From Ruminococcus flavefaciens AE3010 (GTDB taxonomy: Bacteria; Bacillota; Clostridia; Oscillospirales; Ruminococcaceae), in assembly GCF_000526795.1 (NCBI RefSeq), contig NZ_JAGT01000001.1:124001-188000 (forward strand): a stretch of 64,000 bases of DNA, written 5' to 3'. Of the stretch, positions 1 through 64,000 are shown piece by piece; position 1 is the first letter of the stretch, and each line of letters opens with the position of its first letter. A program made the position numbers and the translations under genes. Under the pieces are notes generated by a model that saw only the letters and a list, made by a program, of their open reading frames with translations, did no database searches and had not been told where the DNA came from.

Positions 1-1951
1 TCTCCATTTCTTCGCGGGTCTTGCCGTCAGCACCGTTGGCGGTCATTGAAAGTGCAGTGGAAATTGAGACAGGGGAGATAAGGAGATTCTCCTCGCCCTC
101 CTCTGTTGGGGCGAAGCTTTTTTTCAGCAGGTCTATGCCCAGCTTCATCTCAGCGGCTGCAAACTTTTCGTCTGTGGACTTGCCCTCGGCAGTCTTGACG
201 TTTACCGTGTTGTCAAGGCGGACGCTTGGAGTTTCTTCCGTGGTTTTCCAAGGCTCATGGTCAACGTTCCAGATTACTGTCTGACCGCTGTACGAATCCT
301 TTGGAACGGCTATCTGTGCGATGCACACTGATACGACACTCTCCATAGTACGGTCTTTACTGAATGTATATACCACGGATATTGATATCTCATCGTCGGA
401 GAAATTCTCATTTTCTATCTTGTATGCGGCTTCCATACCGCCTGACTGATAGATAGAGTCAAGGAACAGTACATTGTCCTTGAAGAAGCTGTCAGTGTAT
501 TTTTCAAGATACTCATTTGCGGGCTTTTCATTTAAGACTTTGGCGAGATATGTTTTCAGTTCGTCTGTATTTGTAATTACAGCGGCGTATCCGTTTCCGC
601 GGCATATATCCCAGTAGCTTTCTGCCAGATCACCAACGTGCCAGCCTACTGATTTGTCATATTTTACTTCTACAGTATCGCTAAGTCCCAGCAGCTGCCT
701 TTGCAGCTTCTGTGCGTCGCCTACTGTAAGACCATTGCCGTCCATATCTGCATTCTTCTTTCCCTGGGCTGTGAGGTGGACTGATGCTGTACCGTTTTCG
801 CCGTATTTATTCGGATTTGCCAGTGCCTGCATTATAAGAACTATATCCGCCATATCCACCTGACCGTCGCAGTTGGCGTCGCCTTTCAGAGCGCCTTTTG
901 TCTGTCCGCCGGGGTATTCAATAAACATATGAACATAGTAAGTGTCGAGATGAATATAGTTAAATGCCGCTGCCATAAGCTCGTATTGCTCTTCTTTAGT
1001 CTGCGCCTTTGCCTTGATACGGATATTTGTGCATTTATCACCTGATGCTACAGTGAATGTTGCCCAGTTATGCTGCTGTATGTCGAAAAGCTCTTCGGGA
1101 AGCGCAAGCTCCTCTTTCAGCTTTTCATCGTCCCAGTATACCTCAGCGTTGGTCACGAACTCATAATCGGCTTTCTCGTAAGGATTGCCCTGAAACAGAA
1201 CGCTGAGATTTGCGCGGAGATCCTCGAACTCATGGCGGTATCTTTCCGCAGTCCACAGTTCGCTCTCGGGGATACATTTTTCAGTAAACAGTGCCTTTAC
1301 TTCGTCCTCGCTAAGCTTTCTGAACTCGTCAAAGGTGTATTCCTTATTGCTTACAACCATATTTGAAAGACTGCCCGAAACGCCTATCTTTACAAGCTTC
1401 GTGTCTATCTTCCTTTCATTCATGTAAGCCGTTAGCTTATCGGGGATATCAGTCTTTTCAGCTAAATACTCCACATAGATGATATTTTTGTCCGCATCAT
1501 CGGGGAGCTGGCTTTCGGGCACTATCCTAGCATTTATATTGTAGCCTAAGATATACCATGAAAGCTGTGTTTTTATTGTTTCTAAATCCTTGATAAGTCC
1601 GTCCTTTTCATGGTCTTCCTGACAGAAATTCACAAGCTGGGGATCGAAGCCCTTATCCTCCACCTGCGCAATGATATCAAGAGGGAGATTATCTTTCCTG
1701 CGGTTGTAGCACACAATTATGATTCCGTCGGGTGTGGACTCCTTGTCCAAAAGCCATGCGTCAAGATCATTCTCTGTGATGTACTTGTCGAGCATATTAC
1801 GGAGAGCGTCAAGCTGAGTGCTTTCGTTTGACGGCATACTTATGGAAGTATCAGGCGCCGTATCATCTGCATTTGTAAGCATTACAGCAGAGGAGGAAGC
1901 TGTCATTACTGCTGCCATTAAAGCAGCAAGTATTTTCTTTGTTTTTTTCAT
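1..1951 (-). CDS. Secreted dockerin-serpin fusion protein (partial, C-terminus beyond window)
   Basis: About 650 residues are visible; the reading frame runs off the left edge without a stop. A signal peptide (MKKTKKILAALMAAVMTAS) is followed by a region of about 330 residues that I do not recognise. A type I dockerin lies near residues 355-425, with two calcium-binding repeats starting GDANCDGQVDMADI and NADMDGNGLTVGDAQ. A segment of about 150 residues follows, loosely like PrcB-type inhibitor domains. From about residue 595 a serpin begins, recognised by NLLISPVSISTALSMTANGA; its reactive loop lies outside the window. Dockerins attach proteins to cohesins of a cellulosome, so this is probably a cell-surface protease inhibitor. 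The start at 1951 was chosen because GAAAGG lies 9 bases upstream. It begins 25 bases after the membrane protein gene at 1976-2926, suggesting one operon with the ECF sigma factor. Confidence 0.85.
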   Translation of the reverse strand, partial: MKKTKKILAALMAAVMTASSSAVMLTNADDTAPDTSISMPSNESTQLDALRNMLDKYITENDLDAWLLDKESTPDGIIIVCYNRRKDNLPLDIIAQVEDKGFDPQLVNFCQEDHEKDGLIKDLETIKTQLSWYILGYNINARIVPESQLPDDADKNIIYVEYLAEKTDIPDKLTAYMNERKIDTKLVKIGVSGSLSNMVVSNKEYTFDEFRKLSEDEVKALFTEKCIPESELWTAERYRHEFEDLRANLSVLFQGNPYEKADYEFVTNAEVYWDDEKLKEELALPEELFDIQQHNWATFTVASGDKCTNIRIKAKAQTKEEQYELMAAAFNYIHLDTYYVHMFIEYPGGQTKGALKGDANCDGQVDMADIVLIMQALANPNKYGENGTASVHLTAQGKKNADMDGNGLTVGDAQKLQRQLLGLSDTVEVKYDKSVGWHVGDLAESYWDICRGNGYAAVITNTDELKTYLAKVLNEKPANEYLEKYTDSFFKDNVLFLDSIYQSGGMEAAYKIENENFSDDEISISVVYTFSKDRTMESVVSVCIAQIAVPKDSYSGQTVIWNVDHEPWKTTEETPSVRLDNTVNVKTAEGKSTDEKFAAAEMKLGIDLLKKSFAPTEEGEENLLISPVSISTALSMTANGADGKTREEME

Positions 1952-1975
1952 AAAGACCATCCTTTCATAATAAGA

Positions 1976-2926
1976 TCAGCTTTCAAGGGGAGGTATCTGC
2001 TTCATCAAGCTGTTTAAGTCTGTATTATCGGTATGATAAAGATAATATTCATCATATCCCTCAAATTTGATCGCAACGACATTCTCGTCACTGTATCCCT
2101 TTATATAGTAGGCTTCTGCCGAACACTGCTTCACAACGCCCTCAACACGAAACTGGCTTTTCATTTTTGCTCCGCTTATATGGTCGCCTATCCAGTCTGA
2201 GGATATAGGGTAACCGCCGCGGTATGCGGGAGTCAGCTCCGCAACATACCCGTCAAGGAAAGCATTATAGTACCGCTTATGGACAGGCAGATCGTACCAC
2301 GGGTCTGAGCTGCCTGCGGAAGGAGCACTTCCGCCGCCTACAGCCATATCGCCACCCGAAGGATCCCCCGAAGCGCCGCCGGGGATTCCGCCATAGGCAG
2401 TACCGCTGGCACGGATGTCAGTTGTTGTGGTGAATGACGCAGGAGGTTCAGCCGTAGTTGTGGCTGTTGTAGTCCTCGGCATTGTTCTGACCGTGGTGTG
2501 CACAGCTGTAGTTGTTGCTGCTTCATGGATCGAAGCTTGCTGCGCCTGCACAGATTCGGTTGTTGAAGTGACCGCAGAGGTCTCGGTTTTGGCTGCATCA
2601 GTGCCTGTGGCTGTAGTATTGACAGCAGCCGAAGTCGTATTGGCAGCTGCTGTAGTCGTTGTAAGCGCTGTTACCGTTGTTTCCGAAGAATGGGGCAATA
2701 CAGCTGGTGAAGTGGTGGTCACGCTTTCAACTACATTATCGGGAGCGGGGAGGGTATCGGGCTTTTTGAAATTATTCCAAACACCAAAGCCAATGATAAA
2801 AGCAGCGAATACTCCTGCAAAAGCAGGAACTGCTCTCTTGGCGATATATATATTTCTCTTTCTTTTCTTCTCATGTTCATCGCGGGCTTCAAGAGCACAT
2901 CTTGTCATTTCTTCATATGTTTTCAT
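1976..2926 (-). CDS. Membrane protein paired with ECF sigma factor (putative anti-sigma)
   Basis: A short cytoplasmic N-terminus of about 28 residues rich in Lys/Arg/Glu precedes one membrane segment (about residues 29-50, AVPAFAGVFAAFIIGFGVW). A long Thr/Ala/Ser linker follows, then a Gly-rich stretch and an extracellular C-terminal domain of about 100 residues that I do not recognise. The gene overlaps the sigma factor gene by 14 bases, the usual arrangement for an anti-sigma or sigma-regulating partner, but no zinc-binding anti-sigma motif is visible. The start at 2926 was preferred over 2947 because AAAAGGAGGG lies 8 bases upstream. Role is inferred from position and topology. Confidence 0.75.
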   Translation of the reverse strand: MKTYEEMTRCALEARDEHEKKRKRNIYIAKRAVPAFAGVFAAFIIGFGVWNNFKKPDTLPAPDNVVESVTTTSPAVLPHSSETTVTALTTTTAAANTTSAAVNTTATGTDAAKTETSAVTSTTESVQAQQASIHEAATTTAVHTTVRTMPRTTTATTTAEPPASFTTTTDIRASGTAYGGIPGGASGDPSGGDMAVGGGSAPSAGSSDPWYDLPVHKRYYNAFLDGYVAELTPAYRGGYPISSDWIGDHISGAKMKSQFRVEGVVKQCSAEAYYIKGYSDENVVAIKFEGYDEYYLYHTDNTDLNSLMKQIPPLES

Positions 2927-3467
2927 AGCTGAAGCCCTCCTTTTCAAGTTCAGTCTTTAGCGCTTTCCTTGCATTATACAGGAGATTTTCTATTTGTTTT
3001 CGTGATCTGCCTGTTATTTTGGCAGCTTCTTCATTGCTGAAGCCCTCAAAATAGGTCAGATACAGTACCTGCTGATAGTCCTCCCTGAGCCTGCACATAG
3101 CATGACGAAGATTTATCTTCTGCTCGGTCATGAGGTAGCTCTGTTCAAGATCGGTCTCGTCGGAGAGAGTGCTGTAGTCGTCGAGAGAAACATTTCTGCT
3201 TCGGCGGTCACGCCTTATATGGTCAGCGGCAATGTTTCTGCCGATAGTATACAGCCATGTCTTGAAGGAGCTTTTGCCGTTGAATTTCGGCTTTTTAACA
3301 GCAAGTTTTATGAATGTGTCCTGCACACAATCCTCGGCAGTACTGAAATTGTCAGTATAACTGCGCAGATACAGCAAGAGTCCGTCGCGGTATTCGCGGA
3401 CGAGCTCTGCCATACCGCTGTCATCGCCTGCAAGGAAACGGCGGTAGCTACTTTCACCGTTATCCAT
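2913..3467 (-). CDS. ECF-type RNA polymerase sigma factor
   Basis: A protein of 184 residues with sigma-70 region 2 (YLRSYTDNFSTAEDCVQDTFIKL through WLYTIGRNIAADHIRRDRR) and region 4 (LREDYQQVLYLTYFEGFSNEEAAKITGRSRKQIENLLYNARKAL region, about residues 128-172), typical of extracytoplasmic-function sigma factors. It would direct RNA polymerase to a small regulon in response to an envelope signal. AAAGGAGT precedes the ATG. It is translationally coupled to the downstream membrane protein gene by a 14-base overlap, and the dockerin-serpin gene follows 25 bases after that, making the serpin a plausible target or passenger of the same operon. Confidence 0.93.
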   Translation of the reverse strand: MDNGESSYRRFLAGDDSGMAELVREYRDGLLLYLRSYTDNFSTAEDCVQDTFIKLAVKKPKFNGKSSFKTWLYTIGRNIAADHIRRDRRSRNVSLDDYSTLSDETDLEQSYLMTEQKINLRHAMCRLREDYQQVLYLTYFEGFSNEEAAKITGRSRKQIENLLYNARKALKTELEKEGFSYENI

Positions 3468-3779
3468 GTATGGGACTCCTTTCGCGTCTGTTTTACGCTC
3501 TTATTTATTAGACGTAATGAGAGCTGCAAAACACTAAGCAGATTTCATGTTAAAATATAAAAATATGTCCGAAGTAATCTTACTAATAATCTATCATCTC
3601 AGAGTATTATTGTCAATAGATTTATTATTAACAGGAAAGCTGAGCAGGATATTAAGAAAAAATTAAGGTTTTCGGCAGGCTAAAAATAAGAATAGCCATT
3701 TATAATATTGACAGAAGAACAACAGGGCGGTAAAATATATAAGAACAATTACGTTTTTACTGCCGAAAGGACTTTTATC

Positions 3780-4490
3780 ATGATAAATATCGAAAATTCT
3801 TCCATACTTGTGGTCGATGACGACCACGACATAGTTAACGCCATCGCTGCGCTGCTGACCCGTGAGGGATATAATGTCTGCAAGGCATACAACGGTCTTG
3901 AAGCTATAGACTCCCTTATGCAGAACGATATACAGCTCATACTCATTGACGTTATGATGCCCAAGCTGGACGGGCTCTCGGCAATGATGAAGATACGCGC
4001 CACAAAGAACATACCAATAATAGTACTCTCTGCCAAGTCCGAGGACAGCGACAAAATACTCGGACTTTCCATGGGAGCGGATGACTACATAACCAAGCCA
4101 TATAATCCTATGGAGCTTGTGGCACGTGTGAATTCAAATCTGCGCCGATACCTGAGCCTCGGTGCGGCAGACAGCGTTCAGAAGGCGAATGTTGTGCGCA
4201 TAGGCGGTCTTGTTCTCGACAGGGACGCAAAACAGCTTTCCGTGGACGGTTCTCCCGTGAAGCTCACTGCAACAGAGTACAAGATAACAGAGCTGCTTAT
4301 GACCAATGCAGGGCGGATATTCTCCGCAGAGGAGATATACTCCCGTGTATGGAACGAGGACTCTTACTCTATTGAGAACACCGTAATGGTACATATCCGC
4401 CATATAAGAGAAAAAATAGAGATAAATCCCAGTGAACCCCGCTACCTTAAAGTAGTGTGGGGGATCGGATACAAAGTGGAGAAACAATAG
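3780..4490 (+). CDS. OmpR/PhoB-family response regulator
   Basis: A 236-residue regulator with an N-terminal receiver domain (acidic pocket D13-D15, phospho-acceptor D57 in LILIDVMMPKLDG, conserved SAKSED and ITKPYNPMEL segments) and a C-terminal winged-helix DNA-binding domain of the OmpR class ending KVVWGIGYKVE. It would be phosphorylated by the histidine kinase that starts 10 bases downstream. The start at 3780 (MINIENSS) was chosen over an upstream TTG because GAAAGGA lies at proper distance. TATAAT at 3701-3706 may be the -10 element, without a clear -35 box. Confidence 0.95.
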   Translation: MINIENSSILVVDDDHDIVNAIAALLTREGYNVCKAYNGLEAIDSLMQNDIQLILIDVMMPKLDGLSAMMKIRATKNIPIIVLSAKSEDSDKILGLSMGADDYITKPYNPMELVARVNSNLRRYLSLGAADSVQKANVVRIGGLVLDRDAKQLSVDGSPVKLTATEYKITELLMTNAGRIFSAEEIYSRVWNEDSYSIENTVMVHIRHIREKIEINPSEPRYLKVVWGIGYKVEKQ

Positions 4491-4500
4491 GAGTGATAAT

Positions 4501-6978
4501 ATGATCCTTAAAAAACGGCTTACGCGCATAATTGCATTCATAATATCATGTGTGCTTGTGGGTATATGCGTTTTTCAGTGTGTATTCATAATCAATGACA
4601 ATATGCGTCAGATAGAAGAACGTCAGGGACGCAGCGACGTTATGGAAAGCTATGATTATACCCATGATATGAATGAACTTTTCGACAGACTATGGGCGAT
4701 AAGCAGTATCTATCTCAGAAATACCGACAAAAACGGCAGATATACCTGTTCGGAGCAGTACAAAAGCTCTGTGAAGCAGGCTCTTACTGAACTCGGGCTT
4801 ATGGACAGCAAAGGCAGGATCACGATCAATAATCCCCGTGGTTTTGAGTATATGGCAAGCTGCGGAGAGAGTGTGCTCACATATGGATCAGAGACAAAGG
4901 AGGCTCTCAGCAGCGATTACAGCTTAGAGTATTCAAACGGAGGAATCGCAAGAATACCATTGGGAGTAAACTGGTATTTTAATACTGATAAAAGGTGGTA
5001 CACCACAAACTACGGACTTACATACTATAAGATGTGCGGCTCTCTGCCTAAAAATGCCGTTGCGCTGTATGATTTTGACACCACAGGACTGGACAGCTAT
5101 ACTGATGAGCTGGGAGCTACCATATACTATAAGACGGACGGAACTACTCCCGTGCCCGATAATGTAGACAGCATCAGAGACAGTGCCGAAACCGCTAACC
5201 GTGAGGCGTTTGACCAGTTTGAACATGACAGTGACACGGAGTATTATCTTCCGGGAGAAGAATACCCCTATGATAATTACGGCGCAGATAACAGCACTTA
5301 TGTAGGGGATATGTCCGAGATCACGGATACCGATGCTTATATGTTTTTTGACGAGAACAGAAGAAGCTGGTACAAGGTCAGCAAGAGCACATTCAAGAAG
5401 TATGATCAGAGCAGCAGCGACATCACTATATACATCAAGCCCACAGACAACATGATAGCCGAGTATAAGCAGTACCACGCTCAGAGGGAGACAATGGAGC
5501 AGGATTCTGTACACAAGGCAATGCCGCTCCTGCCCGTAGGCATAGCAGGACTTATTATAGGGCTGCTCCTGCTGTTCTGCTGCGGCTATAACGCAGAGAA
5601 AAAGAAGTTCGTGCTTTCAATGCCAGACCATATCTTCGCGGAGCTGCCTGTTTGCTTCATCGGCGGTGCTATAGGCGGAGTTGCTGCAATGACATACGGA
5701 ATGGACGAGATAAGATCAGTCCTTGCCGAGTATTACACCAACGTAGATATGGGCGGTATTATTACAGGAAGTGCAATAGTTGCATGCTACGCCATAGGTC
5801 TGGGCAGTCTTATAACTCTTTCCACACGTATCAAATGCGGAAGCTTATTCAAGACATCTCTCATTTGTAAAATAATTGCTTTCATATGGAAAAAGCTCAA
5901 AAAGCTTTGCAAGCTCATAAGCAGCTATACTTCAAGGAAGTGCGGCAGGCTTCGCAGCAGACATATTGAGCGCAATGCTCTGAAAAAAGACCTGTTCCTG
6001 CGCAGATTCCTTATCCGTACTGCAATTGCGGTCGCAGCTGAATTTGTATTGTTCATTGCTACTATTCCTGTAAGAGAGATTGAAGCATTTTTTGTCGGTT
6101 CGATTTTTGTGATCGTTTTGTATATTATTTTCAGCTTCCGTGACCATGCAGAGATTGCAGGAGTTGCAAAGCAGATAGCCGATATGAACGGCGGCGATTA
6201 TTCTCCGAGACTTGTTCCCGAGAAGTCTCCTGCATACGGCATGACACAGAATCTCAACAATATCTCCGACGGCATAAGAAGTGCAGTTGACAAGCAGGTG
6301 CAGTCCGAGCGTATGAAGATAGAGCTGGTCACAAATGTATCCCACGATCTGAAAACGCCGCTGACCTCCATAATCAGCTATATTGATCTGCTTTCAGCCG
6401 AGGAGATGAGCCCTGCGGCAAGGGATTACGTTACGATCATCAGCCAGAAGTCCGACCGTCTGAAAGCAATGGTGGCAGACCTCTTTGACCTTGCAAAAGC
6501 CACCAGCCGCTCCGATATGAATAGTGAACAGATAGATGCTGTGATACTCACACAGCAGGTATTGGGCGATATGGCGGATAGGATAGCTCAGTCGGGTATG
6601 GAAGTGCGCACGGACATCAAGGCGGAGTCAGCTCCCATAATGGCTGACGGAAAGAAGCTGTACCGTGTTATGCAGAACCTTATTGACAACGCGCTGAAAT
6701 ACTCCATGGCAGGTACAAGGGTGTATGTTTACCTTGAAAACGACGGGAAGAACACCCATATTTCAGTGAAGAATATATCTGCCGAGGAAATGGATTTCAC
6801 TCCCGAGGAGATTACAGAGCGCTTCACAAGAGGCGACAAATCAAGAACTACAGAGGGCAACGGTCTTGGACTGTCTATAGCCAAGAGCTTCACGGAAGCC
6901 TGCGGCGGCTCTTTTGAGATAGTGATTGACGGAGATATGTTCACAGCAAATGTAACTCTGCCCCTTATAGAAAAATAA
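4501..6978 (+). CDS. Sensor histidine kinase, multi-pass membrane
   Basis: An 825-residue kinase. One membrane segment (about residues 8-29) is followed by a large extracellular Tyr/Asp-rich region of some 310 residues. A block of membrane segments follows (about 340-362, 380-402, 416-437, 503-524 and 530-548). The cytoplasmic kinase core has the phospho-acceptor H615 in NVSHDLKTPLTS, the N-box NLIDNALKYS, and the ATP-lid GNGLGLSIAKSF. It pairs with the response regulator immediately upstream (AGGAG overlaps the end of that gene). The stimulus is unknown; the large external domain and envelope-rich neighbourhood suggest surface sensing. A clear terminator follows. Confidence 0.93.
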   Translation: MILKKRLTRIIAFIISCVLVGICVFQCVFIINDNMRQIEERQGRSDVMESYDYTHDMNELFDRLWAISSIYLRNTDKNGRYTCSEQYKSSVKQALTELGLMDSKGRITINNPRGFEYMASCGESVLTYGSETKEALSSDYSLEYSNGGIARIPLGVNWYFNTDKRWYTTNYGLTYYKMCGSLPKNAVALYDFDTTGLDSYTDELGATIYYKTDGTTPVPDNVDSIRDSAETANREAFDQFEHDSDTEYYLPGEEYPYDNYGADNSTYVGDMSEITDTDAYMFFDENRRSWYKVSKSTFKKYDQSSSDITIYIKPTDNMIAEYKQYHAQRETMEQDSVHKAMPLLPVGIAGLIIGLLLLFCCGYNAEKKKFVLSMPDHIFAELPVCFIGGAIGGVAAMTYGMDEIRSVLAEYYTNVDMGGIITGSAIVACYAIGLGSLITLSTRIKCGSLFKTSLICKIIAFIWKKLKKLCKLISSYTSRKCGRLRSRHIERNALKKDLFLRRFLIRTAIAVAAEFVLFIATIPVREIEAFFVGSIFVIVLYIIFSFRDHAEIAGVAKQIADMNGGDYSPRLVPEKSPAYGMTQNLNNISDGIRSAVDKQVQSERMKIELVTNVSHDLKTPLTSIISYIDLLSAEEMSPAARDYVTIISQKSDRLKAMVADLFDLAKATSRSDMNSEQIDAVILTQQVLGDMADRIAQSGMEVRTDIKAESAPIMADGKKLYRVMQNLIDNALKYSMAGTRVYVYLENDGKNTHISVKNISAEEMDFTPEEITERFTRGDKSRTTEGNGLGLSIAKSFTEACGGSFEIVIDGDMFTANVTLPLIEK

Positions 6979-6985
6979 ATCGGTA

Positions 6986-7012
6986 AAGCCCGCTCACATG
7001 AGCGGGCTTGCT
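6986..7012 (+). terminator. Terminator hairpin after two-component operon
   Basis: Perfect stem AAGCCCGCTC (6986-6995) with GAGCGGGCTT (7000-7009) closing a 4-base loop, followed by a weak T-rich stretch. It lies 8 bases after the kinase stop codon. Confidence 0.8.
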
Positions 7013-7030
7013 ATTTCAAGGCAGATGTAT

Positions 7031-7054
7031 TATAATTAATGTGTATTGATACAC
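7031..7054 (+). promoter_or_regulatory. -10 element followed by palindrome upstream of radical SAM gene
   Basis: TATAAT at 7031-7036 is followed at once by the perfect 14-base palindrome GTGTATTGATACAC (7041-7054), placed near the expected transcription start. A repressor operator is possible. No good -35 box is visible, so this is tentative. Confidence 0.35.
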
Positions 7055-7079
7055 TGATCACATCAAGGAGCACTGCATT

Positions 7080-7940
7080 ATGCATTTTGTTGAAGCAAAG
7101 GGGCTGCTGTCCTCAAAAAACGGAATGAATATATACCGCGGCTGCACTCACGGCTGCATTTACTGCGACAGCCGCAGTCTGTGCTATAATATGACCCATG
7201 CCTTTGAGGACATTGAGGTAAAAAGCAATGCACCTCAGCTTCTGGAAAAGGCTCTGCGCTCCAAGCGGAGAAAGTGCATGATAGGTACTGGCTCCATGTG
7301 TGACCCTTATCTGCCCATAGAGGGAGAGCTCAAGCTCACGCGGAAATGTCTTGAGCTTATTGAGCAGTATCAGTTCGGAGCAGCTGTGCTCACCAAATCC
7401 GACCTTATCATGCGCGATATTGACCTGCTTGCTTCCATAAATCAGCAGCAGAAGGCAGTAGTCCAGATGACCATGACTACCTATGACGACAAGCTTTGCA
7501 GTATCATCGAGCCTGCGGTATGCAGTACCCACAGGCGCTTCAAGGTCCTTATGGAGATGAAACGCAGCAATATCCCCACTGTTGCGTGGCTGACGCCGTT
7601 TCTGCCCTATATAAACGATACCGAGGAGAATCTCCGCGGACTTCTTGATCACTGCGGAGAAGCATGCGTCAAGGGCATTATCTGCTTCGGTATAGGTCTC
7701 ACGCTCCGTGACGGCAACAGGGAGTACTTCTATTCGGCGCTTGACAGGCATTTTCACGGACTCTCCGACAGATACCGCAGGGAATACGGCAACGCCTATG
7801 AGATAGTCAGTCCTAACCATGACAGACTTATGAGGATATTCAATGAGTTCTGCGAAAAATACGGCATCATGCAGAACAGGGAGTGCTTTGCATATCTCAG
7901 CGAGCTTCCCGAAAAGTACAGGCAGCTCACACTTTTCTGA
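7080..7940 (+). CDS. Radical SAM protein, spore photoproduct lyase-like (SPL) family
   Basis: A 286-residue protein carrying the radical SAM cluster motif CxxxCxxC at C22, C26 and C29 (RGCTHGCIYCDSRS). The overall pattern (YRGCTHGCIYCD near the N-terminus, IGTGSMCDPYLPIEG, and LTKSDLIMRDIDLL) matches the SPL-like/Rv2578c group of radical SAM proteins. These bind a 4Fe-4S cluster and S-adenosylmethionine; the substrate of this subgroup is not established. AAGGAG lies 8 bases upstream of ATG. It stands alone between the kinase terminator and the thiamine operon promoter. Confidence 0.85.
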   Translation: MHFVEAKGLLSSKNGMNIYRGCTHGCIYCDSRSLCYNMTHAFEDIEVKSNAPQLLEKALRSKRRKCMIGTGSMCDPYLPIEGELKLTRKCLELIEQYQFGAAVLTKSDLIMRDIDLLASINQQQKAVVQMTMTTYDDKLCSIIEPAVCSTHRRFKVLMEMKRSNIPTVAWLTPFLPYINDTEENLRGLLDHCGEACVKGIICFGIGLTLRDGNREYFYSALDRHFHGLSDRYRREYGNAYEIVSPNHDRLMRIFNEFCEKYGIMQNRECFAYLSELPEKYRQLTLF

Positions 7941-7978
7941 CAAAGATGTGTGTAAAACGTAAAAATGGAAAATAGGAC

Positions 7979-8007
7979 TTGATTTTCAAAAAACATAGTG
8001 ATATAAT
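7979..8007 (+). promoter_or_regulatory. Promoter of thiamine operon
   Basis: TTGATT (7979-7984), a 17-base spacer and TATAAT (8002-8007), ending 14 bases before the TPP riboswitch begins. Confidence 0.85.
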
Positions 8008-8021
8008 ATAATAAGATTTAC

Positions 8022-8104
8022 AGGGGAGCTTGCAGTACAGGCTGAGAGGAAGGTGTGACCTTCGACCCTTCGACCTGATTTGGTTAATGCCAGCGTAGGG
8101 AGTG
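8022..8104 (+). ncRNA. TPP riboswitch (THI element)
   Basis: The conserved blocks of the thiamine pyrophosphate riboswitch appear in order: GGGGAGCTTG (P1/P2 side), GCTGAGAGGAAG, then ACCCTTCGACCTGATTTGG, TTAATGCCAGCGTAGGGAG. It lies between the operon promoter and an intrinsic terminator. This is the known arrangement in which TPP binding allows terminator formation and shuts off the thiazole and thiamine-phosphate genes downstream. Confidence 0.96.
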
Positions 8105-8123
8105 TGCTTTTCAGAAGATACAT

Positions 8124-8158
8124 TCGGGAAACTGCGCATGGCGGTTTCCCGATTTTTT
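8124..8158 (+). terminator. Riboswitch-controlled attenuator
   Basis: Stem TCGGGAAACTGC (8124-8135) pairs with GCGGTTTCCCGA (8141-8152) over a 5-base loop and is followed by six T residues. Its place between the TPP aptamer and the thiS ribosome binding site marks it as the expression platform. Confidence 0.92.
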
Positions 8159-8174
8159 GTTAGGAGGTATCGGA

Positions 8175-8369
8175 ATGGTAAAGATAAACGGAGAGCTTCT
8201 CGACAAGGACGGCAAGACCGTTTCGGAAATGCTTGCTGATATGGACATAAGCAGTCAGCGCGTAGCCGTAGAGCTCAACGAGGAAATAGTTCCAAAGGCT
8301 AAGTATGGCGAGACTGTGCTGAAAGACGGCGATAAAGTCGAGGTAGTCCGCTTTGTGGGAGGCGGCTGA
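8175..8369 (+). CDS. thiS: Sulfur carrier protein ThiS
   Basis: A 64-residue ubiquitin-like protein ending in the diagnostic Gly-Gly (VVRFVGGG). ThiS carries sulfur as a C-terminal thiocarboxylate for thiazole formation by ThiG. The start at 8175 was chosen because TAGGAGGT (8161-8168) lies 6 bases upstream. It is the first gene after the TPP riboswitch, and thiF starts 3 bases after its stop. Confidence 0.95.
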   Translation: MVKINGELLDKDGKTVSEMLADMDISSQRVAVELNEEIVPKAKYGETVLKDGDKVEVVRFVGGG

Positions 8370-8372
8370 TAA

Positions 8373-9011
8373 GTGATACCCACAAGAGAAGAAATGTACG
8401 CCGCTCTTGAAAATAGACACGGCGCGGAGCTCCAGAAGAAGCTGAGCACGGCTTCCGTTGCTGTCTGCGGACTGGGAGGACTTGGCTCCAATATCGCCAT
8501 CGCACTTGCAAGGGCAGGTGTGGGGAAGCTCCATATAATTGACTTTGACAGAGTGGATATCTCAAACCTCAACAGGCAGCAGTACTTTCCCGAGCAGCTT
8601 GGACAGCTGAAGTCTGACGCCCTTTATGACACATTGAAGCGCATTGCGCCATACTGTGACATCAGAAGTGAGTGCGTTAAGCTTGACGAGGAGAATATCC
8701 CACAGCTTCTTGCAGATGATGATATTATCGTTGAAGCCTTTGACAAAGCCGAACGGAAAGCCATGCTGGTGAACTGTGTGCTGGAGAATATGCCGCAGAA
8801 ATATCTGGTATCGGGTTCGGGAATGGCTGGGATAGCCCCCTCCAATACGATAACCACAAAGCGCATCACAAAGCGCTTTTACCTTTGCGGTGACGGAGTA
8901 AGCGATGTTGCCGACGGAATGGGACTTGTAGCTTCGAGAGTGCTTATCTGCGCAGGCCATCAGGCTCACGCAGTCATAAGGATAATTGCGGGAGAATACG
9001 ATATAAATTGA
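8373..9011 (+). CDS. thiF: ThiS adenylyltransferase ThiF
   Basis: A 212-residue member of the ThiF/MoeB/E1 family. The nucleotide-binding loop GLGGLGSNIAIALARAGVG and the DFDRVDISNLNRQQY motif are intact. It adenylates the ThiS C-terminus before sulfur transfer. It begins with GTG, supported by GGGAGG 10 bases upstream within the end of thiS. The short form without a zinc or rhodanese domain is common in clostridial thiamine operons. Confidence 0.93.
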   Translation: MIPTREEMYAALENRHGAELQKKLSTASVAVCGLGGLGSNIAIALARAGVGKLHIIDFDRVDISNLNRQQYFPEQLGQLKSDALYDTLKRIAPYCDIRSECVKLDEENIPQLLADDDIIVEAFDKAERKAMLVNCVLENMPQKYLVSGSGMAGIAPSNTITTKRITKRFYLCGDGVSDVADGMGLVASRVLICAGHQAHAVIRIIAGEYDIN

Positions 9012-9116
9012 GAATGTAGAATTGAGAATTTAGAATTAATGTATGATGACAATAGTTTTACTATCTGATATGTGAACGAAGCGAACTCCTTCATTCTCAA
9101 TTCTTAATTCAAATCA
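9012..9116. repeat. Imperfect inverted-repeat element between thiF and thiG
   Basis: The sequence begins with a repeated unit (TTGAGAAT, GTAGAATTGAGAATTTAG) and ends in an inverted near-copy (CATTCTCAATTCTTAATTC). The centre contains no gene. Its size of about 105 bases and near-symmetrical ends resemble a small non-autonomous intergenic repeat inserted inside the operon. Confidence 0.5.
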
Positions 9117-9131
9117 AAAGGAGTAATCACA

Positions 9132-9902
9132 ATGAAAGACGATAAATTAGTAATCGGAGGACATGAGTTCTCCTCACGTTTTATACTGGGTTCGGGAAAG
9201 TATTCACTGAGCCTTATCGAAGCGGCTGTAAAGTACGCAGGCGCTGAGATAATCACACTGGCTGTACGCCGCACAAACTCCAAGGAGCATGAGAATATCC
9301 TTGACTATATCCCAAAGAACGTTACTCTGCTCCCCAATACATCAGGCGCAAGAAATGCAGACGAGGCTGTTCGTATCGCCCGTCTTGCAAGAGAGCTTGG
9401 CTGCGGCGACTTCGTAAAGATCGAGATAATGCGCGATACAAAGTATCTTCTTCCCGATAATCAGGAAACTGTCCGCGCTACGGAGATACTTGCAAAGGAG
9501 GGCTTCATAGTAATGCCCTATATGTATCCCGACCTCAACACCGCCCGCGACCTTGTGAACGCAGGCGCGGCTTCCGTAATGCCTCTTGCTTCGCCTATAG
9601 GCTCAAACAAGGGACTTGCCACAAAGGATTTCATACAGATACTCATTGACGAGATAGACCTGCCAATAATCGTTGACGCAGGTATCGGCAGGCCCTCACA
9701 GGCTTGCGAGGCTATGGAAATGGGAGCTGCCGCAGTTATGTCAAATACAGCACTTGCAACAGCAGGCGACCTGCCCGTAATGGCAGAGGCTTTCAGACAG
9801 GCGATCGAAGCAGGCAGAAAGGCTTATCTTGCAGGTCTGGGACGTGTTCTCACAAGAGGAGCTGCTCCCTCTGATACGCTGACGGGCTTCCTCAGAGACT
9901 GA
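9132..9902 (+). CDS. thiG: Thiazole synthase ThiG
   Basis: A 256-residue TIM-barrel enzyme that builds the thiazole phosphate ring from 1-deoxyxylulose 5-phosphate, dehydroglycine and ThiS thiocarboxylate. Family signatures are [24 protein letters not shown], the [12 protein letters not shown] phosphate loop and [19 protein letters not shown] precedes ATG. The stop codon overlaps the next ATG by one base. Confidence 0.96.
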
Positions 9903-10384
9903 TGATTCATCTTGAAAAGGTAAACGGCGGCAATATCCGCGGCATACTTGAGCTCAGTGTTGATGAGAGTCAGGAATACTTTGTTGCGGATAACAGAACG
10001 AGCATAATCGAGGCTTATGCCACGCTTAACAGCGGCGGACATGTATTCACATTCGGTATATACGATGATGAAACTCCCGTTGGCTTTGTAATGATAGGCT
10101 TCGGTACCGATGAATACTGGTATGAGCCGCCGAAGATAGCCGAAAACACATACAATATCTGGCGCTTTATGATAGACAGACGCTTTCAGCACAGGGGCTA
10201 CGGCAGGGCTGCATTGCAGCTTGCAATTGACTTTATCCGCACATATCCATGCGGCAAGGCTGAGAAGTGCTGGCTTTCATATGAGCCTGAAAATACAACA
10301 GCCGAAAAGCTGTACAGCTCCTTGGGCTTTGAGCCAAACGGCGAAAAGGACGGCGATGAGATAATTGCCGTGCTGAATCTGTAA
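9902..10384 (+). CDS. GNAT-family N-acetyltransferase in thiamine operon
   Basis: A 160-residue acetyltransferase with the acetyl-CoA binding motif RFMIDRRFQHRGYGRAALQ (Q/RxxGxG/A type) and the C-terminal SYEPENTTAEKLYSSLGFE segment. Its substrate is unknown. The ATG overlaps the thiG stop by one base, so it is certainly co-transcribed and coupled, yet it is not a known thiamine gene. It might act on a thiamine precursor or be a passenger; the sequence does not decide. Confidence 0.88.
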   Translation: MIHLEKVNGGNIRGILELSVDESQEYFVADNRTSIIEAYATLNSGGHVFTFGIYDDETPVGFVMIGFGTDEYWYEPPKIAENTYNIWRFMIDRRFQHRGYGRAALQLAIDFIRTYPCGKAEKCWLSYEPENTTAEKLYSSLGFEPNGEKDGDEIIAVLNL

Positions 10385-10397
10385 AGAAGGTAATTTA

Positions 10398-11651
10398 ATG
10401 GAAAATCACTATTTTGTGGACTCGGATAAGCTCTCCGAGGCTGCACTTAAAAAGAAGCACACACTTGAAACCGACCCGTCTTCACGTACAAATCATATGG
10501 AGTACATGGAGGGCATGGAGCGTATCAAGTCCGATATAATGGAAAGAGTTCTCACGGAGATGAATAGCTACGACTATTCGCAGTATACTGCCCGTGATGT
10601 AAATGCTGCCCTCAACCATGATGTATGTACGGTGGAGGACTTCAAGGCGCTGCTTTCTCCTGCCGCAGAGCCTTTTCTTGAGAAAATGGCTGCAAAGGCA
10701 AGACTTGAAACTCAGAAGCACTTCGGCAACACGGTATACCTGTTCACTCCGCTGTATATTGCCAATTACTGTGAGAACTACTGCGTATACTGCGGCTTCA
10801 ACTGCTATAACGACATCAAGCGCATGAAGCTCAACATGGAGCAGATAGAGCATGAGATGAAGGTCATCGCCGACAGCGGCATGGAGGAGATACTCATTCT
10901 CACAGGCGAGAGCCGTGCACAGAGCGATGTTAAGTACATCGGCGAAGCCTGCAAGCTTGCCCGTAAGTACTTCCGTATGGTGGGCATTGAGGTCTATCCG
11001 CTGAACACCGACGAATACAAGTACCTCCATGAGTGCGGCGTTGACTACGTTACCGTCTTTCAGGAGACCTACAACAGCGACCGCTATGAGCAGCTTCATC
11101 TTCTCGGTCACAAGAGGATATTCCCGTACCGCTTTGAGGCTCAGGAGAGAGCTCTTATGGGCGGTATGAGAGGTATTGCCTGCTCGGCACTTCTGGGACT
11201 TTCCGATTTCAGAAAGGACGCTCTTGCAAGTGCGCTCCACGTTTACTATTTGCAGAGAAAGTACCCGCAGGCTGAGATATCACTGTCATGTCCCAGACTT
11301 CGTCCTATTATCAACAACGATGAGATAAATCCCCTTGACGTACACGAGAAGCAGCTCTGCCAGATACTCTGCGCCTACAGAATATTCCTGCCATTCTGTG
11401 GTATCACGGTTTCTTCCCGTGAGAGCGAGACCTTCCGCAACGGTATCGTAAAGATAGCCGCAACTAAGGTCTCCGCAGGCGTTTCCACAGGTATCGGCGA
11501 CCACGAAAGCAAGTACACGGGAAAGGAGAGCGACTCGGCAGAGGGCGACGAGCAGTTCGAGATAAACGACAGCCGCAGCTTCGATAAGATGTACAAGGAT
11601 ATGTCCTCTGAGGGACTCCAGCCCGTGCTGAATGACTACCTCTATGTCTGA
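10398..11651 (+). CDS. thiH: 2-iminoacetate synthase ThiH
   Basis: A 417-residue radical SAM enzyme. Cluster cysteines C125, C129 and C132 are seen in ENYCVYCGF. ThiH cleaves tyrosine to give dehydroglycine (2-iminoacetate) for ThiG, the oxygen-sensitive alternative to the ThiO oxidase, fitting an anaerobe. It carries the typical LILTGES and MVGIEVYPLNTDEYKYL segments and the C-terminal ISVSSRESE-like motif (TVSSRESETFRNG). AAGAAGG precedes ATG. Confidence 0.95.
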   Translation: MENHYFVDSDKLSEAALKKKHTLETDPSSRTNHMEYMEGMERIKSDIMERVLTEMNSYDYSQYTARDVNAALNHDVCTVEDFKALLSPAAEPFLEKMAAKARLETQKHFGNTVYLFTPLYIANYCENYCVYCGFNCYNDIKRMKLNMEQIEHEMKVIADSGMEEILILTGESRAQSDVKYIGEACKLARKYFRMVGIEVYPLNTDEYKYLHECGVDYVTVFQETYNSDRYEQLHLLGHKRIFPYRFEAQERALMGGMRGIACSALLGLSDFRKDALASALHVYYLQRKYPQAEISLSCPRLRPIINNDEINPLDVHEKQLCQILCAYRIFLPFCGITVSSRESETFRNGIVKIAATKVSAGVSTGIGDHESKYTGKESDSAEGDEQFEINDSRSFDKMYKDMSSEGLQPVLNDYLYV

Positions 11652-12240
11652 TATTATTTGCGTAACTGCGAGAAAGCTGTGCGGCGGTGATTTTTTGGAA
11701 CAGCTCAGCAAAATAGCGGAAGCCGCTCCCAAATACATCATTCTACGCGAAAAAGACCTTGACGGACCCGACTACCGCGCTCTTGCGGAAAAGGCTATGG
11801 AGATATGTCAGGGGAGCACAACAAGACTCATACTCCACTATTACTGGGGAACTGCCATAGAGCTTGGCTCGGACAGCGTGCATTTGCCCCTGCATATTCT
11901 TCGGGAGCTCACAGCTGAGGACAAGTCTCGCTTTTCGCTTGTAGGCGCTTCATGCCACTCAGTCGAGGACGCAAGGGAAGCAGAGAAGCTGGGAGCGAAT
12001 TACATTACCGCAGGACATATTTTTGCTACAGACTGTAAAAAGGGACTTCCGCCAAGAGGGCTTGATTTTCTACGCGAGGTATGCAAAAGCGTTGATATAC
12101 CTGTCTATGCAATCGGCGGTATTTCTCCCGAAAATTTTCCTCAGGTCACAGAAGCAGGAGCATCGGGTGCATGTGTTATGAGCGGATTTATGAAATGCGC
12201 TGAGCCGAAAGATTTGTTGAACCAATTCATCAGGAAGTGA
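11644..12240 (+). CDS. tenI: Thiazole tautomerase TenI
   Basis: A TIM-barrel protein of 198 residues related to ThiE. It matches Bacillus TenI better than ThiE: the segment ASCHSVEDAREAEKLGA followed by AGHIFATDCKKGLPPRG corresponds to the TenI signature, and the ThiE substrate motif QxRxK reads ILREK, lacking the Gln. TenI converts the ThiG product to the aromatic thiazole carboxylate phosphate. The likely start (11644) overlaps the end of thiH by 8 bases; an ATG at 11632 is an alternative, and neither has a strong ribosome binding site. Confidence 0.88.
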   Translation: MSDIICVTARKLCGGDFLEQLSKIAEAAPKYIILREKDLDGPDYRALAEKAMEICQGSTTRLILHYYWGTAIELGSDSVHLPLHILRELTAEDKSRFSLVGASCHSVEDAREAEKLGANYITAGHIFATDCKKGLPPRGLDFLREVCKSVDIPVYAIGGISPENFPQVTEAGASGACVMSGFMKCAEPKDLLNQFIRK

Positions 12241-12245
12241 TAGAT

Positions 12246-12881
12246 TTGAAGATAGAAAAGAAAGACCTGCTGCTGTATGCAGTCACCGAGAGGAGCTGTC
12301 TCCGCGGCAAAAGCCTTGAAGAAGCGGTGGAGCAGGCTATACTCGGCGGAGTTACCTGCGTACAGCTCCGCGAGAAAAATATCAGCCAGGACGAGCTTAT
12401 CGAAGAAGCTAAGAAGCTTCTTGCGATATGCCGCAAATACAATGTGCCCCTTATCATCAATGACGACTACGAAGCGGCGCTGAAAAGCGGCGCGGACGGC
12501 GTTCACGTCGGCATCGAGGACGCTCCCGTTGCGGAGATACGCAGGATAGCAGGGGAAAGCTTCATAATCGGAGCAACTGCCAAAACTGTGGAGCAGGCAA
12601 GGCTTGCGGAAGCCTCGGGCGCTGATTATCTCGGTGTTGGAGCTGTATTCCCGTCGCCTACAAAGACAAACGCCATAAGAATAACTCCACAGCAGCTCAG
12701 CGAGATATGCGGCTGTGTGACTTTGCCTGCTGTTGCTATCGGCGGTATTACAGCTGAAAATGTCCGTGAGATAAAGGGCTGCGGTCACAGCGGTATCGCG
12801 GCGGTTTCAGCCATATTCGGAGCTGAGGACGTAAGAGCGGCTGTGCAGGAGTTGTGCTCCGCTGTAAAGGATACGTTATGA
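12246..12881 (+). CDS. thiE: Thiamine phosphate synthase ThiE
   Basis: A 211-residue TIM barrel joining the pyrimidine diphosphate and thiazole phosphate to form thiamine phosphate. The substrate motif QLREK (in GVTCVQLREKNIS), NDDYEAALKSGADGVHVG, IGATAKT and GVGAVFPSPTK are intact. The start is uncertain: TTG at 12246 has AGGA 10 bases upstream, whereas GTG at 12237 sits almost on it. It is the last gene of the riboswitch operon. No thiC, thiD or thiM is in this window. Confidence 0.94.
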   Translation: MKIEKKDLLLYAVTERSCLRGKSLEEAVEQAILGGVTCVQLREKNISQDELIEEAKKLLAICRKYNVPLIINDDYEAALKSGADGVHVGIEDAPVAEIRRIAGESFIIGATAKTVEQARLAEASGADYLGVGAVFPSPTKTNAIRITPQQLSEICGCVTLPAVAIGGITAENVREIKGCGHSGIAAVSAIFGAEDVRAAVQELCSAVKDTL

Positions 12882-12886
12882 TATAA

Positions 12887-12916
12887 AAAAGCTGCGTATG
12901 ATACGCAGCTTTTTTC
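12887..12916. terminator. Bidirectional terminator between thiE and the 17-residue peptide gene
   Basis: Stem AAAAGCTGCGTAT pairs with ATACGCAGCTTTT, with A-run and T-run at the two ends. It can therefore end the thiamine operon on the plus strand and the small peptide gene on the minus strand. Confidence 0.88.
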
Positions 12917-12923
12917 GTGTGTG

Positions 12924-12977
12924 TTATTTGCAGCAGATACCGAACATTTCACAGAGTATCTTCCAGATGTTGCACAT
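12924..12977 (-). CDS. 17-residue cysteine-rich peptide gene
   Basis: A complete small reading frame encoding MCNIWKILCEMFGICCK. AGGAGGG (12986-12992) lies 8 bases upstream of ATG, a consensus promoter (13022-13050) drives it, and the shared terminator follows 8 bases after the stop. This full set of signals makes a real gene likely although the product is tiny. Four of 17 residues are Cys, the rest mostly hydrophobic with a Lys end. Function is unknown; a membrane-active peptide, a metal or redox-sensing peptide, or a leader peptide are possible. Confidence 0.6.
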   Translation of the reverse strand: MCNIWKILCEMFGICCK

Positions 12978-13021
12978 AATAATATCCCTCCTGTATGTAT
13001 TTGTCCTCCGAAGACAATATT

Positions 13022-13050
13022 ATTATAGCATGGGAGATACGCTTATTCAA
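13022..13050 (-). promoter_or_regulatory. Promoter of small peptide gene
   Basis: On the minus strand TTGAAT (13045-13050), 17 bases, then TATAAT (13022-13027) preceded by TGC, an extended -10 form. It lies about 45 bases upstream of the peptide start codon. Confidence 0.75.
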
Positions 13051-13089
13051 TGCAAAATTACTGGCAGAAATCTTTCCGTTTTATATGGT

Positions 13090-13563
13090 TCAGTTAAGGA
13101 AATAAATGGCGACTGCAAGATATGTCGCAAAGCCCAGCCATACCAGATAGGGGATATTCAGCCGTGCAGCAAGGGGTGATATTCTTCTGAACGATAATAT
13201 CATCGCACCCACCAGCAAAAACAGGATCACAGCCACAGCAGCTGCAAGCCCAAGAGCGCGGAAACGGAAGAAAAAAATGCTCCATGAAAAGTTCACAGCA
13301 AGCTGTATGTAGTAAAGCCGCAGAGCAGATGAACGGCGGATCTCGTTTTTTCTGTTGTTCCATATCATATAGGCAGAAACGCCCATAAGTGCATAGAGTA
13401 TTGTCCATACTACGGGAAACAGCCAAGGCGGCGGAGACAGTGGCGGTCTGATCATCTCAGAGTAAAACGATGTGAAGTCTCCTGCAAGAAGTGCCGATAA
13501 TGCGCCCACAAGCTCTGCTGTAACAACAAAAATAAGCAGATCCGTCAATTTGAATTTTTTCAT
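13090..13563 (-). CDS. TspO/MBR family membrane protein
   Basis: A 157-residue protein with five predicted membrane helices. TspO family signatures are seen in SEMIRPPLSPPPWLFPVVWTILY-like order (positions about 36-58), AVNFSWSIFFF and the closing VWLGFATYLAVAIY. TspO proteins bind porphyrins and other hydrophobic ligands; a sensory or transport role is usual, but the ligand here is unknown. AGAGGT precedes ATG. It is transcribed alone, opposite to the thiamine operon. Confidence 0.9.
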   Translation of the reverse strand: MKKFKLTDLLIFVVTAELVGALSALLAGDFTSFYSEMIRPPLSPPPWLFPVVWTILYALMGVSAYMIWNNRKNEIRRSSALRLYYIQLAVNFSWSIFFFRFRALGLAAAVAVILFLLVGAMILSFRRISPLAARLNIPYLVWLGFATYLAVAIYFLN

Positions 13564-13620
13564 AGTATTACCTCTTTTGGTTTGATAGTAAATACTATGT
13601 CGGATCTGCTCATATTATGT

Positions 13621-14283
13621 CTATTTCAATGGATAAAGGCAGTCATAGACTGCGTAGAATTTCAAAGGGATATGCTTGTCGATATGGCACTTGCCGAAGA
13701 ACCATTTCTTGTAGGTGCAGTTCTTGATGATGTCCTCGAAAAATGCGTGTACCTCGAGGTGCTCCAGCACATCGACTCCAAGGCACTCCTTTAGTGAAGC
13801 AGGAGGCTCATGGGTAATAACGTAGTCCACCTTGTAGTTATGCTCTTTAAGGTTGGCAATGCCGTCCAGTATCTCCTGATGAGTGGGCTGTTCACGCTCC
13901 CACCAGTCGATATTTCTGCGGAAGTCTATATCCTGACTGTGACCGCCGCCGAAAGTGAAGATCTTCTTTTTTTCAATGGTATAGACCTGTCCGCGGAGAA
14001 GATGAAACACGTTCTTTTCGATCTTCCGTATTTTGCCGCCGTTCCATGTTTCAAGGGGATATTTTTCAAGCAGGTCGTAATTTTCATGACAACCGTCCAC
14101 AAAAGCTATTCTGAAATTTTTCTCGGAAAGCCTTTTAAGATTAGCCTGTTCCTGTTTGGAATTATCCCATAAAAAGCCGAAATCGCCTGCTATGATAAGG
14201 GTGTCGCCGCGGGATAATTTTTTCATTTCAGAGCTTTTAAAGCGCGTGATGTCTCCGTGGGTGTCTCCTGTAACGTAGATCAC
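13621..14283 (-). CDS. Metallophosphoesterase
   Basis: A 220-residue calcineurin-like phosphoesterase. Metal-binding motifs are GDTHGD (residues 6-11), GDFGFLWD, DGCHENYD (in place of GNHD/E), and ITHEPP near the C-terminus, so the dinuclear metal site looks complete. Substrate unknown. The gene starts with GTG: GGAGG lies 7 bases upstream, and the ATG one base off is out of frame. Confidence 0.88.
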   Translation of the reverse strand: MIYVTGDTHGDITRFKSSEMKKLSRGDTLIIAGDFGFLWDNSKQEQANLKRLSEKNFRIAFVDGCHENYDLLEKYPLETWNGGKIRKIEKNVFHLLRGQVYTIEKKKIFTFGGGHSQDIDFRRNIDWWEREQPTHQEILDGIANLKEHNYKVDYVITHEPPASLKECLGVDVLEHLEVHAFFEDIIKNCTYKKWFFGKCHIDKHIPLKFYAVYDCLYPLK

Positions 14284-14402
14284 ATTAAAACCTCCGTTCT
14301 GTATTGTCTTTTGTTCTTTTAGCAGCTGTTTTTTCTGTACTGCATTCTGTGTTTATTATTGTAGCATATTTTTTTGTAAACGTAAAGGGGGAGAAAGAAA
14401 AT

Positions 14403-14431
14403 TTTCTGAAATTTAAAAAAAATTTCAGAAA
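14403..14431. repeat. A/T-rich inverted repeat upstream of carboxypeptidase homologue
   Basis: TTTCTGAAATTT (14403-14414) and AAATTTCAGAAA (14420-14431) are perfect inverted copies around five A residues. It sits 28 bases upstream of a TATAAT (14459-14464) and could be an operator or a weak terminator. Confidence 0.5.
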
Positions 14432-14528
14432 CCTCTTTTAAAACACAAAAAAATCTGGTATAATATAGCTTGGAGTTTTTTATTCTGAGAATTTATGCGA
14501 CAATATCGCTTGATATAAAGGAGAAACT

Positions 14529-15947
14529 ATGAAGAGATTCTTGTCCTTGCTGGCTGCGGTGGCGATTGTACTGCCATGTATCTGTGTACCGAAAGCCGGA
14601 GCCGTTAATTTTCCGCTGCTTGAACCTATCCAGAGCGAATCCGCTGTGCTTATAAATCTTGATTCCAACATGGTCATACATGAGAAGAATGCCGATACCA
14701 AGCAGATGCCGGGGCCGCTTGTAAATATAATGACTGCTGTAGTCTGTCTTGAAAACTGTGCGGATCTTGATGAAAAGGTGACTGTTGACGAGTCCATATA
14801 CGAATATCTGTACAACTATGAGTATCCCGACGATCTGAGATTTGCCGAAATAGAGGACGGCGACGTTCTTACGGTGACCGATCTGCTCTATGCGATGATG
14901 CTCACATCGTCTGTGGAAGCCTGCGAGACTATCGCGTATAAGATAGGCAAGGGCGACACATCACGCTTTATCGAGATGATGAATACAAAAGCGGCGGAGC
15001 TCGGTATGTTTGATACCCATTTCACCAATGCAACAGGCTTGTACGACCCGGAACAGTACACCACAGCAAACGATATGACAAAGCTTACCATGTACGCTCT
15101 TGACGTTCCAATGTTTGAAACTATAGCGACTACCTACAGCTATACTCCTTCTATCCCGAATGGAGAACACCACGATAATCCGACTGAGTGGATATGGACT
15201 CACTCAAACGTTATGATGGACTCGGGCGGTGACTATGCATACAGCGGCGCCAAGGGAATAAAGACCGCGAACCTTGATATGGCAGGCAGAAATATCATTA
15301 CCATGGCAAGCCGTGACGGAAACAAGTACCTTGCTGTGCTTATGAAGTCTCCGCTGAAATCTTCAAGCGGTGATATTGCATACTTCCATATAGTTGACGC
15401 CATCTCACTTTTTGACTGGGCATTCACACATTTCTCCTATCAGACCATTCTTGCTGATACTGCGGAGGTAGGTGAGCTTCCCGTTGAGCTTGCAGACGGC
15501 AATGACTATGTTCTTGCAAAGCCCAAGGAAGAGTTCACCCGTATCTGGTATGATGAGATAGATATATCCACAATAAGCCGTGACAAGGTGGAATGGTACA
15601 AGAGCTCATTACAGGCTCCTGTAGCAAAGGGCGAGCCTCTCGGCAAGGTAACACTTGAGTATTCGGGCGAGGAGCTGGGTACAGTTGAGATAGTAGCAGT
15701 AAGCAACGTTGAGCGCTCTGTATCAAAATATAATCTTTATGTAGCAAAGATGTTCAGGAAGTCAAGGTGGTTCAACAGAGCACTGATGATCTCGTTCCTG
15801 CTCTGCGCAATATATGTACTGATATGTATCTACGCCTATGTGGTATTCAAGAGCAAGTCAAAGCCAATGAAGCCCATATATGCAGTCCCGAAGGTAAACG
15901 ATAAGGACAGACGCAGACGCAGATCACAGAACAGCGATGATAAATAA
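14529..15947 (+). CDS. DD-carboxypeptidase (PBP5/DacA) homologue with degenerate active site
   Basis: A 472-residue secreted protein: signal peptide (residues 1-25, ending PKAGA), a peptidase S11 fold, a C-terminal membrane segment (about 418-441, SFLLCAIYVLICIYAYVVF) and a basic tail. The overall S11 framework is clear (AVLINLDSNMVIHEKNADTKQMP, NIMTAVV, GTHFTNATGL-like FDTHFTNATGLYDPEQYTTA). All three catalytic motifs are changed: SxxK reads PLVN (63-66), SxN reads SSV (127-129) and KTG reads KTA (245-247). No serine nucleophile or general-base lysine remains, so DD-carboxypeptidase activity is unlikely. It may bind peptidoglycan as a scaffold or regulator. Confidence 0.88.
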   Translation: MKRFLSLLAAVAIVLPCICVPKAGAVNFPLLEPIQSESAVLINLDSNMVIHEKNADTKQMPGPLVNIMTAVVCLENCADLDEKVTVDESIYEYLYNYEYPDDLRFAEIEDGDVLTVTDLLYAMMLTSSVEACETIAYKIGKGDTSRFIEMMNTKAAELGMFDTHFTNATGLYDPEQYTTANDMTKLTMYALDVPMFETIATTYSYTPSIPNGEHHDNPTEWIWTHSNVMMDSGGDYAYSGAKGIKTANLDMAGRNIITMASRDGNKYLAVLMKSPLKSSSGDIAYFHIVDAISLFDWAFTHFSYQTILADTAEVGELPVELADGNDYVLAKPKEEFTRIWYDEIDISTISRDKVEWYKSSLQAPVAKGEPLGKVTLEYSGEELGTVEIVAVSNVERSVSKYNLYVAKMFRKSRWFNRALMISFLLCAIYVLICIYAYVVFKSKSKPMKPIYAVPKVNDKDRRRRRSQNSDDK

Positions 15948-15950
15948 CAA

Positions 15951-15986
15951 AAATACCGTACAGATCATACTGTACGGTATTTCTTT
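15951..15986. terminator. Bidirectional terminator
   Basis: Perfect 13-base stem AAATACCGTACAG (15951-15963) with CTGTACGGTATTT (15970-15982) over a 6-base loop. It lies between two convergent genes and serves both strands. Confidence 0.9.
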
Positions 15987-16723
15987 TATAATGTGATATA
16001 TTCGCTGCTCGAATAGCCCGTTATACCGTTATAGCTGACAACGTACCAGCCGTTTGTCTCGCCGTTTATCATCACAGTTGCCCCGTCGGGCATGGTACCG
16101 ATGATCTTTCCTGCAAGTGACGGGTAGCTCCGTATATTGAGGTTGCTTCCGTCGGTGGTGACAGTTCCCCAGCGGACAGCTCCCGCAGGTACAAATGGGA
16201 TACCGAAATAATCGCAGAGTGAATCGGTTATATTTCTTGCAATGGCTTCAAGATTGTTCTTCAGCCACGCTTCATCTGCGTAATTATCGTGGTAGCCCAG
16301 CTCACAGAGCACTGCCACAGCCTTTGTGCGCAGCACCTCTCCCAATGAATAGGTTGGGACTGCTCTTACTTTGTCTGGCAAAGGATAAATCGATTTCAGA
16401 TTATTGGCAATTATATTTGCAAGCTTTTCGCTGTAGCTGCTTTTGGGAGCAAAATAAATATCTATACCTCTCAGTCTGCCTGTCAGATTTTCGGGAGCGG
16501 CATTGGAGTGGAGGGCGAGGTGAACATCGTAGCTGCCTGCGTTGGAGTCTGCAATAGCGCCTGTAACGTTTCTCACGGGATCGTTGCGTACAAAGCTTAT
16601 GCCGCATGAGCGCAGATACGGCTCCATACGGTCTGCAAGGAGATTCATGTACAGCTCCTCGTTGCCCTCAGTGGCATATTGGTTCCATTCCTGAGTAGAA
16701 GGACTTAAAAATACCTTTGGCAT
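15986..16723 (-). CDS. N-acetylmuramoyl-L-alanine amidase-like protein with SH3 domain
   Basis: A 245-residue protein: an amidase_3-like domain (residues 1-175) and a bacterial SH3 domain (about 185-245, DGSNLNIRSYPSLAGKIIG to GYSSSEYITL). The later zinc-site segments are visible (LALHSNA, CELGYHDN), but the first ligand usually found in a GHGG motif is absent; the protein begins MPKVFLSPSTQEWNQYA. No signal peptide is present. I recall this SPSTQE type as a recurring form in Clostridia. It could be an endolysin-like or non-classically released amidase. AAAGGAATG precedes ATG. Confidence 0.82.
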   Translation of the reverse strand: MPKVFLSPSTQEWNQYATEGNEELYMNLLADRMEPYLRSCGISFVRNDPVRNVTGAIADSNAGSYDVHLALHSNAAPENLTGRLRGIDIYFAPKSSYSEKLANIIANNLKSIYPLPDKVRAVPTYSLGEVLRTKAVAVLCELGYHDNYADEAWLKNNLEAIARNITDSLCDYFGIPFVPAGAVRWGTVTTDGSNLNIRSYPSLAGKIIGTMPDGATVMINGETNGWYVVSYNGITGYSSSEYITL

Positions 16724-16798
16724 AAAAACATTCCTTTCTGTAAATTGAGAAAGCTCTCACTATATTTTATGCTGCGGAGAGAAAAATGTTTTTAGCTC

Positions 16799-16827
16799 TT
16801 GACTTTTGCTGTTTAAAGTGCTATACT
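16799..16827 (+). promoter_or_regulatory. Promoter of tyrA
   Basis: TTGACT (16799-16804), 17-base spacer, TATACT (16822-16827), 32 bases before the tyrA start codon. Confidence 0.8.
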
Positions 16828-16859
16828 TTAAATGATAAAAGATTCGGGAGGATATTTTT

Positions 16860-17711
16860 ATGAAAATTCTTGTTGTAGGACTTGGACTTATCGGCGGTTC
16901 ACTTTGCAAAGCGCTGAAAAAATATACATATCATACAGTAACAGGCTGCGACCTTAATCACGATATCGAGAACGCCGCTCTCCGCGATGTTGCACTTGAC
17001 AACGTTTTCGACGGAAGCTTTGAGGGCTACGACCTTATTATAATCGCTCTTTTCCCTCAGGCTACGGAGGTGTTTTTCAATGATAATGCTTCTAAAATAA
17101 GCAAAAACACCCTTATAACCGACGTGTGCGGCATAAAGGGTGAGTTTTCCGACAGAATGAAGGCTATTGCCGAAGCAAACGGACTGAGATACGTTGGTAT
17201 CCATCCCATGGCGGGCAAGGAGTTCGGCGGCTACTATAACAGTACGGCTGACCTTTTTGTAAAGGCTAATTTCATTATCGCTCCCTTTGAGGACAGCAAC
17301 GAAAAGGATACAGAGCTGCTGAAAAACGTTGCATCGGAAATAGGAGCAGGCAAGATAGTAGTTACAAGTCCCGAGAACCACGATAAAATGATAGCGTATA
17401 CATCTCAGCTGGCTCATATAGTTTCAAGTGCCTATGTAAAGAGCCCCGAGCTTGGTCTTGAGTGCGGATTCAGCGGAGGAAGCTTTCAGGATATGACCAG
17501 AATAGCCACTATGAACGAGAAGATGTGGACTGACCTTTTCATGCAGAACAGAGAGAACCTCCAGTACGAGCTGGATACCCTTATCGCAAACCTCAACAAG
17601 TACAGCGAGGCGCTGAAAAGCGGCGATAAGGACAAAATGAGAGCCCTCATTGCTGAGGGCAGAGAGCTCAAGGAGGAAAATCTCCGTCACAGAGTTGGTC
17701 AGCCTAACTAA
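16860..17711 (+). CDS. tyrA: Prephenate dehydrogenase
   Basis: A 283-residue enzyme of tyrosine synthesis that oxidatively decarboxylates prephenate to 4-hydroxyphenylpyruvate. The NAD-binding loop GLGLIGGSLCKAL starts at residue 7; family motifs TDVCGIKGEF, GIHPMAGKEFGG and SPENHDKMIAYTSQLAH (the last with catalytic-site His) are intact. There is no fused chorismate mutase or ACT domain. It stands alone behind its own promoter, and its last 8 bases overlap the convergent pseudouridine synthase gene. Confidence 0.93.
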   Translation: MKILVVGLGLIGGSLCKALKKYTYHTVTGCDLNHDIENAALRDVALDNVFDGSFEGYDLIIIALFPQATEVFFNDNASKISKNTLITDVCGIKGEFSDRMKAIAEANGLRYVGIHPMAGKEFGGYYNSTADLFVKANFIIAPFEDSNEKDTELLKNVASEIGAGKIVVTSPENHDKMIAYTSQLAHIVSSAYVKSPELGLECGFSGGSFQDMTRIATMNEKMWTDLFMQNRENLQYELDTLIANLNKYSEALKSGDKDKMRALIAEGRELKEENLRHRVGQPN

Positions 17712-18654
17712 AGAGCTTTTTCTCAAAATCAGGCTTGGGAGCTGTAATCTCCAGTTTATTGAGATAACTTACAGCCGAATCCTCGGGAAGTTCAAATTTA
17801 AGAGCGTAGGCGCAGAGCGCCTGACGGAATACGCCGTATCTCTTGTTTACGGCAGTATTGCCGTATTTGCCGTCGCCAAGTATGGGAGCTCCGATATGCG
17901 CAAGATGAGCGCGTATCTGATGAGTGCGTCCCGTGTACAGTGTGACTTCAACAAGGGCAAGAGGGGCTTTTTCCGCAAGGACGCGGTAGCCCGTTTTTAT
18001 AATCTTAAAACCGTCAGCAGGCGAGTCGAGGATCTTCACAAGATTTCTTGACTCGTCTTTTTGATGATAGGCGGTGATTATATCCTCTGTTTTGGGCAGG
18101 GGAGATGCGGTAACACAGTGATATATCTTATGCAAATTGCCGCTTCGTATTGCTTCGTTGATGTCACGGAGAGCTGCTGCGGTCTTTGCAGCGGTCACAA
18201 GTCCGCAGGTATTTCTGTCAAGGCGGCTGCACAGTGCAGGGGCAAAGGAACTCTCGTTTTCGGGCGCGTACTCTTTTTTATTATATAAGTAGTGCTTTAT
18301 CCTGTCGATAAGAGTATCGGTGAGAGGACTGCCGTTTGAGTGGGAGTCAAGTCCCACAGGCTTGCTGACAATGAGCACATTCTCGTCCTCATAGACTATG
18401 TCAAGGTCCGGGGAGCATTTCAGAAAAGACATGTCGTGCTGCTTGACCTCAGACACCTCGTCCTTGACATAAATGGTGACGATATCCCCTGTGTTAAGCC
18501 TTGAAGCTATATCGCAGCGCTTGCCGTTTATCTTTATGTCTTTTTTGCGTATCAGACGATACATCATGCTCTTGGGCATATCAGGCAGAGCTTTTGTTAC
18601 AAATTTATCTATCCTTTGACCACTGTCATTGTCATTTATCACAAATTTCTTCAT
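17704..18654 (-). CDS. RluA-family 23S/tRNA pseudouridine synthase
   Basis: A 316-residue protein: N-terminal S4 RNA-binding domain (residues about 12-75) and the RluA catalytic domain. The catalytic Asp lies in SRLDRNTCGLV (the family HRLDxxTSG motif with Cys for Ser); GRTHQIRAHLAHIGAPILGD is also typical. It isomerises specific uridines in ribosomal or transfer RNA; the target site cannot be assigned. AGGAGA precedes ATG. Confidence 0.92.
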   Translation of the reverse strand: MKKFVINDNDSGQRIDKFVTKALPDMPKSMMYRLIRKKDIKINGKRCDIASRLNTGDIVTIYVKDEVSEVKQHDMSFLKCSPDLDIVYEDENVLIVSKPVGLDSHSNGSPLTDTLIDRIKHYLYNKKEYAPENESSFAPALCSRLDRNTCGLVTAAKTAAALRDINEAIRSGNLHKIYHCVTASPLPKTEDIITAYHQKDESRNLVKILDSPADGFKIIKTGYRVLAEKAPLALVEVTLYTGRTHQIRAHLAHIGAPILGDGKYGNTAVNKRYGVFRQALCAYALKFELPEDSAVSYLNKLEITAPKPDFEKKLFS

Positions 18655-18767
18655 TTAAAATCTCCTGATTATTACAAAAAAGTATCTATAAGTTACAAAA
18701 ACATTTCTTAAATTTCTTCAAACCATACAAAAATGTGCTCCTCTTGATTTTTTTTGGACTGTAACAG

Positions 18768-18796
18768 TTGAAAAATGTTCAGAAGTATGTTATAAT
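18768..18796 (+). promoter_or_regulatory. Promoter of GH25 lysozyme gene
   Basis: TTGAAA (18768-18773), 17-base spacer, TATAAT (18791-18796). Several TTACAAAAA/TTTTGTAAC repeats surround it (for example near 18673, 18694, 18798 and 18829), which may be regulator sites. Confidence 0.8.
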
Positions 18797-18861
18797 TTAC
18801 AAAAAGCTATGATACAGTTATTTCTTTTTTGTAACGTTAACGAAAGGGAGTTTGATCGGAT

Positions 18862-20454
18862 ATGAGGATATGTAAGAGACTGCTTTCTGTTCTGACAGCA
18901 TTTTCATTTGTCGGTACAGGAGCAGTATTATCACCCTCAGAAGCTTTCGCCGAAAATAATATAAGCTGCAATATATATGATACCACAATTAGTCTTGAAA
19001 GTAAAGAGGCTTCGGGCAGTATCTTACAGGATACTGCTGACGAAAACACTGTTGAGGCTTCAAGCATGACAGAAGTACCGTTCAATGTTTTTGATATCTA
19101 TAACGCTCATCAGAAATATGTGAAGCTTCATTCGGGCGACAAAAGCCTTATGTATAAAAAGACTGAAGGCATCGATGTTTCCTATGCTCAGGGGAAGATC
19201 GACTGGCAGGCTGTCAAGGACAGCGGAATAGATTTTGCCATAATAAGAGCAGGTTACGGAAATGCCGATAAGTATCCATATCAGAAGGATACATGGTTCC
19301 AGTACAACATCGAGGAAGCCAAGAAGGTCGGCATGGACGTGGGCATCTACTGGTACAGCTACGCATACAGTCCCGAGGAGGCACGGGAGGAAGCCGAGTC
19401 CTGCTATAATATCATAAAGGATTATGATATTCATTATCCTGTATATTTTGATATTGAGGAGGAGGGACAGAAAAAGCTTCCTGTTGCCGAGATATCAGCA
19501 ATTATCGATTCTTTCTGTTCTACAATAGAGTCCAAGGGCTATTATGCAGGCATATACAGTTTTTCAAGTCTGCTTTCATCAAAGGTTTATCAGCAGGTAC
19601 TTGACAAATATGCTATATGGGTAGCTCACTGGAACGTCAAGGCACCCGGATACAAGGGAGACTACGGCATGTGGCAGCACAGCGATGCAGGTACTGTAAA
19701 CGGCATAAACACGGTCGTTGACCTTGACCACTGCTACGTGAATTATCCCTATCTTATATCACCTGATACATATGAGCCTGATGGTACAGAAACAGACGAG
19801 ACCGAGAATCTTCGTCCTCTCAGTATAGACAGAGGTGTTGCAAGCGGTATCGACGTTTCGGTATGGCAGGGCAAGGTGGACTGGGAAGCAGTAAAGAATT
19901 CAGGCATAAACTATGCAATGATACGTGCAGGCTACGGCGATCTTGCTTCACAGACCGATAAGTACTTTGAAGCAAATATCGAGGGTGCTGAAAAGGCAGG
20001 TATCGACTGCGGAGCTTACTGGTACAGCTACGCTTCGTCTCCCGAGGACGCTGTCCTTGAGGCAAAGGCTTGTCTGGAGGTCATTGGCGGACATAAGTTT
20101 GCTTATCCGATATATTATTGTATAGAGGATCAGTGCTTCTCAACAATGACCAATCAGGAGATAACCGATATCATCAACGCTTTCTGCTCAACTCTTGAGA
20201 AAGAAGGCTACTATGTAGGCATAAAGAGCTATGCAAACTTCCTTAATACAAGAGTAGACGAGTCTGTTTTCTCAAAGTATGATGTGTGGGTAGCTCATTA
20301 CGGAGTTTCAAAGCCGGAGTTCAGGAAGAACTACAATATGTGGCAGTACACCAACGACGGAAAGGTCGAGGGTCTGAGCGGAAGCTTCAATCTTGATTAT
20401 GCTTACCTCAATTTCCCGGAGATAATGGCAAAGAACCACCTTAACGGTTTCTGA
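18862..20454 (+). CDS. Secreted lysozyme with two GH25 domains, second domain altered
   Basis: A 530-residue protein with a signal peptide (about residues 1-31) and two glycoside hydrolase 25 domains (about 103-305 and 327-525). Each starts with the catalytic-face motif GIDVS (EGIDVSYAQGKIDW; SGIDVSVWQGKVDW). In domain 1 the conserved DxE pair is D197 and E199 (YPVYFDIEE). In domain 2 the same site reads C420-I-E422 (YPIYYCIED), so the first Asp is a Cys. Domain 1 should cleave muramic-acid glycosidic bonds; domain 2 may be impaired and used for binding. AAAGGGAG precedes ATG. Confidence 0.92.
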   Translation: MRICKRLLSVLTAFSFVGTGAVLSPSEAFAENNISCNIYDTTISLESKEASGSILQDTADENTVEASSMTEVPFNVFDIYNAHQKYVKLHSGDKSLMYKKTEGIDVSYAQGKIDWQAVKDSGIDFAIIRAGYGNADKYPYQKDTWFQYNIEEAKKVGMDVGIYWYSYAYSPEEAREEAESCYNIIKDYDIHYPVYFDIEEEGQKKLPVAEISAIIDSFCSTIESKGYYAGIYSFSSLLSSKVYQQVLDKYAIWVAHWNVKAPGYKGDYGMWQHSDAGTVNGINTVVDLDHCYVNYPYLISPDTYEPDGTETDETENLRPLSIDRGVASGIDVSVWQGKVDWEAVKNSGINYAMIRAGYGDLASQTDKYFEANIEGAEKAGIDCGAYWYSYASSPEDAVLEAKACLEVIGGHKFAYPIYYCIEDQCFSTMTNQEITDIINAFCSTLEKEGYYVGIKSYANFLNTRVDESVFSKYDVWVAHYGVSKPEFRKNYNMWQYTNDGKVEGLSGSFNLDYAYLNFPEIMAKNHLNGF

Positions 20455-20466
20455 TAACAAAAGCTG

Positions 20467-20501
20467 ATATGCATACCGCTGATCTGCGGTATGCATATTT
20501 T
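20467..20501 (+). terminator. Terminator after lysozyme gene
   Basis: Stem ATATGCATACCGC (20467-20479) with GCGGTATGCATAT (20486-20498) and a short T run. It ends only 18 bases before addB. Confidence 0.85.
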
Positions 20502-20518
20502 ATGTAAAGAGGATAGTT

Positions 20519-23500
20519 ATGGTCGAATTTATAACAGGCGCAGCAGGCTGTGGAAAAACCACAAGAATGTTCGCAAAGATACAGGAAAAATGCGGAGCTG
20601 CCGATAAGCTCTGCATAATAGTTCCCGAGCAGTTTTCGCAGGATTTCGATAAAAAGCTGTATTTCTTCCTCGGTGCCGAGAACTTCAACGAGCTGTTCTC
20701 ACTGAGCTTTACAGGTCTTGCAAGACAGCTCTTTCAGCTCTACGGCGACCCTGACCGCAAGGGCGAATATGCCGATGATATGGCAAAAATGATACTTATA
20801 TATCAGGCTGTGAATACGGCTCTGTCCCGTCCCGAGTCCCTCAGCAGCTTCCGCAGACAGAGTATGCAGAGCGGCTTTGCCGAGGAGATAATGACGCTGA
20901 TACGTGATATAAAGCGTTCGGGCATCACTCCCGAGGAGCTTGTTCAGCGCTCGCGTACTCTCGACAAGAGGCTTATGGATAAGACCGACGACGTGGCGGC
21001 TATTTTTCTTGAATATGAGCGGCTTATGGCTGAATACGGCTTCAAGGACGAGCTGGACAATATCCGCGAGGCAGCCGCTGTCGCTAATATTCATGAGTAT
21101 TTCAAGGGCAAGACGGTTTTCCTTGATGAGTTTGAGAGCTTTACTGCCGACCAGTACGAAATGCTTCGCGTAATGATATCATCTGCCGAAAATGTGTGCA
21201 TAGCTCTCAGAACAGACGATGTGAACGCAGGGGAGTATACCCTCTTCGAGACAGTTAACGACACCTACAGAAAGATAATGAACATCTGCCGTGAGCTCGG
21301 CAGGGAGACTGCTGTTGAAAAGTGCGGTAAATGCTATAGATTCAAAACACCCGACCTTGAATACGTCAGCAGACGGGCTCTTGTGAACCTGAGAAACGAA
21401 GCCGATAAAGCTCCGAGAGCTGAAAATGTCCATATTTTTGAGTCAAAGGATATGTACGACGAGGCGGAGTTCGTATGCGCAACAATAAAGCACATTGTCT
21501 ATGAGGACAGGTCGCTGATGTACAAGGATATTGCCATAATCTCCAATGATATCGCGTTATACTCCGATGTGCTGAAGGCTTCTTTCAAGAGGTACGACAT
21601 ACCATATTTCCTCAGTCTTGAAAAGGAGGTTGCCCATACCTCCATAATGGTATTTTTCACGTCAATGCTTGATATTCTTTCAAGCCGACGTATCCGCTCA
21701 GAGCAGATATTCCGTTTCCTGAAAAGCGGACTCCTCGACGTCTCGCTAACCGAGGTATCACTGCTGGAAAACTACTGCTATAAATGGGACGTTGACGGCG
21801 ACAGCTGGCTTGATGAGTTCAGAGCAGAGGACGAGCAGCTGGAGCTTCTGGAGAGAATCAGGAACAAGACGGTTGTCCCTCTCGTTAAGCTTAAAAAGAA
21901 GCTCAGCGGCAAAAACACTGCGGAGAAGCTTTGCTCCCTGCTGTACGACCATATAGTTTACTGCAATGCCGAGAAAAACACGGCAAAGCTCATGGGACAG
22001 CTCATTAAGCAGAACAAGGACTACGAAGCTGCGGAGCTGAAACGGCTCTGGGGCTGCCTTATGGATATACTTGACAGTCTCAGCGATACACTGGGGGATA
22101 AGGACATAAGCTTTTCGGAGTTTAACCGTATTATCCGCTCCATGATAGGACGTATCAAATACTCCGTGCCCCCACAGACGCTGGACACTGTAACGGCGGC
22201 TTCCGCACGTATGGCACGTCTGGACTCCCCGAGAGTCGTGTTCGTTATGGGAGCCAATGACGGTGACTTCCCCAATCAGATAAGCCTTCACGGGCTTTTC
22301 TCGGAGGCTGAGAAGACCAAGCTCTCCGAAAACGGCATAGAGCTTTCCACACCTCTTGCGGAGCTTATCGCTTCCGAGCGCCTTGTGGTATATAAGGCCA
22401 TATCAGCGGCTTCCGACAGGCTTTATATGACCTATCCGCTGTCAGACCTTTCGGGACAGGCGAAATATCCCGCACAGATAGTAGACAGGATAATCGCCAT
22501 GTTCGGCGATGAGAGCATACGCATGAACGGCAGCAGCCTTTCAGCCGACTACTACGCGGCAACGCTCCATTCTGCGTTCTATCACTATATGCAGGAGCGC
22601 AAGAGCAATAGTCCCGCCGTTGCTTCCGTTAAGGAGCTTCTCATGGGAGCTCCCGAATATAAGCGCAGGCTCTCATATGTTATGAGCAGGGGCTATCACA
22701 CCCAGAGCTTCAGCATAGACAGGGACATTATGGAGAAGCTGCAAAGCTTTGAGCCCTTAAAGCTGTCCTCGTCGGGACTGGAGGAGTACAATCTCTGCCA
22801 CTTCAAATACTTCTGCGATAAATGCCTGAGACTTCATCTCAATGAAAAGGTGGAGCTTGACGCCCGCATCGCAGGCGAGCTCACCCACAGGTGCTTTTAC
22901 GGCATACTCAGGAAATACAGCAAGGCTGAGTTTGTGGAGCTGCCCTGCGATGAAATGAAAGCCGAGATAAACGCCTGTGCCGAGGAATACCGCACGGAGG
23001 CTCTTGCGGGAGATTTCGGCAAGGACGCCAAGTTCGACCTTATCTTCAACAAGCTCACCGAGCGTATGTCTGAGGTCTTCATGTACACTCAGCAGGCTCT
23101 TATGGCTTCGGATTTCGTACCACATAAATTTGAGCTCGACCTTCGGGACAGCCATTCTGTCATAATTCCTTTCGGGGACGGAAAACAGCTCAGCTTCGGC
23201 GGAATAGTTGACAGAGCCGATGTCTGCGATATAGACGGAGACAGATATCTCCGCATAATAGACTACAAGAGCAGCCGTAAGGACATAACTGCGGAGACTC
23301 TTGCCTGCGGAATAAATATGCAGATGCTGCTGTATCTGTTCGCTTCCACGGACAAGGGCGGCGTGTATGAGGGGTATGCTCCTGCGGGAGTTCTCTATTC
23401 TCCCGTAAGGATTTCAGAGGTACATCTGGAGTCTCACAAGGTCGATTCAAAGAACACGGGAGCTGTCAGCTCGGCGCTCCGCACCAGCGGACTTGTACTG

Positions 23501-23854
23501 GGCGATATGGATATCCTTGAAGCTATGGAAAAGAACGTCCGCGGCGAATACATACCCGTAAAACTTGATAAGAACGGCGTTCCGGACAAGAATTCAGCTT
23601 GTATCTCCGCAGAGGGAATGACTTTGCTGAGAAATTACACCTACGGCAAGCTTCAAAGCATGGCGGAGTCCCTGCTTGCAGGCGACGCAGAGGCGATACC
23701 ACTTCTCATGGGGAACAAGCTGCCCTGTACTTACTGTGAGTACATGAATATATGCGATAATTCCGAGCTTGAACGCCAGAGAACGCCCGACGACAGCGCA
23801 GTAGCCGAGGCACAGGCGATACTCGGAAAAAAATATAAGGGAGAGGAGGAGTAA
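20519..23854 (+). CDS. addB: ATP-dependent helicase/nuclease subunit B
   Basis: A 1111-residue AddB subunit. A Walker A motif is at the N-terminus (GAAGCGKTT, residues 7-15). The C-terminal RecB-type nuclease has GGIVDRADV and RIIDYKSSRK. The iron-sulfur staple is formed by an upstream Cys in YNLCHFKYFC and the C-terminal group CTYCEYMNIC. With AddA it processes double-strand breaks for RecA loading at Chi sites. It is 1 base from addA. Confidence 0.95.
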   Translation: MVEFITGAAGCGKTTRMFAKIQEKCGAADKLCIIVPEQFSQDFDKKLYFFLGAENFNELFSLSFTGLARQLFQLYGDPDRKGEYADDMAKMILIYQAVNTALSRPESLSSFRRQSMQSGFAEEIMTLIRDIKRSGITPEELVQRSRTLDKRLMDKTDDVAAIFLEYERLMAEYGFKDELDNIREAAAVANIHEYFKGKTVFLDEFESFTADQYEMLRVMISSAENVCIALRTDDVNAGEYTLFETVNDTYRKIMNICRELGRETAVEKCGKCYRFKTPDLEYVSRRALVNLRNEADKAPRAENVHIFESKDMYDEAEFVCATIKHIVYEDRSLMYKDIAIISNDIALYSDVLKASFKRYDIPYFLSLEKEVAHTSIMVFFTSMLDILSSRRIRSEQIFRFLKSGLLDVSLTEVSLLENYCYKWDVDGDSWLDEFRAEDEQLELLERIRNKTVVPLVKLKKKLSGKNTAEKLCSLLYDHIVYCNAEKNTAKLMGQLIKQNKDYEAAELKRLWGCLMDILDSLSDTLGDKDISFSEFNRIIRSMIGRIKYSVPPQTLDTVTAASARMARLDSPRVVFVMGANDGDFPNQISLHGLFSEAEKTKLSENGIELSTPLAELIASERLVVYKAISAASDRLYMTYPLSDLSGQAKYPAQIVDRIIAMFGDESIRMNGSSLSADYYAATLHSAFYHYMQERKSNSPAVASVKELLMGAPEYKRRLSYVMSRGYHTQSFSIDRDIMEKLQSFEPLKLSSSGLEEYNLCHFKYFCDKCLRLHLNEKVELDARIAGELTHRCFYGILRKYSKAEFVELPCDEMKAEINACAEEYRTEALAGDFGKDAKFDLIFNKLTERMSEVFMYTQQALMASDFVPHKFELDLRDSHSVIIPFGDGKQLSFGGIVDRADVCDIDGDRYLRIIDYKSSRKDITAETLACGINMQMLLYLFASTDKGGVYEGYAPAGVLYSPVRISEVHLESHKVDSKNTGAVSSALRTSGLVLGDMDILEAMEKNVRGEYIPVKLDKNGVPDKNSACISAEGMTLLRNYTYGKLQSMAESLLAGDAEAIPLLMGNKLPCTYCEYMNICDNSELERQRTPDDSAVAEAQAILGKKYKGEEE

Positions 23855-23855
23855 T

Positions 23856-26800
23856 ATGGGCTGGACCCAACAGCAGCAGAACGCAATAGACGCCAGAGAT
23901 ACGTCACTTATCGTATCCGCAGCCGCAGGAAGCGGCAAGACCGCTGTACTTACGGAAAGACTTGTTCAGCTCATAGCGGACAAGGATTCGGGAGTCCGTG
24001 CGGACAGAATGGTAGTGGTAACATTTACCAACGACGCCGCAGCGGAGCTGAAAAAGCGCCTTGACAGCAAGCTCCGCGCTATTATAAACGATCGCCCCGA
24101 CGACCGTCATCTGCTGAAACAGCAGATACTTCTCCAGAGCGCAAGAATATCCACTATCAACTCTTTCTGCTTCGATCTTATCAGGGACAACATCGGCGAA
24201 AACGGCATAACCTCGGGGTTCAGCGTTCTCGACGACACCGACAACAAGGTGCTGAGAGCCCGTGCCCTTGAGGAGCTTATCAACTACTACAGCAAGAACG
24301 AGTACGACAAAATATCCTTTATGTACGACAGCTTCTGCATCAAGGACGAAAAGCGCCTTGTAGAGGTCATTGAGCGTGCCGATAATTTCCTTTCATCGGT
24401 GGCTATGTCGGATAAATGGCTGGAAAAAGCCGTCGCCAACTACAATACCGACTTTGAGGATTCCATATATTATCAAAAGCTTATTGAAACTCTTACCCGT
24501 CAGCTTGAATCGGCGCTGAGGACTGCTGATGATAATTTGGGCATGATAAGCCGCATATTCCCTGATATGTCAGCTCCTGCGGCAGTAAAGTCCTATGAGC
24601 AGGCTGAGAACGATTACGACAATGTATCCGATCTTCTCGGAGTGTTCAGAAGCGGACGTATCCCCACATTAGAGGAGTGTGCAAAAGCTGAGAGCTTTGC
24701 AGACCTTGTGAGAGTGGGGAAAACTGTCCACGACAAGGCGCTGAGGGAGATATTCAAGAAAAAGCGAGATATTATAAAAAAGACTGTTTCCAAGGTCGTA
24801 AGCAGCATAACGTCGCTGGACAGCGACTTTGCCGAGAGCGGCGAGGTAACGGCTGTTCTTATGGAGATGCTGAAAAAGTACCACGAGATAGTCTGGGAGA
24901 AAAAGTGTGAGAAAAACGCCCTCAGCTTCGACGACGGCGAGCGCCTTGCACTGGATATACTGGCTGCCGAGGACGAAAATGGCAGGATAATACAGTCGGA
25001 GGCGGCAGAAAAGATAGCCGACTATTACGATATAATCATGATCGACGAGTATCAGGACTCCAACAACAAGCAGGATCTGATATTCAAGCTTATATCCAAG
25101 GATTACAAGCTCAGCGAAAACGGGGAGCCCCTTTACGGGGACAATGTTTTTCTTGTAGGCGACGTAAAGCAGTCTATTTACCGTTTCAGACTGGCTAATC
25201 CGCGGAACTTCATAACCACTCTTAAAGGCGCGGACAGATATTCAGCCGACAGCGTCAGCAAGAACCAGTACATAACTCTTAATAAGAACTTCCGCAGTTC
25301 GCCTCAGGTCATCGACTTCGTAAACTATGTTTTTTCGCAGATAATGAGCGAGAACTGCGGCGATATAGACTATAACAGCGACGAAATGCTCTATTTCGGT
25401 GCGGAGCAGTTCTCAGCGGCGGACGGAAGCGACCGCATTACCCATATCTCGTTTATAAATGACGAGCCCAGCGAGGTGGAGGACGACAGCGCTAATACTG
25501 ACGCAAAGGCTGACCGCGAAGCTGTATTTACGGCGCAGAAGATTGCACAAATGCTTAAAGATGGCGTTCTTGTCACGGACAGGGACGGCACTCAGCGTCC
25601 CTGCAGACCGTCGGACTTCTGTATTCTCGTCAGAAATAACTCTTACATAAATGCTTATGCGGACGAGCTGAACAGACTTGGCGTGCCTGCAAAGGGCAAC
25701 GAGGAAGCAGGCTATCTCAAATCCCGAGAGATAGCAGTTCTCATCGACCTGCTGAGAGTTATCAGCAACCCTTTGCAGGATATACCTATGGCGGCTGTTA
25801 TGACCTCGCCAATGTATATGTTCAGTATCTCTGACCTTGCGGTGATAAAGTCTCTTGATAAGCACAGGGCGCTCTTTGCTATAATACGCGGACTTGCAGA
25901 GGGCGATTATGAGGAATGCACGGATATGTTTCTGAGGGAGCACTGTATGGAATTCCTTGAATCCCTTGACGAATTCAGGCTTGATTCGGTGACTATGACT
26001 CTCGGAGAGCTTATCGGCGAGATATACGACACCACGGATTTCATATCCGTTATGCAGCTCTACAGCGACGGCGACCAGAAGCGTGCGAACCTTCGCGTAC
26101 TTATCCAATACGCCCAGAATTACGAGAACTCCGCAGCCTTTGACGGCACAGGAGGCTTGAACGGATTCCTGCGTCACCTGGACAGAGTTATGGAGAACGG
26201 CGATTACGCACAGGGAAAAATATCCGCTTCATCGGGGGAGTACGTCAGCGTGCTTACCCTGCATCGCTCAAAGGGACTGGAATTCCCATTTGTTTTCATA
26301 GCCGAGACCTCTGTGAACTTCAAGTTTGATTCCAAAACTGTTATGTGCAGCGACGACGGCAGGATAGGCTATGTGCTATATGACCCCACGCTGTTCCGCA
26401 AATACAGGACGTTTCAGCAGACCATGCTGTCTGCCGAGGAAGAAAAGGCGACCCGCAGCGAGGAAATGAGACTGCTCTATGTAGGACTTACAAGAGCTCA
26501 GCAGCAGCTCTTCATCAATCTGAAATGCAGTGAAAAGGCGCTGAAACGCGTGAATGCGCTCATTGAAAGCTGTATGCTCCACAATGACGATATAACCGAA
26601 TGGGTGTCGGAGGCTAAGAGCTTCTCCGACTGGCTGTGGGCGGCTGTTGTACGCAGCACTGAGTTTGGGGATATAGCTCAGCAGCTTGGACTTGATGTGA
26701 GCAGGCTCGGAGCAGGCATATCAGCTGATAAGCTATTTGAATATGAGATAGCCGATACTGGTGCTGCGGAGCTTACCGAGGAAGAAACAGTCGAAGATGA

Positions 26801-27500
26801 AGCAGTCCCTGACGTTGAGCTTATCGCCCGCATGAAAGAGCTCATAGATTTCCGGTATGACAGGACTCTCTCCGAAACTCCTGCAAAGCTCAGTGTTACC
26901 CAGATAACAAAGAAGCTGAAAGAGAACGACGACAGCTTCGATTTCAGGCTGAAACGTCCAAGGTTCAAGTCCGAGGGCTCAAAGCTCACAGGCGCTGAGC
27001 GGGGAACAGCAATACATACATTCTTCCAGTACTGCGATTTTGACAGCGCTATTGAAGCTCCCGAGGCGGAGATAGCAAATGTCTCTCAGAAAGGCTATAT
27101 AAGTCCTGCTGAGGCTGAGTCCATAAGCGCGGAGAATGTCTCGGCGTTCTTCAAAAGCCCGCTGTACGGCAGGATAAAGAGCTCTCTGCGATATGTGAGG
27201 GAGAAGAAATTCATGGTCGCAGTCTCTCAGCTCAACGTAGAGAACGAAACTCTCGACAGGCTTAAAAAGTCCGACGGTATGATAAAGGGCATCATAGACC
27301 TTATGTTTGAGGAGCCAGATGGCATTGTAATAGTTGATTACAAGTCCGACAGGGGAGTATCTCTTGCGGCGCTGAAAGAGCGTTATTCCATGCAGCTGAA
27401 GCTCTACAAGGCGGCAATAGAGCTGACTACAGGCAAAAAGGTCAAGGAAATGCTGCTCTACTCATTTGAGCTTAAAGACAGCATAAATGTTGAACTATGA
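23856..27500 (+). CDS. addA: ATP-dependent helicase/nuclease subunit A
   Basis: A 1214-residue UvrD-like helicase with C-terminal nuclease. Walker A AAAGSGKTAVLTERL is near residues 23-37; helicase motifs IMIDEYQDSN, VGDVKQSIYRFR, LTLHRSKGLEFPFVF and LLYVGLTRAQQQL are intact. The nuclease part contains GTAIHTFFQYCDF and the catalytic VDYKSDRG. It starts with AGAGGAGG just upstream, overlapping the end of addB. Together they form the AddAB recombination complex. Confidence 0.96.
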   Translation: MGWTQQQQNAIDARDTSLIVSAAAGSGKTAVLTERLVQLIADKDSGVRADRMVVVTFTNDAAAELKKRLDSKLRAIINDRPDDRHLLKQQILLQSARISTINSFCFDLIRDNIGENGITSGFSVLDDTDNKVLRARALEELINYYSKNEYDKISFMYDSFCIKDEKRLVEVIERADNFLSSVAMSDKWLEKAVANYNTDFEDSIYYQKLIETLTRQLESALRTADDNLGMISRIFPDMSAPAAVKSYEQAENDYDNVSDLLGVFRSGRIPTLEECAKAESFADLVRVGKTVHDKALREIFKKKRDIIKKTVSKVVSSITSLDSDFAESGEVTAVLMEMLKKYHEIVWEKKCEKNALSFDDGERLALDILAAEDENGRIIQSEAAEKIADYYDIIMIDEYQDSNNKQDLIFKLISKDYKLSENGEPLYGDNVFLVGDVKQSIYRFRLANPRNFITTLKGADRYSADSVSKNQYITLNKNFRSSPQVIDFVNYVFSQIMSENCGDIDYNSDEMLYFGAEQFSAADGSDRITHISFINDEPSEVEDDSANTDAKADREAVFTAQKIAQMLKDGVLVTDRDGTQRPCRPSDFCILVRNNSYINAYADELNRLGVPAKGNEEAGYLKSREIAVLIDLLRVISNPLQDIPMAAVMTSPMYMFSISDLAVIKSLDKHRALFAIIRGLAEGDYEECTDMFLREHCMEFLESLDEFRLDSVTMTLGELIGEIYDTTDFISVMQLYSDGDQKRANLRVLIQYAQNYENSAAFDGTGGLNGFLRHLDRVMENGDYAQGKISASSGEYVSVLTLHRSKGLEFPFVFIAETSVNFKFDSKTVMCSDDGRIGYVLYDPTLFRKYRTFQQTMLSAEEEKATRSEEMRLLYVGLTRAQQQLFINLKCSEKALKRVNALIESCMLHNDDITEWVSEAKSFSDWLWAAVVRSTEFGDIAQQLGLDVSRLGAGISADKLFEYEIADTGAAELTEEETVEDEAVPDVELIARMKELIDFRYDRTLSETPAKLSVTQITKKLKENDDSFDFRLKRPRFKSEGSKLTGAERGTAIHTFFQYCDFDSAIEAPEAEIANVSQKGYISPAEAESISAENVSAFFKSPLYGRIKSSLRYVREKKFMVAVSQLNVENETLDRLKKSDGMIKGIIDLMFEEPDGIVIVDYKSDRGVSLAALKERYSMQLKLYKAAIELTTGKKVKEMLLYSFELKDSINVEL

Positions 27501-27504
27501 GGAC

Positions 27505-27532
27505 AGAGCTCTCCGAAAGGGGAGCTCTTTGT
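27505..27532 (+). terminator. Terminator after addA
   Basis: AGAGCTCTCC (27505-27514) pairs with GGGGAGCTCT across a GAAA loop and is followed by TTTGTG. Confidence 0.75.
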
Positions 27533-27590
27533 GCTGTCTGTATAAGATAGAACATAGTTTTTGTCTAATTCGGAGAATATGAAAAAAATG

Positions 27591-27619
27591 TTGACAAGAA
27601 TTTTTTTGTGTACTATAAT
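27591..27619 (+). promoter_or_regulatory. Consensus promoter upstream of VanY-like gene
   Basis: TTGACA (27591-27596), 17 bases, TATAAT (27614-27619): a perfect vegetative promoter, yet 460 bases before the next start codon. Confidence 0.9.
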
Positions 27620-27625
27620 ATAAGA

Positions 27626-28080
27626 TACAGAGATATATAATATTATGGTGTAGAATGAACAAAAGAAGGAAACAAATATCGCAATGCTTATAAAAATATA
27701 CAGGCACAGCGGTTTTCCTTTAAAGTTCTAATATTTTTCGGAGTCATGACTATGGGCTGAGTGCAGGCTTTTGCAGACGTACTGTTTCTGCATGACCTGT
27801 TATCGGTTCAGGCTGACATAAAAGGTGTCGCACCTTTATTTCCGAGTTTCTACAGAACAGGCAGGAAAACAGCAGTGTCTTTTTTATTTCCCTGCCGACG
27901 GACAGGTCGGGGGACAGGATCAAAGACAAATTGGCTGAATGCTATTCTGATAAAACATAAATAATACTCAGATGCACAATGCGTCTGAATGATCGGCGGA
28001 AAAAGAAAAAAGCGCCTACAGAAAGATAACCACAGTATTATTTTATGATGTAGAACAAAAAATCGGAGGATATAATCAAA
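27626..28080 (+). ncRNA. Long structured leader or non-coding RNA upstream of VanY-like gene
   Basis: About 455 bases with no convincing reading frame, downstream of a perfect promoter. Several hairpins are visible: AAAGGTG/CACCTTT (27821-27837), GGCAGG paired with CCTGCC around a T-rich segment (27860-27896), and TCAGATGCA/TGCGTCTGA (27968-27988). It does not match the conserved cores of TPP, c-di-AMP, c-di-GMP, cobalamin or SAM riboswitches that I know. It could be a cis-regulatory leader or an independent small RNA. Confidence 0.45.
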
Positions 28081-29055
28081 ATGCAGGAGCCAAAGAAAAA
28101 GAAGCTCAGGCTCAGCAGAGTACTGCTGGCTATGGGCGCTATTGTGGTCACACTTTCAGGAGCTGATACGCTCAGAAGAAGTCTGGCATCACAGCAGCCC
28201 TACAATCTTACAATTAACGGAACATTCCGCAGCTCAGAAGCTCAGGAGGAAGCACCTACGGGAAGCAGCCTTTCGCTGGGAACAACCGACGAAATGACAA
28301 CTGCCTTTGAAGGTGTGAAGTATCTTGGCTATTCTGAGTACGAGATCTCAAAAAATGATCTTGCAGAAGGATTGCTTGCAATATATACCGAAAGCGCTCC
28401 CGCTAAAGAGGAAAACAGTAAAGCACTGGTTGACCTGTCGGAAGAGAAGAACGAATTCTATACCCTTGTTGACGAGGAGGTATTCCTCAACGAGGACGCG
28501 GCAGAGGCACTCAACTCCATGATGGAGGATTATGCAAACCAGACTGCTTTAGCTGATTTTATCGTATACGGAACTACCGATACATATACAGGTGAAAATT
28601 CATACTGCCCAAAGTCTTTCAGCGAGTCCAAGGCAGGTTACTGCGTAGACCTCGCACTTAATGCCTATGGCTCTGTGCTGTCATACGACGGATATGATAC
28701 AGAGGGCTGGATAGTTGAGAACTGCTGGAAGTACGGATTTATAGTAAGGTATCCGCAGAATAAGAAGGACAAGACAGGCAATGAATATTGTCCGTGGCAT
28801 CTCAGATACGTGGGTGAGGTACACGCGGCAATAATGGCTAAAAAGGAAATGTGTCTGGAAGAGTACGTTGACTTCCTTGAGCAGTATACCTTTGAAGAGC
28901 CCTATTCCTTTACGTTCAATAATAAGGGATATCAGGTGTACTCTGTTACCGGAAACGACGAGAAGTACAAAACGAGAGTACCGATATCGGGTAATTACGA
29001 GATTACAGGCGATAATAAGGACGCGTTCATTATCACCGCTTTAAAAAATGAATAA
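28081..29055 (+). CDS. VanY-like (peptidase M15B) homologue with altered metal site
   Basis: A 324-residue protein with a basic N-terminus, one membrane or signal segment (about residues 12-30, RVLLAMGAIVVTLSGADTL) and a C-terminal domain matching VanY D,D-carboxypeptidases: WIVENCWKYGFIVRYPQNK, TGNEYCPWHLRYVG and the LEEYVDFL tail. In VanY the zinc ligands are His and Asp of SxHxxGxAxD and the His of ExxH. Here the first motif is SESKAGYCVD (S181-D190) with Ser at the His position, and the catalytic Glu before PWH is C237. Asp190 and H240 remain. Normal zinc carboxypeptidase activity is doubtful. Ribosome binding site TCGGAGG. Confidence 0.85.
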   Translation: MQEPKKKKLRLSRVLLAMGAIVVTLSGADTLRRSLASQQPYNLTINGTFRSSEAQEEAPTGSSLSLGTTDEMTTAFEGVKYLGYSEYEISKNDLAEGLLAIYTESAPAKEENSKALVDLSEEKNEFYTLVDEEVFLNEDAAEALNSMMEDYANQTALADFIVYGTTDTYTGENSYCPKSFSESKAGYCVDLALNAYGSVLSYDGYDTEGWIVENCWKYGFIVRYPQNKKDKTGNEYCPWHLRYVGEVHAAIMAKKEMCLEEYVDFLEQYTFEEPYSFTFNNKGYQVYSVTGNDEKYKTRVPISGNYEITGDNKDAFIITALKNE

Positions 29056-29061
29056 TATAAG

Positions 29062-29088
29062 GGAGCAGCTTGTTGCTGCTCCTTTTTT
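29062..29088 (+). terminator. Terminator after VanY-like gene
   Basis: GGAGCAGC (29062-29069) pairs with GCTGCTCC (29075-29082), followed by six T residues. Confidence 0.92.
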
Positions 29089-29133
29089 CATTTTTTTGCA
29101 AAAAATCGCATATTATCCTGTGAGGTGATGAAT

Positions 29134-30273
29134 ATGCTGAGAAAATTACGGACCTGGGCTGCTTTTATTGCAATATGCGTATTTTCGGCTTTATTTATGG
29201 GAGCTGTGGAAAGTGAAGAGCCTGAGCCTAAGGCATATGTGCTCATGGAAGCCGAAACACATACGGTACTCAATGAGCTCAACGCCGATAAACGGCTCAA
29301 CGGGAGCTATCTCACAAAGCTTATGAGCGTCCTGCTCATTGCCGAGGATATACAGAATGGGGAGTATTCCCTTGCTGACGAGCTTACGGCTTCCGAGAGC
29401 GTTACAAATACCAAAGGTGCGGTGATATGGCTTGAAAGCGGCGACAAAATAACAGTTGAAGAACTCCTCAAAAGCGTTATTATCGGCAACGCCAACGACG
29501 CAATGACCGTTCTTGCGGAGAAGTCAGCGGGGAGTATCGAGAGCTTCGTCATGGACATGAACGCAAAGGCTTTTGACCTTGGACTCCGCGATACAAGGTT
29601 CGTTTCGCCTTATGGGTATTATTCGCCCGATGAGTACACCACAGCCCATGATATGGCGGTGATATGCTGTCAGCTGGCGGAGTACGACTTCCTTGCGCCC
29701 ATGTTTACAACGTGGCGTGACTTCGTAAAGGGCGGTAGAACAGAGCTTGTCAGCGAGAACACTCTCACAAGGACGTACGACCGACACATCGGCTTCAAGG
29801 CCTGCCATTCCGATGAAGCGGGATACTGCATTGCGGAGGGCGGCAGAAACGAAAAGGGCAGTACTTTTGTCTCGGTAGTTCTTGGTTCTGAGAATGAGGA
29901 TATATCCTTCGGGACGGCAAAAAGGCTTTTGCGCAGCGGCTTCAGCGGCTATAAGGTGACCTTTACCATGTTCCCCGACGAGATGCTTGCTCCCGTAAAG
30001 GTGAAAAACGGAACTGCTTCAGCTGTTGAGATATACCTGAAAGAGCAGGGAAAAGCGGCTGTTCCAAAGGGCTCGGGAGAGCTTCGTGCCCGTGTGGTCA
30101 TCCCCGAATACCTGACAGCTCCCGTAAGAATTGGTCAGCCAATCGGTACGGCAGCCTTCTATAATGACGATATGCTTGTCTATGAGACTGAACTGCTTAC
30201 TAAAAGCGCCGTTCCCAAGCTGAGCTACAGTTATGTTTTGGGTAAGCTGTTGGAGAAAATGATGGAAAAATAA
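29134..30273 (+). CDS. DD-carboxypeptidase (DacF-like) homologue with degenerate active site
   Basis: A 379-residue secreted S11 peptidase homologue with a signal peptide (residues 1-25) and a C-terminal region of the PBP5 type. Alignment by eye is gap-free through DKRLNGSYLTKLM. The nucleophile of SxxK is Tyr (YLTK, 59-62; a Ser lies one residue earlier), SxN is NAN (119-121), and KTG is KAC (222-224). The surrounding framework (SDEAGYC, FVSPYGYYSPDEYTTAHDM) is well kept. Peptidase activity is unlikely. It follows the VanY-like gene in the same direction after a terminator. The start at 29134 fits GAGGTGA 6-7 bases upstream; 29125 and 29128 are alternatives. Confidence 0.86.
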   Translation: MLRKLRTWAAFIAICVFSALFMGAVESEEPEPKAYVLMEAETHTVLNELNADKRLNGSYLTKLMSVLLIAEDIQNGEYSLADELTASESVTNTKGAVIWLESGDKITVEELLKSVIIGNANDAMTVLAEKSAGSIESFVMDMNAKAFDLGLRDTRFVSPYGYYSPDEYTTAHDMAVICCQLAEYDFLAPMFTTWRDFVKGGRTELVSENTLTRTYDRHIGFKACHSDEAGYCIAEGGRNEKGSTFVSVVLGSENEDISFGTAKRLLRSGFSGYKVTFTMFPDEMLAPVKVKNGTASAVEIYLKEQGKAAVPKGSGELRARVVIPEYLTAPVRIGQPIGTAAFYNDDMLVYETELLTKSAVPKLSYSYVLGKLLEKMMEK

Positions 30274-30323
30274 GAGAATAATTGTTATAAATATACAAAT
30301 GTTGAAATTGTTACGCAAAGGGC

Positions 30324-30352
30324 TTGAAAAAAATCCGAAAATATAGTATCAT
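30324..30352 (+). promoter_or_regulatory. Promoter of pgi
   Basis: TTGAAA (30324-30329), 17 bases, TATCAT (30347-30352), 55 bases before the start codon. Confidence 0.75.
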
Positions 30353-30407
30353 AAAGATGGTAAATTATATTTGTATGGCTTTTCATACATATTGGAGGTA
30401 AATTCTA

Positions 30408-31742
30408 ATGTCTTTAAAACTCAACACCAAATACTTGAAGGACTTCGTCAATGCTGACGAGCTGACAGGCATCAAGGCTCAGGTAGAGGCTGCTGCTCAG
30501 TCACTTCACAGCAAGTCAGGTCTGGGCAATGACTTTTTAGGCTGGGTAGAGCTCCCTACAGCCTATGATAAGGAAGAATTTGCACGTATCAAGGCAGCTG
30601 CCGAGAGAATAAAGGCAAATTCCGATATCCTTATCGTTATCGGTATCGGTGGTTCATATCTCGGTGCAAGAGCAGCTATCGAGCTTCTCAAGTCTCCTCT
30701 TTATAACAATATGAAGAAGGACACACCTGATATCTACTACGTTGGAAACAGCATCAACCCTGCTTACCTTAACGAGATCATTGCACTCTGTGAGGGTAAG
30801 GACTTCTCTGTAAACGTTATCTCTAAGTCAGGTACTACTACAGAGCCCGCTCTTGCTTTCAGGATCTTCAAGAAAATGGTTGAGGATAAATACGGCAAGA
30901 AAGAGGCTAAGAACCGTATTTTCGCTACTACAGACAAGGCAAGAGGAACTCTCAAGAACCTCTCTGACGCTGAGGGTTACGAGACTTTCGTTATCCCTGA
31001 CGATGTAGGAGGACGTTTCTCAGTTCTTACAGCTGTTGGTCTGCTTCCTATCGCAGTTGCAGGCTGTGACATCGACGCTCTTATGAAGGGTGCCGCTAAG
31101 GCACAGGCTGATTTCTGCGCTGATTTCGACAACAACGACTGCTATAAGTATGCTGCACTCAGAAATATCCTTTATAGAAAGGGCAAGTCAGTTGAAATGC
31201 TGGTTTCTTACGACCCAAGCTTCGTAATGATGTCTGAGTGGTACAAGCAGCTCTTCGGCGAGAGCGAGGGCAAGGACAACAAGGGTATATTCCCGTCAGC
31301 AGCTGTTTTCTCAACAGATCTTCACTCAATGGGCCAGTATATCCAGGACGGTGCAAGAATCCTCTTCGAGACAGTCGTTGATATCAAGAAGCCCAAGACT
31401 GATCTCTTCCTGGAGCCCGACGCAGAGAACCTTGACGGACTCAACTTCCTTACAAACCAGAATATGTCCATCGTAAACAGAAAGGCTTTCGAGGGTACAG
31501 TTCTCGCTCATACAGAGGGCGGTGTTCCAAATATCATACTCGAGCTTGATGATACTACAGAGGAAAATGTAGGCTACATGATCTACTTCTTTGAGAAAGC
31601 TTGTGCTATCTCAGGCTATGTTCTCGGAGTTAATCCTTTCAATCAGCCGGGTGTTGAAAGCTATAAGTCCAATATGTTTGCACTTCTCGGCAAGCCCGGA
31701 TATGAGGGCGCAAAGGCAGCTCTTGAAGCTAAGCTCGGCTGA
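30408..31742 (+). CDS. pgi: Glucose-6-phosphate isomerase
   Basis: A 444-residue Pgi of the short bacterial type interconverting glucose 6-phosphate and fructose 6-phosphate in glycolysis. Sugar-phosphate motifs [35 protein letters not shown] and the C-terminal [19 protein letters not shown] are present. TGGAGGT precedes ATG. It uses a narrower, high-expression codon set (many CTC, GTT, ATC) than its neighbours and has its own promoter. Confidence 0.97.
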
Positions 31743-31812
31743 TAGGTCCGTTTAGCTCATAATACAAAATATAATACGTCACAAATGCCGCAAGGCACGG
31801 AAGGAGTAAATT

Positions 31813-32220
31813 ATGATTAAACTTATTACAGGCAAAAAAGGCACAGGTAAGACAAAGATACTCATCGACCAGATCAACGAGGCTGTAAAGTCTACAAACG
31901 GCAACCTCGTTTGCATCGAAAAGGGCGATAATATCAGACGTTCTATCAGCTTCAGAGTTAGATGGTGCGATACAGAGAGCTTTGCTATCGAGGGTGTAGA
32001 TGCATTCTACGGCTTTGTAGCAGGTATGCTGGCAGGCAACTACGATATCAAGGACGTTTTTGTTGACGGTATCCTCAAGATCGTTGGCAGAGATTACGAT
32101 GCTCTTGGCGGACTTTTCGAGAAGCTGGACAAGCTCACAGGCGAAGAGGCTACTATCGTATTCACAGTTTCTGCTGATGATGCAGAGCTTCCCGAGAGCG
32201 TTAAGCAGTTCATCAAGTAA
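31813..32220 (+). CDS. Small P-loop nucleotide-binding protein of unknown function
   Basis: A 135-residue protein starting with a Walker A motif (ITGKKGTGKTKIL, residues 5-17). A possible Walker B-like segment is FVDGILKIVG or ATIVFTVSADD. It resembles conserved clostridial proteins loosely annotated as ATP-binding; no function is known to me. GGAAGGAG precedes ATG. It follows pgi by 70 bases without a clear terminator, so it may be co-transcribed. Confidence 0.8.
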   Translation: MIKLITGKKGTGKTKILIDQINEAVKSTNGNLVCIEKGDNIRRSISFRVRWCDTESFAIEGVDAFYGFVAGMLAGNYDIKDVFVDGILKIVGRDYDALGGLFEKLDKLTGEEATIVFTVSADDAELPESVKQFIK

Positions 32221-32255
32221 TTCTGCGAAAAATTTGAAATTTTTACACCGAAGTA

Positions 32256-32284
32256 TTGACAGATAAAGTCATTTGGTGTATAAT
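32256..32284 (+). promoter_or_regulatory. Promoter of DUF177-rpmF operon
   Basis: TTGACA (32256-32261), 17 bases, TATAAT (32279-32284): fully consensus, as expected for a ribosomal protein operon. Confidence 0.92.
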
Positions 32285-32314
32285 ATATCTTATAGTGCTC
32301 TGAAGGATTGTTAT

Positions 32315-32764
32315 ATGAAGATCAATTTAAAGCAGATATTCAATATTGTCGGAGAGAAAAAAGATTTCTCCTATGAGATAACCGCAGACGAATTCAATGA
32401 TATAAAAGGTTTTTCCTTTGGTTCGGACGTTAGTCTCAGCGGAAAATTCTACAACAGAGCAGGTGTAGTCTATCTTGACTATACCGCTGTATTCAAGCTT
32501 CTTCACACCTGCGACAGGTGTCTGAAAGAGTTTTCCGAGGACTATGATCTTTCTTTCGATCATATTGTTGTTCCTTCCGTCAGCAACGACGATAACGATG
32601 ATTATCTTGTGGCAGACGGCGAGAGCATTGAATTGAATGAAGTTGCACTGAACGATATTCTTCTCAGCCTGCCGACTAAGGTGCTTTGCAGGGAAGACTG
32701 CAAGGGACTTTGTATGGTATGCGGCTGCGACCTGAATGAGACTCAGTGTGATCATCTTAATTAA
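32315..32764 (+). CDS. YceD/DUF177 family protein
   Basis: A 149-residue protein with the DUF177 pattern: CDRCLKEFSEDYDLSFDH in the middle and the C-terminal cysteine group LCREDCKGLCMVCGCDLNE. This family is regularly encoded just before rpmF and is linked to 23S rRNA maturation in plants and bacteria. The start at 32315 follows GAAGGA; the next gene, rpmF, begins 34 bases downstream. Confidence 0.92.
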   Translation: MKINLKQIFNIVGEKKDFSYEITADEFNDIKGFSFGSDVSLSGKFYNRAGVVYLDYTAVFKLLHTCDRCLKEFSEDYDLSFDHIVVPSVSNDDNDDYLVADGESIELNEVALNDILLSLPTKVLCREDCKGLCMVCGCDLNETQCDHLN

Positions 32765-32798
32765 TCTGAGCCGTGAGGCTCTGTAAGGAGGTGCCAGA

Positions 32799-32984
32799 AT
32801 GGCTGTACCAAAGAGAAAAACTTCTAAGGCAAGACGCGATAAGAGACGCAGTGCTGTATGGAAGCTTGAAGCACCCGCAATGTCCAAGTGTGACAACTGC
32901 GGCGCATATAAGGCTCCGCATAAGGTTTGCAAAAACTGCGGATTCTATAAGGGCGTTGAGGTCCTTAAGATCGACGCTGAATAA
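32799..32984 (+). CDS. rpmF: 50S ribosomal protein L32
   Basis: A 61-residue basic protein starting [17 protein letters not shown], with a four-Cys zinc ribbon (CDNC and CKNC). This is the zinc-containing form of L32. AAGGAGGT precedes ATG. It is coupled with the DUF177 gene under a consensus promoter and ends at a hairpin terminator. Confidence 0.97.
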
Positions 32985-33007
32985 TCGGCTTGATCCGATA
33001 AAAGAGA

Positions 33008-33042
33008 AGGAGAGGAGGAGTGGATCCTTCTCTCCTTTTTAA
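33008..33042 (+). terminator. Terminator after rpmF
   Basis: AAGGAGAG (33008-33015) pairs with CTCTCCTT (33030-33037), followed by TTTAAG. Confidence 0.7.
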
Positions 33043-33138
33043 GTTTCAGCGGATATCTCAGTGCTTATGAAAGCTTATATTCGTATAATACAGCTGTGAG
33101 CTGACGCAGTGTAAATATATCGGCTTTTGGGGGAGAAT

Positions 33139-33912
33139 ATGGAAAAGGACAGCAGGCTAAAAGTCATAAACCGCGATGTGATAAAGTATATCATTATATT
33201 TTTCATGTTCTGGGGACACCTCTTTGCATGGCTCAGCGTGGGCGATACACCGCCCGACGGTCTGTTTGAGGACTGCCCCTTATGGCAGAGGATATTCATC
33301 GAGCTGAGTCTGCTTACTCCGCCTGTTATGTTTTTCTTTATTGCCGACGGCTACAAGTATACCCGTTCCGTGAAGAAATACGCTCAGAGGCTGTTCCTGT
33401 TCGCGTGTATAACACAGGTGCCCTTTACCATTTTGTGGGGACCTATAACAGGCTGGTGGGGCGCTAACATCATGTTCACCCTGTTTTTCTGTCTGCTTAC
33501 ACTGTGCGCTTGGGAGAGCCATTTCAAGCTCTGGCAGCGCATCGCCCTTGTGATGCTGATATGCGGAGCTACGGCAGTCCTTGTTTCCGAGTGGATGATA
33601 TTCGGTCCGCTCACTGTGCTGGGACTCCATATTTTCCGCGAAAAGCCAAAGGCAAGGCTCATATGGTACAGCTCGGTATGGGCAGCTTATATCCTGATGA
33701 GCTTCATACCTTACTGTATACAGGGCTTAAAGCCTATAATGATAGAGGTCACAGCTGTGCATATATTCGACTTTGCTGCGGCATATGCCCTGATGACCGT
33801 ATTTTATAACGGAAAAAAGGGAAGATTCCCGAAATTTTCCAAGTGGTTTTTCTATATATTCTATCCTGCCCATTTATGGCTGGCAGTGATACTGAGACTG
33901 GTTTTGAAATAA
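33139..33912 (+). CDS. TraX family membrane protein
   Basis: A 257-residue integral membrane protein with about eight hydrophobic segments. It matches the TraX family (RDVIKYIIIFFMFWGHLFAW at the start, IADGYKYTRSVKKYAQRLFLFA, and the closing FYIFYPAHLWLAVILRL). TraX of the F plasmid acetylates pilin; chromosomal relatives in Firmicutes are uncharacterised and probably acylate a surface molecule. The start at 33139 follows GGGGGAG; the TTG at 33127 overlaps that site and is less likely. Confidence 0.88.
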   Translation: MEKDSRLKVINRDVIKYIIIFFMFWGHLFAWLSVGDTPPDGLFEDCPLWQRIFIELSLLTPPVMFFFIADGYKYTRSVKKYAQRLFLFACITQVPFTILWGPITGWWGANIMFTLFFCLLTLCAWESHFKLWQRIALVMLICGATAVLVSEWMIFGPLTVLGLHIFREKPKARLIWYSSVWAAYILMSFIPYCIQGLKPIMIEVTAVHIFDFAAAYALMTVFYNGKKGRFPKFSKWFFYIFYPAHLWLAVILRLVLK

Positions 33913-33936
33913 AAAGAGAGAAAGGAGAGCAATGTA

Positions 33937-35265
33937 ATGTCATTACCGATAGTTGCAGTTGTTGGACGTCCTAATGTAGGAAAGTCCACACTTTTCAACA
34001 AGCTTATAGGACAGCGCTTATCTATCGTAGAGGATACTCCCGGTGTTACACGCGACCGTATCTACTCTAAGTGTGAATGGCGCGGCAAGGAGTTCATGGT
34101 GGTGGATACAGGCGGTATTGAGCCTGACAGCAACGACGTTATCCTTGCACAGATGAGAAGACAGTCGGAGCTTGCTATCGAAAAGGCTGACGTTATCGTC
34201 TTTGTCACCGATATTCGCTGCGGAGTTACCGCTGACGATTACGCTGTGGCACAGATGCTCCTGAAAAGCGGCAAGCCTATTGTTCTTGCTGTAAATAAAG
34301 TTGATAATCTCGGAGACCCTCCGCTGGAGCTTTACGAGTTCTATAATCTGGGACTGGGCGATCCCTATCCTATATCCTCCGTTCACGGACACGGTACAGG
34401 CGATATGCTGGACAAAGTATATGAGAGCCTGCCTGACGGTGAGGAGGCGGATTACGGAGAGGATCACATCAAGGTAGCCGTTATCGGTAAGCCTAACGCA
34501 GGAAAGTCCTCACTTATCAACAAGATAGCAGGCGAGGAGCGCGTTATAGTTTCCGATATTGCGGGAACTACCCGTGATTCAACGGATACAGTCATCGAGA
34601 ATGAGTTCGGCAAGTTCGTTTTCATCGATACAGCAGGTATCCGCAAGAAGTCAAAGGTCACGGAAAAGGTGGAGCATTACAGCGTTCTCCGTGCATATAT
34701 GGCTGTTGACAGAGCTGATGTGTGCGTAATTATGCTTGACGCCTCTGAGGGCTTCACAGAGCAGGATTCAAAGGTAGCGGGCTACGCTCACGAACAGGGA
34801 AAAGCCTGCGTTGTAGCTGTCAACAAGTGGGATCTCATCGAAAAGGACGATAAGACCATGCAGGAGTACAGAACAAAGCTGGAAAACGACTTCAGCTTCA
34901 TGTCATACGTACCCTTTGTATTTATCTCCGCAAAGACAGGGCAGCGTATCAACAAGCTCTATGAGCTTATCAAGTACGTATATGAGCAGAACAGCATGAG
35001 AATATCCACAGGTATGCTCAATGATGTCCTTGCCTATGCCACTACAAGAGTTCAGCCCCCCTCAGACAAGGGCAGACGACTGAAAATATACTACATGACT
35101 CAGCCCTCCACAAAGCCGCCTACCTTCGTTACATTCGTAAACAGGGCAGACCTTTTCCATTTCTCATACAGAAGATATATTGAAAATCAAATACGCTCAA
35201 CATTCGGACTTGAAGGAACTCCTGTTCGTTTTATTGTCCGTGAGAGGGGAGGAAATGATAAATAA
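33937..35265 (+). CDS. der: Ribosome biogenesis GTPase Der
   Basis: A 442-residue protein with two tandem GTPase domains: GRPNVGKSTLFNKLIG (residues 9-24) with DTGG and NKVD, then GKPNAGKSSLINKIAG with DTAGI and NKWD. The C-terminal KH-like domain ends the protein. Der acts in 50S subunit assembly. AAAGGAG precedes ATG. Its stop overlaps the plsY start (TAATG). Confidence 0.97.
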   Translation: MSLPIVAVVGRPNVGKSTLFNKLIGQRLSIVEDTPGVTRDRIYSKCEWRGKEFMVVDTGGIEPDSNDVILAQMRRQSELAIEKADVIVFVTDIRCGVTADDYAVAQMLLKSGKPIVLAVNKVDNLGDPPLELYEFYNLGLGDPYPISSVHGHGTGDMLDKVYESLPDGEEADYGEDHIKVAVIGKPNAGKSSLINKIAGEERVIVSDIAGTTRDSTDTVIENEFGKFVFIDTAGIRKKSKVTEKVEHYSVLRAYMAVDRADVCVIMLDASEGFTEQDSKVAGYAHEQGKACVVAVNKWDLIEKDDKTMQEYRTKLENDFSFMSYVPFVFISAKTGQRINKLYELIKYVYEQNSMRISTGMLNDVLAYATTRVQPPSDKGRRLKIYYMTQPSTKPPTFVTFVNRADLFHFSYRRYIENQIRSTFGLEGTPVRFIVRERGGNDK

Positions 35266-35945
35266 TGAAGGTGTTTTTCTCGATTATTGCTGCCGCAGGT
35301 CTTGGCTATTTCCTCGGCAGTCTCAATTTCTCTATCATTGTTGTCAGAATGATGACAGGCAGAGATATCCGCGATATGGGCAGTAAGAACGCAGGTCTCA
35401 CCAATACCCTGAGATGCGCAGGCAAGCCATGTGCCCTCCTTACTCTCATAGGCGATCTTCTCAAGGGCGTTATAGCAGTATTCCTTGCAAGAGGCTTCTG
35501 CCACCTGCTACACGCAGGTTTGCTCCCCGGAAATGATACCCACTATATAGGCTATATAGCAGGCCTCTTCGCTATTATAGGACATGTTTTTCCTATATAC
35601 TACGGCTTCAAGGGCGGAAAGGGCGTTCTTGTGGGAGCAGCTTCATTCCTTGCAGTTGACTACAAGGTATTCCTTGCACTTCTTGCTATTTTTGTAGTGA
35701 TACTTGCAATATCCAAGTACGTTTCACTTGCGTCAATGATCTCAACAGCATACTGTCCGCTGGCAACACTGCTTATGTCATGGATAGTTGACGGCTATTC
35801 CTTTGGAAGAAGCTGTTTCTATATGCTTTTGTCACTGCCAATGGCGGCAATGGTCATATATATGCACCGCACAAATATCCGGAGACTTATTGACGGAAAT
35901 GAGAATAAATTTACATTCAACACCATAGATATAGGCAGAGACTGA
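35265..35945 (+). CDS. plsY: Glycerol-3-phosphate acyltransferase PlsY
   Basis: A 226-residue membrane enzyme with about six helices that transfers acyl groups from acyl phosphate to glycerol 3-phosphate. Family motifs GSLNFSIIVVRMMTGRDIRDMGSKNAG-type (residues 19-45), GHVFPIYYGFKGGKG and the later TNIRRLIDG are present. The sequence has somewhat longer loops than PlsY of Bacillus. It is translationally coupled to der and followed by gpsA, the enzyme making its substrate. Confidence 0.93.
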   Translation: MKVFFSIIAAAGLGYFLGSLNFSIIVVRMMTGRDIRDMGSKNAGLTNTLRCAGKPCALLTLIGDLLKGVIAVFLARGFCHLLHAGLLPGNDTHYIGYIAGLFAIIGHVFPIYYGFKGGKGVLVGAASFLAVDYKVFLALLAIFVVILAISKYVSLASMISTAYCPLATLLMSWIVDGYSFGRSCFYMLLSLPMAAMVIYMHRTNIRRLIDGNENKFTFNTIDIGRD

Positions 35946-35968
35946 TTTATCGTAAGGAGTGATCTTCT

Positions 35969-36961
35969 ATGGCAAAAATAGTTATACTCGGTTCGGGCGG
36001 TTTTGGTCTTGCACTTGCAATAATGGCTGAACACTGCGGAAAACATGATGTTACAGTATGGTCGAAGTTCCAGTCGGAAATAGATGATATCCGCTCTCAC
36101 GGAGAGCATGTACAGAAGCTCCCCGGAGTTCCTGTGTCAGAGAGCATCGCAATGACAAGCGATATATCCTGTATCAAGGGCTGCGATATGCTTGTATTCG
36201 GCATACCGTCCTCATTTGTACGCAGCGTGGCAAAGGAAGCTGCGCCATACTGCGATGATAATATGGTCATTGTCAATACAGGCAAGGGACTTGAAGAGGG
36301 CAGCCTTAAAACTCTCAGCGAGGTCATATGTGAGGAGATACCCACAAAGAAAATGGTAGTGCTTTCAGGTCCGTCCCATGCTGAGGAAGTGGCAAGATGC
36401 GTGCCCACAACTGTTGTTGCAGCCTCTGAGAATCACGAAGCTGCCGAGTATGTTCAGCGTGAATTCGGCAATAATTTTATGAGGATATATCTCAACGACG
36501 ATGTAAAGGGCTGCGAGATAGGCGGAGCTCTCAAGAATATCATTGCTCTCTGCGTTGGTATATGCGACGGTCTGGGCTACGGTGACAACACCAAGGCTGC
36601 ACTTATGACCCGCGGTATCCATGAGATAGCCCGCCTCGGAAAAGCGGCAGGCGCTAACCCTGTAACTTTCAGCGGTCTCACAGGTATCGGAGACCTTATC
36701 GTTACCTGTACAAGTATGCACAGCCGCAACAGACGTGCAGGCATACTTATCGGTCAGGGAGTATCTCCCGAGGAAGCTGTTGAACGCGTAGGCACTGTTG
36801 AGGGCTATTTCTGCTGCAAGGCTGCATACGGTCTTGCAAAGCGTCTCGGCGTTGAACTTCCTATTACCGAGCAGCTCAATGAGGTGCTTTTCAACGGCGG
36901 AGATGTAAGACACGCACTGGGCGCACTTATGAACCGTCCACAGATCTACGAAGAAATATAA
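35969..36961 (+). CDS. gpsA: NAD(P)-dependent glycerol-3-phosphate dehydrogenase
   Basis: A 330-residue enzyme reducing dihydroxyacetone phosphate to glycerol 3-phosphate for phospholipid synthesis. Cofactor loop GSGGFGLALAIM, VNTGKGLE, LSGPSHAEEVAR and the catalytic-site GGALKNIIALCVGICDGLGYGDNTKAAL region are intact. It lies 23 bases after plsY; gene order der-plsY-gpsA is common in Clostridia. Confidence 0.96.
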   Translation: MAKIVILGSGGFGLALAIMAEHCGKHDVTVWSKFQSEIDDIRSHGEHVQKLPGVPVSESIAMTSDISCIKGCDMLVFGIPSSFVRSVAKEAAPYCDDNMVIVNTGKGLEEGSLKTLSEVICEEIPTKKMVVLSGPSHAEEVARCVPTTVVAASENHEAAEYVQREFGNNFMRIYLNDDVKGCEIGGALKNIIALCVGICDGLGYGDNTKAALMTRGIHEIARLGKAAGANPVTFSGLTGIGDLIVTCTSMHSRNRRAGILIGQGVSPEEAVERVGTVEGYFCCKAAYGLAKRLGVELPITEQLNEVLFNGGDVRHALGALMNRPQIYEEI

Positions 36962-36989
36962 TAAGCGACACTATACGAGGTGAATTAAA

Positions 36990-38528
36990 TTGATAAATAT
37001 CTGCGATTACAGAGGTCATATCAGAAACTGGAGAGGACTTTGTCAGGAGCTTGGCATTGATAATACTCTTTCCCGTGAGGAGCGCGAAAAGGCTATCATC
37101 GTAAAGGCTTACGAGAAGTGGGGCAGGGAAATGGCTGACCATTTCTACGGAATGTTTGCCTTTGCACTTTACGACACCGATAAAGACAAGTATTTCTGCC
37201 TGAGAGATCAGTTCGGCACCAAGCCTTTCTATTACTACATCACTGCCGACAACAGACTTCTCTGCGGTACGAATATCAGTAGGATAATCGGTCAGGAGGG
37301 CTTCGTCAAGGAGCTCAATGTGGATATGCTCCAGATCTATATGACACTTACCTATGTTGCAGGTGAGGACACATTCTTCAAGGGCGTAAAGAAGCTTATG
37401 CCCGGTCACTGGCTGGAATTTGAGAACGGCAAGCTCACAGTTGAGCGCTACTGGACTCCCACATTCAAGCCCGACGAGAGCAAGTCTCTTGATGAATGGG
37501 CTGACGAGATACACACTACACTGACTAATATTTTCCCCGAGGTCAAGGACGACAATGAAGTCGCAGAGTCATTCCTCTCAGGCGGCGTTGACTCGTCCTA
37601 TGTTCTGGCAATGTCCGACGCAAAGAGAGCGGATTCCTGCGGATACGACGAGGAGCGTTTCGATGAGTCACGTGTTGCCGCAAAGACTGCGGAGCTCCTG
37701 AATGTCGAGCATTCCGTTGCAAATATTCAGCCCAAGGACTTCTTCGATATCGTTCCCTTTGTAATGTACAATATGGAGCAGCCTTTAGGCGACGCTTCCG
37801 CTATAGTATTCACACTTGGCTGCAAGGCTACTGCCGAGCATACAAAGCTCTGCTATTCGGGAGAGGGAGCAGACGAGTTCTTCGGCGGCTACAATATGTA
37901 CCGCAATGCGGAGCGCTACGGCGACAACCTCAAGACCTTCTACGTGGGCAATACCAACATCATGAAGGAAGAGGAAAAGCAGAAGATATTAAAGCACTAT
38001 GATCCCAGTGTGCTTCCTATAAACCTTGTAAAGTACATCTACGACGAGACTGAGGGACTTGATCCCCTTACAAAGATGTCCGATGTTGATATACAGATAT
38101 GGCTGGAGGGCGATATCTACCTCAACGTTGACAAGATGAGTACAGCCTGCGGTCTGGAGATACGTATGCCTCTTACAGACAGAAGAATCTTCGACATTGC
38201 ATCGCGTATGCCTTCAAAGTATAAGGTGAACGAGGAGCAGAACAAGGTTGCATTCAGAACAGCTGCTGCAAAGGTTCTCCCCGAGGAGATAGCTTTCAGA
38301 AAGAAGCTGGGCTTTATAGTTCCCGTAAGAATATGGCTTGCCGACGAGCGCTATAATGCAGATGTAAGAGCTAAGTTCAGCAGTGATATGGCTGCTCAGT
38401 TCTTTGATATCGACGAGATAAACGCTATATATAAGGACTATGTAGGCGGCAACTCCGATAACTGGCGCAAGGTCTGGACGATCTATACATTCCTTGTATG
38501 GTATGAGGAGTATTTCGTAAAGAGATAA
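36990..38528 (+). CDS. Asparagine synthetase-like protein with truncated glutaminase domain
   Basis: A 512-residue AsnB-family protein. The synthetase domain is intact: the PP-loop SGGVDSS (197-203), YSGEGADEFFGGY, and DKMSTACGLEIRMPLTD. The N-terminal glutaminase domain starts late: it begins MINICDYRGHIRNWRGLC, aligning with the NGEIYNYxELR region of AsnB, so the first 60-70 residues with the catalytic Cys2 (MCGI) are missing. There is no room upstream, because gpsA ends 28 bases earlier. It probably uses ammonia instead of glutamine, or another substrate. The start is TTG with ACGAGGTGA 7 bases upstream. Confidence 0.85.
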   Translation: MINICDYRGHIRNWRGLCQELGIDNTLSREEREKAIIVKAYEKWGREMADHFYGMFAFALYDTDKDKYFCLRDQFGTKPFYYYITADNRLLCGTNISRIIGQEGFVKELNVDMLQIYMTLTYVAGEDTFFKGVKKLMPGHWLEFENGKLTVERYWTPTFKPDESKSLDEWADEIHTTLTNIFPEVKDDNEVAESFLSGGVDSSYVLAMSDAKRADSCGYDEERFDESRVAAKTAELLNVEHSVANIQPKDFFDIVPFVMYNMEQPLGDASAIVFTLGCKATAEHTKLCYSGEGADEFFGGYNMYRNAERYGDNLKTFYVGNTNIMKEEEKQKILKHYDPSVLPINLVKYIYDETEGLDPLTKMSDVDIQIWLEGDIYLNVDKMSTACGLEIRMPLTDRRIFDIASRMPSKYKVNEEQNKVAFRTAAAKVLPEEIAFRKKLGFIVPVRIWLADERYNADVRAKFSSDMAAQFFDIDEINAIYKDYVGGNSDNWRKVWTIYTFLVWYEEYFVKR

Positions 38529-38531
38529 GAG

Positions 38532-38570
38532 AAAGCCCTCTGTGTTATTGATGCACAGAGGGCTTTGCTT
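38532..38570 (+). terminator. Terminator after asparagine synthetase gene
   Basis: AAAGCCCTCTGTG and CACAGAGGGCTTT form a perfect 13-base stem with a 9-base loop. The flanks suit termination from either strand. Confidence 0.9.
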
Positions 38571-38621
38571 GGATAATATAAACAGTCACATAGGAGAGAG
38601 TTTGTGCGACCGTATATATGC

Positions 38622-39362
38622 TTATTTCAGCTGAAGCCTTATCTTATCGGTCACAAGAGCTATAAACTCAGAGTTGGTGGGACGTCCCCGATAATTATCG
38701 ATGGTGTATCCGAAAAAGCTGTTTATTACTTCTGAGTTTCCTCTGTCCCACGCTATCTCTATAGCATGACGGATAGCTCTTTCGACTCGTGATGATGTTG
38801 TTTCGTATTTCTGCGCCACACAGGGATACAGCAGCTTTGTTACGCATTCCATGAGCTTGTTGTTGTCAATGGCACTGAGAATAGCTGTCCGCAGATAATG
38901 ATAGCCCTTTATGTGGGCAGGTACGCCGAGCTTCTGGATTATCTCGGTGACCATTATCTCTGTGTCGGTATAGCCTGCTGTAAGCGGTACGGTACATACC
39001 GACTTGATTATGGACGGCAGTGACTGAATATCATATGGCTTTGCAAGGAAATATGAAGCTCCGTTTTCAATGACCTGACGCTCGATAAAGCTGTTCTGTA
39101 TCTCAGATACAACAATGAACACAGGCGTTTTTACAAGAGTTTCTCTGACGTGGTCCATAAGCCATATGGCATCAGTATCCTGCAGTGTGAGATCGAGAAT
39201 GACGACATCAGGGGTGTCGTTAATAATGGAATCAAGTATCGCTCTGCTGTGTTTCTTTCGGGTGAATGCGATCATATCGTATTCCCTGAGCGTTGCTGCT
39301 ACTTTTACTCCGTTTGATGCTGAATCGTCACCGATCAATACTTTGATTCGTTTGTTTTCCAT
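38622..39362 (-). CDS. spo0A: Stage 0 sporulation regulator Spo0A
   Basis: A 246-residue response regulator: receiver domain with D12-D13, phospho-acceptor D57 ([10 protein letters not shown]) and K at AKPYD, then the Spo0A DNA-binding domain with [33 protein letters not shown] and the near-universal [15 protein letters not shown]. It controls entry into sporulation or other stationary-phase programmes. AAAAGGAGTTAAACC precedes ATG. A perfect 0A box lies upstream, suggesting autoregulation. No other sporulation gene is in the window. Confidence 0.96.
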
Positions 39363-39396
39363 GGTTTAACTCCTTTTCTTTTAATCTACAAACAAC

Positions 39397-39425
39397 ATTT
39401 TACATCAATTAAACAGCATTTTCAA
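39397..39425 (-). promoter_or_regulatory. Promoter of spo0A
   Basis: On the minus strand TTGAAA (39420-39425), 17 bases, TAAAAT (39397-39402), about 35 bases before the spo0A start codon. Confidence 0.7.
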
Positions 39426-39445
39426 GGGGGATTTTTAGCGTAAAA

Positions 39446-39452
39446 TGTCGAA
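39446..39452 (+). promoter_or_regulatory. 0A box (Spo0A binding site)
   Basis: TGTCGAA matches the 0A box exactly. It lies 21 bases upstream of the spo0A -35 element, in opposite orientation to the gene. Confidence 0.6.
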
Positions 39453-39567
39453 AAACAGGAAACAATGGATAACATTATTTCAATTTAATGTTCTTTGAAT
39501 TATTATCATCATTTTTGTTATATGAAATGCCTTGTTTTGTAATATAATAAATATATATTTATTGCTA

Positions 39568-39596
39568 TTGACTTTTGTTTCGATTTGCTGTATAAT
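39568..39596 (+). promoter_or_regulatory. Promoter of tRNA-Leu/tRNA-Ser pair
   Basis: TTGACT (39568-39573), 17 bases, TATAAT (39591-39596), 14 bases before tRNA-Leu. Confidence 0.85.
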
Positions 39597-39610
39597 ATTA
39601 AAAGTACTTT

Positions 39611-39695
39611 GCGAGTGTGCTGGAATAGGCAGACAGGCACGTTTGAGGGGCGTGTGTCGAGAGACGTATGGGTTCAAGTCCCATTACTCGCACCA
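39611..39695 (+). tRNA. tRNA-Leu (GAG)
   Basis: Acceptor GCGAGTG pairs with TACTCGC. The anticodon loop TTGAGGG sits in the stem CACGT/GCGTG with anticodon GAG, a long variable arm follows, and the T arm is TGGGTTCAAGTCCCA. The CCA end is encoded (39693-39695). Confidence 0.96.
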
Positions 39696-39701
39696 AAGTA
39701 T

Positions 39702-39790
39702 GGACAGATGGCTGAGCTGGTCTAAGGCGCACGACTGGAACTCGTGTATACGTTAATAGCGTATCGAGGGTTCGAATCCCTCTCTGTCCG
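39702..39790 (+). tRNA. tRNA-Ser (GGA)
   Basis: Acceptor GGACAGA pairs with TCTGTCC. The anticodon loop CTGGAAC lies in CACGA/TCGTG with anticodon GGA; a long variable arm (ATACG...CGTAT) and T arm GAGGGTTCGAATCCCTC follow. CCA is not encoded (discriminator G then CTC). Confidence 0.96.
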
Positions 39791-39802
39791 CTCAAAATAA
39801 TG

Positions 39803-39868
39803 AGTCAGAAGAATGGCTGTATCGCGTAAAATAGCGGGATTCAGTCATTTTTCTTTTATGTTCTGACT
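39803..39868 (+). terminator. Terminator region after tRNA genes
   Basis: Nested inverted repeats: AGTCAGAA (39803-39810) with TTCTGACT (39861-39868), and inside it AATGGCTG (39812-39819) with CAGTCATT (39842-39849) followed by a T-rich run. Confidence 0.65.
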
Positions 39869-39928
39869 TGAAAGATTTTTCCTGTTAGAGAAATAATTTT
39901 CACGTAGAATAGGCATTTTTCAAACCTA

Positions 39929-39949
39929 TTCCACACGAAATTCCACACG
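39929..39949 (+). repeat. CACACG direct repeats, possible integrase arm sites
   Basis: TTCCACACG occurs at 39929-39937 and 39941-39949, 12 bases apart. A very similar repeat group lies at 49835-49863 beside the tyrosine integrase. Such paired short repeats are typical of integrase arm-binding sites, here about 140 bases from tRNA-Ser. Confidence 0.45.
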
Positions 39950-40010
39950 AACAATTATCAAAATATTATAAATGGACGGCGTGAAGCCGTCCCATAAGTT
40001 TTTGATTTAT

Positions 40011-40238
40011 CTATTCTTCCAAGAATTTCTCTATAACCGTCATTATCTCTTCAAGGCGCTTACCACCTATACCTTTGATCTTACTAAGCTCTGCTTCAAG
40101 AGCAGGAAGGTCAATTGTTTTTCCCTGTTCTCCGAGCAGCTCATCCCCGTACTGGAGAATGAACTTTGTCAGCTCCTCTCGGTTCATTTTCTTGATCTTT
40201 CGGTAAGTGTCCCTGTCGATAATTTTTTTCTGTCCCAT
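40011..40238 (-). CDS. Small helix-hairpin-helix protein
   Basis: A 75-residue protein (MGQKKIIDRDTYRKIKKMNR...) with a helix-hairpin-helix-like motif near the C-terminus (LSKIKGIGGKRLEEIMTVI), which in other proteins binds DNA non-specifically. AAGGAGCT precedes ATG, which decides for this start over a longer reading frame. Function unknown. An inverted repeat (GGACGGCGTGAAGCCGTCC, 39973-39991) downstream may terminate it. Confidence 0.7.
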   Translation of the reverse strand: MGQKKIIDRDTYRKIKKMNREELTKFILQYGDELLGEQGKTIDLPALEAELSKIKGIGGKRLEEIMTVIEKFLEE

Positions 40239-40438
40239 ATATAGCTCCTTTTTCGTTTCTTGTAACCTATTATACCATATCAACGTTATAATGTAAATAC
40301 GTGAAAAAGAAATGCTCAATTAGCTATATTCCCTATATGTATCCTTGACTTTGGACGATAGTGCAGTGTATAATATGGATAGTAAGCAGGTTACTATGAT
40401 AAATCAGAATATATATAATAAACAGTGGGGTGAAAAAT

Positions 40439-41068
40439 ATGCCAATACCAAATTACTTGCAAGAAATAGCATATAATGAGAGGCCAAAAGGCGATTTCAC
40501 ATCATTTGGTTTGAAATGTAAATGTGGTAGTACACATTTTCATATATATGAATCCTATCTTGATAAACACGAAAAGGAACTTTGCAAACCTTATTATGAT
40601 GCTTTGGATTATTCGATTACGGGCGGATGCTTTTCGAGTTGTACCAAGGATGAAAACGGAGTATTACATCACTGGGTATATCTAACTCACAGCAGAAATG
40701 GCCCAAAAGAGGAAGTTATTATTCCTCCCAAACCAATTTGTGCTTGCATAAAGGTGATTAAGGTAAAATGTTCTGAATGTGGAAATGAATATGTTATATA
40801 TGACAGCCGAACATGTGGATATGATGGCGTTTTCAGTACAAATTCTGCTGAAAAAGAATACAATCCGCATTTCAAGCTAAAGAAGCGGCGTGACGGTCTT
40901 CCTGTTGAAATATGTATCAGCGTTGAACATACTGAAACATTTGAAGAATTTCAAAATATTATTTCTTGTGAATATTCAAAGTACACCGATGCTTTTTTAT
41001 GGATAGTTATTTATTCAATTGATGATAATAATAAGAAACGCAAGCTATACGAATTTGAGACCGATTAA
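40439..41068 (+). CDS. Unknown protein with cysteine clusters
   Basis: A 209-residue protein I do not recognise. Cysteine pairs KCKCGS near residue 24 and ICACIKVIKVKCSECGNEY around residues 101-119 suggest one or two zinc ribbons. A+T-rich codon use differs from the core genes, consistent with acquired DNA. GGGGTGA lies 6 bases before ATG 40439; GTG 40430 is less likely. A strong terminator follows. It lies between the tRNA pair and the tRNA-His fragment. Confidence 0.75.
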   Translation: MPIPNYLQEIAYNERPKGDFTSFGLKCKCGSTHFHIYESYLDKHEKELCKPYYDALDYSITGGCFSSCTKDENGVLHHWVYLTHSRNGPKEEVIIPPKPICACIKVIKVKCSECGNEYVIYDSRTCGYDGVFSTNSAEKEYNPHFKLKKRRDGLPVEICISVEHTETFEEFQNIISCEYSKYTDAFLWIVIYSIDDNNKKRKLYEFETD

Positions 41069-41130
41069 AAATAGAATTTCAATTCAGCTTGGTACCATGT
41101 TAGATCAACTACTTATGAAAAATGATATGT

Positions 41131-41156
41131 AAAGTCCCCGCAGTTGCGGGGACTTT
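41131..41156 (+). terminator. Terminator hairpin
   Basis: AAAGTCCCCGCA and TGCGGGGACTTT form a perfect 12-base stem with a 2-base centre. Confidence 0.9.
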
Positions 41157-41201
41157 CATATTAGGAATCTCTTATATTAGAAAAAATATTAGAAAACAAC
41201 G

Positions 41202-41231
41202 AAAAAAGCACTTCTGAAAATTCAGAAGTGC
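41202..41231 (-). terminator. Terminator downstream of tRNA-His fragment
   Basis: GCACTTCTGAA (41208-41218) and TTCAGAAGTGC (41221-41231) form a perfect stem. Read on the minus strand it is followed by six T residues. It is probably the original terminator of the disrupted tRNA gene. Confidence 0.85.
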
Positions 41232-41243
41232 CTATTTCATGAG

Positions 41244-41285
41244 GGTGGGAGATGGGATTCGAACCCACGGTCTTCGGGACCACAA
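41244..41285 (-). pseudogene. tRNA-His 3' fragment (integration scar)
   Basis: On the minus strand the sequence reads from the anticodon loop (TTGTGGT, anticodon GTG) through T arm GTGGGTTCGAATCCCAT to acceptor half CTCCCAC and discriminator C, the residue typical of tRNA-His. The 5' half is absent: the sequence beyond the anticodon loop cannot form the rest of a tRNA. The fragment keeps its terminator. This is the usual scar at the far end of an element that integrated into a tRNA gene; no intact partner tRNA-His is in the window. Confidence 0.75.
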
Positions 41286-41405
41286 GCCTATGCTGACGGA
41301 TATTCCGCAGTTTCATCTGGTTTATCAAAATACTTTTTTGCGCCTATATTTCGAGGATTTGAGCAGATTTGCCGTGTAATGCCTTTGCAGAAAAAATTGT
41401 CTAAC

Positions 41406-41426
41406 TGTAGGAAAAGTGTAGGAAAA
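41406..41426 (+). repeat. TGTAGGAAAA direct repeats beside tRNA-His scar
   Basis: TGTAGGAAAA occurs twice, at 41406-41415 and 41417-41426, with an 11-base period, about 120 bases from the tRNA fragment. The layout fits integrase arm sites of a lost element. Confidence 0.45.
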
Positions 41427-41432
41427 ATATAG

Positions 41433-41630
41433 CAGACAATTACTGTTGATACTTCATTTTTCACTGGTTGCGACACAGGCTGCAATCAACGAAGGAAAGT
41501 AATTCCAAAATACACTCAGATTGGCTATTTTACGCTGAATCTGGACGATGCTAAAGAATACCTTTACGCAAACTCCACTAAGCGCAGAATACTAAGCTGG
41601 CGTGATATTCACGTTAATGTGTTTATCTGA
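41433..41630 (+). pseudogene. C-terminal remnant of an unrecognised gene
   Basis: An open frame without a start codon encodes a plausible protein tail, including KVIPKYTQIGYFTLNLDDAK and ending WRDIHVNVFI. It is followed by a terminator (41643-41676), as expected for the true end of a gene. The 5' part is gone. I do not recognise the family. Confidence 0.4.
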
Positions 41631-41642
41631 ATAAACAAATAG

Positions 41643-41676
41643 AGCTCTCACAGTTTCGGCTGTGAGGGCTTTTTTG
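41643..41676 (+). terminator. Terminator hairpin
   Basis: AGCTCTCACAG pairs with CTGTGAGGGCT around TTTCGG, followed by six T residues. Confidence 0.85.
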
Positions 41677-41766
41677 TTCCATAAAAATTTTTTGCGTGAA
41701 AAAAGTGGTATAAGTGGTAAAAGCATTTTTGTATGCTACGTAGTATTAGTGAAAGACAGTCATAAC

Positions 41767-42126
41767 TTACTGCTCGCATTCAATGCAGTGATTCTCGCAA
41801 ACGCTGCAATATAGCTTTATTTGACCTTTATCCCAGTTGATTCTGTCCATCTGAATCATTTTCTCATCTTTTCCCCAACATACAGCGCAGTAGCACACCT
41901 TTTGATTATCACCTTGCAGTGTTAAATACGGCTGTTCATGCCTAACAAACCTTTGCTCCGTTTCTTTGGATTTTTGTAGTTCTGAATTCTCTTCGCGTAG
42001 TTTTGCTATTTCAGTCTGCATATCCAAGGCCTGTGAGCTTAAATCAATGAGTTGTTTGTAAAGCTCGACGTTATCAGCTTTTTGTGCTATACCTATTGCG
42101 TCCTTAATTCCTTCATAAAGTCGCAT
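41767..42126 (-). CDS. Coiled-coil zinc-ribbon protein
   Basis: A 119-residue protein. Residues 25-60 form a likely coiled coil (LIDLSSQALDMQTEIAKLRE and following), and the C-terminal half has paired cysteines CYCAVCWG and CSVCENHC, a probable zinc ribbon. Similar small proteins occur in clostridial mobile elements and phages. AAAGGAG precedes ATG. It lies downstream of the yolD-umuC cassette in the same direction, but 136 bases apart. Confidence 0.75.
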   Translation of the reverse strand: MRLYEGIKDAIGIAQKADNVELYKQLIDLSSQALDMQTEIAKLREENSELQKSKETEQRFVRHEQPYLTLQGDNQKVCYCAVCWGKDEKMIQMDRINWDKGQIKLYCSVCENHCIECEQ

Positions 42127-42262
42127 GTTAATTCTCCTTTCACGTTTGGTGATTATTACTTCATTTTTGTAGTTCTTTAAGTCATGTGTAACCGCCCCAC
42201 AAAGGGGCGGCTGAGCATTTCTTCTATGTTGTGATTGTTTTCAGGAGGAAAATGGTGATGCT

Positions 42263-42607
42263 CTAAAAGCATACGTCTTTACCGAGCATCTCAATGGTGT
42301 AGATGTCATCGAACGGGATAGTAGTCTTTATGACCTTAAGCCTGCGATAAGGAATGTTGATTTCTGTTACTACTCCCTCAATGTTTGTGTATGCGTCAAT
42401 GTCGTAATATCGAATCTTGACAGTTATACCTAAACGAAGCTTATTCAGAGTATTGGACAATTCCTCGGCTTCGTCCTCACTCAGTTCCTTACGCGGTTCA
42501 GTTATACGTTCCTGTATCCTTACGGCTTCATAGTAACCTTTAAGTGCAGCAAAAGGAGCAAACTGAACAGCTCTGTCTGCGTGCCGCTGTGTAATCCTCT
42601 TATCCAT
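42263..42607 (-). CDS. YolD-like protein
   Basis: A 114-residue member of the YolD family (MDKRITQRHADRAVQFAPFA start, then VKIRYYDIDAYTNIEGVVTEI). YolD proteins are usually encoded next to a Y-family DNA polymerase and linked to the SOS response. Its start overlaps the end of the umuC remnant by 8 bases, so the two were one translation unit. ATG 42607 is preferred because GGTAGGTGG lies just upstream. Confidence 0.85.
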   Translation of the reverse strand: MDKRITQRHADRAVQFAPFAALKGYYEAVRIQERITEPRKELSEDEAEELSNTLNKLRLGITVKIRYYDIDAYTNIEGVVTEINIPYRRLKVIKTTIPFDDIYTIEMLGKDVCF

Positions 42608-43418
42608 TATGACCACCTACCATAGTATTTCGTTTCATACCTGTAGCTTTATCAAAGAGATTGAAGCCTTTGAGAAGAGCGTTCTTGCCATATCTGTTGC
42701 GGATTCCGACCATAGCTACCTCAAGCTGTTTCTCGTTTTCTTCGTCATCAGGATCCTCGAAGAAGCTAAGCTGCAAATCAGGCTCATATGTAAGGTTTGT
42801 TAGTGCAATTCCTATCTGTCGTATACCGTACCCTATCTTTACCTTATCAATATAGAGCTTACTGAATGCTGCCTGTATCTTCTTAATTGAGCAGGTGGCT
42901 TGCACAAGCTTCATAGCTCCGCCTGATGAAGGAGTACAATCCTTGGAATATCGAATAAACAGCGAGATTCCCTTGGCGTAGAGATTGTTCTCCACCAGCT
43001 CAAGTACGAGATTTTCAACCATTTCCTTCATTACTATACGAGCTCCGTCCACATCATAATCCTCGAATAGTATCTGACTGTTGGAGAGGGAGCGGCTTTT
43101 GCCCCTGTACTTATGTATCATTTCCATAGTACACGGCTCACGTCCCCATGCATGGTCAATAAGGAACTCCGCATTTACTCCAAATTCCTTATATAACAAC
43201 GTCTCAGGAAGTTCAGTAATACCTTTCATATCAAATACACCATATTTTGCCAGCCTTGCAGCTATTCCACGTCCTACGTTCCAGAAGTCAGTTAAAGGCT
43301 GATGCTTCCATAAAAGCTTCTGATACAGTTCTTCAGTAAGAATACCTATGTGTTCAGGCACATGCTTGGCGACAATATCCATAGCTATCTTGGCAAGATA
43401 CAGGTTAGTACCTACGCG
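42600..43418 (-). pseudogene. 5'-truncated Y-family DNA polymerase (UmuC/DinB)
   Basis: About 272 residues of the C-terminal two thirds remain, from VGTNLYLAKIAMDIVAKHV through GRGIAARLAKYG (helix-hairpin-helix) to the little-finger domain and tail. The N-terminal part with the metal-binding DxD and SxDE residues is missing. At 43408-43418 the sequence passes directly into the reverse strand of a resolvase gene, itself lacking its start. Longer open frames through this point are accidental. Polymerase activity is not possible from this copy. Confidence 0.85.
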
Positions 43419-43977
43419 AGAACAAAACGAGGACAGGCAGATTGAAGCTCTGACTAAGTTCGGAGTGCCTGTACAGAACATCATCATCGACAAGGCTTCA
43501 GGTAAGGACACTGAACGTGAAGGATACCAGTATCTCAAACGACAGATTCTCCGTAAAGGCGATACCCTTGTTATCAAAGAGCTGGATCGACTGAGCAGAA
43601 ACAAGACTGACATCAAACGAGAACTGGAACAGTTTAAAGATATGGGCATCCGTGTAAAGATACTGGATATACCTACTACACTTACAGACTTCCCGCCGGA
43701 GCAGGCTTGGGTGCTTGACATGATAAACGCAATATTGATAGAAGTACTCGGTTCGATAGCTGAAAATGAACGTAACAAGATACGAGCCCGCCAACGTGAA
43801 GGCATAGTAGCAGCCAAACGAAAGAACATAAAGTTTGGACGTCCCTCAAAGCCTCTGCCTGATAACTGGGAGCAGGTGTTGGCAGAAGTCCGCTGCGGAA
43901 ACAAGAAGCCTGTCGAAGCGATGAGAGAGCTGGGAATCTCGCGTTCACACTATTACAGGCTGTACAAAATAACGTGA
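43408..43977 (+). pseudogene. 5'-truncated serine recombinase (resolvase family)
   Basis: The visible 189 residues start at the catalytic-serine region, which in the family reads RVSTxEQNEDRQ but here reads LVPTREQNEDRQ, with Pro at the Ser position. The remainder is well preserved (DKASGKDTEREGYQ, VIKELDRLSRNKTDI, AENERNKIRARQREGI, and a C-terminal helix-turn-helix MRELGISRSHYYRLYK). The first 10 or so residues and the nucleophile are lost at the junction with the umuC remnant, so recombinase activity is unlikely. A terminator follows. Confidence 0.85.
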
Positions 43978-44287
43978 CAATAGAAGCAGCCTCCGTGTAG
44001 GAGGCTGTATTGTTATCATCATAAAAAAAATGAAAAAATTTTTGAATTTACGTTTTTCAGAAAAAGCCTTGTCCAAAAATGATGAAAAAGGGTGATTTTA
44101 TGCATTTTTTCAGATAGCTTTATTTTAAAAAACGTAAAATGAGAAAAAAAAAACTGCTTTTTTTCAGCAAGAATTACTATGTAAAATGAGATATTTCAAT
44201 AATACTGATGATGATTGGTGAGTATCGGTATTATACAAATGGGATTGTCAGAACAGCAGAAATTTTCAAAAGAATTTTAAAGTATTA
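43978..44287. other. A/T-rich intergenic region at left side of integrative element
   Basis: About 310 bases of very A/T-rich DNA without a credible gene. GTAAAATGAG occurs at 44134-44143 and 44181-44190. The left end of the integrative element may lie here, but I see no terminal repeat that proves it. Confidence 0.4.
43985..44010 (+). terminator. Terminator after resolvase remnant
   Basis: GCAGCCTCC (43986-43994) pairs with GGAGGCTGT over a short loop, followed by ATTGTT. Confidence 0.75.
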
Positions 44288-45043
44288 TTACATTTGGAAC
44301 GAAGATAGCTCATCTAATACTTCATTAACTAAATTGTCAAATTTTGAACGTTTAAGCATTCCATCAGCATTAAGAATATAAAATTCCTTTTCAGTTAGCA
44401 TATATGTTTCAATAGATTCTAACGTTTTCAGAAATGGATATAGCAAGCTTAATCGGATTAATTGTTTAAACAATGATCTGTATTTGCCGTATTCAATTTG
44501 AAATGAGGGCATGCTTTCTTGACCTTCATAACCATAAAACAGATTATCATTATAATAACAGATTTTTTCTAAAATCTCTTCAATTTTGCTTATATGATGA
44601 ATAGGAATAATTTCCTTTGATGTATTTACTTCTTCAGAGCTAATGATAGTGCCTTTTCCTTTAGCGGCTTCTGTTAGTATTCCTTCATATATCTCAGCCA
44701 GCCTTTGTGGAACATCATCTATATCCATGGATACATTATAAGGTTTTTCCCCAAATTTCCTACATAATTCAGGATATGAAGACTCATCAATTCCCTCAAT
44801 AATATAGTCAACAAACAAATGCTGATGATAACGGTCTATGATAGCTGGGGCAATCTCTGTAATATCATTTTTTCCGGAAAGAAGCTTTCTGATTCTGCTC
44901 TTTCCTGATTCATCACTTCTGAGAGATTTTACATATTCCTCGCCGTCGGCATCCAGACCAGCTTTTATAAGCTCTATCGTAAAATTGTATTTTCCTCCGC
45001 CAACAATTGAATGAATTATCTGAGCAAAATCCGAAAACTTCAT
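44288..45043 (-). CDS. Unknown protein divergent from element ATPase
   Basis: A 251-residue mostly helical protein that I do not recognise. It starts MKFSDFAQIIHSIVGGGKYN; residues 40-60 (DESGKSRIRKLLSGKNDITE) are basic and might contact DNA. It is transcribed away from the large ATPase gene, with 187 bases between the start codons, the usual place for a regulator of a mobile element. AAAAAGGAGTACAAA lies before ATG. Codon use is A/T-rich. Confidence 0.7.
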   Translation of the reverse strand: MKFSDFAQIIHSIVGGGKYNFTIELIKAGLDADGEEYVKSLRSDESGKSRIRKLLSGKNDITEIAPAIIDRYHQHLFVDYIIEGIDESSYPELCRKFGEKPYNVSMDIDDVPQRLAEIYEGILTEAAKGKGTIISSEEVNTSKEIIPIHHISKIEEILEKICYYNDNLFYGYEGQESMPSFQIEYGKYRSLFKQLIRLSLLYPFLKTLESIETYMLTEKEFYILNADGMLKRSKFDNLVNEVLDELSSFQM

Positions 45044-45230
45044 TTTGTACTCCTTTTTATGAAGATGCAGGAGGATGATGATGACTAATCATCTCGTCCC
45101 GTCACGTTACCTATGCTAGTATTATATCACAATAGCTTTTTTAATTCAATATTTGTTTAGAACATATTAATCTTGATAAATATTATCTGAAGAAGATATT
45201 GAAAAAATACTATTAAAAAGGAGGGTGGAA

Positions 45231-48212
45231 ATGAGTAAATTTTCATTTGAAGCATTTGCAAAGTATGCAGATGACGCTGGAAACACTCAAAGCTCTGATG
45301 CTATGCTTTCACATCAGGTATCTTGGCCAATAAGTCAATACAGTTTTGAAACTGTAAAGCCTAAAAAGGCCGGTACTCCGATAGGAGTTATGGATAAGAT
45401 CTTTTCGGGCAACGCTTGGCTGGAGCCGAAGGCGTATCTTGATAATTACTCTAAGCGAGGATTAACTCCTCGACGGATTTTTCAGGATAAGCTCAGCTAT
45501 CTGTGGAAATTTAAAGAAAGAAACGGATACGAAGGCAATATTGCAAAATTTCGTATTTTGCAAGCACTTGTCGTAAATCCAAGAGCTCCCAGTGAGTATG
45601 AGTGCATCTGCATCGAGCTTGAATATGATGGTAAGGTGTTTACAATCACTTTGACAATGAGAGAATATATGAAACGAGATGTTCTACCATATCTTTCGTT
45701 TATTCGTCGTAATCCGGATTGTCCTGAAAAATACCTTGAAGCTGCATTCTATCTTGCCGTTCAGGAAATTACAGAGCGAAAATTTATGTTTACTCCTAGG
45801 CATTCTGGGTGGAGCGAAGATGATAATGGCCACTTGATTTTTGCTTCATGCGAAATAGTGAATCCTCAGTATAAGTTCTGCTATCCAGCAGATGTGCAAG
45901 AAAGACAGCTGTTGAAGACACAGCGGGCTCTTGTGGAGATCGCTAAGGATTATTCTAAGTCATTACCAAAGATATGGCAATACAAGCTCCTTGTTGCTCT
46001 TAGAATTGCCAGTCTGTTGCTCTATTTCCTTAGAAAAGAAGGTATCAGGCCTGACCAACTTTTTGTTGTTGAACCTGCGAGCTCTTCTGTAGCCAGGATA
46101 GCAATTGCGTTGTTAAAAACGCAAAATTATGGCTCACAGGTTATTACGCCTTTAATGTCAAATAAAAGCGTACTGAAAAAGGCTTTGCGTTATGCAAATG
46201 ATGGTATGATTGTTCTAAACGATGAGGCTCGAGTGGAGAATGTCAAAAGACACGAAGAGCTGCTTCAGGTTGTGGTTGATGATCTACAAGGAACGAATGG
46301 TATTGAGGATAGTACGAGGCATTTGACTTCGATTATCTGTGAGAATCCATGCGTAATCCCTGAAGATACGCCGGCGATGTATATTAATCTCTGCGAAAAA
46401 TTAAATATCGGAGATCCGGATAAGCTTCAGAGACTATCAGGTGAGTTCGATTCCGCATTGATACAGGCTATCGTAAACGATCCTACAAATATGCTGGCAT
46501 TCATCAAAAATGCTCTAAAGAAAGCTGAGCTTGAAACTCCGACTGTTCAGAATTCTGAAAACATCAACTCGAAAAAGATGATACGAGTAGCGATTTCAAT
46601 AATGTTTGCTTATGGTCTGATATCAACAGAAGAAACCAAGAGCATTCTTACATGGATGAAGTCGGCTAGTGATAATCGCGACGACTCCGTTACGGCTATC
46701 GTTAACGATTTTATTGCAGTATTGAATGAGCTTATATCAACTGGTATCTTTAAAATAACTACTCAGAAAGGTTTCCCGTATTATAAATTACAGAGTAAAA
46801 CAATCGTTTACGACGGTTTGTGGCTGAATTTTGAGCCTGAACTCTGGGATTATATTTTGATGCGCATGCGAACCTGTAAGAAAAAATACAAGATTCTTAA
46901 AGCACTCGAAAAATGTATGGAAAAAAATCATAGACAGAAAGAGTACAAGCGGAATATAAATGTAGATATAGCTCCTAATATTCAAATATCAATAAGTGTC
47001 TTTAGCCTACCAATTATAATTCTATATCCTTCCAATTTAGAAAAGGTCAGAGAGTTAAAGTATGTCGGTTATCAGTTAACGAAGGTTGAAGCGGCGAATA
47101 TCAAACTCAGACCTTTGGTAATGAACCGAGCAGGTACTTGCCTGTATGGACAGAATATGGAACCGGATTTGAATTATCATCAGTTGATTTCAGGAGATTC
47201 TCGTAGTGGCAAGAGCACGTATGAAGGCGAGCAGGCTGTAGGCGCTGCTATAAATGATGAACAAGTTCTAATTGTAGATAATGATGGATCATGGTCAGAG
47301 CGTGAGGTAAGGAAGCGTCTTCCGGAAAGTATAATTGATAAGTATTTTTCCTTCTGGAGCATCCCAAAAAAAGGATTGCCAGTTAACCTTGCCGACGTTA
47401 GCGATTGTGATGATCTTACCGAGAAAAAGGATCGCATAAAAAGCGTTCTATCCTGTGCGGCAAGAAGGCTTGGTGATAAGCAGGGCAAAGTGTTATACAA
47501 ACGCATAGGTGTAATGTTAAAGGATAAAAATGACGATATAAATATATATGATATACTTGCTTATCTGGATGAAAAAGATGAGAATCAAAAGGCTTTACGC
47601 GATAAAATTGAAGGTGTCCTTGAAGATTTTGAAGAACTACCAACTCCAAAGACTTCATGGAGAGAATTCTTCTCTTCCCAGAAGAAGATAGTTGTAATTT
47701 CCTCAGGCTTTGATAGTGTAGCTAAAGGTTCATATGTGACAGATATGCTACTTGCGAGCTATTACGCCTACAAGCAGCATTTCCCTGAGACTCGTAATAC
47801 AATAATTCTTGATGAAGCGCAAGATCTGGATATAAGCACTGATAGCGCAATTGACAAATTGCTACGAAAGGGTGCAAAAAATGGTATCCGTATGCTGATA
47901 GCAACGCAGCATTTTTCAGCTCTTAAGGACAAACTTGGTAAAACTTTCGGAAACTGCAGAACGCTAATATTCTTTCGTCCGGAATACGTTGATTTCGCGG
48001 ACATCTCTAAGCTCACAGGTGTTGATACAGCTACTCTTGCAAGTCTGGAGCAGGGGCAGTGTCTGGTTTACGGTCTGCTTTATGATAAAACAGCAGGCAA
48101 AAACAAGCAGGCTACTGTCATCGGCTGGACATATATCAATCAGGTTCTGAGAAGGGCAACAAGTAATGAGCCGCGTCTCAATATCAACAGATTTAAATTC
48201 AGAAAAAGCTAG
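45231..48212 (+). CDS. Large mobile-element ATPase (HerA/VirB4-like C-terminus)
   Basis: A 993-residue protein. The C-terminal part has a complete P-loop ATPase: Walker A GDSRSGKST (655-663), Walker B IILDEAQDL with D861-E862, and a later ATQHFSALKDKLG sensor-like segment, all typical of HerA/FtsK/VirB4-type DNA or protein pumps. The N-terminal half contains a second, helicase-like region (about 230-400) whose Walker A position reads EPASSSVARIA (281-291), without GK[ST], so it is probably inactive. No relaxase is encoded nearby. It starts with AAAAGGAGG 6 bases upstream and is followed by an HTH gene and an integrase in the same direction. Probable role: DNA translocation or mating in an integrative element. 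Confidence 0.75.
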   Translation: MSKFSFEAFAKYADDAGNTQSSDAMLSHQVSWPISQYSFETVKPKKAGTPIGVMDKIFSGNAWLEPKAYLDNYSKRGLTPRRIFQDKLSYLWKFKERNGYEGNIAKFRILQALVVNPRAPSEYECICIELEYDGKVFTITLTMREYMKRDVLPYLSFIRRNPDCPEKYLEAAFYLAVQEITERKFMFTPRHSGWSEDDNGHLIFASCEIVNPQYKFCYPADVQERQLLKTQRALVEIAKDYSKSLPKIWQYKLLVALRIASLLLYFLRKEGIRPDQLFVVEPASSSVARIAIALLKTQNYGSQVITPLMSNKSVLKKALRYANDGMIVLNDEARVENVKRHEELLQVVVDDLQGTNGIEDSTRHLTSIICENPCVIPEDTPAMYINLCEKLNIGDPDKLQRLSGEFDSALIQAIVNDPTNMLAFIKNALKKAELETPTVQNSENINSKKMIRVAISIMFAYGLISTEETKSILTWMKSASDNRDDSVTAIVNDFIAVLNELISTGIFKITTQKGFPYYKLQSKTIVYDGLWLNFEPELWDYILMRMRTCKKKYKILKALEKCMEKNHRQKEYKRNINVDIAPNIQISISVFSLPIIILYPSNLEKVRELKYVGYQLTKVEAANIKLRPLVMNRAGTCLYGQNMEPDLNYHQLISGDSRSGKSTYEGEQAVGAAINDEQVLIVDNDGSWSEREVRKRLPESIIDKYFSFWSIPKKGLPVNLADVSDCDDLTEKKDRIKSVLSCAARRLGDKQGKVLYKRIGVMLKDKNDDINIYDILAYLDEKDENQKALRDKIEGVLEDFEELPTPKTSWREFFSSQKKIVVISSGFDSVAKGSYVTDMLLASYYAYKQHFPETRNTIILDEAQDLDISTDSAIDKLLRKGAKNGIRMLIATQHFSALKDKLGKTFGNCRTLIFFRPEYVDFADISKLTGVDTATLASLEQGQCLVYGLLYDKTAGKNKQATVIGWTYINQVLRRATSNEPRLNINRFKFRKS

Positions 48213-48213
48213 T

Positions 48214-48234
48214 GGGCGCCCTTAAGGGCGCACT
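48214..48234. repeat. GC-rich palindrome after ATPase gene
   Basis: The centre CGCCCTTAAGGGCG is perfectly self-complementary and lies directly after the stop codon. No T run follows, so it may be a weak terminator, an mRNA-stabilising hairpin or a protein-binding site. Confidence 0.5.
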
Positions 48235-48299
48235 AACCTAAATTCATTATATTACAACAACATTCCACTGTCAAGCAGTAAGAAAGCGAGGTGAACACT

Positions 48300-48527
48300 A
48301 TGAAAGCCAAAACTAAGCCGTATACATTTTATATGGTGATCTGGAGCAATATCCGTCGTTATCAATATCTGAATTCACTTTCAGATGAAGCGCTTGCTGA
48401 GACGATGAAGTTAACGACGAGGACACTTTACAATTACGACCACGACCCGTCGATGCTCACGTTGAAGCGTGTACAGCTCTTTATTGAGCATTCAGGACTG
48501 GATATTGAAGCACTAATCAGTGCATAA
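48300..48527 (+). CDS. Small helix-turn-helix protein of the element
   Basis: A 75-residue protein with an XRE-like helix-turn-helix (NSLSDEALAETMKLTTRTLYNYDHDPSMLTL, about residues 25-55). It is probably the excisionase or regulator of the element, lying between ATPase and integrase genes. GAGGTG lies 6 bases before ATG 48300, which was preferred over GTG 48291. Confidence 0.8.
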   Translation: MKAKTKPYTFYMVIWSNIRRYQYLNSLSDEALAETMKLTTRTLYNYDHDPSMLTLKRVQLFIEHSGLDIEALISA

Positions 48528-48612
48528 TTAAACGGGAAATAGTAGAGGGCGTATATACTGCGTAAGCCGTAGATGCGTCCTCTTCTACATATATAGACAG
48601 GAGGAAACATAC

Positions 48613-49653
48613 ATGCCAAAACGTAAGTTTCCAGAGGCTTGGCAATTAAAGTCAGGCAACTGGCACACACAAGTATTTGTCGGATATGACGAAAATGGTA
48701 AGAAAATTCGTGAGTCTTTCACTGCATCGACAAAGCGGGAAGCGGAGAGAATGGCTGCCGAGTATATCGTCAACGGTATGAAACGCAAGGCTCGATTTAC
48801 GGTAGCCGATGCAATTGATGGATATATCAGCGCAAAGCAAAACGTGCTTGCACCGTCTACACTGAGAGGATACGGTATTCTTCGCAGAAACCGTTTACAG
48901 AGCTTAATGCGGCTCGATGTAAGTGAGGTTAACAGCTATACAGTACAGCAGGCTATAAACGAAGACGCTGCAAAGGTAGGCGCAAAAACGATTAAAGAAG
49001 GCGTTCATCTTATATGTGCAGCGCTGAAGCTCTACGACATAAGACCTGTGCTGAGTGTTACATACCCTGCAAGAAAGCCGAAGCTGAAGGAGCTTCCCAC
49101 AGCGGAGCAGGTAATGAATATGGTTCGCGGTACAGATATTGAACTGCCGTGCCTGCTTGCAATGTGGTTGTCGTTACGTATGAGTGAGGTCCGAGGATTA
49201 CAGTTCCGTGACCTAAAAGACAATGTACTCACTATATGCCGTAGTAATATTTACTTTGACGGCAGCAACATTGTTCGCGATGTTAATAAGACATACAAGT
49301 CGACGAGAAGGCTGACAATACCAGGCTACATAAAGGATCTCATAAATGCTGTTCCTCATGAAAGAGATGATGATTTTATTGTTCAGATGGAATACCAGAC
49401 GCTCCGTAGCAAGTTCTATAAGCTTCTCGCTGAGTACGGCTATCATATGACCTTCCATGATCTGCGTCATTTATCAGCGAGCGTTATGCTCATGCTCAAT
49501 ATCCCTGATAAGTACGCAATGGAAAGGGGAGGGTGGTCAACAAATTCCACGTTAAAGTCGGTATATCAGCATACATTCTCAGAAGAACGTAAGAAAGTTG
49601 ATGAAAAGATAGACAAATACTTCAACAGTCTGCTTTATGAGAATGAGAAGTAA
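48613..49653 (+). CDS. Tyrosine-family integrase
   Basis: A 346-residue site-specific recombinase. It has an AP2-like N-terminal arm-binding region (SGNWHTQVFVGYDENGKKIRES), a core-binding SAM-like domain (about 58-140) and the catalytic domain with Arg in LRMSEVRGL, HDLRH (His-x-x-Arg), GGWST and nucleophile Tyr in VYQHTFSE. It looks complete. It is the last gene of the element, with CACACG repeats 160-210 bases downstream that resemble arm sites. AGGAGG precedes ATG. Confidence 0.93.
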   Translation: MPKRKFPEAWQLKSGNWHTQVFVGYDENGKKIRESFTASTKREAERMAAEYIVNGMKRKARFTVADAIDGYISAKQNVLAPSTLRGYGILRRNRLQSLMRLDVSEVNSYTVQQAINEDAAKVGAKTIKEGVHLICAALKLYDIRPVLSVTYPARKPKLKELPTAEQVMNMVRGTDIELPCLLAMWLSLRMSEVRGLQFRDLKDNVLTICRSNIYFDGSNIVRDVNKTYKSTRRLTIPGYIKDLINAVPHERDDDFIVQMEYQTLRSKFYKLLAEYGYHMTFHDLRHLSASVMLMLNIPDKYAMERGGWSTNSTLKSVYQHTFSEERKKVDEKIDKYFNSLLYENEK

Positions 49654-49729
49654 TAAAAAGAAAATGGCTATAAACATTCCCTAATGCTACGTTATAAATA
49701 TTCGAATCTACATTTTCGCTCTTTTAAAG

Positions 49730-49768
49730 AAGCCTGTAATTCGAGGAAACACCGAAATACAGGCTTTT
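49730..49768 (+). terminator. Terminator after integrase
   Basis: AAGCCTGTA (49730-49738) pairs with TACAGGCTT (49758-49766), followed by TTTCT. Confidence 0.75.
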
Positions 49769-49811
49769 CTCTTGCCTGTAGAAAACAGTTTTAAATGCAT
49801 TTTTGCAGTCG

Positions 49812-49863
49812 CGTGTGAAAAAAAGCAGCTATTTTTCACACGTTTTCACACGAAATTCACACG
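49812..49863. repeat. CACACG repeat cluster, possible integrase arm sites
   Basis: TTCACACG occurs directly at 49835-49842, 49845-49852 and 49856-49863, and inverted (CGTGTGAA) at 49812-49819. The group resembles the pair at 39929-39949. The order integrase gene, arm repeats, element end is common in integrative elements. Confidence 0.5.
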
Positions 49864-49948
49864 ACGATAGGTGGTATAATGTTTTGAAAGAAGCCAGCTC
49901 CCATGAGGGAGCTGATTCTTTATAATAATATTCATTAACAAATTTGGC

Positions 49949-50377
49949 TCAATTGATTTTGCCGTTACTATACTCCTCCAAGAATTCAGCCACACTGATG
50001 CCTCTTTTTATAAGATGACTAAACCGTATGAGTGCTTTAGGGCATTCGTCCGTCTCTGACTCTTTGCATGATTCGATACGGAGTATAGCGAAGTCTCTTT
50101 GGATAAATACACCGCCGCAGGAATGAAAATCGTTCTTTTCAAATATAGCACACCTCACGGCCATATTGTTTATATCCAGACCTGTGGTTGTTAAAGGGAT
50201 ACTGTTATTCTCAACGACGACAGCAAATGAATAATATAATGGATTATCCCCATTTGTATCAAATAATGGAATTTCCTTATCGTATACGACAATATCGCCA
50301 ATTGCGTAACGATGAGGAATCCAAGCGTACGAACTGTATATGCTCCAGTTGATTCTGTCGTTATAAAGATTCCACAT
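49949..50377 (-). CDS. Unknown 142-residue protein
   Basis: Not recognised. The protein is rich in aromatic residues at its start (MWNLYNDRINWSIYSSYAWIP) with a beta-rich middle (YAIGDIVVYDKEIPLFD; YYSFAVVVENNSIPL) and a helical tail (KRGISVAEFLEEYSNG). It lies 27 bases after the diguanylate cyclase gene in the same direction and may be co-transcribed with it. No strong ribosome binding site is visible, so the start is uncertain. Confidence 0.6.
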   Translation of the reverse strand: MWNLYNDRINWSIYSSYAWIPHRYAIGDIVVYDKEIPLFDTNGDNPLYYSFAVVVENNSIPLTTTGLDINNMAVRCAIFEKNDFHSCGGVFIQRDFAILRIESCKESETDECPKALIRFSHLIKRGISVAEFLEEYSNGKIN

Positions 50378-50403
50378 ATCATGCGGCTCTTCATAATCAT
50401 ATA

Positions 50404-51801
50404 TTATCTGTATTTCAGCTCAGGATGCATATTGTAAAACTCTTTTTTGTTGATATACATTTTTTCATCTGCATTCTTCATCGCCATACGAATATCCTCT
50501 CCGTTGCTTACAAAGTAATAGCCCACAGCAAAATTAACATCACTGTCTATGGCGGATTTCTCATCAAGCTGTACAAGTCTTGTTTTCAGCTCAGCTTCGT
50601 CAATTCCCTGTGCTATCAGCATAAACTCGTCTCCGCCTGCACGGTAAACGTCGCAGTCATAAAATATCTGACTAAGAATGGCTGAAGCTGTCCTTAACAG
50701 TCTATCGCCTGAACTGTGACCTTTCTCATCGTTTACCCGCTTCAATCCATTAAGATCAGCGAATATAACAGCATATGGTACAATCAATTCAACTTTTCCT
50801 GTTATAACATCATTGACATAATTATTCATTGAATTACGGTTCTTGCATCCAGTAAGCAGGTCAATAGAACTGAGTATCTCAAGCTGCTTCATCAACTGAT
50901 AGTTGGCAATTTCCGATGCAATGAAAAATGTAGACAATTCAAGTGTCTCCTTAATCCTTACTGTATCCTCGGTCTTGTAGTTCAAAGCCCATAAATAACC
51001 AAGTATCTGATCGTTATGCTTCAACGGAAAAAGAACGGCACTTTTTACTCCGTTATCCGTAAGCAGCAAATAAAAGTCCTTGTTCTCTGATTCAAGCCAT
51101 TCCAAGTCACGTTCATCTTTTATTATAAGGCATGAACTGCCATGAATAGCAGCTTCAAACGATTCTGCAATATCATAAAAGCTGTCATTACTATATATTT
51201 CATCAGACCTTATATTACTTTCATGCTCTGTTGCTTCGCAGAATTTGATATATTTGCTTTTTTCCATATCATGATTGAAAATACAGCAATGATCCGCACC
51301 GCATATCTTACGGATCTCTTCAATAATATCCTGAAATACCTGATGAACATCATCTTTTTTGGCATTCTGGAGCTTTATACATATCTCAAGAGCAGATGTT
51401 GCTGTGTCTGCTGAAAGACTTGCCTGCTGCTCAGCATCGGCATATGGCGAAATATCGCATGAATACAGGCAGTATCCTACGTTTTCCTTATCTGATTCAA
51501 GAGGAAGAAGAAACATATTGACCCATAACCCCATACGCTCTACGTGAACATACGTATGAAGCGGCTGACCAAGACAAGCACAACGATACATGAAGTCCTC
51601 AAAGTTTTTATCTTGTGGCAAAGAGTCCGAATATGGCGAATCAGGTACAAACGGACGGCCGAACACCTTTTCCGAATCGTCACGATGTGCTTTATTAGCC
51701 GCAACAACACGGATATTACCATAACTGCCGTCCTGATATTTTTCAACCGATATAATACAGCTTCTGCATTTATGATCTGCTACTATCCTGTCAAAATCCA
51801 T
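50404..51801 (-). CDS. Diguanylate cyclase with GAF domain and shared N-terminal sensor
   Basis: A 465-residue protein: an N-terminal region (1-150) unlike any domain I can name, a GAF domain (about 155-290) and a GGDEF domain (about 300-460) with LTGCKNRN and an intact RAGGDEF. It should make cyclic di-GMP from GTP. No RxxD inhibitory site is seen just before GGDEF. The N-terminus resembles that of the neighbouring GGDEF-EAL protein (VEKxxDGxYG, NFED, HTYVH, YCLYS). GGAAGG precedes ATG; the gene starts 36 bases after its neighbour ends. Confidence 0.92.
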   Translation of the reverse strand: MDFDRIVADHKCRSCIISVEKYQDGSYGNIRVVAANKAHRDDSEKVFGRPFVPDSPYSDSLPQDKNFEDFMYRCACLGQPLHTYVHVERMGLWVNMFLLPLESDKENVGYCLYSCDISPYADAEQQASLSADTATSALEICIKLQNAKKDDVHQVFQDIIEEIRKICGADHCCIFNHDMEKSKYIKFCEATEHESNIRSDEIYSNDSFYDIAESFEAAIHGSSCLIIKDERDLEWLESENKDFYLLLTDNGVKSAVLFPLKHNDQILGYLWALNYKTEDTVRIKETLELSTFFIASEIANYQLMKQLEILSSIDLLTGCKNRNSMNNYVNDVITGKVELIVPYAVIFADLNGLKRVNDEKGHSSGDRLLRTASAILSQIFYDCDVYRAGGDEFMLIAQGIDEAELKTRLVQLDEKSAIDSDVNFAVGYYFVSNGEDIRMAMKNADEKMYINKKEFYNMHPELKYR

Positions 51802-51837
51802 AATAAACCTTCCTTTTCATTTAAATTAAAGCCCTGT

Positions 51838-54075
51838 TCAAATCATATCTGTTACAAGCTTTTCCGCCTCTTCCTGCGGCAGAGGTCTGCCCCAGATAAA
51901 GCCCTGTATATAATCACAACCTATCTCCCTCAGAGTTTCAAGCTGGTCGTCTTTCTCAACACCTTCCGATATGACCTCAAATCCCATTATGTGACCGATA
52001 GAGATAATAGCAGCAACATACTGCTTTGACGACTCGCTCAGATTCATCTTATCGATAAAGGACTTGTCTATCTTAAGTAAATTTGCAGGGAAATTATTCA
52101 GATAACTCAATGAAGAATAACCTGTACCGAAATCGTCTATTGCTATCCTGATACCCATTTCACGCAGCTTATCTATACAGAGTATAGCCTTTTCAGCCGA
52201 TTCTATCATAATTGATTCAGTGATCTCAATTTCAACACGGTCAGACGGCATTCCGCTCTCCTTCAGTATATCTTTCAGCTCATCAAGGAAATCATTTTTC
52301 ATAAGGTGAAGAACTGATACATTAACGCTCAATACTATATCAGCACCTGTTTTTCTTATAAGCCCGCCAAGAAACATGGCTGCTTTTCTGAAAACAGCTT
52401 CGTCCACCTTGTCCACAAGACCTACCTTTTCAGCTACAGGGACAAACTCTCCTGGACTGATGAAATTGCCGTCAGCGTCCCTCATTCGCGCCAGAGCCTC
52501 AAAACCACGGAGCTTATGAGCCATATCAAACTGAGGTTGGAGATTGAAATAGATCAGATCGTTTTCAAGTGCCACTCTTATTTTATTCTCAACTTCAAGG
52601 ATACGTTCGTTACTCAGAATATCCGAAGTGAACCTAAGGATGTGGTCACTGCTGTTTGCTTTTTTGATCTCGCTCATAGCTGCGCTTGAATATGATATCA
52701 GCTCATCTGCTGTGCCTGCGTCTGCAGGATACTCAGCATAGCCAAAACTTGCAGTCACATAAAGCTCAACTCCTCCTATACTCAGATGATCGTTGAGTGC
52801 GTCGGCATAGCGAACAATAGCTTCCCTGAGTTCTTCATCAGAATTGTAATCGTAGATAACAAGCAGGAATTCATCGCCGTTTATACGTGTTATATAGTCT
52901 GAAGTAACTGAGCCGTAATCATCGGAAACTGCTTTCCAACGCTCCGCAATCTCGATCAGAACCTGATTTCCGGCTTCAAGTCCCAGTGTATCATTTATTC
53001 TTTTGAAATGATTAAGATCAATATAAACAACGGCAAATCTGCCTTCATGATTTATCAGATCAGCTATATATTCGGTACTGGCAAAACGGTTAGGCAGTCC
53101 TGTAAGCGAGTCGGTATAGCTCATGTGATTCAGACGCCTGAGCACCTTGTATTTTGCGATATGTGAAGAAACAAAAAATGTTGTAAGCTCAAGGGTTTCT
53201 TTGATACGCAGTGTGATATCAGTATTAAAATTGGTTGCCCATATGTAACCAAGTACTTCATTTTCCTGACGAAGCGGATACAATACGACGCTTTCCACGC
53301 CTGCTTCAACAAGAGTAAGATACCACGGATTGTTTATTCTACTTACATATTCCAGATCACTTTTGTTCTGTATAATGATACAGTCGCCTTCATCGCCGAT
53401 CATTTTTTCCCATGAAGACGCGATGTCATAGTAATTGGGAAATTCTGTAACAGGTTTGAGACGGCTGCCAGGCTTAAAATTCGTTGCAAGAATAGAATAA
53501 TTTTCTTCTTCTTTTTTAAGCAGAAGAACAGTACAGCTTTCTGCATCACATATCCTGCGTATTTCTGAGATAACTCCTTCCATCGCATCCTTCAGACCTG
53601 TAGCTTTATGAAGCTTTATGCATGTCTTAAGAACGTCATTGGAAATCTGGTTGTTATGAACGTTACCTAATATATTATCAGCATTGTCACTTGGTACAGC
53701 CGAGTAGATGCAGTAACAGGTGCTGCCATTTTCACAATCCAAAGGCATGACATAGATGTCAAACCACATATCATCGCTGTTCAGATGAACATAGGTATGT
53801 ATTTCTTTCTTTTGTACAGCACTTTTAAAGCATACGTCCTCGAAATTTCGATTCATAGGAAAATATTTAAAATACAGCGAATTGTTGACAAATGAGAGCG
53901 CGTCATCAGAAGAAAGGCTCGTGTTTCCGCTGCTGATACGGTAATCTATCATATCAAGGTATTTCTTATTACAGGCAACGATACAGATCTTACCGTAGCC
54001 GTTATCAGCTGTTTTTTCGACTGATACTACACAAGCAGGTGAAAAAAAGGTTTCGATAAATTTCTGAAAATCCAT
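51838..54075 (-). CDS. GAF-GGDEF-EAL cyclic-di-GMP enzyme
   Basis: A 745-residue protein: N-terminal sensor-like region (1-160), GAF (about 165-310), GGDEF (about 325-490) and EAL (about 500-740). The GGDEF motif reads NGDEF (RINGDEFLLV), so cyclase activity may be weak or absent. The EAL part has its metal and catalytic residues (FEALARM, NVSV, EITES, IDDFGTGYSS, KIDKSFI, EGVE), predicting phosphodiesterase activity. It is followed by the diguanylate cyclase gene, giving a synthesis/breakdown pair with a shared sensory region. ATG 54075 was chosen because AAAGGAG lies 6 bases upstream. Confidence 0.92.
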   Translation of the reverse strand: MDFQKFIETFFSPACVVSVEKTADNGYGKICIVACNKKYLDMIDYRISSGNTSLSSDDALSFVNNSLYFKYFPMNRNFEDVCFKSAVQKKEIHTYVHLNSDDMWFDIYVMPLDCENGSTCYCIYSAVPSDNADNILGNVHNNQISNDVLKTCIKLHKATGLKDAMEGVISEIRRICDAESCTVLLLKKEEENYSILATNFKPGSRLKPVTEFPNYYDIASSWEKMIGDEGDCIIIQNKSDLEYVSRINNPWYLTLVEAGVESVVLYPLRQENEVLGYIWATNFNTDITLRIKETLELTTFFVSSHIAKYKVLRRLNHMSYTDSLTGLPNRFASTEYIADLINHEGRFAVVYIDLNHFKRINDTLGLEAGNQVLIEIAERWKAVSDDYGSVTSDYITRINGDEFLLVIYDYNSDEELREAIVRYADALNDHLSIGGVELYVTASFGYAEYPADAGTADELISYSSAAMSEIKKANSSDHILRFTSDILSNERILEVENKIRVALENDLIYFNLQPQFDMAHKLRGFEALARMRDADGNFISPGEFVPVAEKVGLVDKVDEAVFRKAAMFLGGLIRKTGADIVLSVNVSVLHLMKNDFLDELKDILKESGMPSDRVEIEITESIMIESAEKAILCIDKLREMGIRIAIDDFGTGYSSLSYLNNFPANLLKIDKSFIDKMNLSESSKQYVAAIISIGHIMGFEVISEGVEKDDQLETLREIGCDYIQGFIWGRPLPQEEAEKLVTDMI

Positions 54076-54407
54076 ATTAACTCCTTTCTTCAACCAGATA
54101 ATCTATTATTATCCCAACGGCTGAAAAATCCACACTCAGATTATTTCGCTTCATAGCTTCTTATGTCCATAGGCATCCAATGTCCACAATAAATTTTACC
54201 ACTTTTGCACATATTTTTCAATAAAAAACATCAATTGTTCACAAAATATTATGAATTATCAGCATTTCACACAAAGCATAAATGCATAGTTTGTATGTTA
54301 ATGCAAATAGATATCGCAGTATAAAAACGTCTGTCCGCAATGCACAATCAAGCCCGACACGGAAATACTAACCTCACAAAATCATTACGATTTTTGGAGG
54401 TTTTATT
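54076..54407. other. Intergenic region without gene
   Basis: About 330 A/T-rich bases between divergent units. I see no credible gene. It should hold the promoter of the cyclic-di-GMP operon on the minus strand. Confidence 0.5.
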
Positions 54408-54458
54408 ATGAAAGCAACAGGCATTGTCAGCCGTATCGACGACCTCGGGCGGCGATGA
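54408..54458 (+). pseudogene. N-terminal fragment of AbrB/SpoVT-family regulator
   Basis: TTGGAGG and ATG start a frame reading MKATGIVSRIDDLGRR and then stop. The first 14 residues match the N-terminus of SpoVT/AbrB-type regulators (MKATGIVRRIDDLGR). The rest of the gene is lost, and another remnant follows at once. Confidence 0.75.
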
Positions 54459-54929
54459 TCTTCTCAGCTGTACGGAAAGCCTGCTGAAAAATAATCTGGG
54501 GTGCGCATAAGTGCAGGCGGTAAAACAAAAATTAAACGTATCGTTACTGAAAATGAAGGAAAAAAGCTGCTTGTTATTGCAGACGGAGCTGCTTTCGGTC
54601 CCGAAATGGGCGAATTATACTTATATATGCAAAAACACCCAGAGGTAATCCTCTACCTACCTGAGTCTTTTGAATGGCTGATACTAAAATCAGGACTAAT
54701 CGATGGAAACAGAATTGCTGATCTCTTGAAACATACAGAGGACTTCCTTGAAAGCTCAGAGTATTTCAGCTGGGAACGCTATTATACAAAGCTTCTTGAC
54801 TCTGAGACAGAAGGCACGTATTTGCAGTATTCCAAGCTAAAGCTGAATGATGTTTATCTGAATCCTAATGAAAAAACAGCTATCATTAAAGCAGCTGATA
54901 TTATCAGTAAGATCATAAAAAACAATTGA
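54459..54929 (+). pseudogene. C-terminal remnant of a conserved clostridial protein
   Basis: The frame from 54501 encodes about 140 residues: KLLVIADGAAFGPEMGELYLYMQKHP, then LPESFEWLILKSGLI and YFSWERYYTKLLDSET. I recall this tail as the end of larger clostridial proteins of unknown function. Upstream, the bases between 54459 and 54500 contain a stop in each useful frame and no ribosome binding site. It is probably the surviving 3' end of a gene fused by deletion to the AbrB fragment. Expression from GTG 54501 cannot be excluded. Confidence 0.55.
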
Positions 54930-55537
54930 ATTTCCACCTCTCCATACTTAAATAGTAGATAAAGTAAAATGACAGCCAACTGTGAAATCATATCACAGTT
55001 GGCTATTTCAGTAATTATCGGGTTCTTATCTCAGATGAAGTTTGCTGAGCAGAAGTCCTTCAACACATTGGTACAGATCATCTTTTCCAGAAAGGAAATA
55101 TACGACCTTGCATTTAGGATTATCTACATTTTTTAAAAGTTGCTCGGTGAGAGCCTTTCGGTCGCAGTGTTTTTGTTCTTCATTAGTGAGCCATAATCCT
55201 TGTGAATTGGAGCTTCCCAGACCCAAGGAAAACATAGGTAGCAACGAAGAACAAGATCAAGCGAAGAAAAAGATATTCAAACGCGTTTTTTGGCCTAAGT
55301 GGTAATCGTCTTGTGTCATAATCATTTTTTGATTGTTTTATTATTCAGAACAGCTCAGAGTATATCTGTACTTATCCCGGCACACAGGCCGGGATAGCTG
55401 TTCTGATTTGTTATATACTTAAAGTTAATAAAGATTTGGCTTAAACTGAAACAGGTAGATTGACTGCTTTATCATGTAATATTATGATCAACACATTTGC
55501 ATTCTCTCGAGTAGTTCTATGTCCTTTTCCATGGAAA
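54930..55537. other. Decayed intergenic region
   Basis: About 600 bases. A short hairpin (CAACTGTGA...TCACAGTTG, near 54976-55004) lies at the left. A minus-strand frame at 55026-55244 (72 residues) without a ribosome binding site and a plus-strand tail ending KKKIFKRVFWPKW (to 55305) look like gene ends. Neither is convincing as a working gene. Confidence 0.4.
55346..55405. repeat. Three-way-junction inverted repeat
   Basis: Outer stem CAGAACAGC (55346-55354) with GCTGTTCTG (55397-55405) encloses two hairpins: CAGA/TCTG (55355-55368) and TATCCCGGC/GCCGGGATA (55373-55396). It could be an unusual terminator for the RCC1 gene or a structured RNA; no T run follows on either strand. Confidence 0.6.
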
Positions 55538-56827
55538 TCACGGTATATAGATCTTTGTAGGAACCGGAATGCGATAGTCATCACTTTCTATTCCAACACC
55601 GCCAAGACTGTTGTTACCCCACATATATAATTCACCGTTTTTTGTTAAAGCTCCACTATGTCCGTTTCCAAGACTTACGGCTTCAACATTATCCATTATT
55701 TTTATTGGAACACTCGATAGTGCTTCGTTTCCGGTCTCGCCGTTTCCAAGCTGACCGCTGCCATTTTCGCCCCACATATAAAGGTTGCCATCTTTGGTTA
55801 TTGCCGCACTGAACAGCATACCGAGACTGACATACTGAACATTATCCATGATTTTTACGGGTTCGGTTTGTATTTCATTCTCTCCGCTGTGTCCGTTTCC
55901 TACCTGTCCAAAATTATTACGTCCCCACATATAAAGGCTTCCATCTTCTGTGATAGCTGCACTGTGCTCTTCGCCAACACTGACATATTGAACATTGTCC
56001 ATGATCTTTACAGGTTCAGCTTCTATTTCAGATTCACCACTTTTTCCGTTGCCAAGCTGCCCGTTTCTGTTGCAGCCCCATGTATAAAGACTTCCGTCGT
56101 TTGTTATTGCTGCACTATGAAGAAATCCAAGACTTACACATCTGACATCATCCATTATCTTTACAGGCGTATCAGAGTATTCATAATATCCACTTTTTCC
56201 ATTGCCGAGCTCCCCCTTAGAGTTTTCACCCCACATATACAGAGAGTTGTCATTTTTAATTACAGCTGTATGGTATGTTCCAAGACTTACATATTTTACA
56301 TCATCCATGATCTTTTCAGGGACATCAGGACACATAAACAGTCCGCTTGGTCCGTCAGGAATAGGGTTGTGTTTTCCCCATATGTACAGGCTTCCGTCTT
56401 TGGTTATAGCAGCACTGTTCTCAAACCCAAAGCTTATTTTTTCCACATCATCCATTATTTTTATCGGACTATCAGCTATGGTATATTCTCCGTTTCCAAG
56501 CTGACGTTCAAAACCACATCCCCACACATAAAGACTGCCGTCTTCTTTTACAAATCCGGTATGACATCCGCCAAGACTTAATCTGTCAATATTATGAGAA
56601 TCGAACTCAGCTACATAAGCTGCTGCAGATACGGTCTCAGTTTTGGTTGAAACAGGAACAGAAGTCGTCTGTACGGTCGTATTTTCACTTGTTTGCTCTG
56701 CTGTAGTTGTTGTAGGAGCAGATGTGGTTTGTGATTCTTCAGTTTTTGGGGTTTTACTATCTGAACAGCTTGTCAAAGCAGCAATGATAATGCAAAGTAC
56801 TATGTTTATGATAAACAGCTTTTTCAT
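55538..56827 (-). CDS. RCC1-repeat lipoprotein
   Basis: A 429-residue lipoprotein: signal peptide with lipobox LTSC (Cys at about residue 21), a Thr/Ser/Glu linker (22-70) and seven or so RCC1-like blades. Each carries the pattern SLGxxHSAAITKDGSLYxWGxNxxGQLGNG with KIMDDV between. RCC1 repeats fold into a seven-bladed propeller that binds proteins; bacterial surface versions are uncharacterised. The repeats are very similar in sequence, suggesting recent duplication. No strong ribosome binding site other than AAAGGGAGAA before ATG. Confidence 0.9.
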   Translation of the reverse strand: MKKLFIINIVLCIIIAALTSCSDSKTPKTEESQTTSAPTTTTAEQTSENTTVQTTSVPVSTKTETVSAAAYVAEFDSHNIDRLSLGGCHTGFVKEDGSLYVWGCGFERQLGNGEYTIADSPIKIMDDVEKISFGFENSAAITKDGSLYIWGKHNPIPDGPSGLFMCPDVPEKIMDDVKYVSLGTYHTAVIKNDNSLYMWGENSKGELGNGKSGYYEYSDTPVKIMDDVRCVSLGFLHSAAITNDGSLYTWGCNRNGQLGNGKSGESEIEAEPVKIMDNVQYVSVGEEHSAAITEDGSLYMWGRNNFGQVGNGHSGENEIQTEPVKIMDNVQYVSLGMLFSAAITKDGNLYMWGENGSGQLGNGETGNEALSSVPIKIMDNVEAVSLGNGHSGALTKNGELYMWGNNSLGGVGIESDDYRIPVPTKIYIP

Positions 56828-57310
56828 TGATATATATTCTCCCTTTTGTGTTACGGCTCAGCTGAGTTTGGTTATTTGTCATTCTGATCCAGTTTGGCTT
56901 CCGAAGATGGTGTCTGCATATGAGCCTGGAATTCGCAATTCTGCCTCATATGGTGGCTCCATCATAGTTGAACTGATGATGATCTGCTTGCTTGTATGTG
57001 TGCGCGTGATCTGCACACCTGTCGAAATATTTGCTCGCTTTCATTGTAGGACGCTAGAATATGATCTCTTATGATGAAATCCTCAAGCATTAGCAAGCCC
57101 ACTTTGTTTTCAAATTTATACTTATTATACATCAGAAATCTTGAAAAAGCAATAGATTATCCGTGTATACGTCCACCTATGCAGGAAGACAGTGCTTCGA
57201 TAAGAGGAGATATTTCTATTATTTCACTTTTGGAAAAATATATTATTATTTTGGCATACTGACGAAACAAACTGTGTTTTAACTTATGGATTAGGAGGTA
57301 AATAGCTTTT
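56828..57310. other. Intergenic region without gene
   Basis: About 480 bases with no credible coding frame on either strand. It contains the upstream region of the RCC1 gene and TTAGGAGGT for the next gene (57291-57299). Confidence 0.5.
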
Positions 57311-57802
57311 ATGAAAAAGAAAAGGCGAGATGTTATTGTTAGTAGGTTCGAGACCTATGGAGACGACTTCCGATTCGACGATAATAAAAGTATATGCAAT
57401 ATTGCTGTCAATACCAAGGACAAAACTATCAACTTTGTTCATGAATCGGGTGATATTCCAACATTATATGTGATCCTAGCTGCTATGAGTGTAAACAGGA
57501 ATTGGCTTCGCATAGTTGATAATCTTGAATGTCCAACTGATATTAACAGATTCTTCATGCTCACCCGTTTGATAAGCTTTGATGCGGTAGATTACTATCT
57601 CTGCCATGATGGCGAGGACGGGATGCCAGTGATTGATAAGTGCCTGATCAAGTGCGGCGATGGTGGAGGAATTAGTTCTTGTATATTAACCGTGATTGAT
57701 TACCTAATGCTTGTAGAATATGACTCACGCTTCGGCTTTACCACGCCTAAAAGCAGACTAAAAGAGCTACGGCATGACTACGACTTTAGATACATTAAAT
57801 AG
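57311..57802 (+). CDS. Unknown 163-residue protein
   Basis: Not recognised. A basic start (MKKKRRDVIVSRF) is followed by a mixed alpha/beta protein with no signal peptide or clear motif; CHDGEDGMPVIDKCLIKCGD around residues 98-117 carries three Cys. GGAGG lies 12 bases before ATG, slightly long. A strong terminator follows, which supports a real gene. Confidence 0.65.
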   Translation: MKKKRRDVIVSRFETYGDDFRFDDNKSICNIAVNTKDKTINFVHESGDIPTLYVILAAMSVNRNWLRIVDNLECPTDINRFFMLTRLISFDAVDYYLCHDGEDGMPVIDKCLIKCGDGGGISSCILTVIDYLMLVEYDSRFGFTTPKSRLKELRHDYDFRYIK

Positions 57803-57806
57803 AAAA

Positions 57807-57832
57807 GCAGGGGCCAGTAGCCCCTGCGAATT
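57807..57832. terminator. Terminator between convergent genes
   Basis: GCAGGGGC and GCCCCTGC form an 8-base GC-rich stem over CAGTA. Confidence 0.8.
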
Positions 57833-57844
57833 CTTAAGTGTATT

Positions 57845-58972
57845 TTATCTGTTAATACATTCAAGTTCATATCCTACATATTTGCTAAAGTTTAAACCTA
57901 TAGGAGATACTACACATCCATTACCATCATATATTGTATTCCCATGATAATTAACGCAGTACCCATCATTATCAAGTTCTAATACACTTCCTAGTTCAAT
58001 ATTGAAAGGTATTTTGAAACCCGCACCTGAGTCAACCTTAAAATCATGAGCATTATCTTCTCCAGTAATTAAAGGACCAGATAAGGACCAATCAATTCCA
58101 AATGAAATAGGCTTCATAACCTTATATGCTGCTGTCCAATTCTTCTTATTTGTGGTTGTATTAGTAGGAGTTGGTGTTGGCGTTGGTGTTGGACAAGGTG
58201 TAGGAGCTGCTGTAGTAGTAGGTTTCGAAGTTGGTTTCTTGGTAGTTGTAGTAGGTTTCGAAGTTGGCTTCTTGGTAGTTGTAGTAGTAGGTTTCGAAGT
58301 TGGCTTCTTGGTAGTTGTAGTAGTAGGTTTCGAAGTTGGCTTCTTTGTAGTTGTAGTAGTAGGTTTCGAAGTTGGCTTCTTTGTAGTTGTAGTGGTTGGC
58401 GTTGAGGCTTTTTTCGCAAGTTCTATAGCTTCTGCCTCTGAGATACGCTGTATGTAATTAAGAGCTACCCACTGTCCATTACCTGCATTAGAAACCTTAC
58501 CCCATCCGTTTTTTTCTTCAAGAATAGCTACAGGAGTGTTTTTAGGTATGCTATAGAGAAGCGTATAACTTGTACCTGGTCCACTTCTGACATTAAGTCC
58601 GCTATTTGCGGTTACTTTTCCATTATATGGTTGAAAGATACGCTGTATATAATTTAGCGATACCCATTGACCACCGCCCGCAGTTGATACTTTACCCCAG
58701 CCATTCTTTTCTTCAAGAATAGCTACTGTGGTATTTTTAGGAACACTATAAAGAATCTTATAGTTAGTACCGGGACCGCTTCTAACATTTAGATTGTCAT
58801 TTTTAGTAACGACTATGCCGTTATACGGTTGGAATGCAGCACTTGCCTTTAATTCATTTATAATAGTAATTTTTGATGCTACCTGATTATTTGATGATGG
58901 AGCCATCACACAGGTTGAAAGAGTAATAGCGGCAAGTACTGCACAAATAGTTCTTTTTGATTTGTTTGTCAT
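57845..58972 (-). CDS. Secreted SH3-domain protein with Thr/Lys/Pro tandem repeats
   Basis: A 375-residue protein: signal peptide (1-45), two bacterial SH3 domains (about 49-112 and 113-177; each has LNVRSGPGTxYxxLYSxPKNT and EEKNGWGKV), a linker of five near-identical 11-12-residue TTTTTKKPTSKP repeats (about 192-250), a Pro/Thr run, and a C-terminal domain of about 100 residues I do not recognise. Such SH3 domains bind peptidoglycan. The C-terminal domain may be an effector or binding module. Confidence 0.88.
   Translation of the reverse strand: MTNKSKRTICAVLAAITLSTCVMAPSSNNQVASKITIINELKASAAFQPYNGIVVTKNDNLNVRSGPGTNYKILYSVPKNTTVAILEEKNGWGKVSTAGGGQWVSLNYIQRIFQPYNGKVTANSGLNVRSGPGTSYTLLYSIPKNTPVAILEEKNGWGKVSNAGNGQWVALNYIQRISEAEAIELAKKASTPTTTTTKKPTSKPTTTTTKKPTSKPTTTTTKKPTSKPTTTTTKKPTSKPTTTTKKPTSKPTTTAAPTPCPTPTPTPTPTNTTTNKKNWTAAYKVMKPISFGIDWSLSGPLITGEDNAHDFKVDSGAGFKIPFNIELGSVLELDNDGYCVNYHGNTIYDGNGCVVSPIGLNFSKYVGYELECINR
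58217..58400. repeat. Tandem 36-base repeats in SH3 protein gene
   Basis: Five consecutive units of GTAGGTTTCGAAGTTGGCTT plus a GTAGTTGTAGTA-type end, 33 or 36 bases each, differing at only a few positions. The length is always a multiple of three, so copy-number change would keep the reading frame. Confidence 0.9.
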
Positions 58973-59119
58973 TCAGATCATTCCTTTTTGTAATATTTAA
59001 GGCGGATTATACAGCCTTATATGACAATAATACACTAAGGAACAATTACTGTCAAGGCAAAAATTGCTTATATGCCATAAGATATGATACTTACTATAAT
59101 AATGGTATGTTTTTTTAGT

Positions 59120-59189
59120 GTCTCCCCAGTATGGGGAGACCGGCTGTTTGTATGGGATATGAGCTGCCATTAATGGCGGCTCTTCTTTT
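59120..59189 (+). terminator. Two strong hairpins before macro-domain gene
   Basis: GTCTCCCC/GGGGAGAC (59120-59140) and GAGCTGCCATTAATGGCGGCTC (59161-59182), the latter followed by TTCTTTT. They lie in an otherwise gene-free stretch of about 320 bases (58973-59291), which also holds the promoter region of the SH3 gene on the minus strand. Confidence 0.7.
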
Positions 59190-59291
59190 GTATGTTTGTC
59201 AAAACAAAATATTTACATTTTTGCATAGAAATCAGCTACTGATATATGGTATAATTCAATTAACGATTACAAAACAGGAAGGAGCGATAAT

Positions 59292-60017
59292 ATGCCATTT
59301 AAGATAATCAGGAACGATATCACCAAGGTAGAGGCTGAGGTTATTGTCAACACTGCAAATCCCGAACCTGTTATCGGTGATGGAACAGACTCTGCTATCT
59401 ACCAGGCTGCTGGTAAGGAACTACTGCTTGCTGAACGCATGAAAATTGGCAGTATCGCTCCGGGGCAAGCCGCTATTACCCCTGCCTTTGAGCTTTCTGC
59501 GAAGTACATAATACACACGGTCGGACCTGCATGGATCGACGGGAACCACGGTGAATACGATACTCTGTGTTCATGTTATTCCAACTCTCTGTCTATAGCG
59601 GAGCAGGTTAAGGCTGAAAGTATTGCTTTTCCTCTTATTGCTACTGGAGTATATGGCTTCCCGAAGGATGAAGCTCTTGATATAGTCCTTTCAGTAATCG
59701 GTAAGTTCCTGCTTACACATGATATGAACATAATACTTGTGGTGTTTGATAAGGAGTCATTTCAGATATCTGAACAGTTGATGGGAGAAATCGACCAATA
59801 TATCGATGAATTCGGTATTGATCAGATATATACTGGCGAATACACGGAACGTACCGATATGTATCGTCGTAGAAGGTTGCAGGAGCAGGCTGAGTGTGAA
59901 GTAGATGAAGAAGTATTATCAGCCGCATATGCACCGATAATTGTTGAGAATAATGACAGTAGTCTTGAAGATATTCTTGACAATACAGGCGAAACATTCC
60001 AAACAGTATCAGCATAA
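59292..60017 (+). CDS. Macro-domain protein lacking usual C-terminal HTH
   Basis: A 241-residue protein. Residues 1-165 form a macro domain (DITKVEAEVIVNTANPEP, the AIYQAAG segment, and IAFPLIATGVYGFPKDEAL), which binds ADP-ribose or removes it. In many clostridial relatives this is followed by a DETFSxxLLxLID...DRKLFSKIR helix-turn-helix. Here the protein reaches DNTGETFQ and ends four residues later, so the HTH is lost, probably by deletion. TGGTATAAT (59247-59255) is an extended -10; CAGGAAGGAG precedes ATG. Confidence 0.85.
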   Translation: MPFKIIRNDITKVEAEVIVNTANPEPVIGDGTDSAIYQAAGKELLLAERMKIGSIAPGQAAITPAFELSAKYIIHTVGPAWIDGNHGEYDTLCSCYSNSLSIAEQVKAESIAFPLIATGVYGFPKDEALDIVLSVIGKFLLTHDMNIILVVFDKESFQISEQLMGEIDQYIDEFGIDQIYTGEYTERTDMYRRRRLQEQAECEVDEEVLSAAYAPIIVENNDSSLEDILDNTGETFQTVSA

Positions 60018-60428
60018 TCGTACCTGTGATAAGTGTGTTCTTTTCATTCTTTTTCATAATTCCGTGTTCCTTTCAGATGATTTCCTTTCGGCTAATCTCA
60101 TGGTAACACGGGGACTGAAAAAAGTAAAGAACCGTACGGTCACACCCATGACACGAATCGTAACATATGCGATATTTCGCCATTTGCAGCACATCTGCCG
60201 CCACGACTTTTTTATGACTTGAGCCTGATTATATTATAACCGAAAGGTGAAATTCCGTCAACCCATAGTCTTGACCAAGCCATGCAGATTCTTATCATAA
60301 CGGTCATTCTGTGATCTTTTGTGCCTTATGGTAGTTTACTTCGTCAATGATTTTCTGCTGTTCCATAGCATACCTCCCTTAAAATCAATGTGACATTTCT
60401 GTCAAAAAAAATGAAACCTGTGTGAAAA
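60018..60428. other. Decayed region between macro-domain and hsp20 genes
   Basis: A minus-strand ATG at 60057 with GAAAGGAA upstream starts MKKNEKNTLITGT and then runs into the macro-domain gene, as if only the first residues of a gene survive. Apart from the small frame at 60304-60366, nothing else looks functional. Confidence 0.4.
60304..60366 (-). CDS. Short truncated frame resembling SHOCT-type proteins
   Basis: GGGAGG and ATG start a 20-residue frame (IIDEVNYHKAQKITE at its end) before a stop. The sequence resembles the start of small mobile-element proteins continuing xxLxxKGLISxxEFxKI. The expected continuation is absent, so this is probably a remnant rather than a working gene. Confidence 0.35.
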   Translation of the reverse strand: MEQQKIIDEVNYHKAQKITE

Positions 60429-60455
60429 TTAGCACTCTCCCCTTGACAGTGCTAA
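60429..60455 (+). promoter_or_regulatory. CIRCE operator (HrcA site)
   Basis: TTAGCACTC, 9 bases, CAGTGCTAA: one mismatch from the CIRCE consensus (TTAGCACTC-N9-GAGTGCTAA). It overlaps the -35 element of the hsp20 promoter, so the HrcA repressor would block initiation until heat shock. Confidence 0.92.
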
Positions 60456-60471
60456 TTCGGAGTGCTATAAT
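60443..60471 (+). promoter_or_regulatory. Promoter of hsp20
   Basis: TTGACA (60443-60448), 17 bases, TATAAT (60466-60471), embedded in the CIRCE operator. Confidence 0.93.
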
Positions 60472-60582
60472 ATAATCAGAACAAAGGAACAGAGAAGCAC
60501 CAAAGGATCCGGGTGCTGAACCCTCCGTCCCCTTGCTCGAAGCAATGGAAACAATGTGACGAGTAAAAAGGAGGACTGACCT

Positions 60583-61026
60583 ATGTTGTATCCTAGCATT
60601 TTCGGTGAAAACTTATTCGATGATTTCTTCAGATTCCCTGACTTCGGCAGAGACGTGGAGAAGAAGCTGTACGGCAAGCACGCTGCGCAGGTTATGAAGA
60701 CGGATGTCCATGAGCATGACGACCACTATGAGATCGTTATCGATTTGCCGGGCTTCAAGAAAGACCAGATTAATCTTGAGCTTCAGAACGGTTATCTGAC
60801 TGTCAGTGCCGCAAAGGGTCTTGACAAGGACGAAAAGACTGAGAAGGGCAAGCTGATCCGTCAGGAGCGTTACGCCGGTGCAATGCAGAGAAGCTTCTAT
60901 ATCGGTGATACTGTTACCGAAGCCGATGTGAAGGCAAAGTTTGAGGACGGTGTTCTGAACATCTGCGTTCCGAAGGCAGAGCCTAAGAAGCTGGAGAATC
61001 ACAAGTATATTGCAATTGAGGGATAA
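60583..61026 (+). CDS. Hsp20/alpha-crystallin small heat shock protein
   Basis: A 147-residue holdase chaperone. The alpha-crystallin domain (about residues 38-135) has DVHEHDDHYEIVIDLPGFKKDQINLEL, RQERYAGAMQRSFYI and the closing GVLNICVPKAEP; a C-terminal anchoring motif of I-x-I type is weak. It prevents aggregation of unfolded proteins. It has its own HrcA-controlled promoter and terminator. AAGGAGGA precedes ATG. The surrounding DNA is decayed mobile sequence, but this gene is intact. Confidence 0.95.
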   Translation: MLYPSIFGENLFDDFFRFPDFGRDVEKKLYGKHAAQVMKTDVHEHDDHYEIVIDLPGFKKDQINLELQNGYLTVSAAKGLDKDEKTEKGKLIRQERYAGAMQRSFYIGDTVTEADVKAKFEDGVLNICVPKAEPKKLENHKYIAIEG

Positions 61027-61055
61027 TACCTCGCTAAGATATGATTCTGAAATAA

Positions 61056-61100
61056 TGCTCCCCGGAGCTGTTCGTTTTGAGCAGTTCCGGGGAGTTTTTG
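61056..61100 (+). terminator. Terminator after hsp20
   Basis: CTCCCCGGAGCTG pairs with CAGTTCCGGGGAG, followed by TTTTTG. Confidence 0.88.
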
Positions 61101-61128
61101 TGCCTGATGGCTATGTGGGCGTAACACA

Positions 61129-61157
61129 TTGACTTTTTCAGGAATGGGATGTATAAT
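61129..61157 (+). promoter_or_regulatory. Promoter of membrane protein gene
   Basis: TTGACT (61129-61134), 17 bases, TATAAT (61152-61157), 50 bases before the start codon. Confidence 0.85.
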
Positions 61158-61207
61158 ATAAGCAGGAGACAATCAAAGTAATATATGAATGGAAAGGGAT
61201 AAGATAG

Positions 61208-61975
61208 ATGTTGAAAAACTTGTTTAAGGATCGTGAGAACACCGAAAATATCATTGTAAAAGCTCCAAATAAGGCGCTTTTAGAGTCCATATATCAGTAC
61301 AACGACAAGATCGACAGTTTCGAGAAAAACATCAAAAGAGCAGCGCTTCTCTTTGTCATCATCATGGCAGTGATATGGATCGGCGGGGATATTGCCGGAA
61401 TGAACTCAAATCTTGTGCTGATGTTTGGACTGCTGACTATTTTCGGGTATCCGCTGATATTGGTGTTTGGTGCTATATGGGTGAGCAGACCATCACTGAA
61501 AAGGAAATCTGAGGAAATGGCGATGCTGGCAGGCAGTGATATGGATGTGCCTGATGATGCAGTTGAAATTGAAATGCTATTTCCACAGAAAGTTTCGGAT
61601 GACTTTTCGCAAAAGAAGAATCTGCTTTTTGATAACAGCCTGCACCTTGTCTACGCAGACGCTGAAGCATTCTATTTTGTGGATGTGACCGGAACTGCAA
61701 AAATTCCTTATTCGTTGATTGAACCGTGGGTAGATTCCGAGAACAATGCTAGGATCCGGCATTGGATCCAGAACAGCAAGCCATCTGCTTATGCGAAAGA
61801 GGGTGTAAAAAAGAAAGGAAGACTGATCTCGCTGATACCTTTTGTGGGGAGTTTTATCCCGGATCATTATTTGATTCCATATAAATATACGGTTCTTCAC
61901 ACAAGCAGCGATGATTACCTGGTTTGTATCCCAAGATATGAAATGGAGAAAATTCAAAGTCTATCATCTTTATAA
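61208..61975 (+). CDS. Membrane protein of unknown function
   Basis: A 255-residue protein with two adjacent membrane helices (about residues 44-64, AALLFVIIMAVIWIGGDIAG, and 70-92) and a C-terminal cytoplasmic domain of about 160 residues with a beta-rich pleckstrin-like look (DNSLHLVYADAEAFYFVDV, then TAKIPYSLIEPW). Not recognised. It has its own promoter and terminator. AAAGGGA precedes ATG. Confidence 0.75.
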   Translation: MLKNLFKDRENTENIIVKAPNKALLESIYQYNDKIDSFEKNIKRAALLFVIIMAVIWIGGDIAGMNSNLVLMFGLLTIFGYPLILVFGAIWVSRPSLKRKSEEMAMLAGSDMDVPDDAVEIEMLFPQKVSDDFSQKKNLLFDNSLHLVYADAEAFYFVDVTGTAKIPYSLIEPWVDSENNARIRHWIQNSKPSAYAKEGVKKKGRLISLIPFVGSFIPDHYLIPYKYTVLHTSSDDYLVCIPRYEMEKIQSLSSL

Positions 61976-61992
61976 ATAGCATTACAATATGT

Positions 61993-62022
61993 ACAGGGGC
62001 TGGAAAACCTGCCCTGTTTTTT
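61993..62022 (+). terminator. Terminator after membrane protein gene
   Basis: ACAGGGGC pairs with GCCCTGT over a 10-base loop, followed by five T residues. Confidence 0.85.
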
Positions 62023-62230
62023 ATAACTTTTTCAACGTTCCCTTATAGCTGTCTTTGCCGATCTGTACAGTCACGGTAACATTGGATTCCTGCACATCGT
62101 GGGCAAGTGTGGGAGTCGGTTCAGTCTTACTGAATCCATTCAGCCCCTTACCCTTGATAATGGTCGGGAAATCCTTGTAGCAGATATCCATATCCACATT
62201 GCCGTTAAAGCGTATTTTCTGTCTGCATAT
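62021..62230 (-). pseudogene. C-terminal remnant of a mobile-element protein
   Basis: An open minus-strand frame of about 69 residues without a start codon: RFNGNVDMDICYKDFPTIIK, then TPTLAHDVQESNVTVTVQIG and the end KGTLKKL. The style matches the tails of large proteins in conjugative elements, but I cannot name the family. The 5' part is missing; a stop lies directly upstream. Confidence 0.5.
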
Positions 62231-62320
62231 TCACACACTCAACGATATTACAACTCGCAATGAAAATCTGCGACTTCGTTTTCTTCGATATTACGTTGTT
62301 TTGAAACCTGTCCGCATTTT
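62219..62320. repeat. Spaced TTCACACACT repeats
   Basis: GTCTGCATATTCACACACT (62221-62239 region) and GTCCGCATTTTCACACACT (about 62302-62320) are near-identical 19-base direct repeats about 80 bases apart; a weaker TTACACACC follows near 62347. They may be recombinase or replication-protein sites of a former element. Confidence 0.5.
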
Positions 62321-62730
62321 CACACACTGAAAAAAGGACAATCGCAGAATTACACACCAACCAACCGAGTGCGTAAAAATGCGGAAATATCGTGTATCTC
62401 ATGGCACTTTTCCAATTTGCCTGATATGTTCCCATTTACACGAAAACTGGGCTGTTTTGAGTGCTTTTTGAATGACGTATATTCCGTAAAACCGCGTAAA
62501 ATCGCGGCTTTATCAATTGTTTCTTGTCAGCAGAACCACGCACTCAACGTGCAGAGTATTTGGAAACATGTCTATATTCTTATCATATCAGATGTCTAAA
62601 CTCTTGTCAATAAAAAAGTGCCTTAATACAAAGGGGCATTATAATATTTCAATAGCCCTTGGGCTATTGGTATATTATAACAGCGATACTCATATCACAG
62701 TTACAGGCGCTTTTTTGTTTGGTTTAATTA
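62240..62730. other. Gene-free region before ptsI
   Basis: About 490 bases without a credible gene. It holds the repeats and the 42-base palindrome listed separately and marks the right edge of the accessory region. Confidence 0.5.
62639..62680. repeat. 42-base palindrome near ptsI end
   Basis: CAATAGCCC (62650-62658) and GGGCTATTG (62661-62669) form a perfect stem with a 2-base centre, extended outward by TTATAATATTT and GTATATTATAA with two mismatches. It lies about 50 bases beyond the 3' end of ptsI and may be a terminator-like or transposon-derived palindrome. Confidence 0.7.
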
Positions 62731-64000
62731 TCAGGAGAGATCAGTGTGCCTTACTGCGTCTCTGACCTTGAGTACAAAGGGAGGCGAAACTGAAAGCTCG
62801 TCTATACCCATTCTCAGGAATGTTTCGGTAAGACTTGTGTCAGCTGCAAGTTCGCCGCATATACCTATCCACGCACCATTTGCATGGGCATTTTTTGCAG
62901 ACATTTCTATGAGCCGGAGAATAGCTTCATGGTGTGTATCAACGAACTGTTCAACGGCACTGTTTTGCCTGTCACAGGCGAGAGTGTATTGTGTCAGGTC
63001 ATTGGTACCTACGCTGAAAAAGTCAACAAGAGGAGCAAGTTTATCGCTTATGACAGCTGCTGCGGGAGTTTCGATCATTATACCGAGTTCTGCGTTTTCA
63101 TCGAAGTCTACTCCGTCAGCGCGGAGCTCCTCTCTGACCTCTGCGCATATTTTTTTGATCTGTTCCACCTCCGATACACTTGTTATCATAGGGAACATGA
63201 TACCAAGCTTGCCGAATGCGGAAGCCCTGTAAAGGGCACGGAGCTGTGTCCTGAATATCTCTGGACGAGTGAGACAGATCCTTATAGCTCTGAAACCGAG
63301 GGCAGGATTGTCCTCCTTTGCGAGATCAAAATAATCCACCTTCTTGTCAGCGCCGATGTCAAGAGTACGTATAATGACCTTTTTGCCAGCCATGCTTTCA
63401 AGCACCTTTTTGTAGGCAGCAAACTGCTGCTCTTCGGTCGGATAATCGCTGCTCTCAAGATAGAGAAATTCGCTTCGGAATAGACCAATTCCTCCTGCGT
63501 CGTTGGCAAGAACTGCTCCGATATGATCCACTCCGCCGATATTGGCAAAAATATTGATCCTTGTTCCGTCGAGCGTAACGTTTTCCTTGCCTTTTAACTC
63601 CTGGAGAAGCCTCTTCTTTTCCTCGTCCTCTTTCTGCTTCGTTTCGAGTTTTTTGAGAGCCTCGGTGTCAGGAGAGAGGAATACCTCACCGGTATATCCG
63701 TCAACTGCGGCAAACATACCGTCTGACACAGCTGAGAGAAAATCATCACCTGCACCAATAACGGCAGGGATATTCATATTCCTTGCCAGTATAGCTGTGT
63801 GAGAATTTGAAGAGCCGTGAGATGTAACAAAAGCGAGGACCTTGTTCTTGTCCAGCAGAACGGTTTCGCTGGGAGCCAGATCGTCTGCACAGATTATCAC
63901 TTTTTCGTCGCTGCTGTTCTCCTGAGAACCGTCGTCTGAAAGGCAGGCGATAATGCGATTTGATATATCCTTTACGTCTGCGGAGCGCGCCTGCATATAG
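62731..64000 (-). CDS. ptsI: Phosphoenolpyruvate-protein phosphotransferase (enzyme I), partial
   Basis: The last 422 or so residues are visible; the N-terminus lies beyond the right edge. Enzyme I transfers phosphate from phosphoenolpyruvate to HPr for sugar uptake. Visible features are the phospho-His in SHGSSNSHTAILARN, then GIGLFRSEFLYL, IIRTLDIGADK, LGFRAIRICL, the IMIETPAAAVI segment and SVGTNDLTQYTLACDRQN and GICGELAAD (active-site Cys). The sequence is intact throughout. The full enzyme is usually about 570 residues. Confidence 0.95.
   Translation of the reverse strand, partial: YMQARSADVKDISNRIIACLSDDGSQENSSDEKVIICADDLAPSETVLLDKNKVLAFVTSHGSSNSHTAILARNMNIPAVIGAGDDFLSAVSDGMFAAVDGYTGEVFLSPDTEALKKLETKQKEDEEKKRLLQELKGKENVTLDGTRINIFANIGGVDHIGAVLANDAGGIGLFRSEFLYLESSDYPTEEQQFAAYKKVLESMAGKKVIIRTLDIGADKKVDYFDLAKEDNPALGFRAIRICLTRPEIFRTQLRALYRASAFGKLGIMFPMITSVSEVEQIKKICAEVREELRADGVDFDENAELGIMIETPAAAVISDKLAPLVDFFSVGTNDLTQYTLACDRQNSAVEQFVDTHHEAILRLIEMSAKNAHANGAWIGICGELAADTSLTETFLRMGIDELSVSPPFVLKVRDAVRHTDLS

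Follow-up and report, generated by a model that had tools for sequence, protein, structure and literature searches.

Folds that serve as non-catalytic parts of the cell wall are, to our knowledge, known mainly from LytM proteins. The degenerate LytM (M23) factors EnvC, NlpD, Csd2 and SpoIIQ are reported to have dead metal sites, and several of them to act through partners (PMC5053510, PMC8416486). The Hedgehog pseudopeptidases, which are signaling proteins of animals, are described as using their M15-type site as a protein-binding surface, with Shh tabulated as keeping its three metal ligands (PMC11266112). Among the titles and abstract excerpts found by literature searches, none names a bacterial pseudoenzyme family of S11 or VanXY type. 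The closest catalytic systems are the S11 carboxypeptidases of the PBP5/DacA type, the Streptomyces K15 DD-transpeptidase, and the VanXY/VanY peptidases of family M15B. Here we consider homologues of these enzymes in Ruminococcus flavefaciens AE3010, encoded in a stretch of 64,000 nucleotides (the window) to which all coordinates refer; the genes of the four proteins and their motifs and signals all lie on the + strand. By analogy, the nearest worked-out model for them is the degenerate LytM proteins such as EnvC and Csd2, which likewise combine a wall-peptidase fold with a dead site; the families here, S11 (serine) and M15, are different ones.

Two S11 homologues, S11a (14529..15947) and S11b (29134..30273), belong to the family by Pfam PF00768 and share with PBP5 and K15 the S11 and PBP5_C domains, and the fold as well, as modeled for S11a. 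The S11a model (pLDDT 86.6) matches K15 DD-transpeptidase 1skf with a target TM of 0.86 and E. coli PBP5 6ntz with an E value of 2e-28. S11a has a signal peptide recognized by eye, a C-terminal helix at residues 413-443 that by eye is a membrane helix, and a basic tail; S11b has a signal peptide by eye, and its ATG at 29134 is preceded by the ribosome-binding-site-like GAGGTGAT, also by eye. None of the motifs of an active S11 D,D-peptidase is present in either protein. In S11a, SxxK is replaced by PLVN (residues 63-66, 14715..14726), SxN by SSV (residues 127-129, 14907..14915), which is not the K15-type SxC either, and KTG by KTA (residues 245-247, 15261..15269); in S11b the corresponding positions read YLTK (29308..29319), NAN (29488..29496) and KAC (29797..29805). 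Thus, unlike PBP5 and K15, S11a is without the Ser and Lys of SxxK, and S11b is without both motif serines and the Thr and Gly of KTG. These replacements were evident from direct reading and from alignment.

The replacements in S11a are shared by its relatives. In an alignment of the query with the best 120 of 637 homologues, PLVN stands at SxxK in 119 of 121 sequences, the SxN position is SSx in all 121 with x never Asn, and the KTG position is KTA in 70, KTG in 46 and KTS in 5. No SxxK occurs in any of the 29 Ruminococcus-genus loci that scored best among 60 genomes searched. S11a keeps the residue in 52 of 70 columns conserved among 34 SxxK-intact relatives, and its 13 majority-changed columns cluster at the motifs (7/13 within 3 residues versus 9/57; Fisher p 0.007, or 0.019 counted at the motifs alone); this comparison, like that for S11b, used every second homologue and a 3-residue margin of our choosing. 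In a tree of 142 S11 rows, built by a quick method with motif columns excluded and genus rows thinned, the clade without SxxK (SH-aLRT 98) lies inside a clade (98) whose other rows nearly all carry SxC. The SxC variant was considered as a sign of death and rejected because K15 itself has SGC in the alignment, with structure entries titled C98A (1es3) and C98N (1es4); SxC is in fact a feature common to K15 and the S11a outgroup. On the tree, the SxxK loss in S11a is a separate event that followed an SxC, K15-like stage.

For S11b, among the query and the best 120 of 914 homologues, a set in which the window's own protein counts twice (as query and as P0001), Tyr occupies the SxxK Ser position in 116 of 121, NAN replaces SxN in 120, and Gly is absent from the KTG position in all 121. 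A few relatives still have these two SxxK residues: 3 of 18 genomes with NAN carry a Ser along with the Lys at that position, and one of the 121 aligned sequences (P0073) reads SMTK. S11b has changed in 39 of 105 conserved columns, and because the changes are so widespread they concentrate only weakly around the motifs (p 0.037 with the 3-residue margin, 0.11 when the motif positions alone are counted). The NAN clade is well defined (SH-aLRT 98 in the same tree), and the direction of change is visible in the surrounding taxa. At 16 of 19 loci from other genera the gene, whether dead or intact, lies next to pgi and in the same orientation, and intact positional orthologues occur in 2 of those 19. 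In other families of the same order S11 is intact in 26/26 loci; this order-level sample took the best 28 loci out of 147 genomes, irrespective of gene order. Because of these two observations, the S11b motif loss is, by sequence comparison, derived within one family. Orthologues with normal motifs had been proposed beforehand as a sign of sequencing error or recent loss; they do occur for S11b, in other genera, and they mark an old clade-wide loss rather than an error.

The third protein (28081..29055) is VanXY-like, with an N-terminal helix that by eye is a membrane anchor. It has the M15 fold, with a Pfam VanY (M15) domain, and its model best matches VanXYg (4f78, E 1.3e-17) over nearly the whole length including the C-terminal extension; matches to Hedgehog proteins are weak. 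Asp190 and the second zinc His, H240, are retained as in VanXY/VanY. Unlike those enzymes, it has Ser183 (28627..28629) at the first zinc-His position and Cys237 (28789..28791) at the position of the catalytic Glu, so that neither the His-Asp-His zinc site nor the catalytic Glu is present; the stretch that bears the substrate Arg has no counterpart here in the alignment, and two new Cys are conserved. Lacking one metal ligand, the protein also differs from Shh, which is tabulated as keeping all three. Among the query and the best 120 of 289 homologues, the first zinc-His position holds Ser in 110 and Arg in 11 of 121, so the His is lost in all, and the catalytic-Glu position holds Cys in 119, Tyr in 1 and a gap in 1. 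Cys176 is invariant in the same 121 sequences, and neither Cys176 nor Cys237 is found in the aligned intact paralogue L252.

The two cysteines raise the alternative of a remodeled active site, in which C176, C237, D190 and H240 would hold a metal for a different reaction, and S11a and S11b would retain weak hydrolysis by SS/KT or by Tyr/Lys. The conservation of C176 and C237 and the persistence of D190 and H240 are in keeping with it, as are the KT retained in S11a and the Lys in S11b. However, other branches have one of the two cysteines without the other (C176 with V237 in L102; Y176 with C237 in L108), S11a has no SxxK Lys in any of the 29 genus loci, and the position adjoining the Lys of S11b is variously occupied by S, T, G, A or N. 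That variation means that there is no new conserved nucleophile at this Lys, and a relocated nucleophile beside it was rejected on the same ground. We regard a remodeled site as improbable.

The fourth protein in which the sequence-only reading had noted missing catalytic residues is a tandem GH25 protein (18862..20454; Pfam GH25). The replacements it reported in all four proteins were borne out by direct reading and alignment, and all four are open frames, but the GH25 protein keeps an intact first domain. Domain 1 has the DxE pair (DIE), and domain 2 has CIE, with Cys420 (20119..20121) at the Asp position. None of the 5 sequences compared has Asp here: the window, L035 and L036 carry Cys, L037 has Ala and L038 has Ser. 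As judged from sequence, domain 1 probably keeps the whole protein active. An amidase at 15986-16723 was considered as a fifth pseudoenzyme and rejected: among 30 loci from its relatives, 28 matched an SPS-requiring pattern and the GHGG His is present in 0/28, so its absence is a subfamily trait. Elsewhere in the genome, the other two of four S11 genes are canonical, five of seven M15 proteins have H/D/E/H with one further dead member besides the VanXY-like protein, and of six GH25 domains only domain 2 of the protein at 18862 lacks the Asp. The pattern of lost residues in the window exceeds chance.

Another reading would be that a single strain has genes that are decaying or freed from selection, or that its assembly is at fault. 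Some relatives do have interrupted copies, with internal stops or, in L075, S11b split across two frames. But the replacements are fixed genus-wide, and dN/dS is low: 0.092 and 0.139 for the VanXY-like protein and 0.078 and 0.064 for S11b, with AddA and AddB at the same loci giving 0.045-0.057. With homologues in agreement and dN/dS far below 1, sequencing error or decay was rejected, and we consider this explanation very improbable. The proposal that these are pseudoenzymes rather than decaying genes is upheld by conservation across homologues and by dN/dS of 0.06-0.14 for the VanXY-like protein and S11b. The signal peptides were recognized by eye; the promoters and terminators are consensus matches only, with 36 sites resembling promoters where 21.5 are expected and 17 resembling terminators where 13.3 are expected.

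S11b comes after the gene for the VanXY-like protein in 26 of 30 Ruminococcus-genus loci (the best-scoring of 60 genomes), and it follows an M15 gene in only 2 of 7 more distant genus loci. Upstream by 462 bp is a sigma-70-type promoter-like site with a perfect TTGACA-17-TATAAT (27591..27619; consensus match only), and the leader has no Rfam match at the gathering threshold. A terminator-like hairpin (29059..29085; consensus match only) separates the two genes; by eye, L035, L036 and L038 have a similar hairpin in the gap and L037 has a different one, and in the window and these four strains' loci the hairpin counts against a partnership. In many species the pair is adjoined by S11c, which keeps SxxK and KTG and has SGA for SxN; a search for an S11c remnant upstream of the VanXY-like gene in the window gave chance matches only. 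S11a lies 13 kb away and belongs to a different S11 lineage, and across 42 family genomes its loss showed no association with that of S11b (p = 0.28, kinship ignored). The family sample comprised 100 genomes, our own included, with 69 S11b-type best matches (L196, L205 and L033 left out, the last as too short) and 49 S11a-type best matches taken best-scoring first, so that weaker genomes are absent. The suggestion of a single set is thus only partly supported, by the VanXY-like protein and S11b as frequent neighbors; it is not supported for S11a, nor for the GH25 protein with its intact domain.

In sum, we favor, with a probability of about 0.7, the view that S11a, S11b and the VanXY-like protein are maintained pseudoenzymes, non-catalytic wall proteins that arose by stepwise active-site replacement. 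Since catalytic residues have been replaced by mostly fixed others under strong selection, they are probably wall-associated partners, scaffolds or regulators rather than enzymes. The ancestors would have been working D-Ala-D-Ala peptidases, K15-like for S11a, PBP5-like for S11b and VanXY-like for the M15 protein, whose catalysis was lost step by step as purifying selection kept the genes. Their signal sequences and anchors, read by eye, would put all three at the outer surface of the membrane, where, presumably unable to trim stem peptides, they may bind partner proteins or wall material and thereby position, hold or switch wall enzymes that are still active. The VanXY-like protein and S11b most likely act jointly, as gene order suggests, and S11a would be a separate instance of the same phenomenon. 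The sequence-only reading had proposed peptidoglycan-binding pseudoenzymes that sense, shield or regulate wall turnover; as sensors or shields they would hold stem peptides uncut in their old clefts. This reading overlaps with the preferred one, and the odds of the two do not sum to one. The retained folds, PBP5_C domains and many conserved non-catalytic residues, among them the KTG Lys of S11a and S11b alike, are compatible with it, but S11b is altered in more than a third of its conserved columns, and because the substrate-Arg segment is missing from the VanXY-like protein in the alignment, a stem-peptide-binding role is doubtful there; we view a sensing or shielding function as possible but rather unlikely.

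Homologues are named in their sources as D-alanyl-D-alanine carboxypeptidase, serine hydrolase or M15 metallopeptidase, and these active-enzyme names are probably wrong for the Ruminococcus members. A more speculative extension, which we hold to be unlikely, is that much of the Ruminococcus D-Ala-D-Ala peptidase toolkit has become a non-catalytic envelope system with at least four dead enzymes (S11a, S11b, the VanXY-like protein and the L254-type M15, whose loci were chosen by weak match to the VanXY-like protein, a choice that favors that type). In such a system the VanXY-like protein and S11b would form a complex, joined in many species by S11c, with a role like that of degenerate LytM factors, and the VanXY-like protein would perhaps have a new Cys/Asp/His metal site. 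The living genera form a stepwise series, from intact to SxC to no SxxK and from SAN to NAN, which is a natural record of a penicillin-binding fold losing catalysis while under selection; S11 and VanXY folds as non-catalytic wall parts are also a testable case.

Alignment bears out every motif substitution claimed by the sequence-only reading, which had described four wall-enzyme homologues without catalytic residues, perhaps members of one peptidoglycan-binding pseudoenzyme set. What the SxxK, SxN and KTG motifs and the M15 zinc residues do in general is established. All four proteins have open reading frames and fall into the Pfam families S11, VanY and GH25. The S11 homologue at 14529 (S11a) carries PLVN/SSV/KTA and that at 29134 (S11b) YLTK/NAN/KAC; the VanXY-like M15 homologue at 28081 (dead M15) has Ser183 at the first zinc His position and Cys237 at the catalytic Glu position, with Asp190 and His240 still present; and in the tandem GH25 protein at 18862 the DxE Asp of domain 2 is replaced by Cys420, DIE being intact in domain 1. 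The 3.7 Mb genome, in which the window spans G000:C1:124001-188000, also encodes two canonical S11 proteins (STTK/SGN/KTG and SLTK/SGN/KTG), and five of its seven M15 proteins keep H/D/E/H. A second dead M15 (L254) lies outside the window at G000:C1:3113410-3113769, with SDYHTG and RARDYTYRYVG and both zinc His and the Glu absent; in this type T[YF]RY(V/I)G replaces WHxRY at 20/20 genus loci fetched (L263-L282), which were picked as weak matches to the dead M15.

Homologues share these losses in alignments of 121 sequences per protein. For S11a (query plus best 120 of 637 matches), PLVN is found in 119 of 121 and SSx in all, SxN in none, and KTG is still present in 46. In the S11b alignment (query plus best 120 of 914, the first match being the window's own protein), the nucleophile is replaced by Tyr in 116 of 121, the remaining rows having Phe (3), Ala (1) or Ser (1), and NAN is present in 120. 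The dead M15, which is 92% and 88% identical to its counterparts in R. flavefaciens YL228 and MA2007, has Ser (110) or Arg (11) at the zinc His position and Cys (119), Tyr (1) or a gap (1) at the Glu position among the query and best 120 of 289. Deeper Ruminococcus branches have Asp/Val (L102), Asn/Cys (L103, L104) or Asn/Ser (L105) at these two positions; what is constant there is the loss, not the identity of the new residue.

S11b orthologues with normal motifs were sought and found in other genera. Of the 19 other-genus loci, 15 are dead (NAN), L055 and L056 are partly changed, and L057 and L058 are intact; S11b adjoins the glucose-6-phosphate isomerase gene pgi on the same strand in 16 of the 19. 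In the window pgi follows S11b, with der, plsY and gpsA farther along; this order is matched through gpsA at L057 and to the end of the locus at L058, so that dead and intact S11b are positional orthologues. From 100 family genomes 69 S11b-type loci were fetched, and the 67 parsed include 46 intact, 18 NAN, two partly changed and one unreadable. Among 28 order-level loci, SxTK, SAN or SGN, and KTG are present in 26/26 from ten other families, and the window's own family contributes one NAN (L320) and one intact locus; the S11b loss is therefore derived within one family. At L075 (G142:C119) the S11b orthologue is seemingly split across two frames (positions 2953 and 3416).

S11a relatives form a series from SLTK/SAN/KTG through SLTK/SAC/KTG and replacement of the Lys by Q, N or D to PLVN. 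Proteins at the SxC stage probably remain active, because the Streptomyces K15 DD-transpeptidase has a similar motif, SGC. In a 142-row S11 tree built without the motif columns, the SxxK state requires at least 10 changes, six of them forced by starred branches; SH-aLRT is 98 for both the NAN clade and the S11a clade lacking SxxK. The Ser or Lys is also absent outside the latter clade, in S11a-type L231, L232, L234, L235, L237, L242, L244 and L246.

Nei-Gojobori dN/dS values between the window and the strain loci L035/L036 are 0.092/0.139 (dead M15), 0.078/0.064 (S11b) and 0.109/0.087 (tandem GH25 protein); comparison genes there give 0.055/0.057 (AddA), 0.045/0.050 (AddB) and 0.017/0.020 (pgi). 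For S11a the value against L170 is 0.096 at dS 1.78, and dS is saturated against L168 and L171. Alignment of 34 SxxK-intact relatives of S11a gives 70 conserved columns, in which Ruminococcus has the same residue at 52 and an altered majority residue at 13; 7/13 altered columns lie within three residues of a motif versus 9/57 others (p 0.007; motifs alone, p 0.019). In S11b, 49 of 105 conserved columns retain their residue, 39 have changed and 17 have weakened; clustering near motifs is weaker than in S11a (p 0.037; motifs alone, 0.11).

The proposal of a single set holds in part, for dead S11b comes after the dead M15 at 26 of the 30 genus loci with the best scores, counting the window's own genome, and the four exceptions include L085 and L088, which both end at a contig edge. 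Seven more distant loci show the M15-S11b pair in L106 and L107, an opposite-strand S11b in L108, and no such pair in L102-L105. A terminator-like hairpin separates the two genes in the window, and by eye likewise in L035-L038, so joint transcription would require read-through. What does not fit is S11a, whose neighbourhood differs: a divergent phosphoesterase-like gene, matching Pfam Metallophos_2 only below its cut-off, is present in 12/21 loci. Across 42 genomes in which the state of both genes could be read, S11a loss accompanies NAN S11b in 6/13 and intact S11b in 7/28 (p 0.28, kinship uncorrected), the remaining genome having a partly changed S11b and an S11a with SxxK. Gene order, the S11a neighbourhood and this non-association make at least two independent stories likelier than one four-member set.

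A third S11 type, S11c (SLTK/SGA/KTG), lies upstream in 16/30 best-scoring genus loci. It is absent from the window genome, where a PF00768 search gives four S11 proteins in total, and no recognisable S11c remnant lies upstream of the dead M15 in the window. The 23 distinct S11c rows (e.g., L038, L060-L063, L065), gathered by SGA in place of SxN, all have KTG and the Ser and Lys of SxxK; the K15 mutant C98A (1es3) likewise has SGA, and S11c is possibly active.

Elsewhere in the window, an Amidase_3 and SH3 protein (15986-16723, minus strand) has SPSTQEWN at the family's GHGG zinc-His site; that His is missing in 28/28 relatives matched by the SPS pattern, and LHxN is retained. The 580-bp gap before the dead M15 (27501-28080) contains TTGACA-17-TATAAT without a mismatch, with a leader ~460 nt long, is 83-84% identical to L035 and L036, and gives no Rfam match at gathering threshold. 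A TPP riboswitch (8012-8118) lies upstream of thiamine genes.

The S11a model (pLDDT 86.6) retains the S11 fold, matching K15 at target TM 0.86 and PBP5 (6ntz) at E 2e-28, and ends in a helix resembling a membrane helix followed by a basic tail. For the dead M15 model (pLDDT 73.9) the best structural match is VanXYg, at E 1.3e-17; by alignment the dead M15 lacks the segment that bears the substrate Arg in the intact paralogue L252 and has gained C176 and C237. The review table in PMC11266112 gives R138 for an M15 D-Ala-D-Ala enzyme. The LytM family already provides examples of dead wall peptidases, and peptidase databases list inactive S11 homologues. Searches of an open-licence library that covers part of the literature turned up no conserved dead S11 or VanXY-type examples. 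Because intact S11 and M15 enzymes are present, the likeliest role of the dead proteins is non-catalytic: they may act on the outer face by holding or switching partners, as degenerate LytM proteins do (PMC5053510, PMC8416486).
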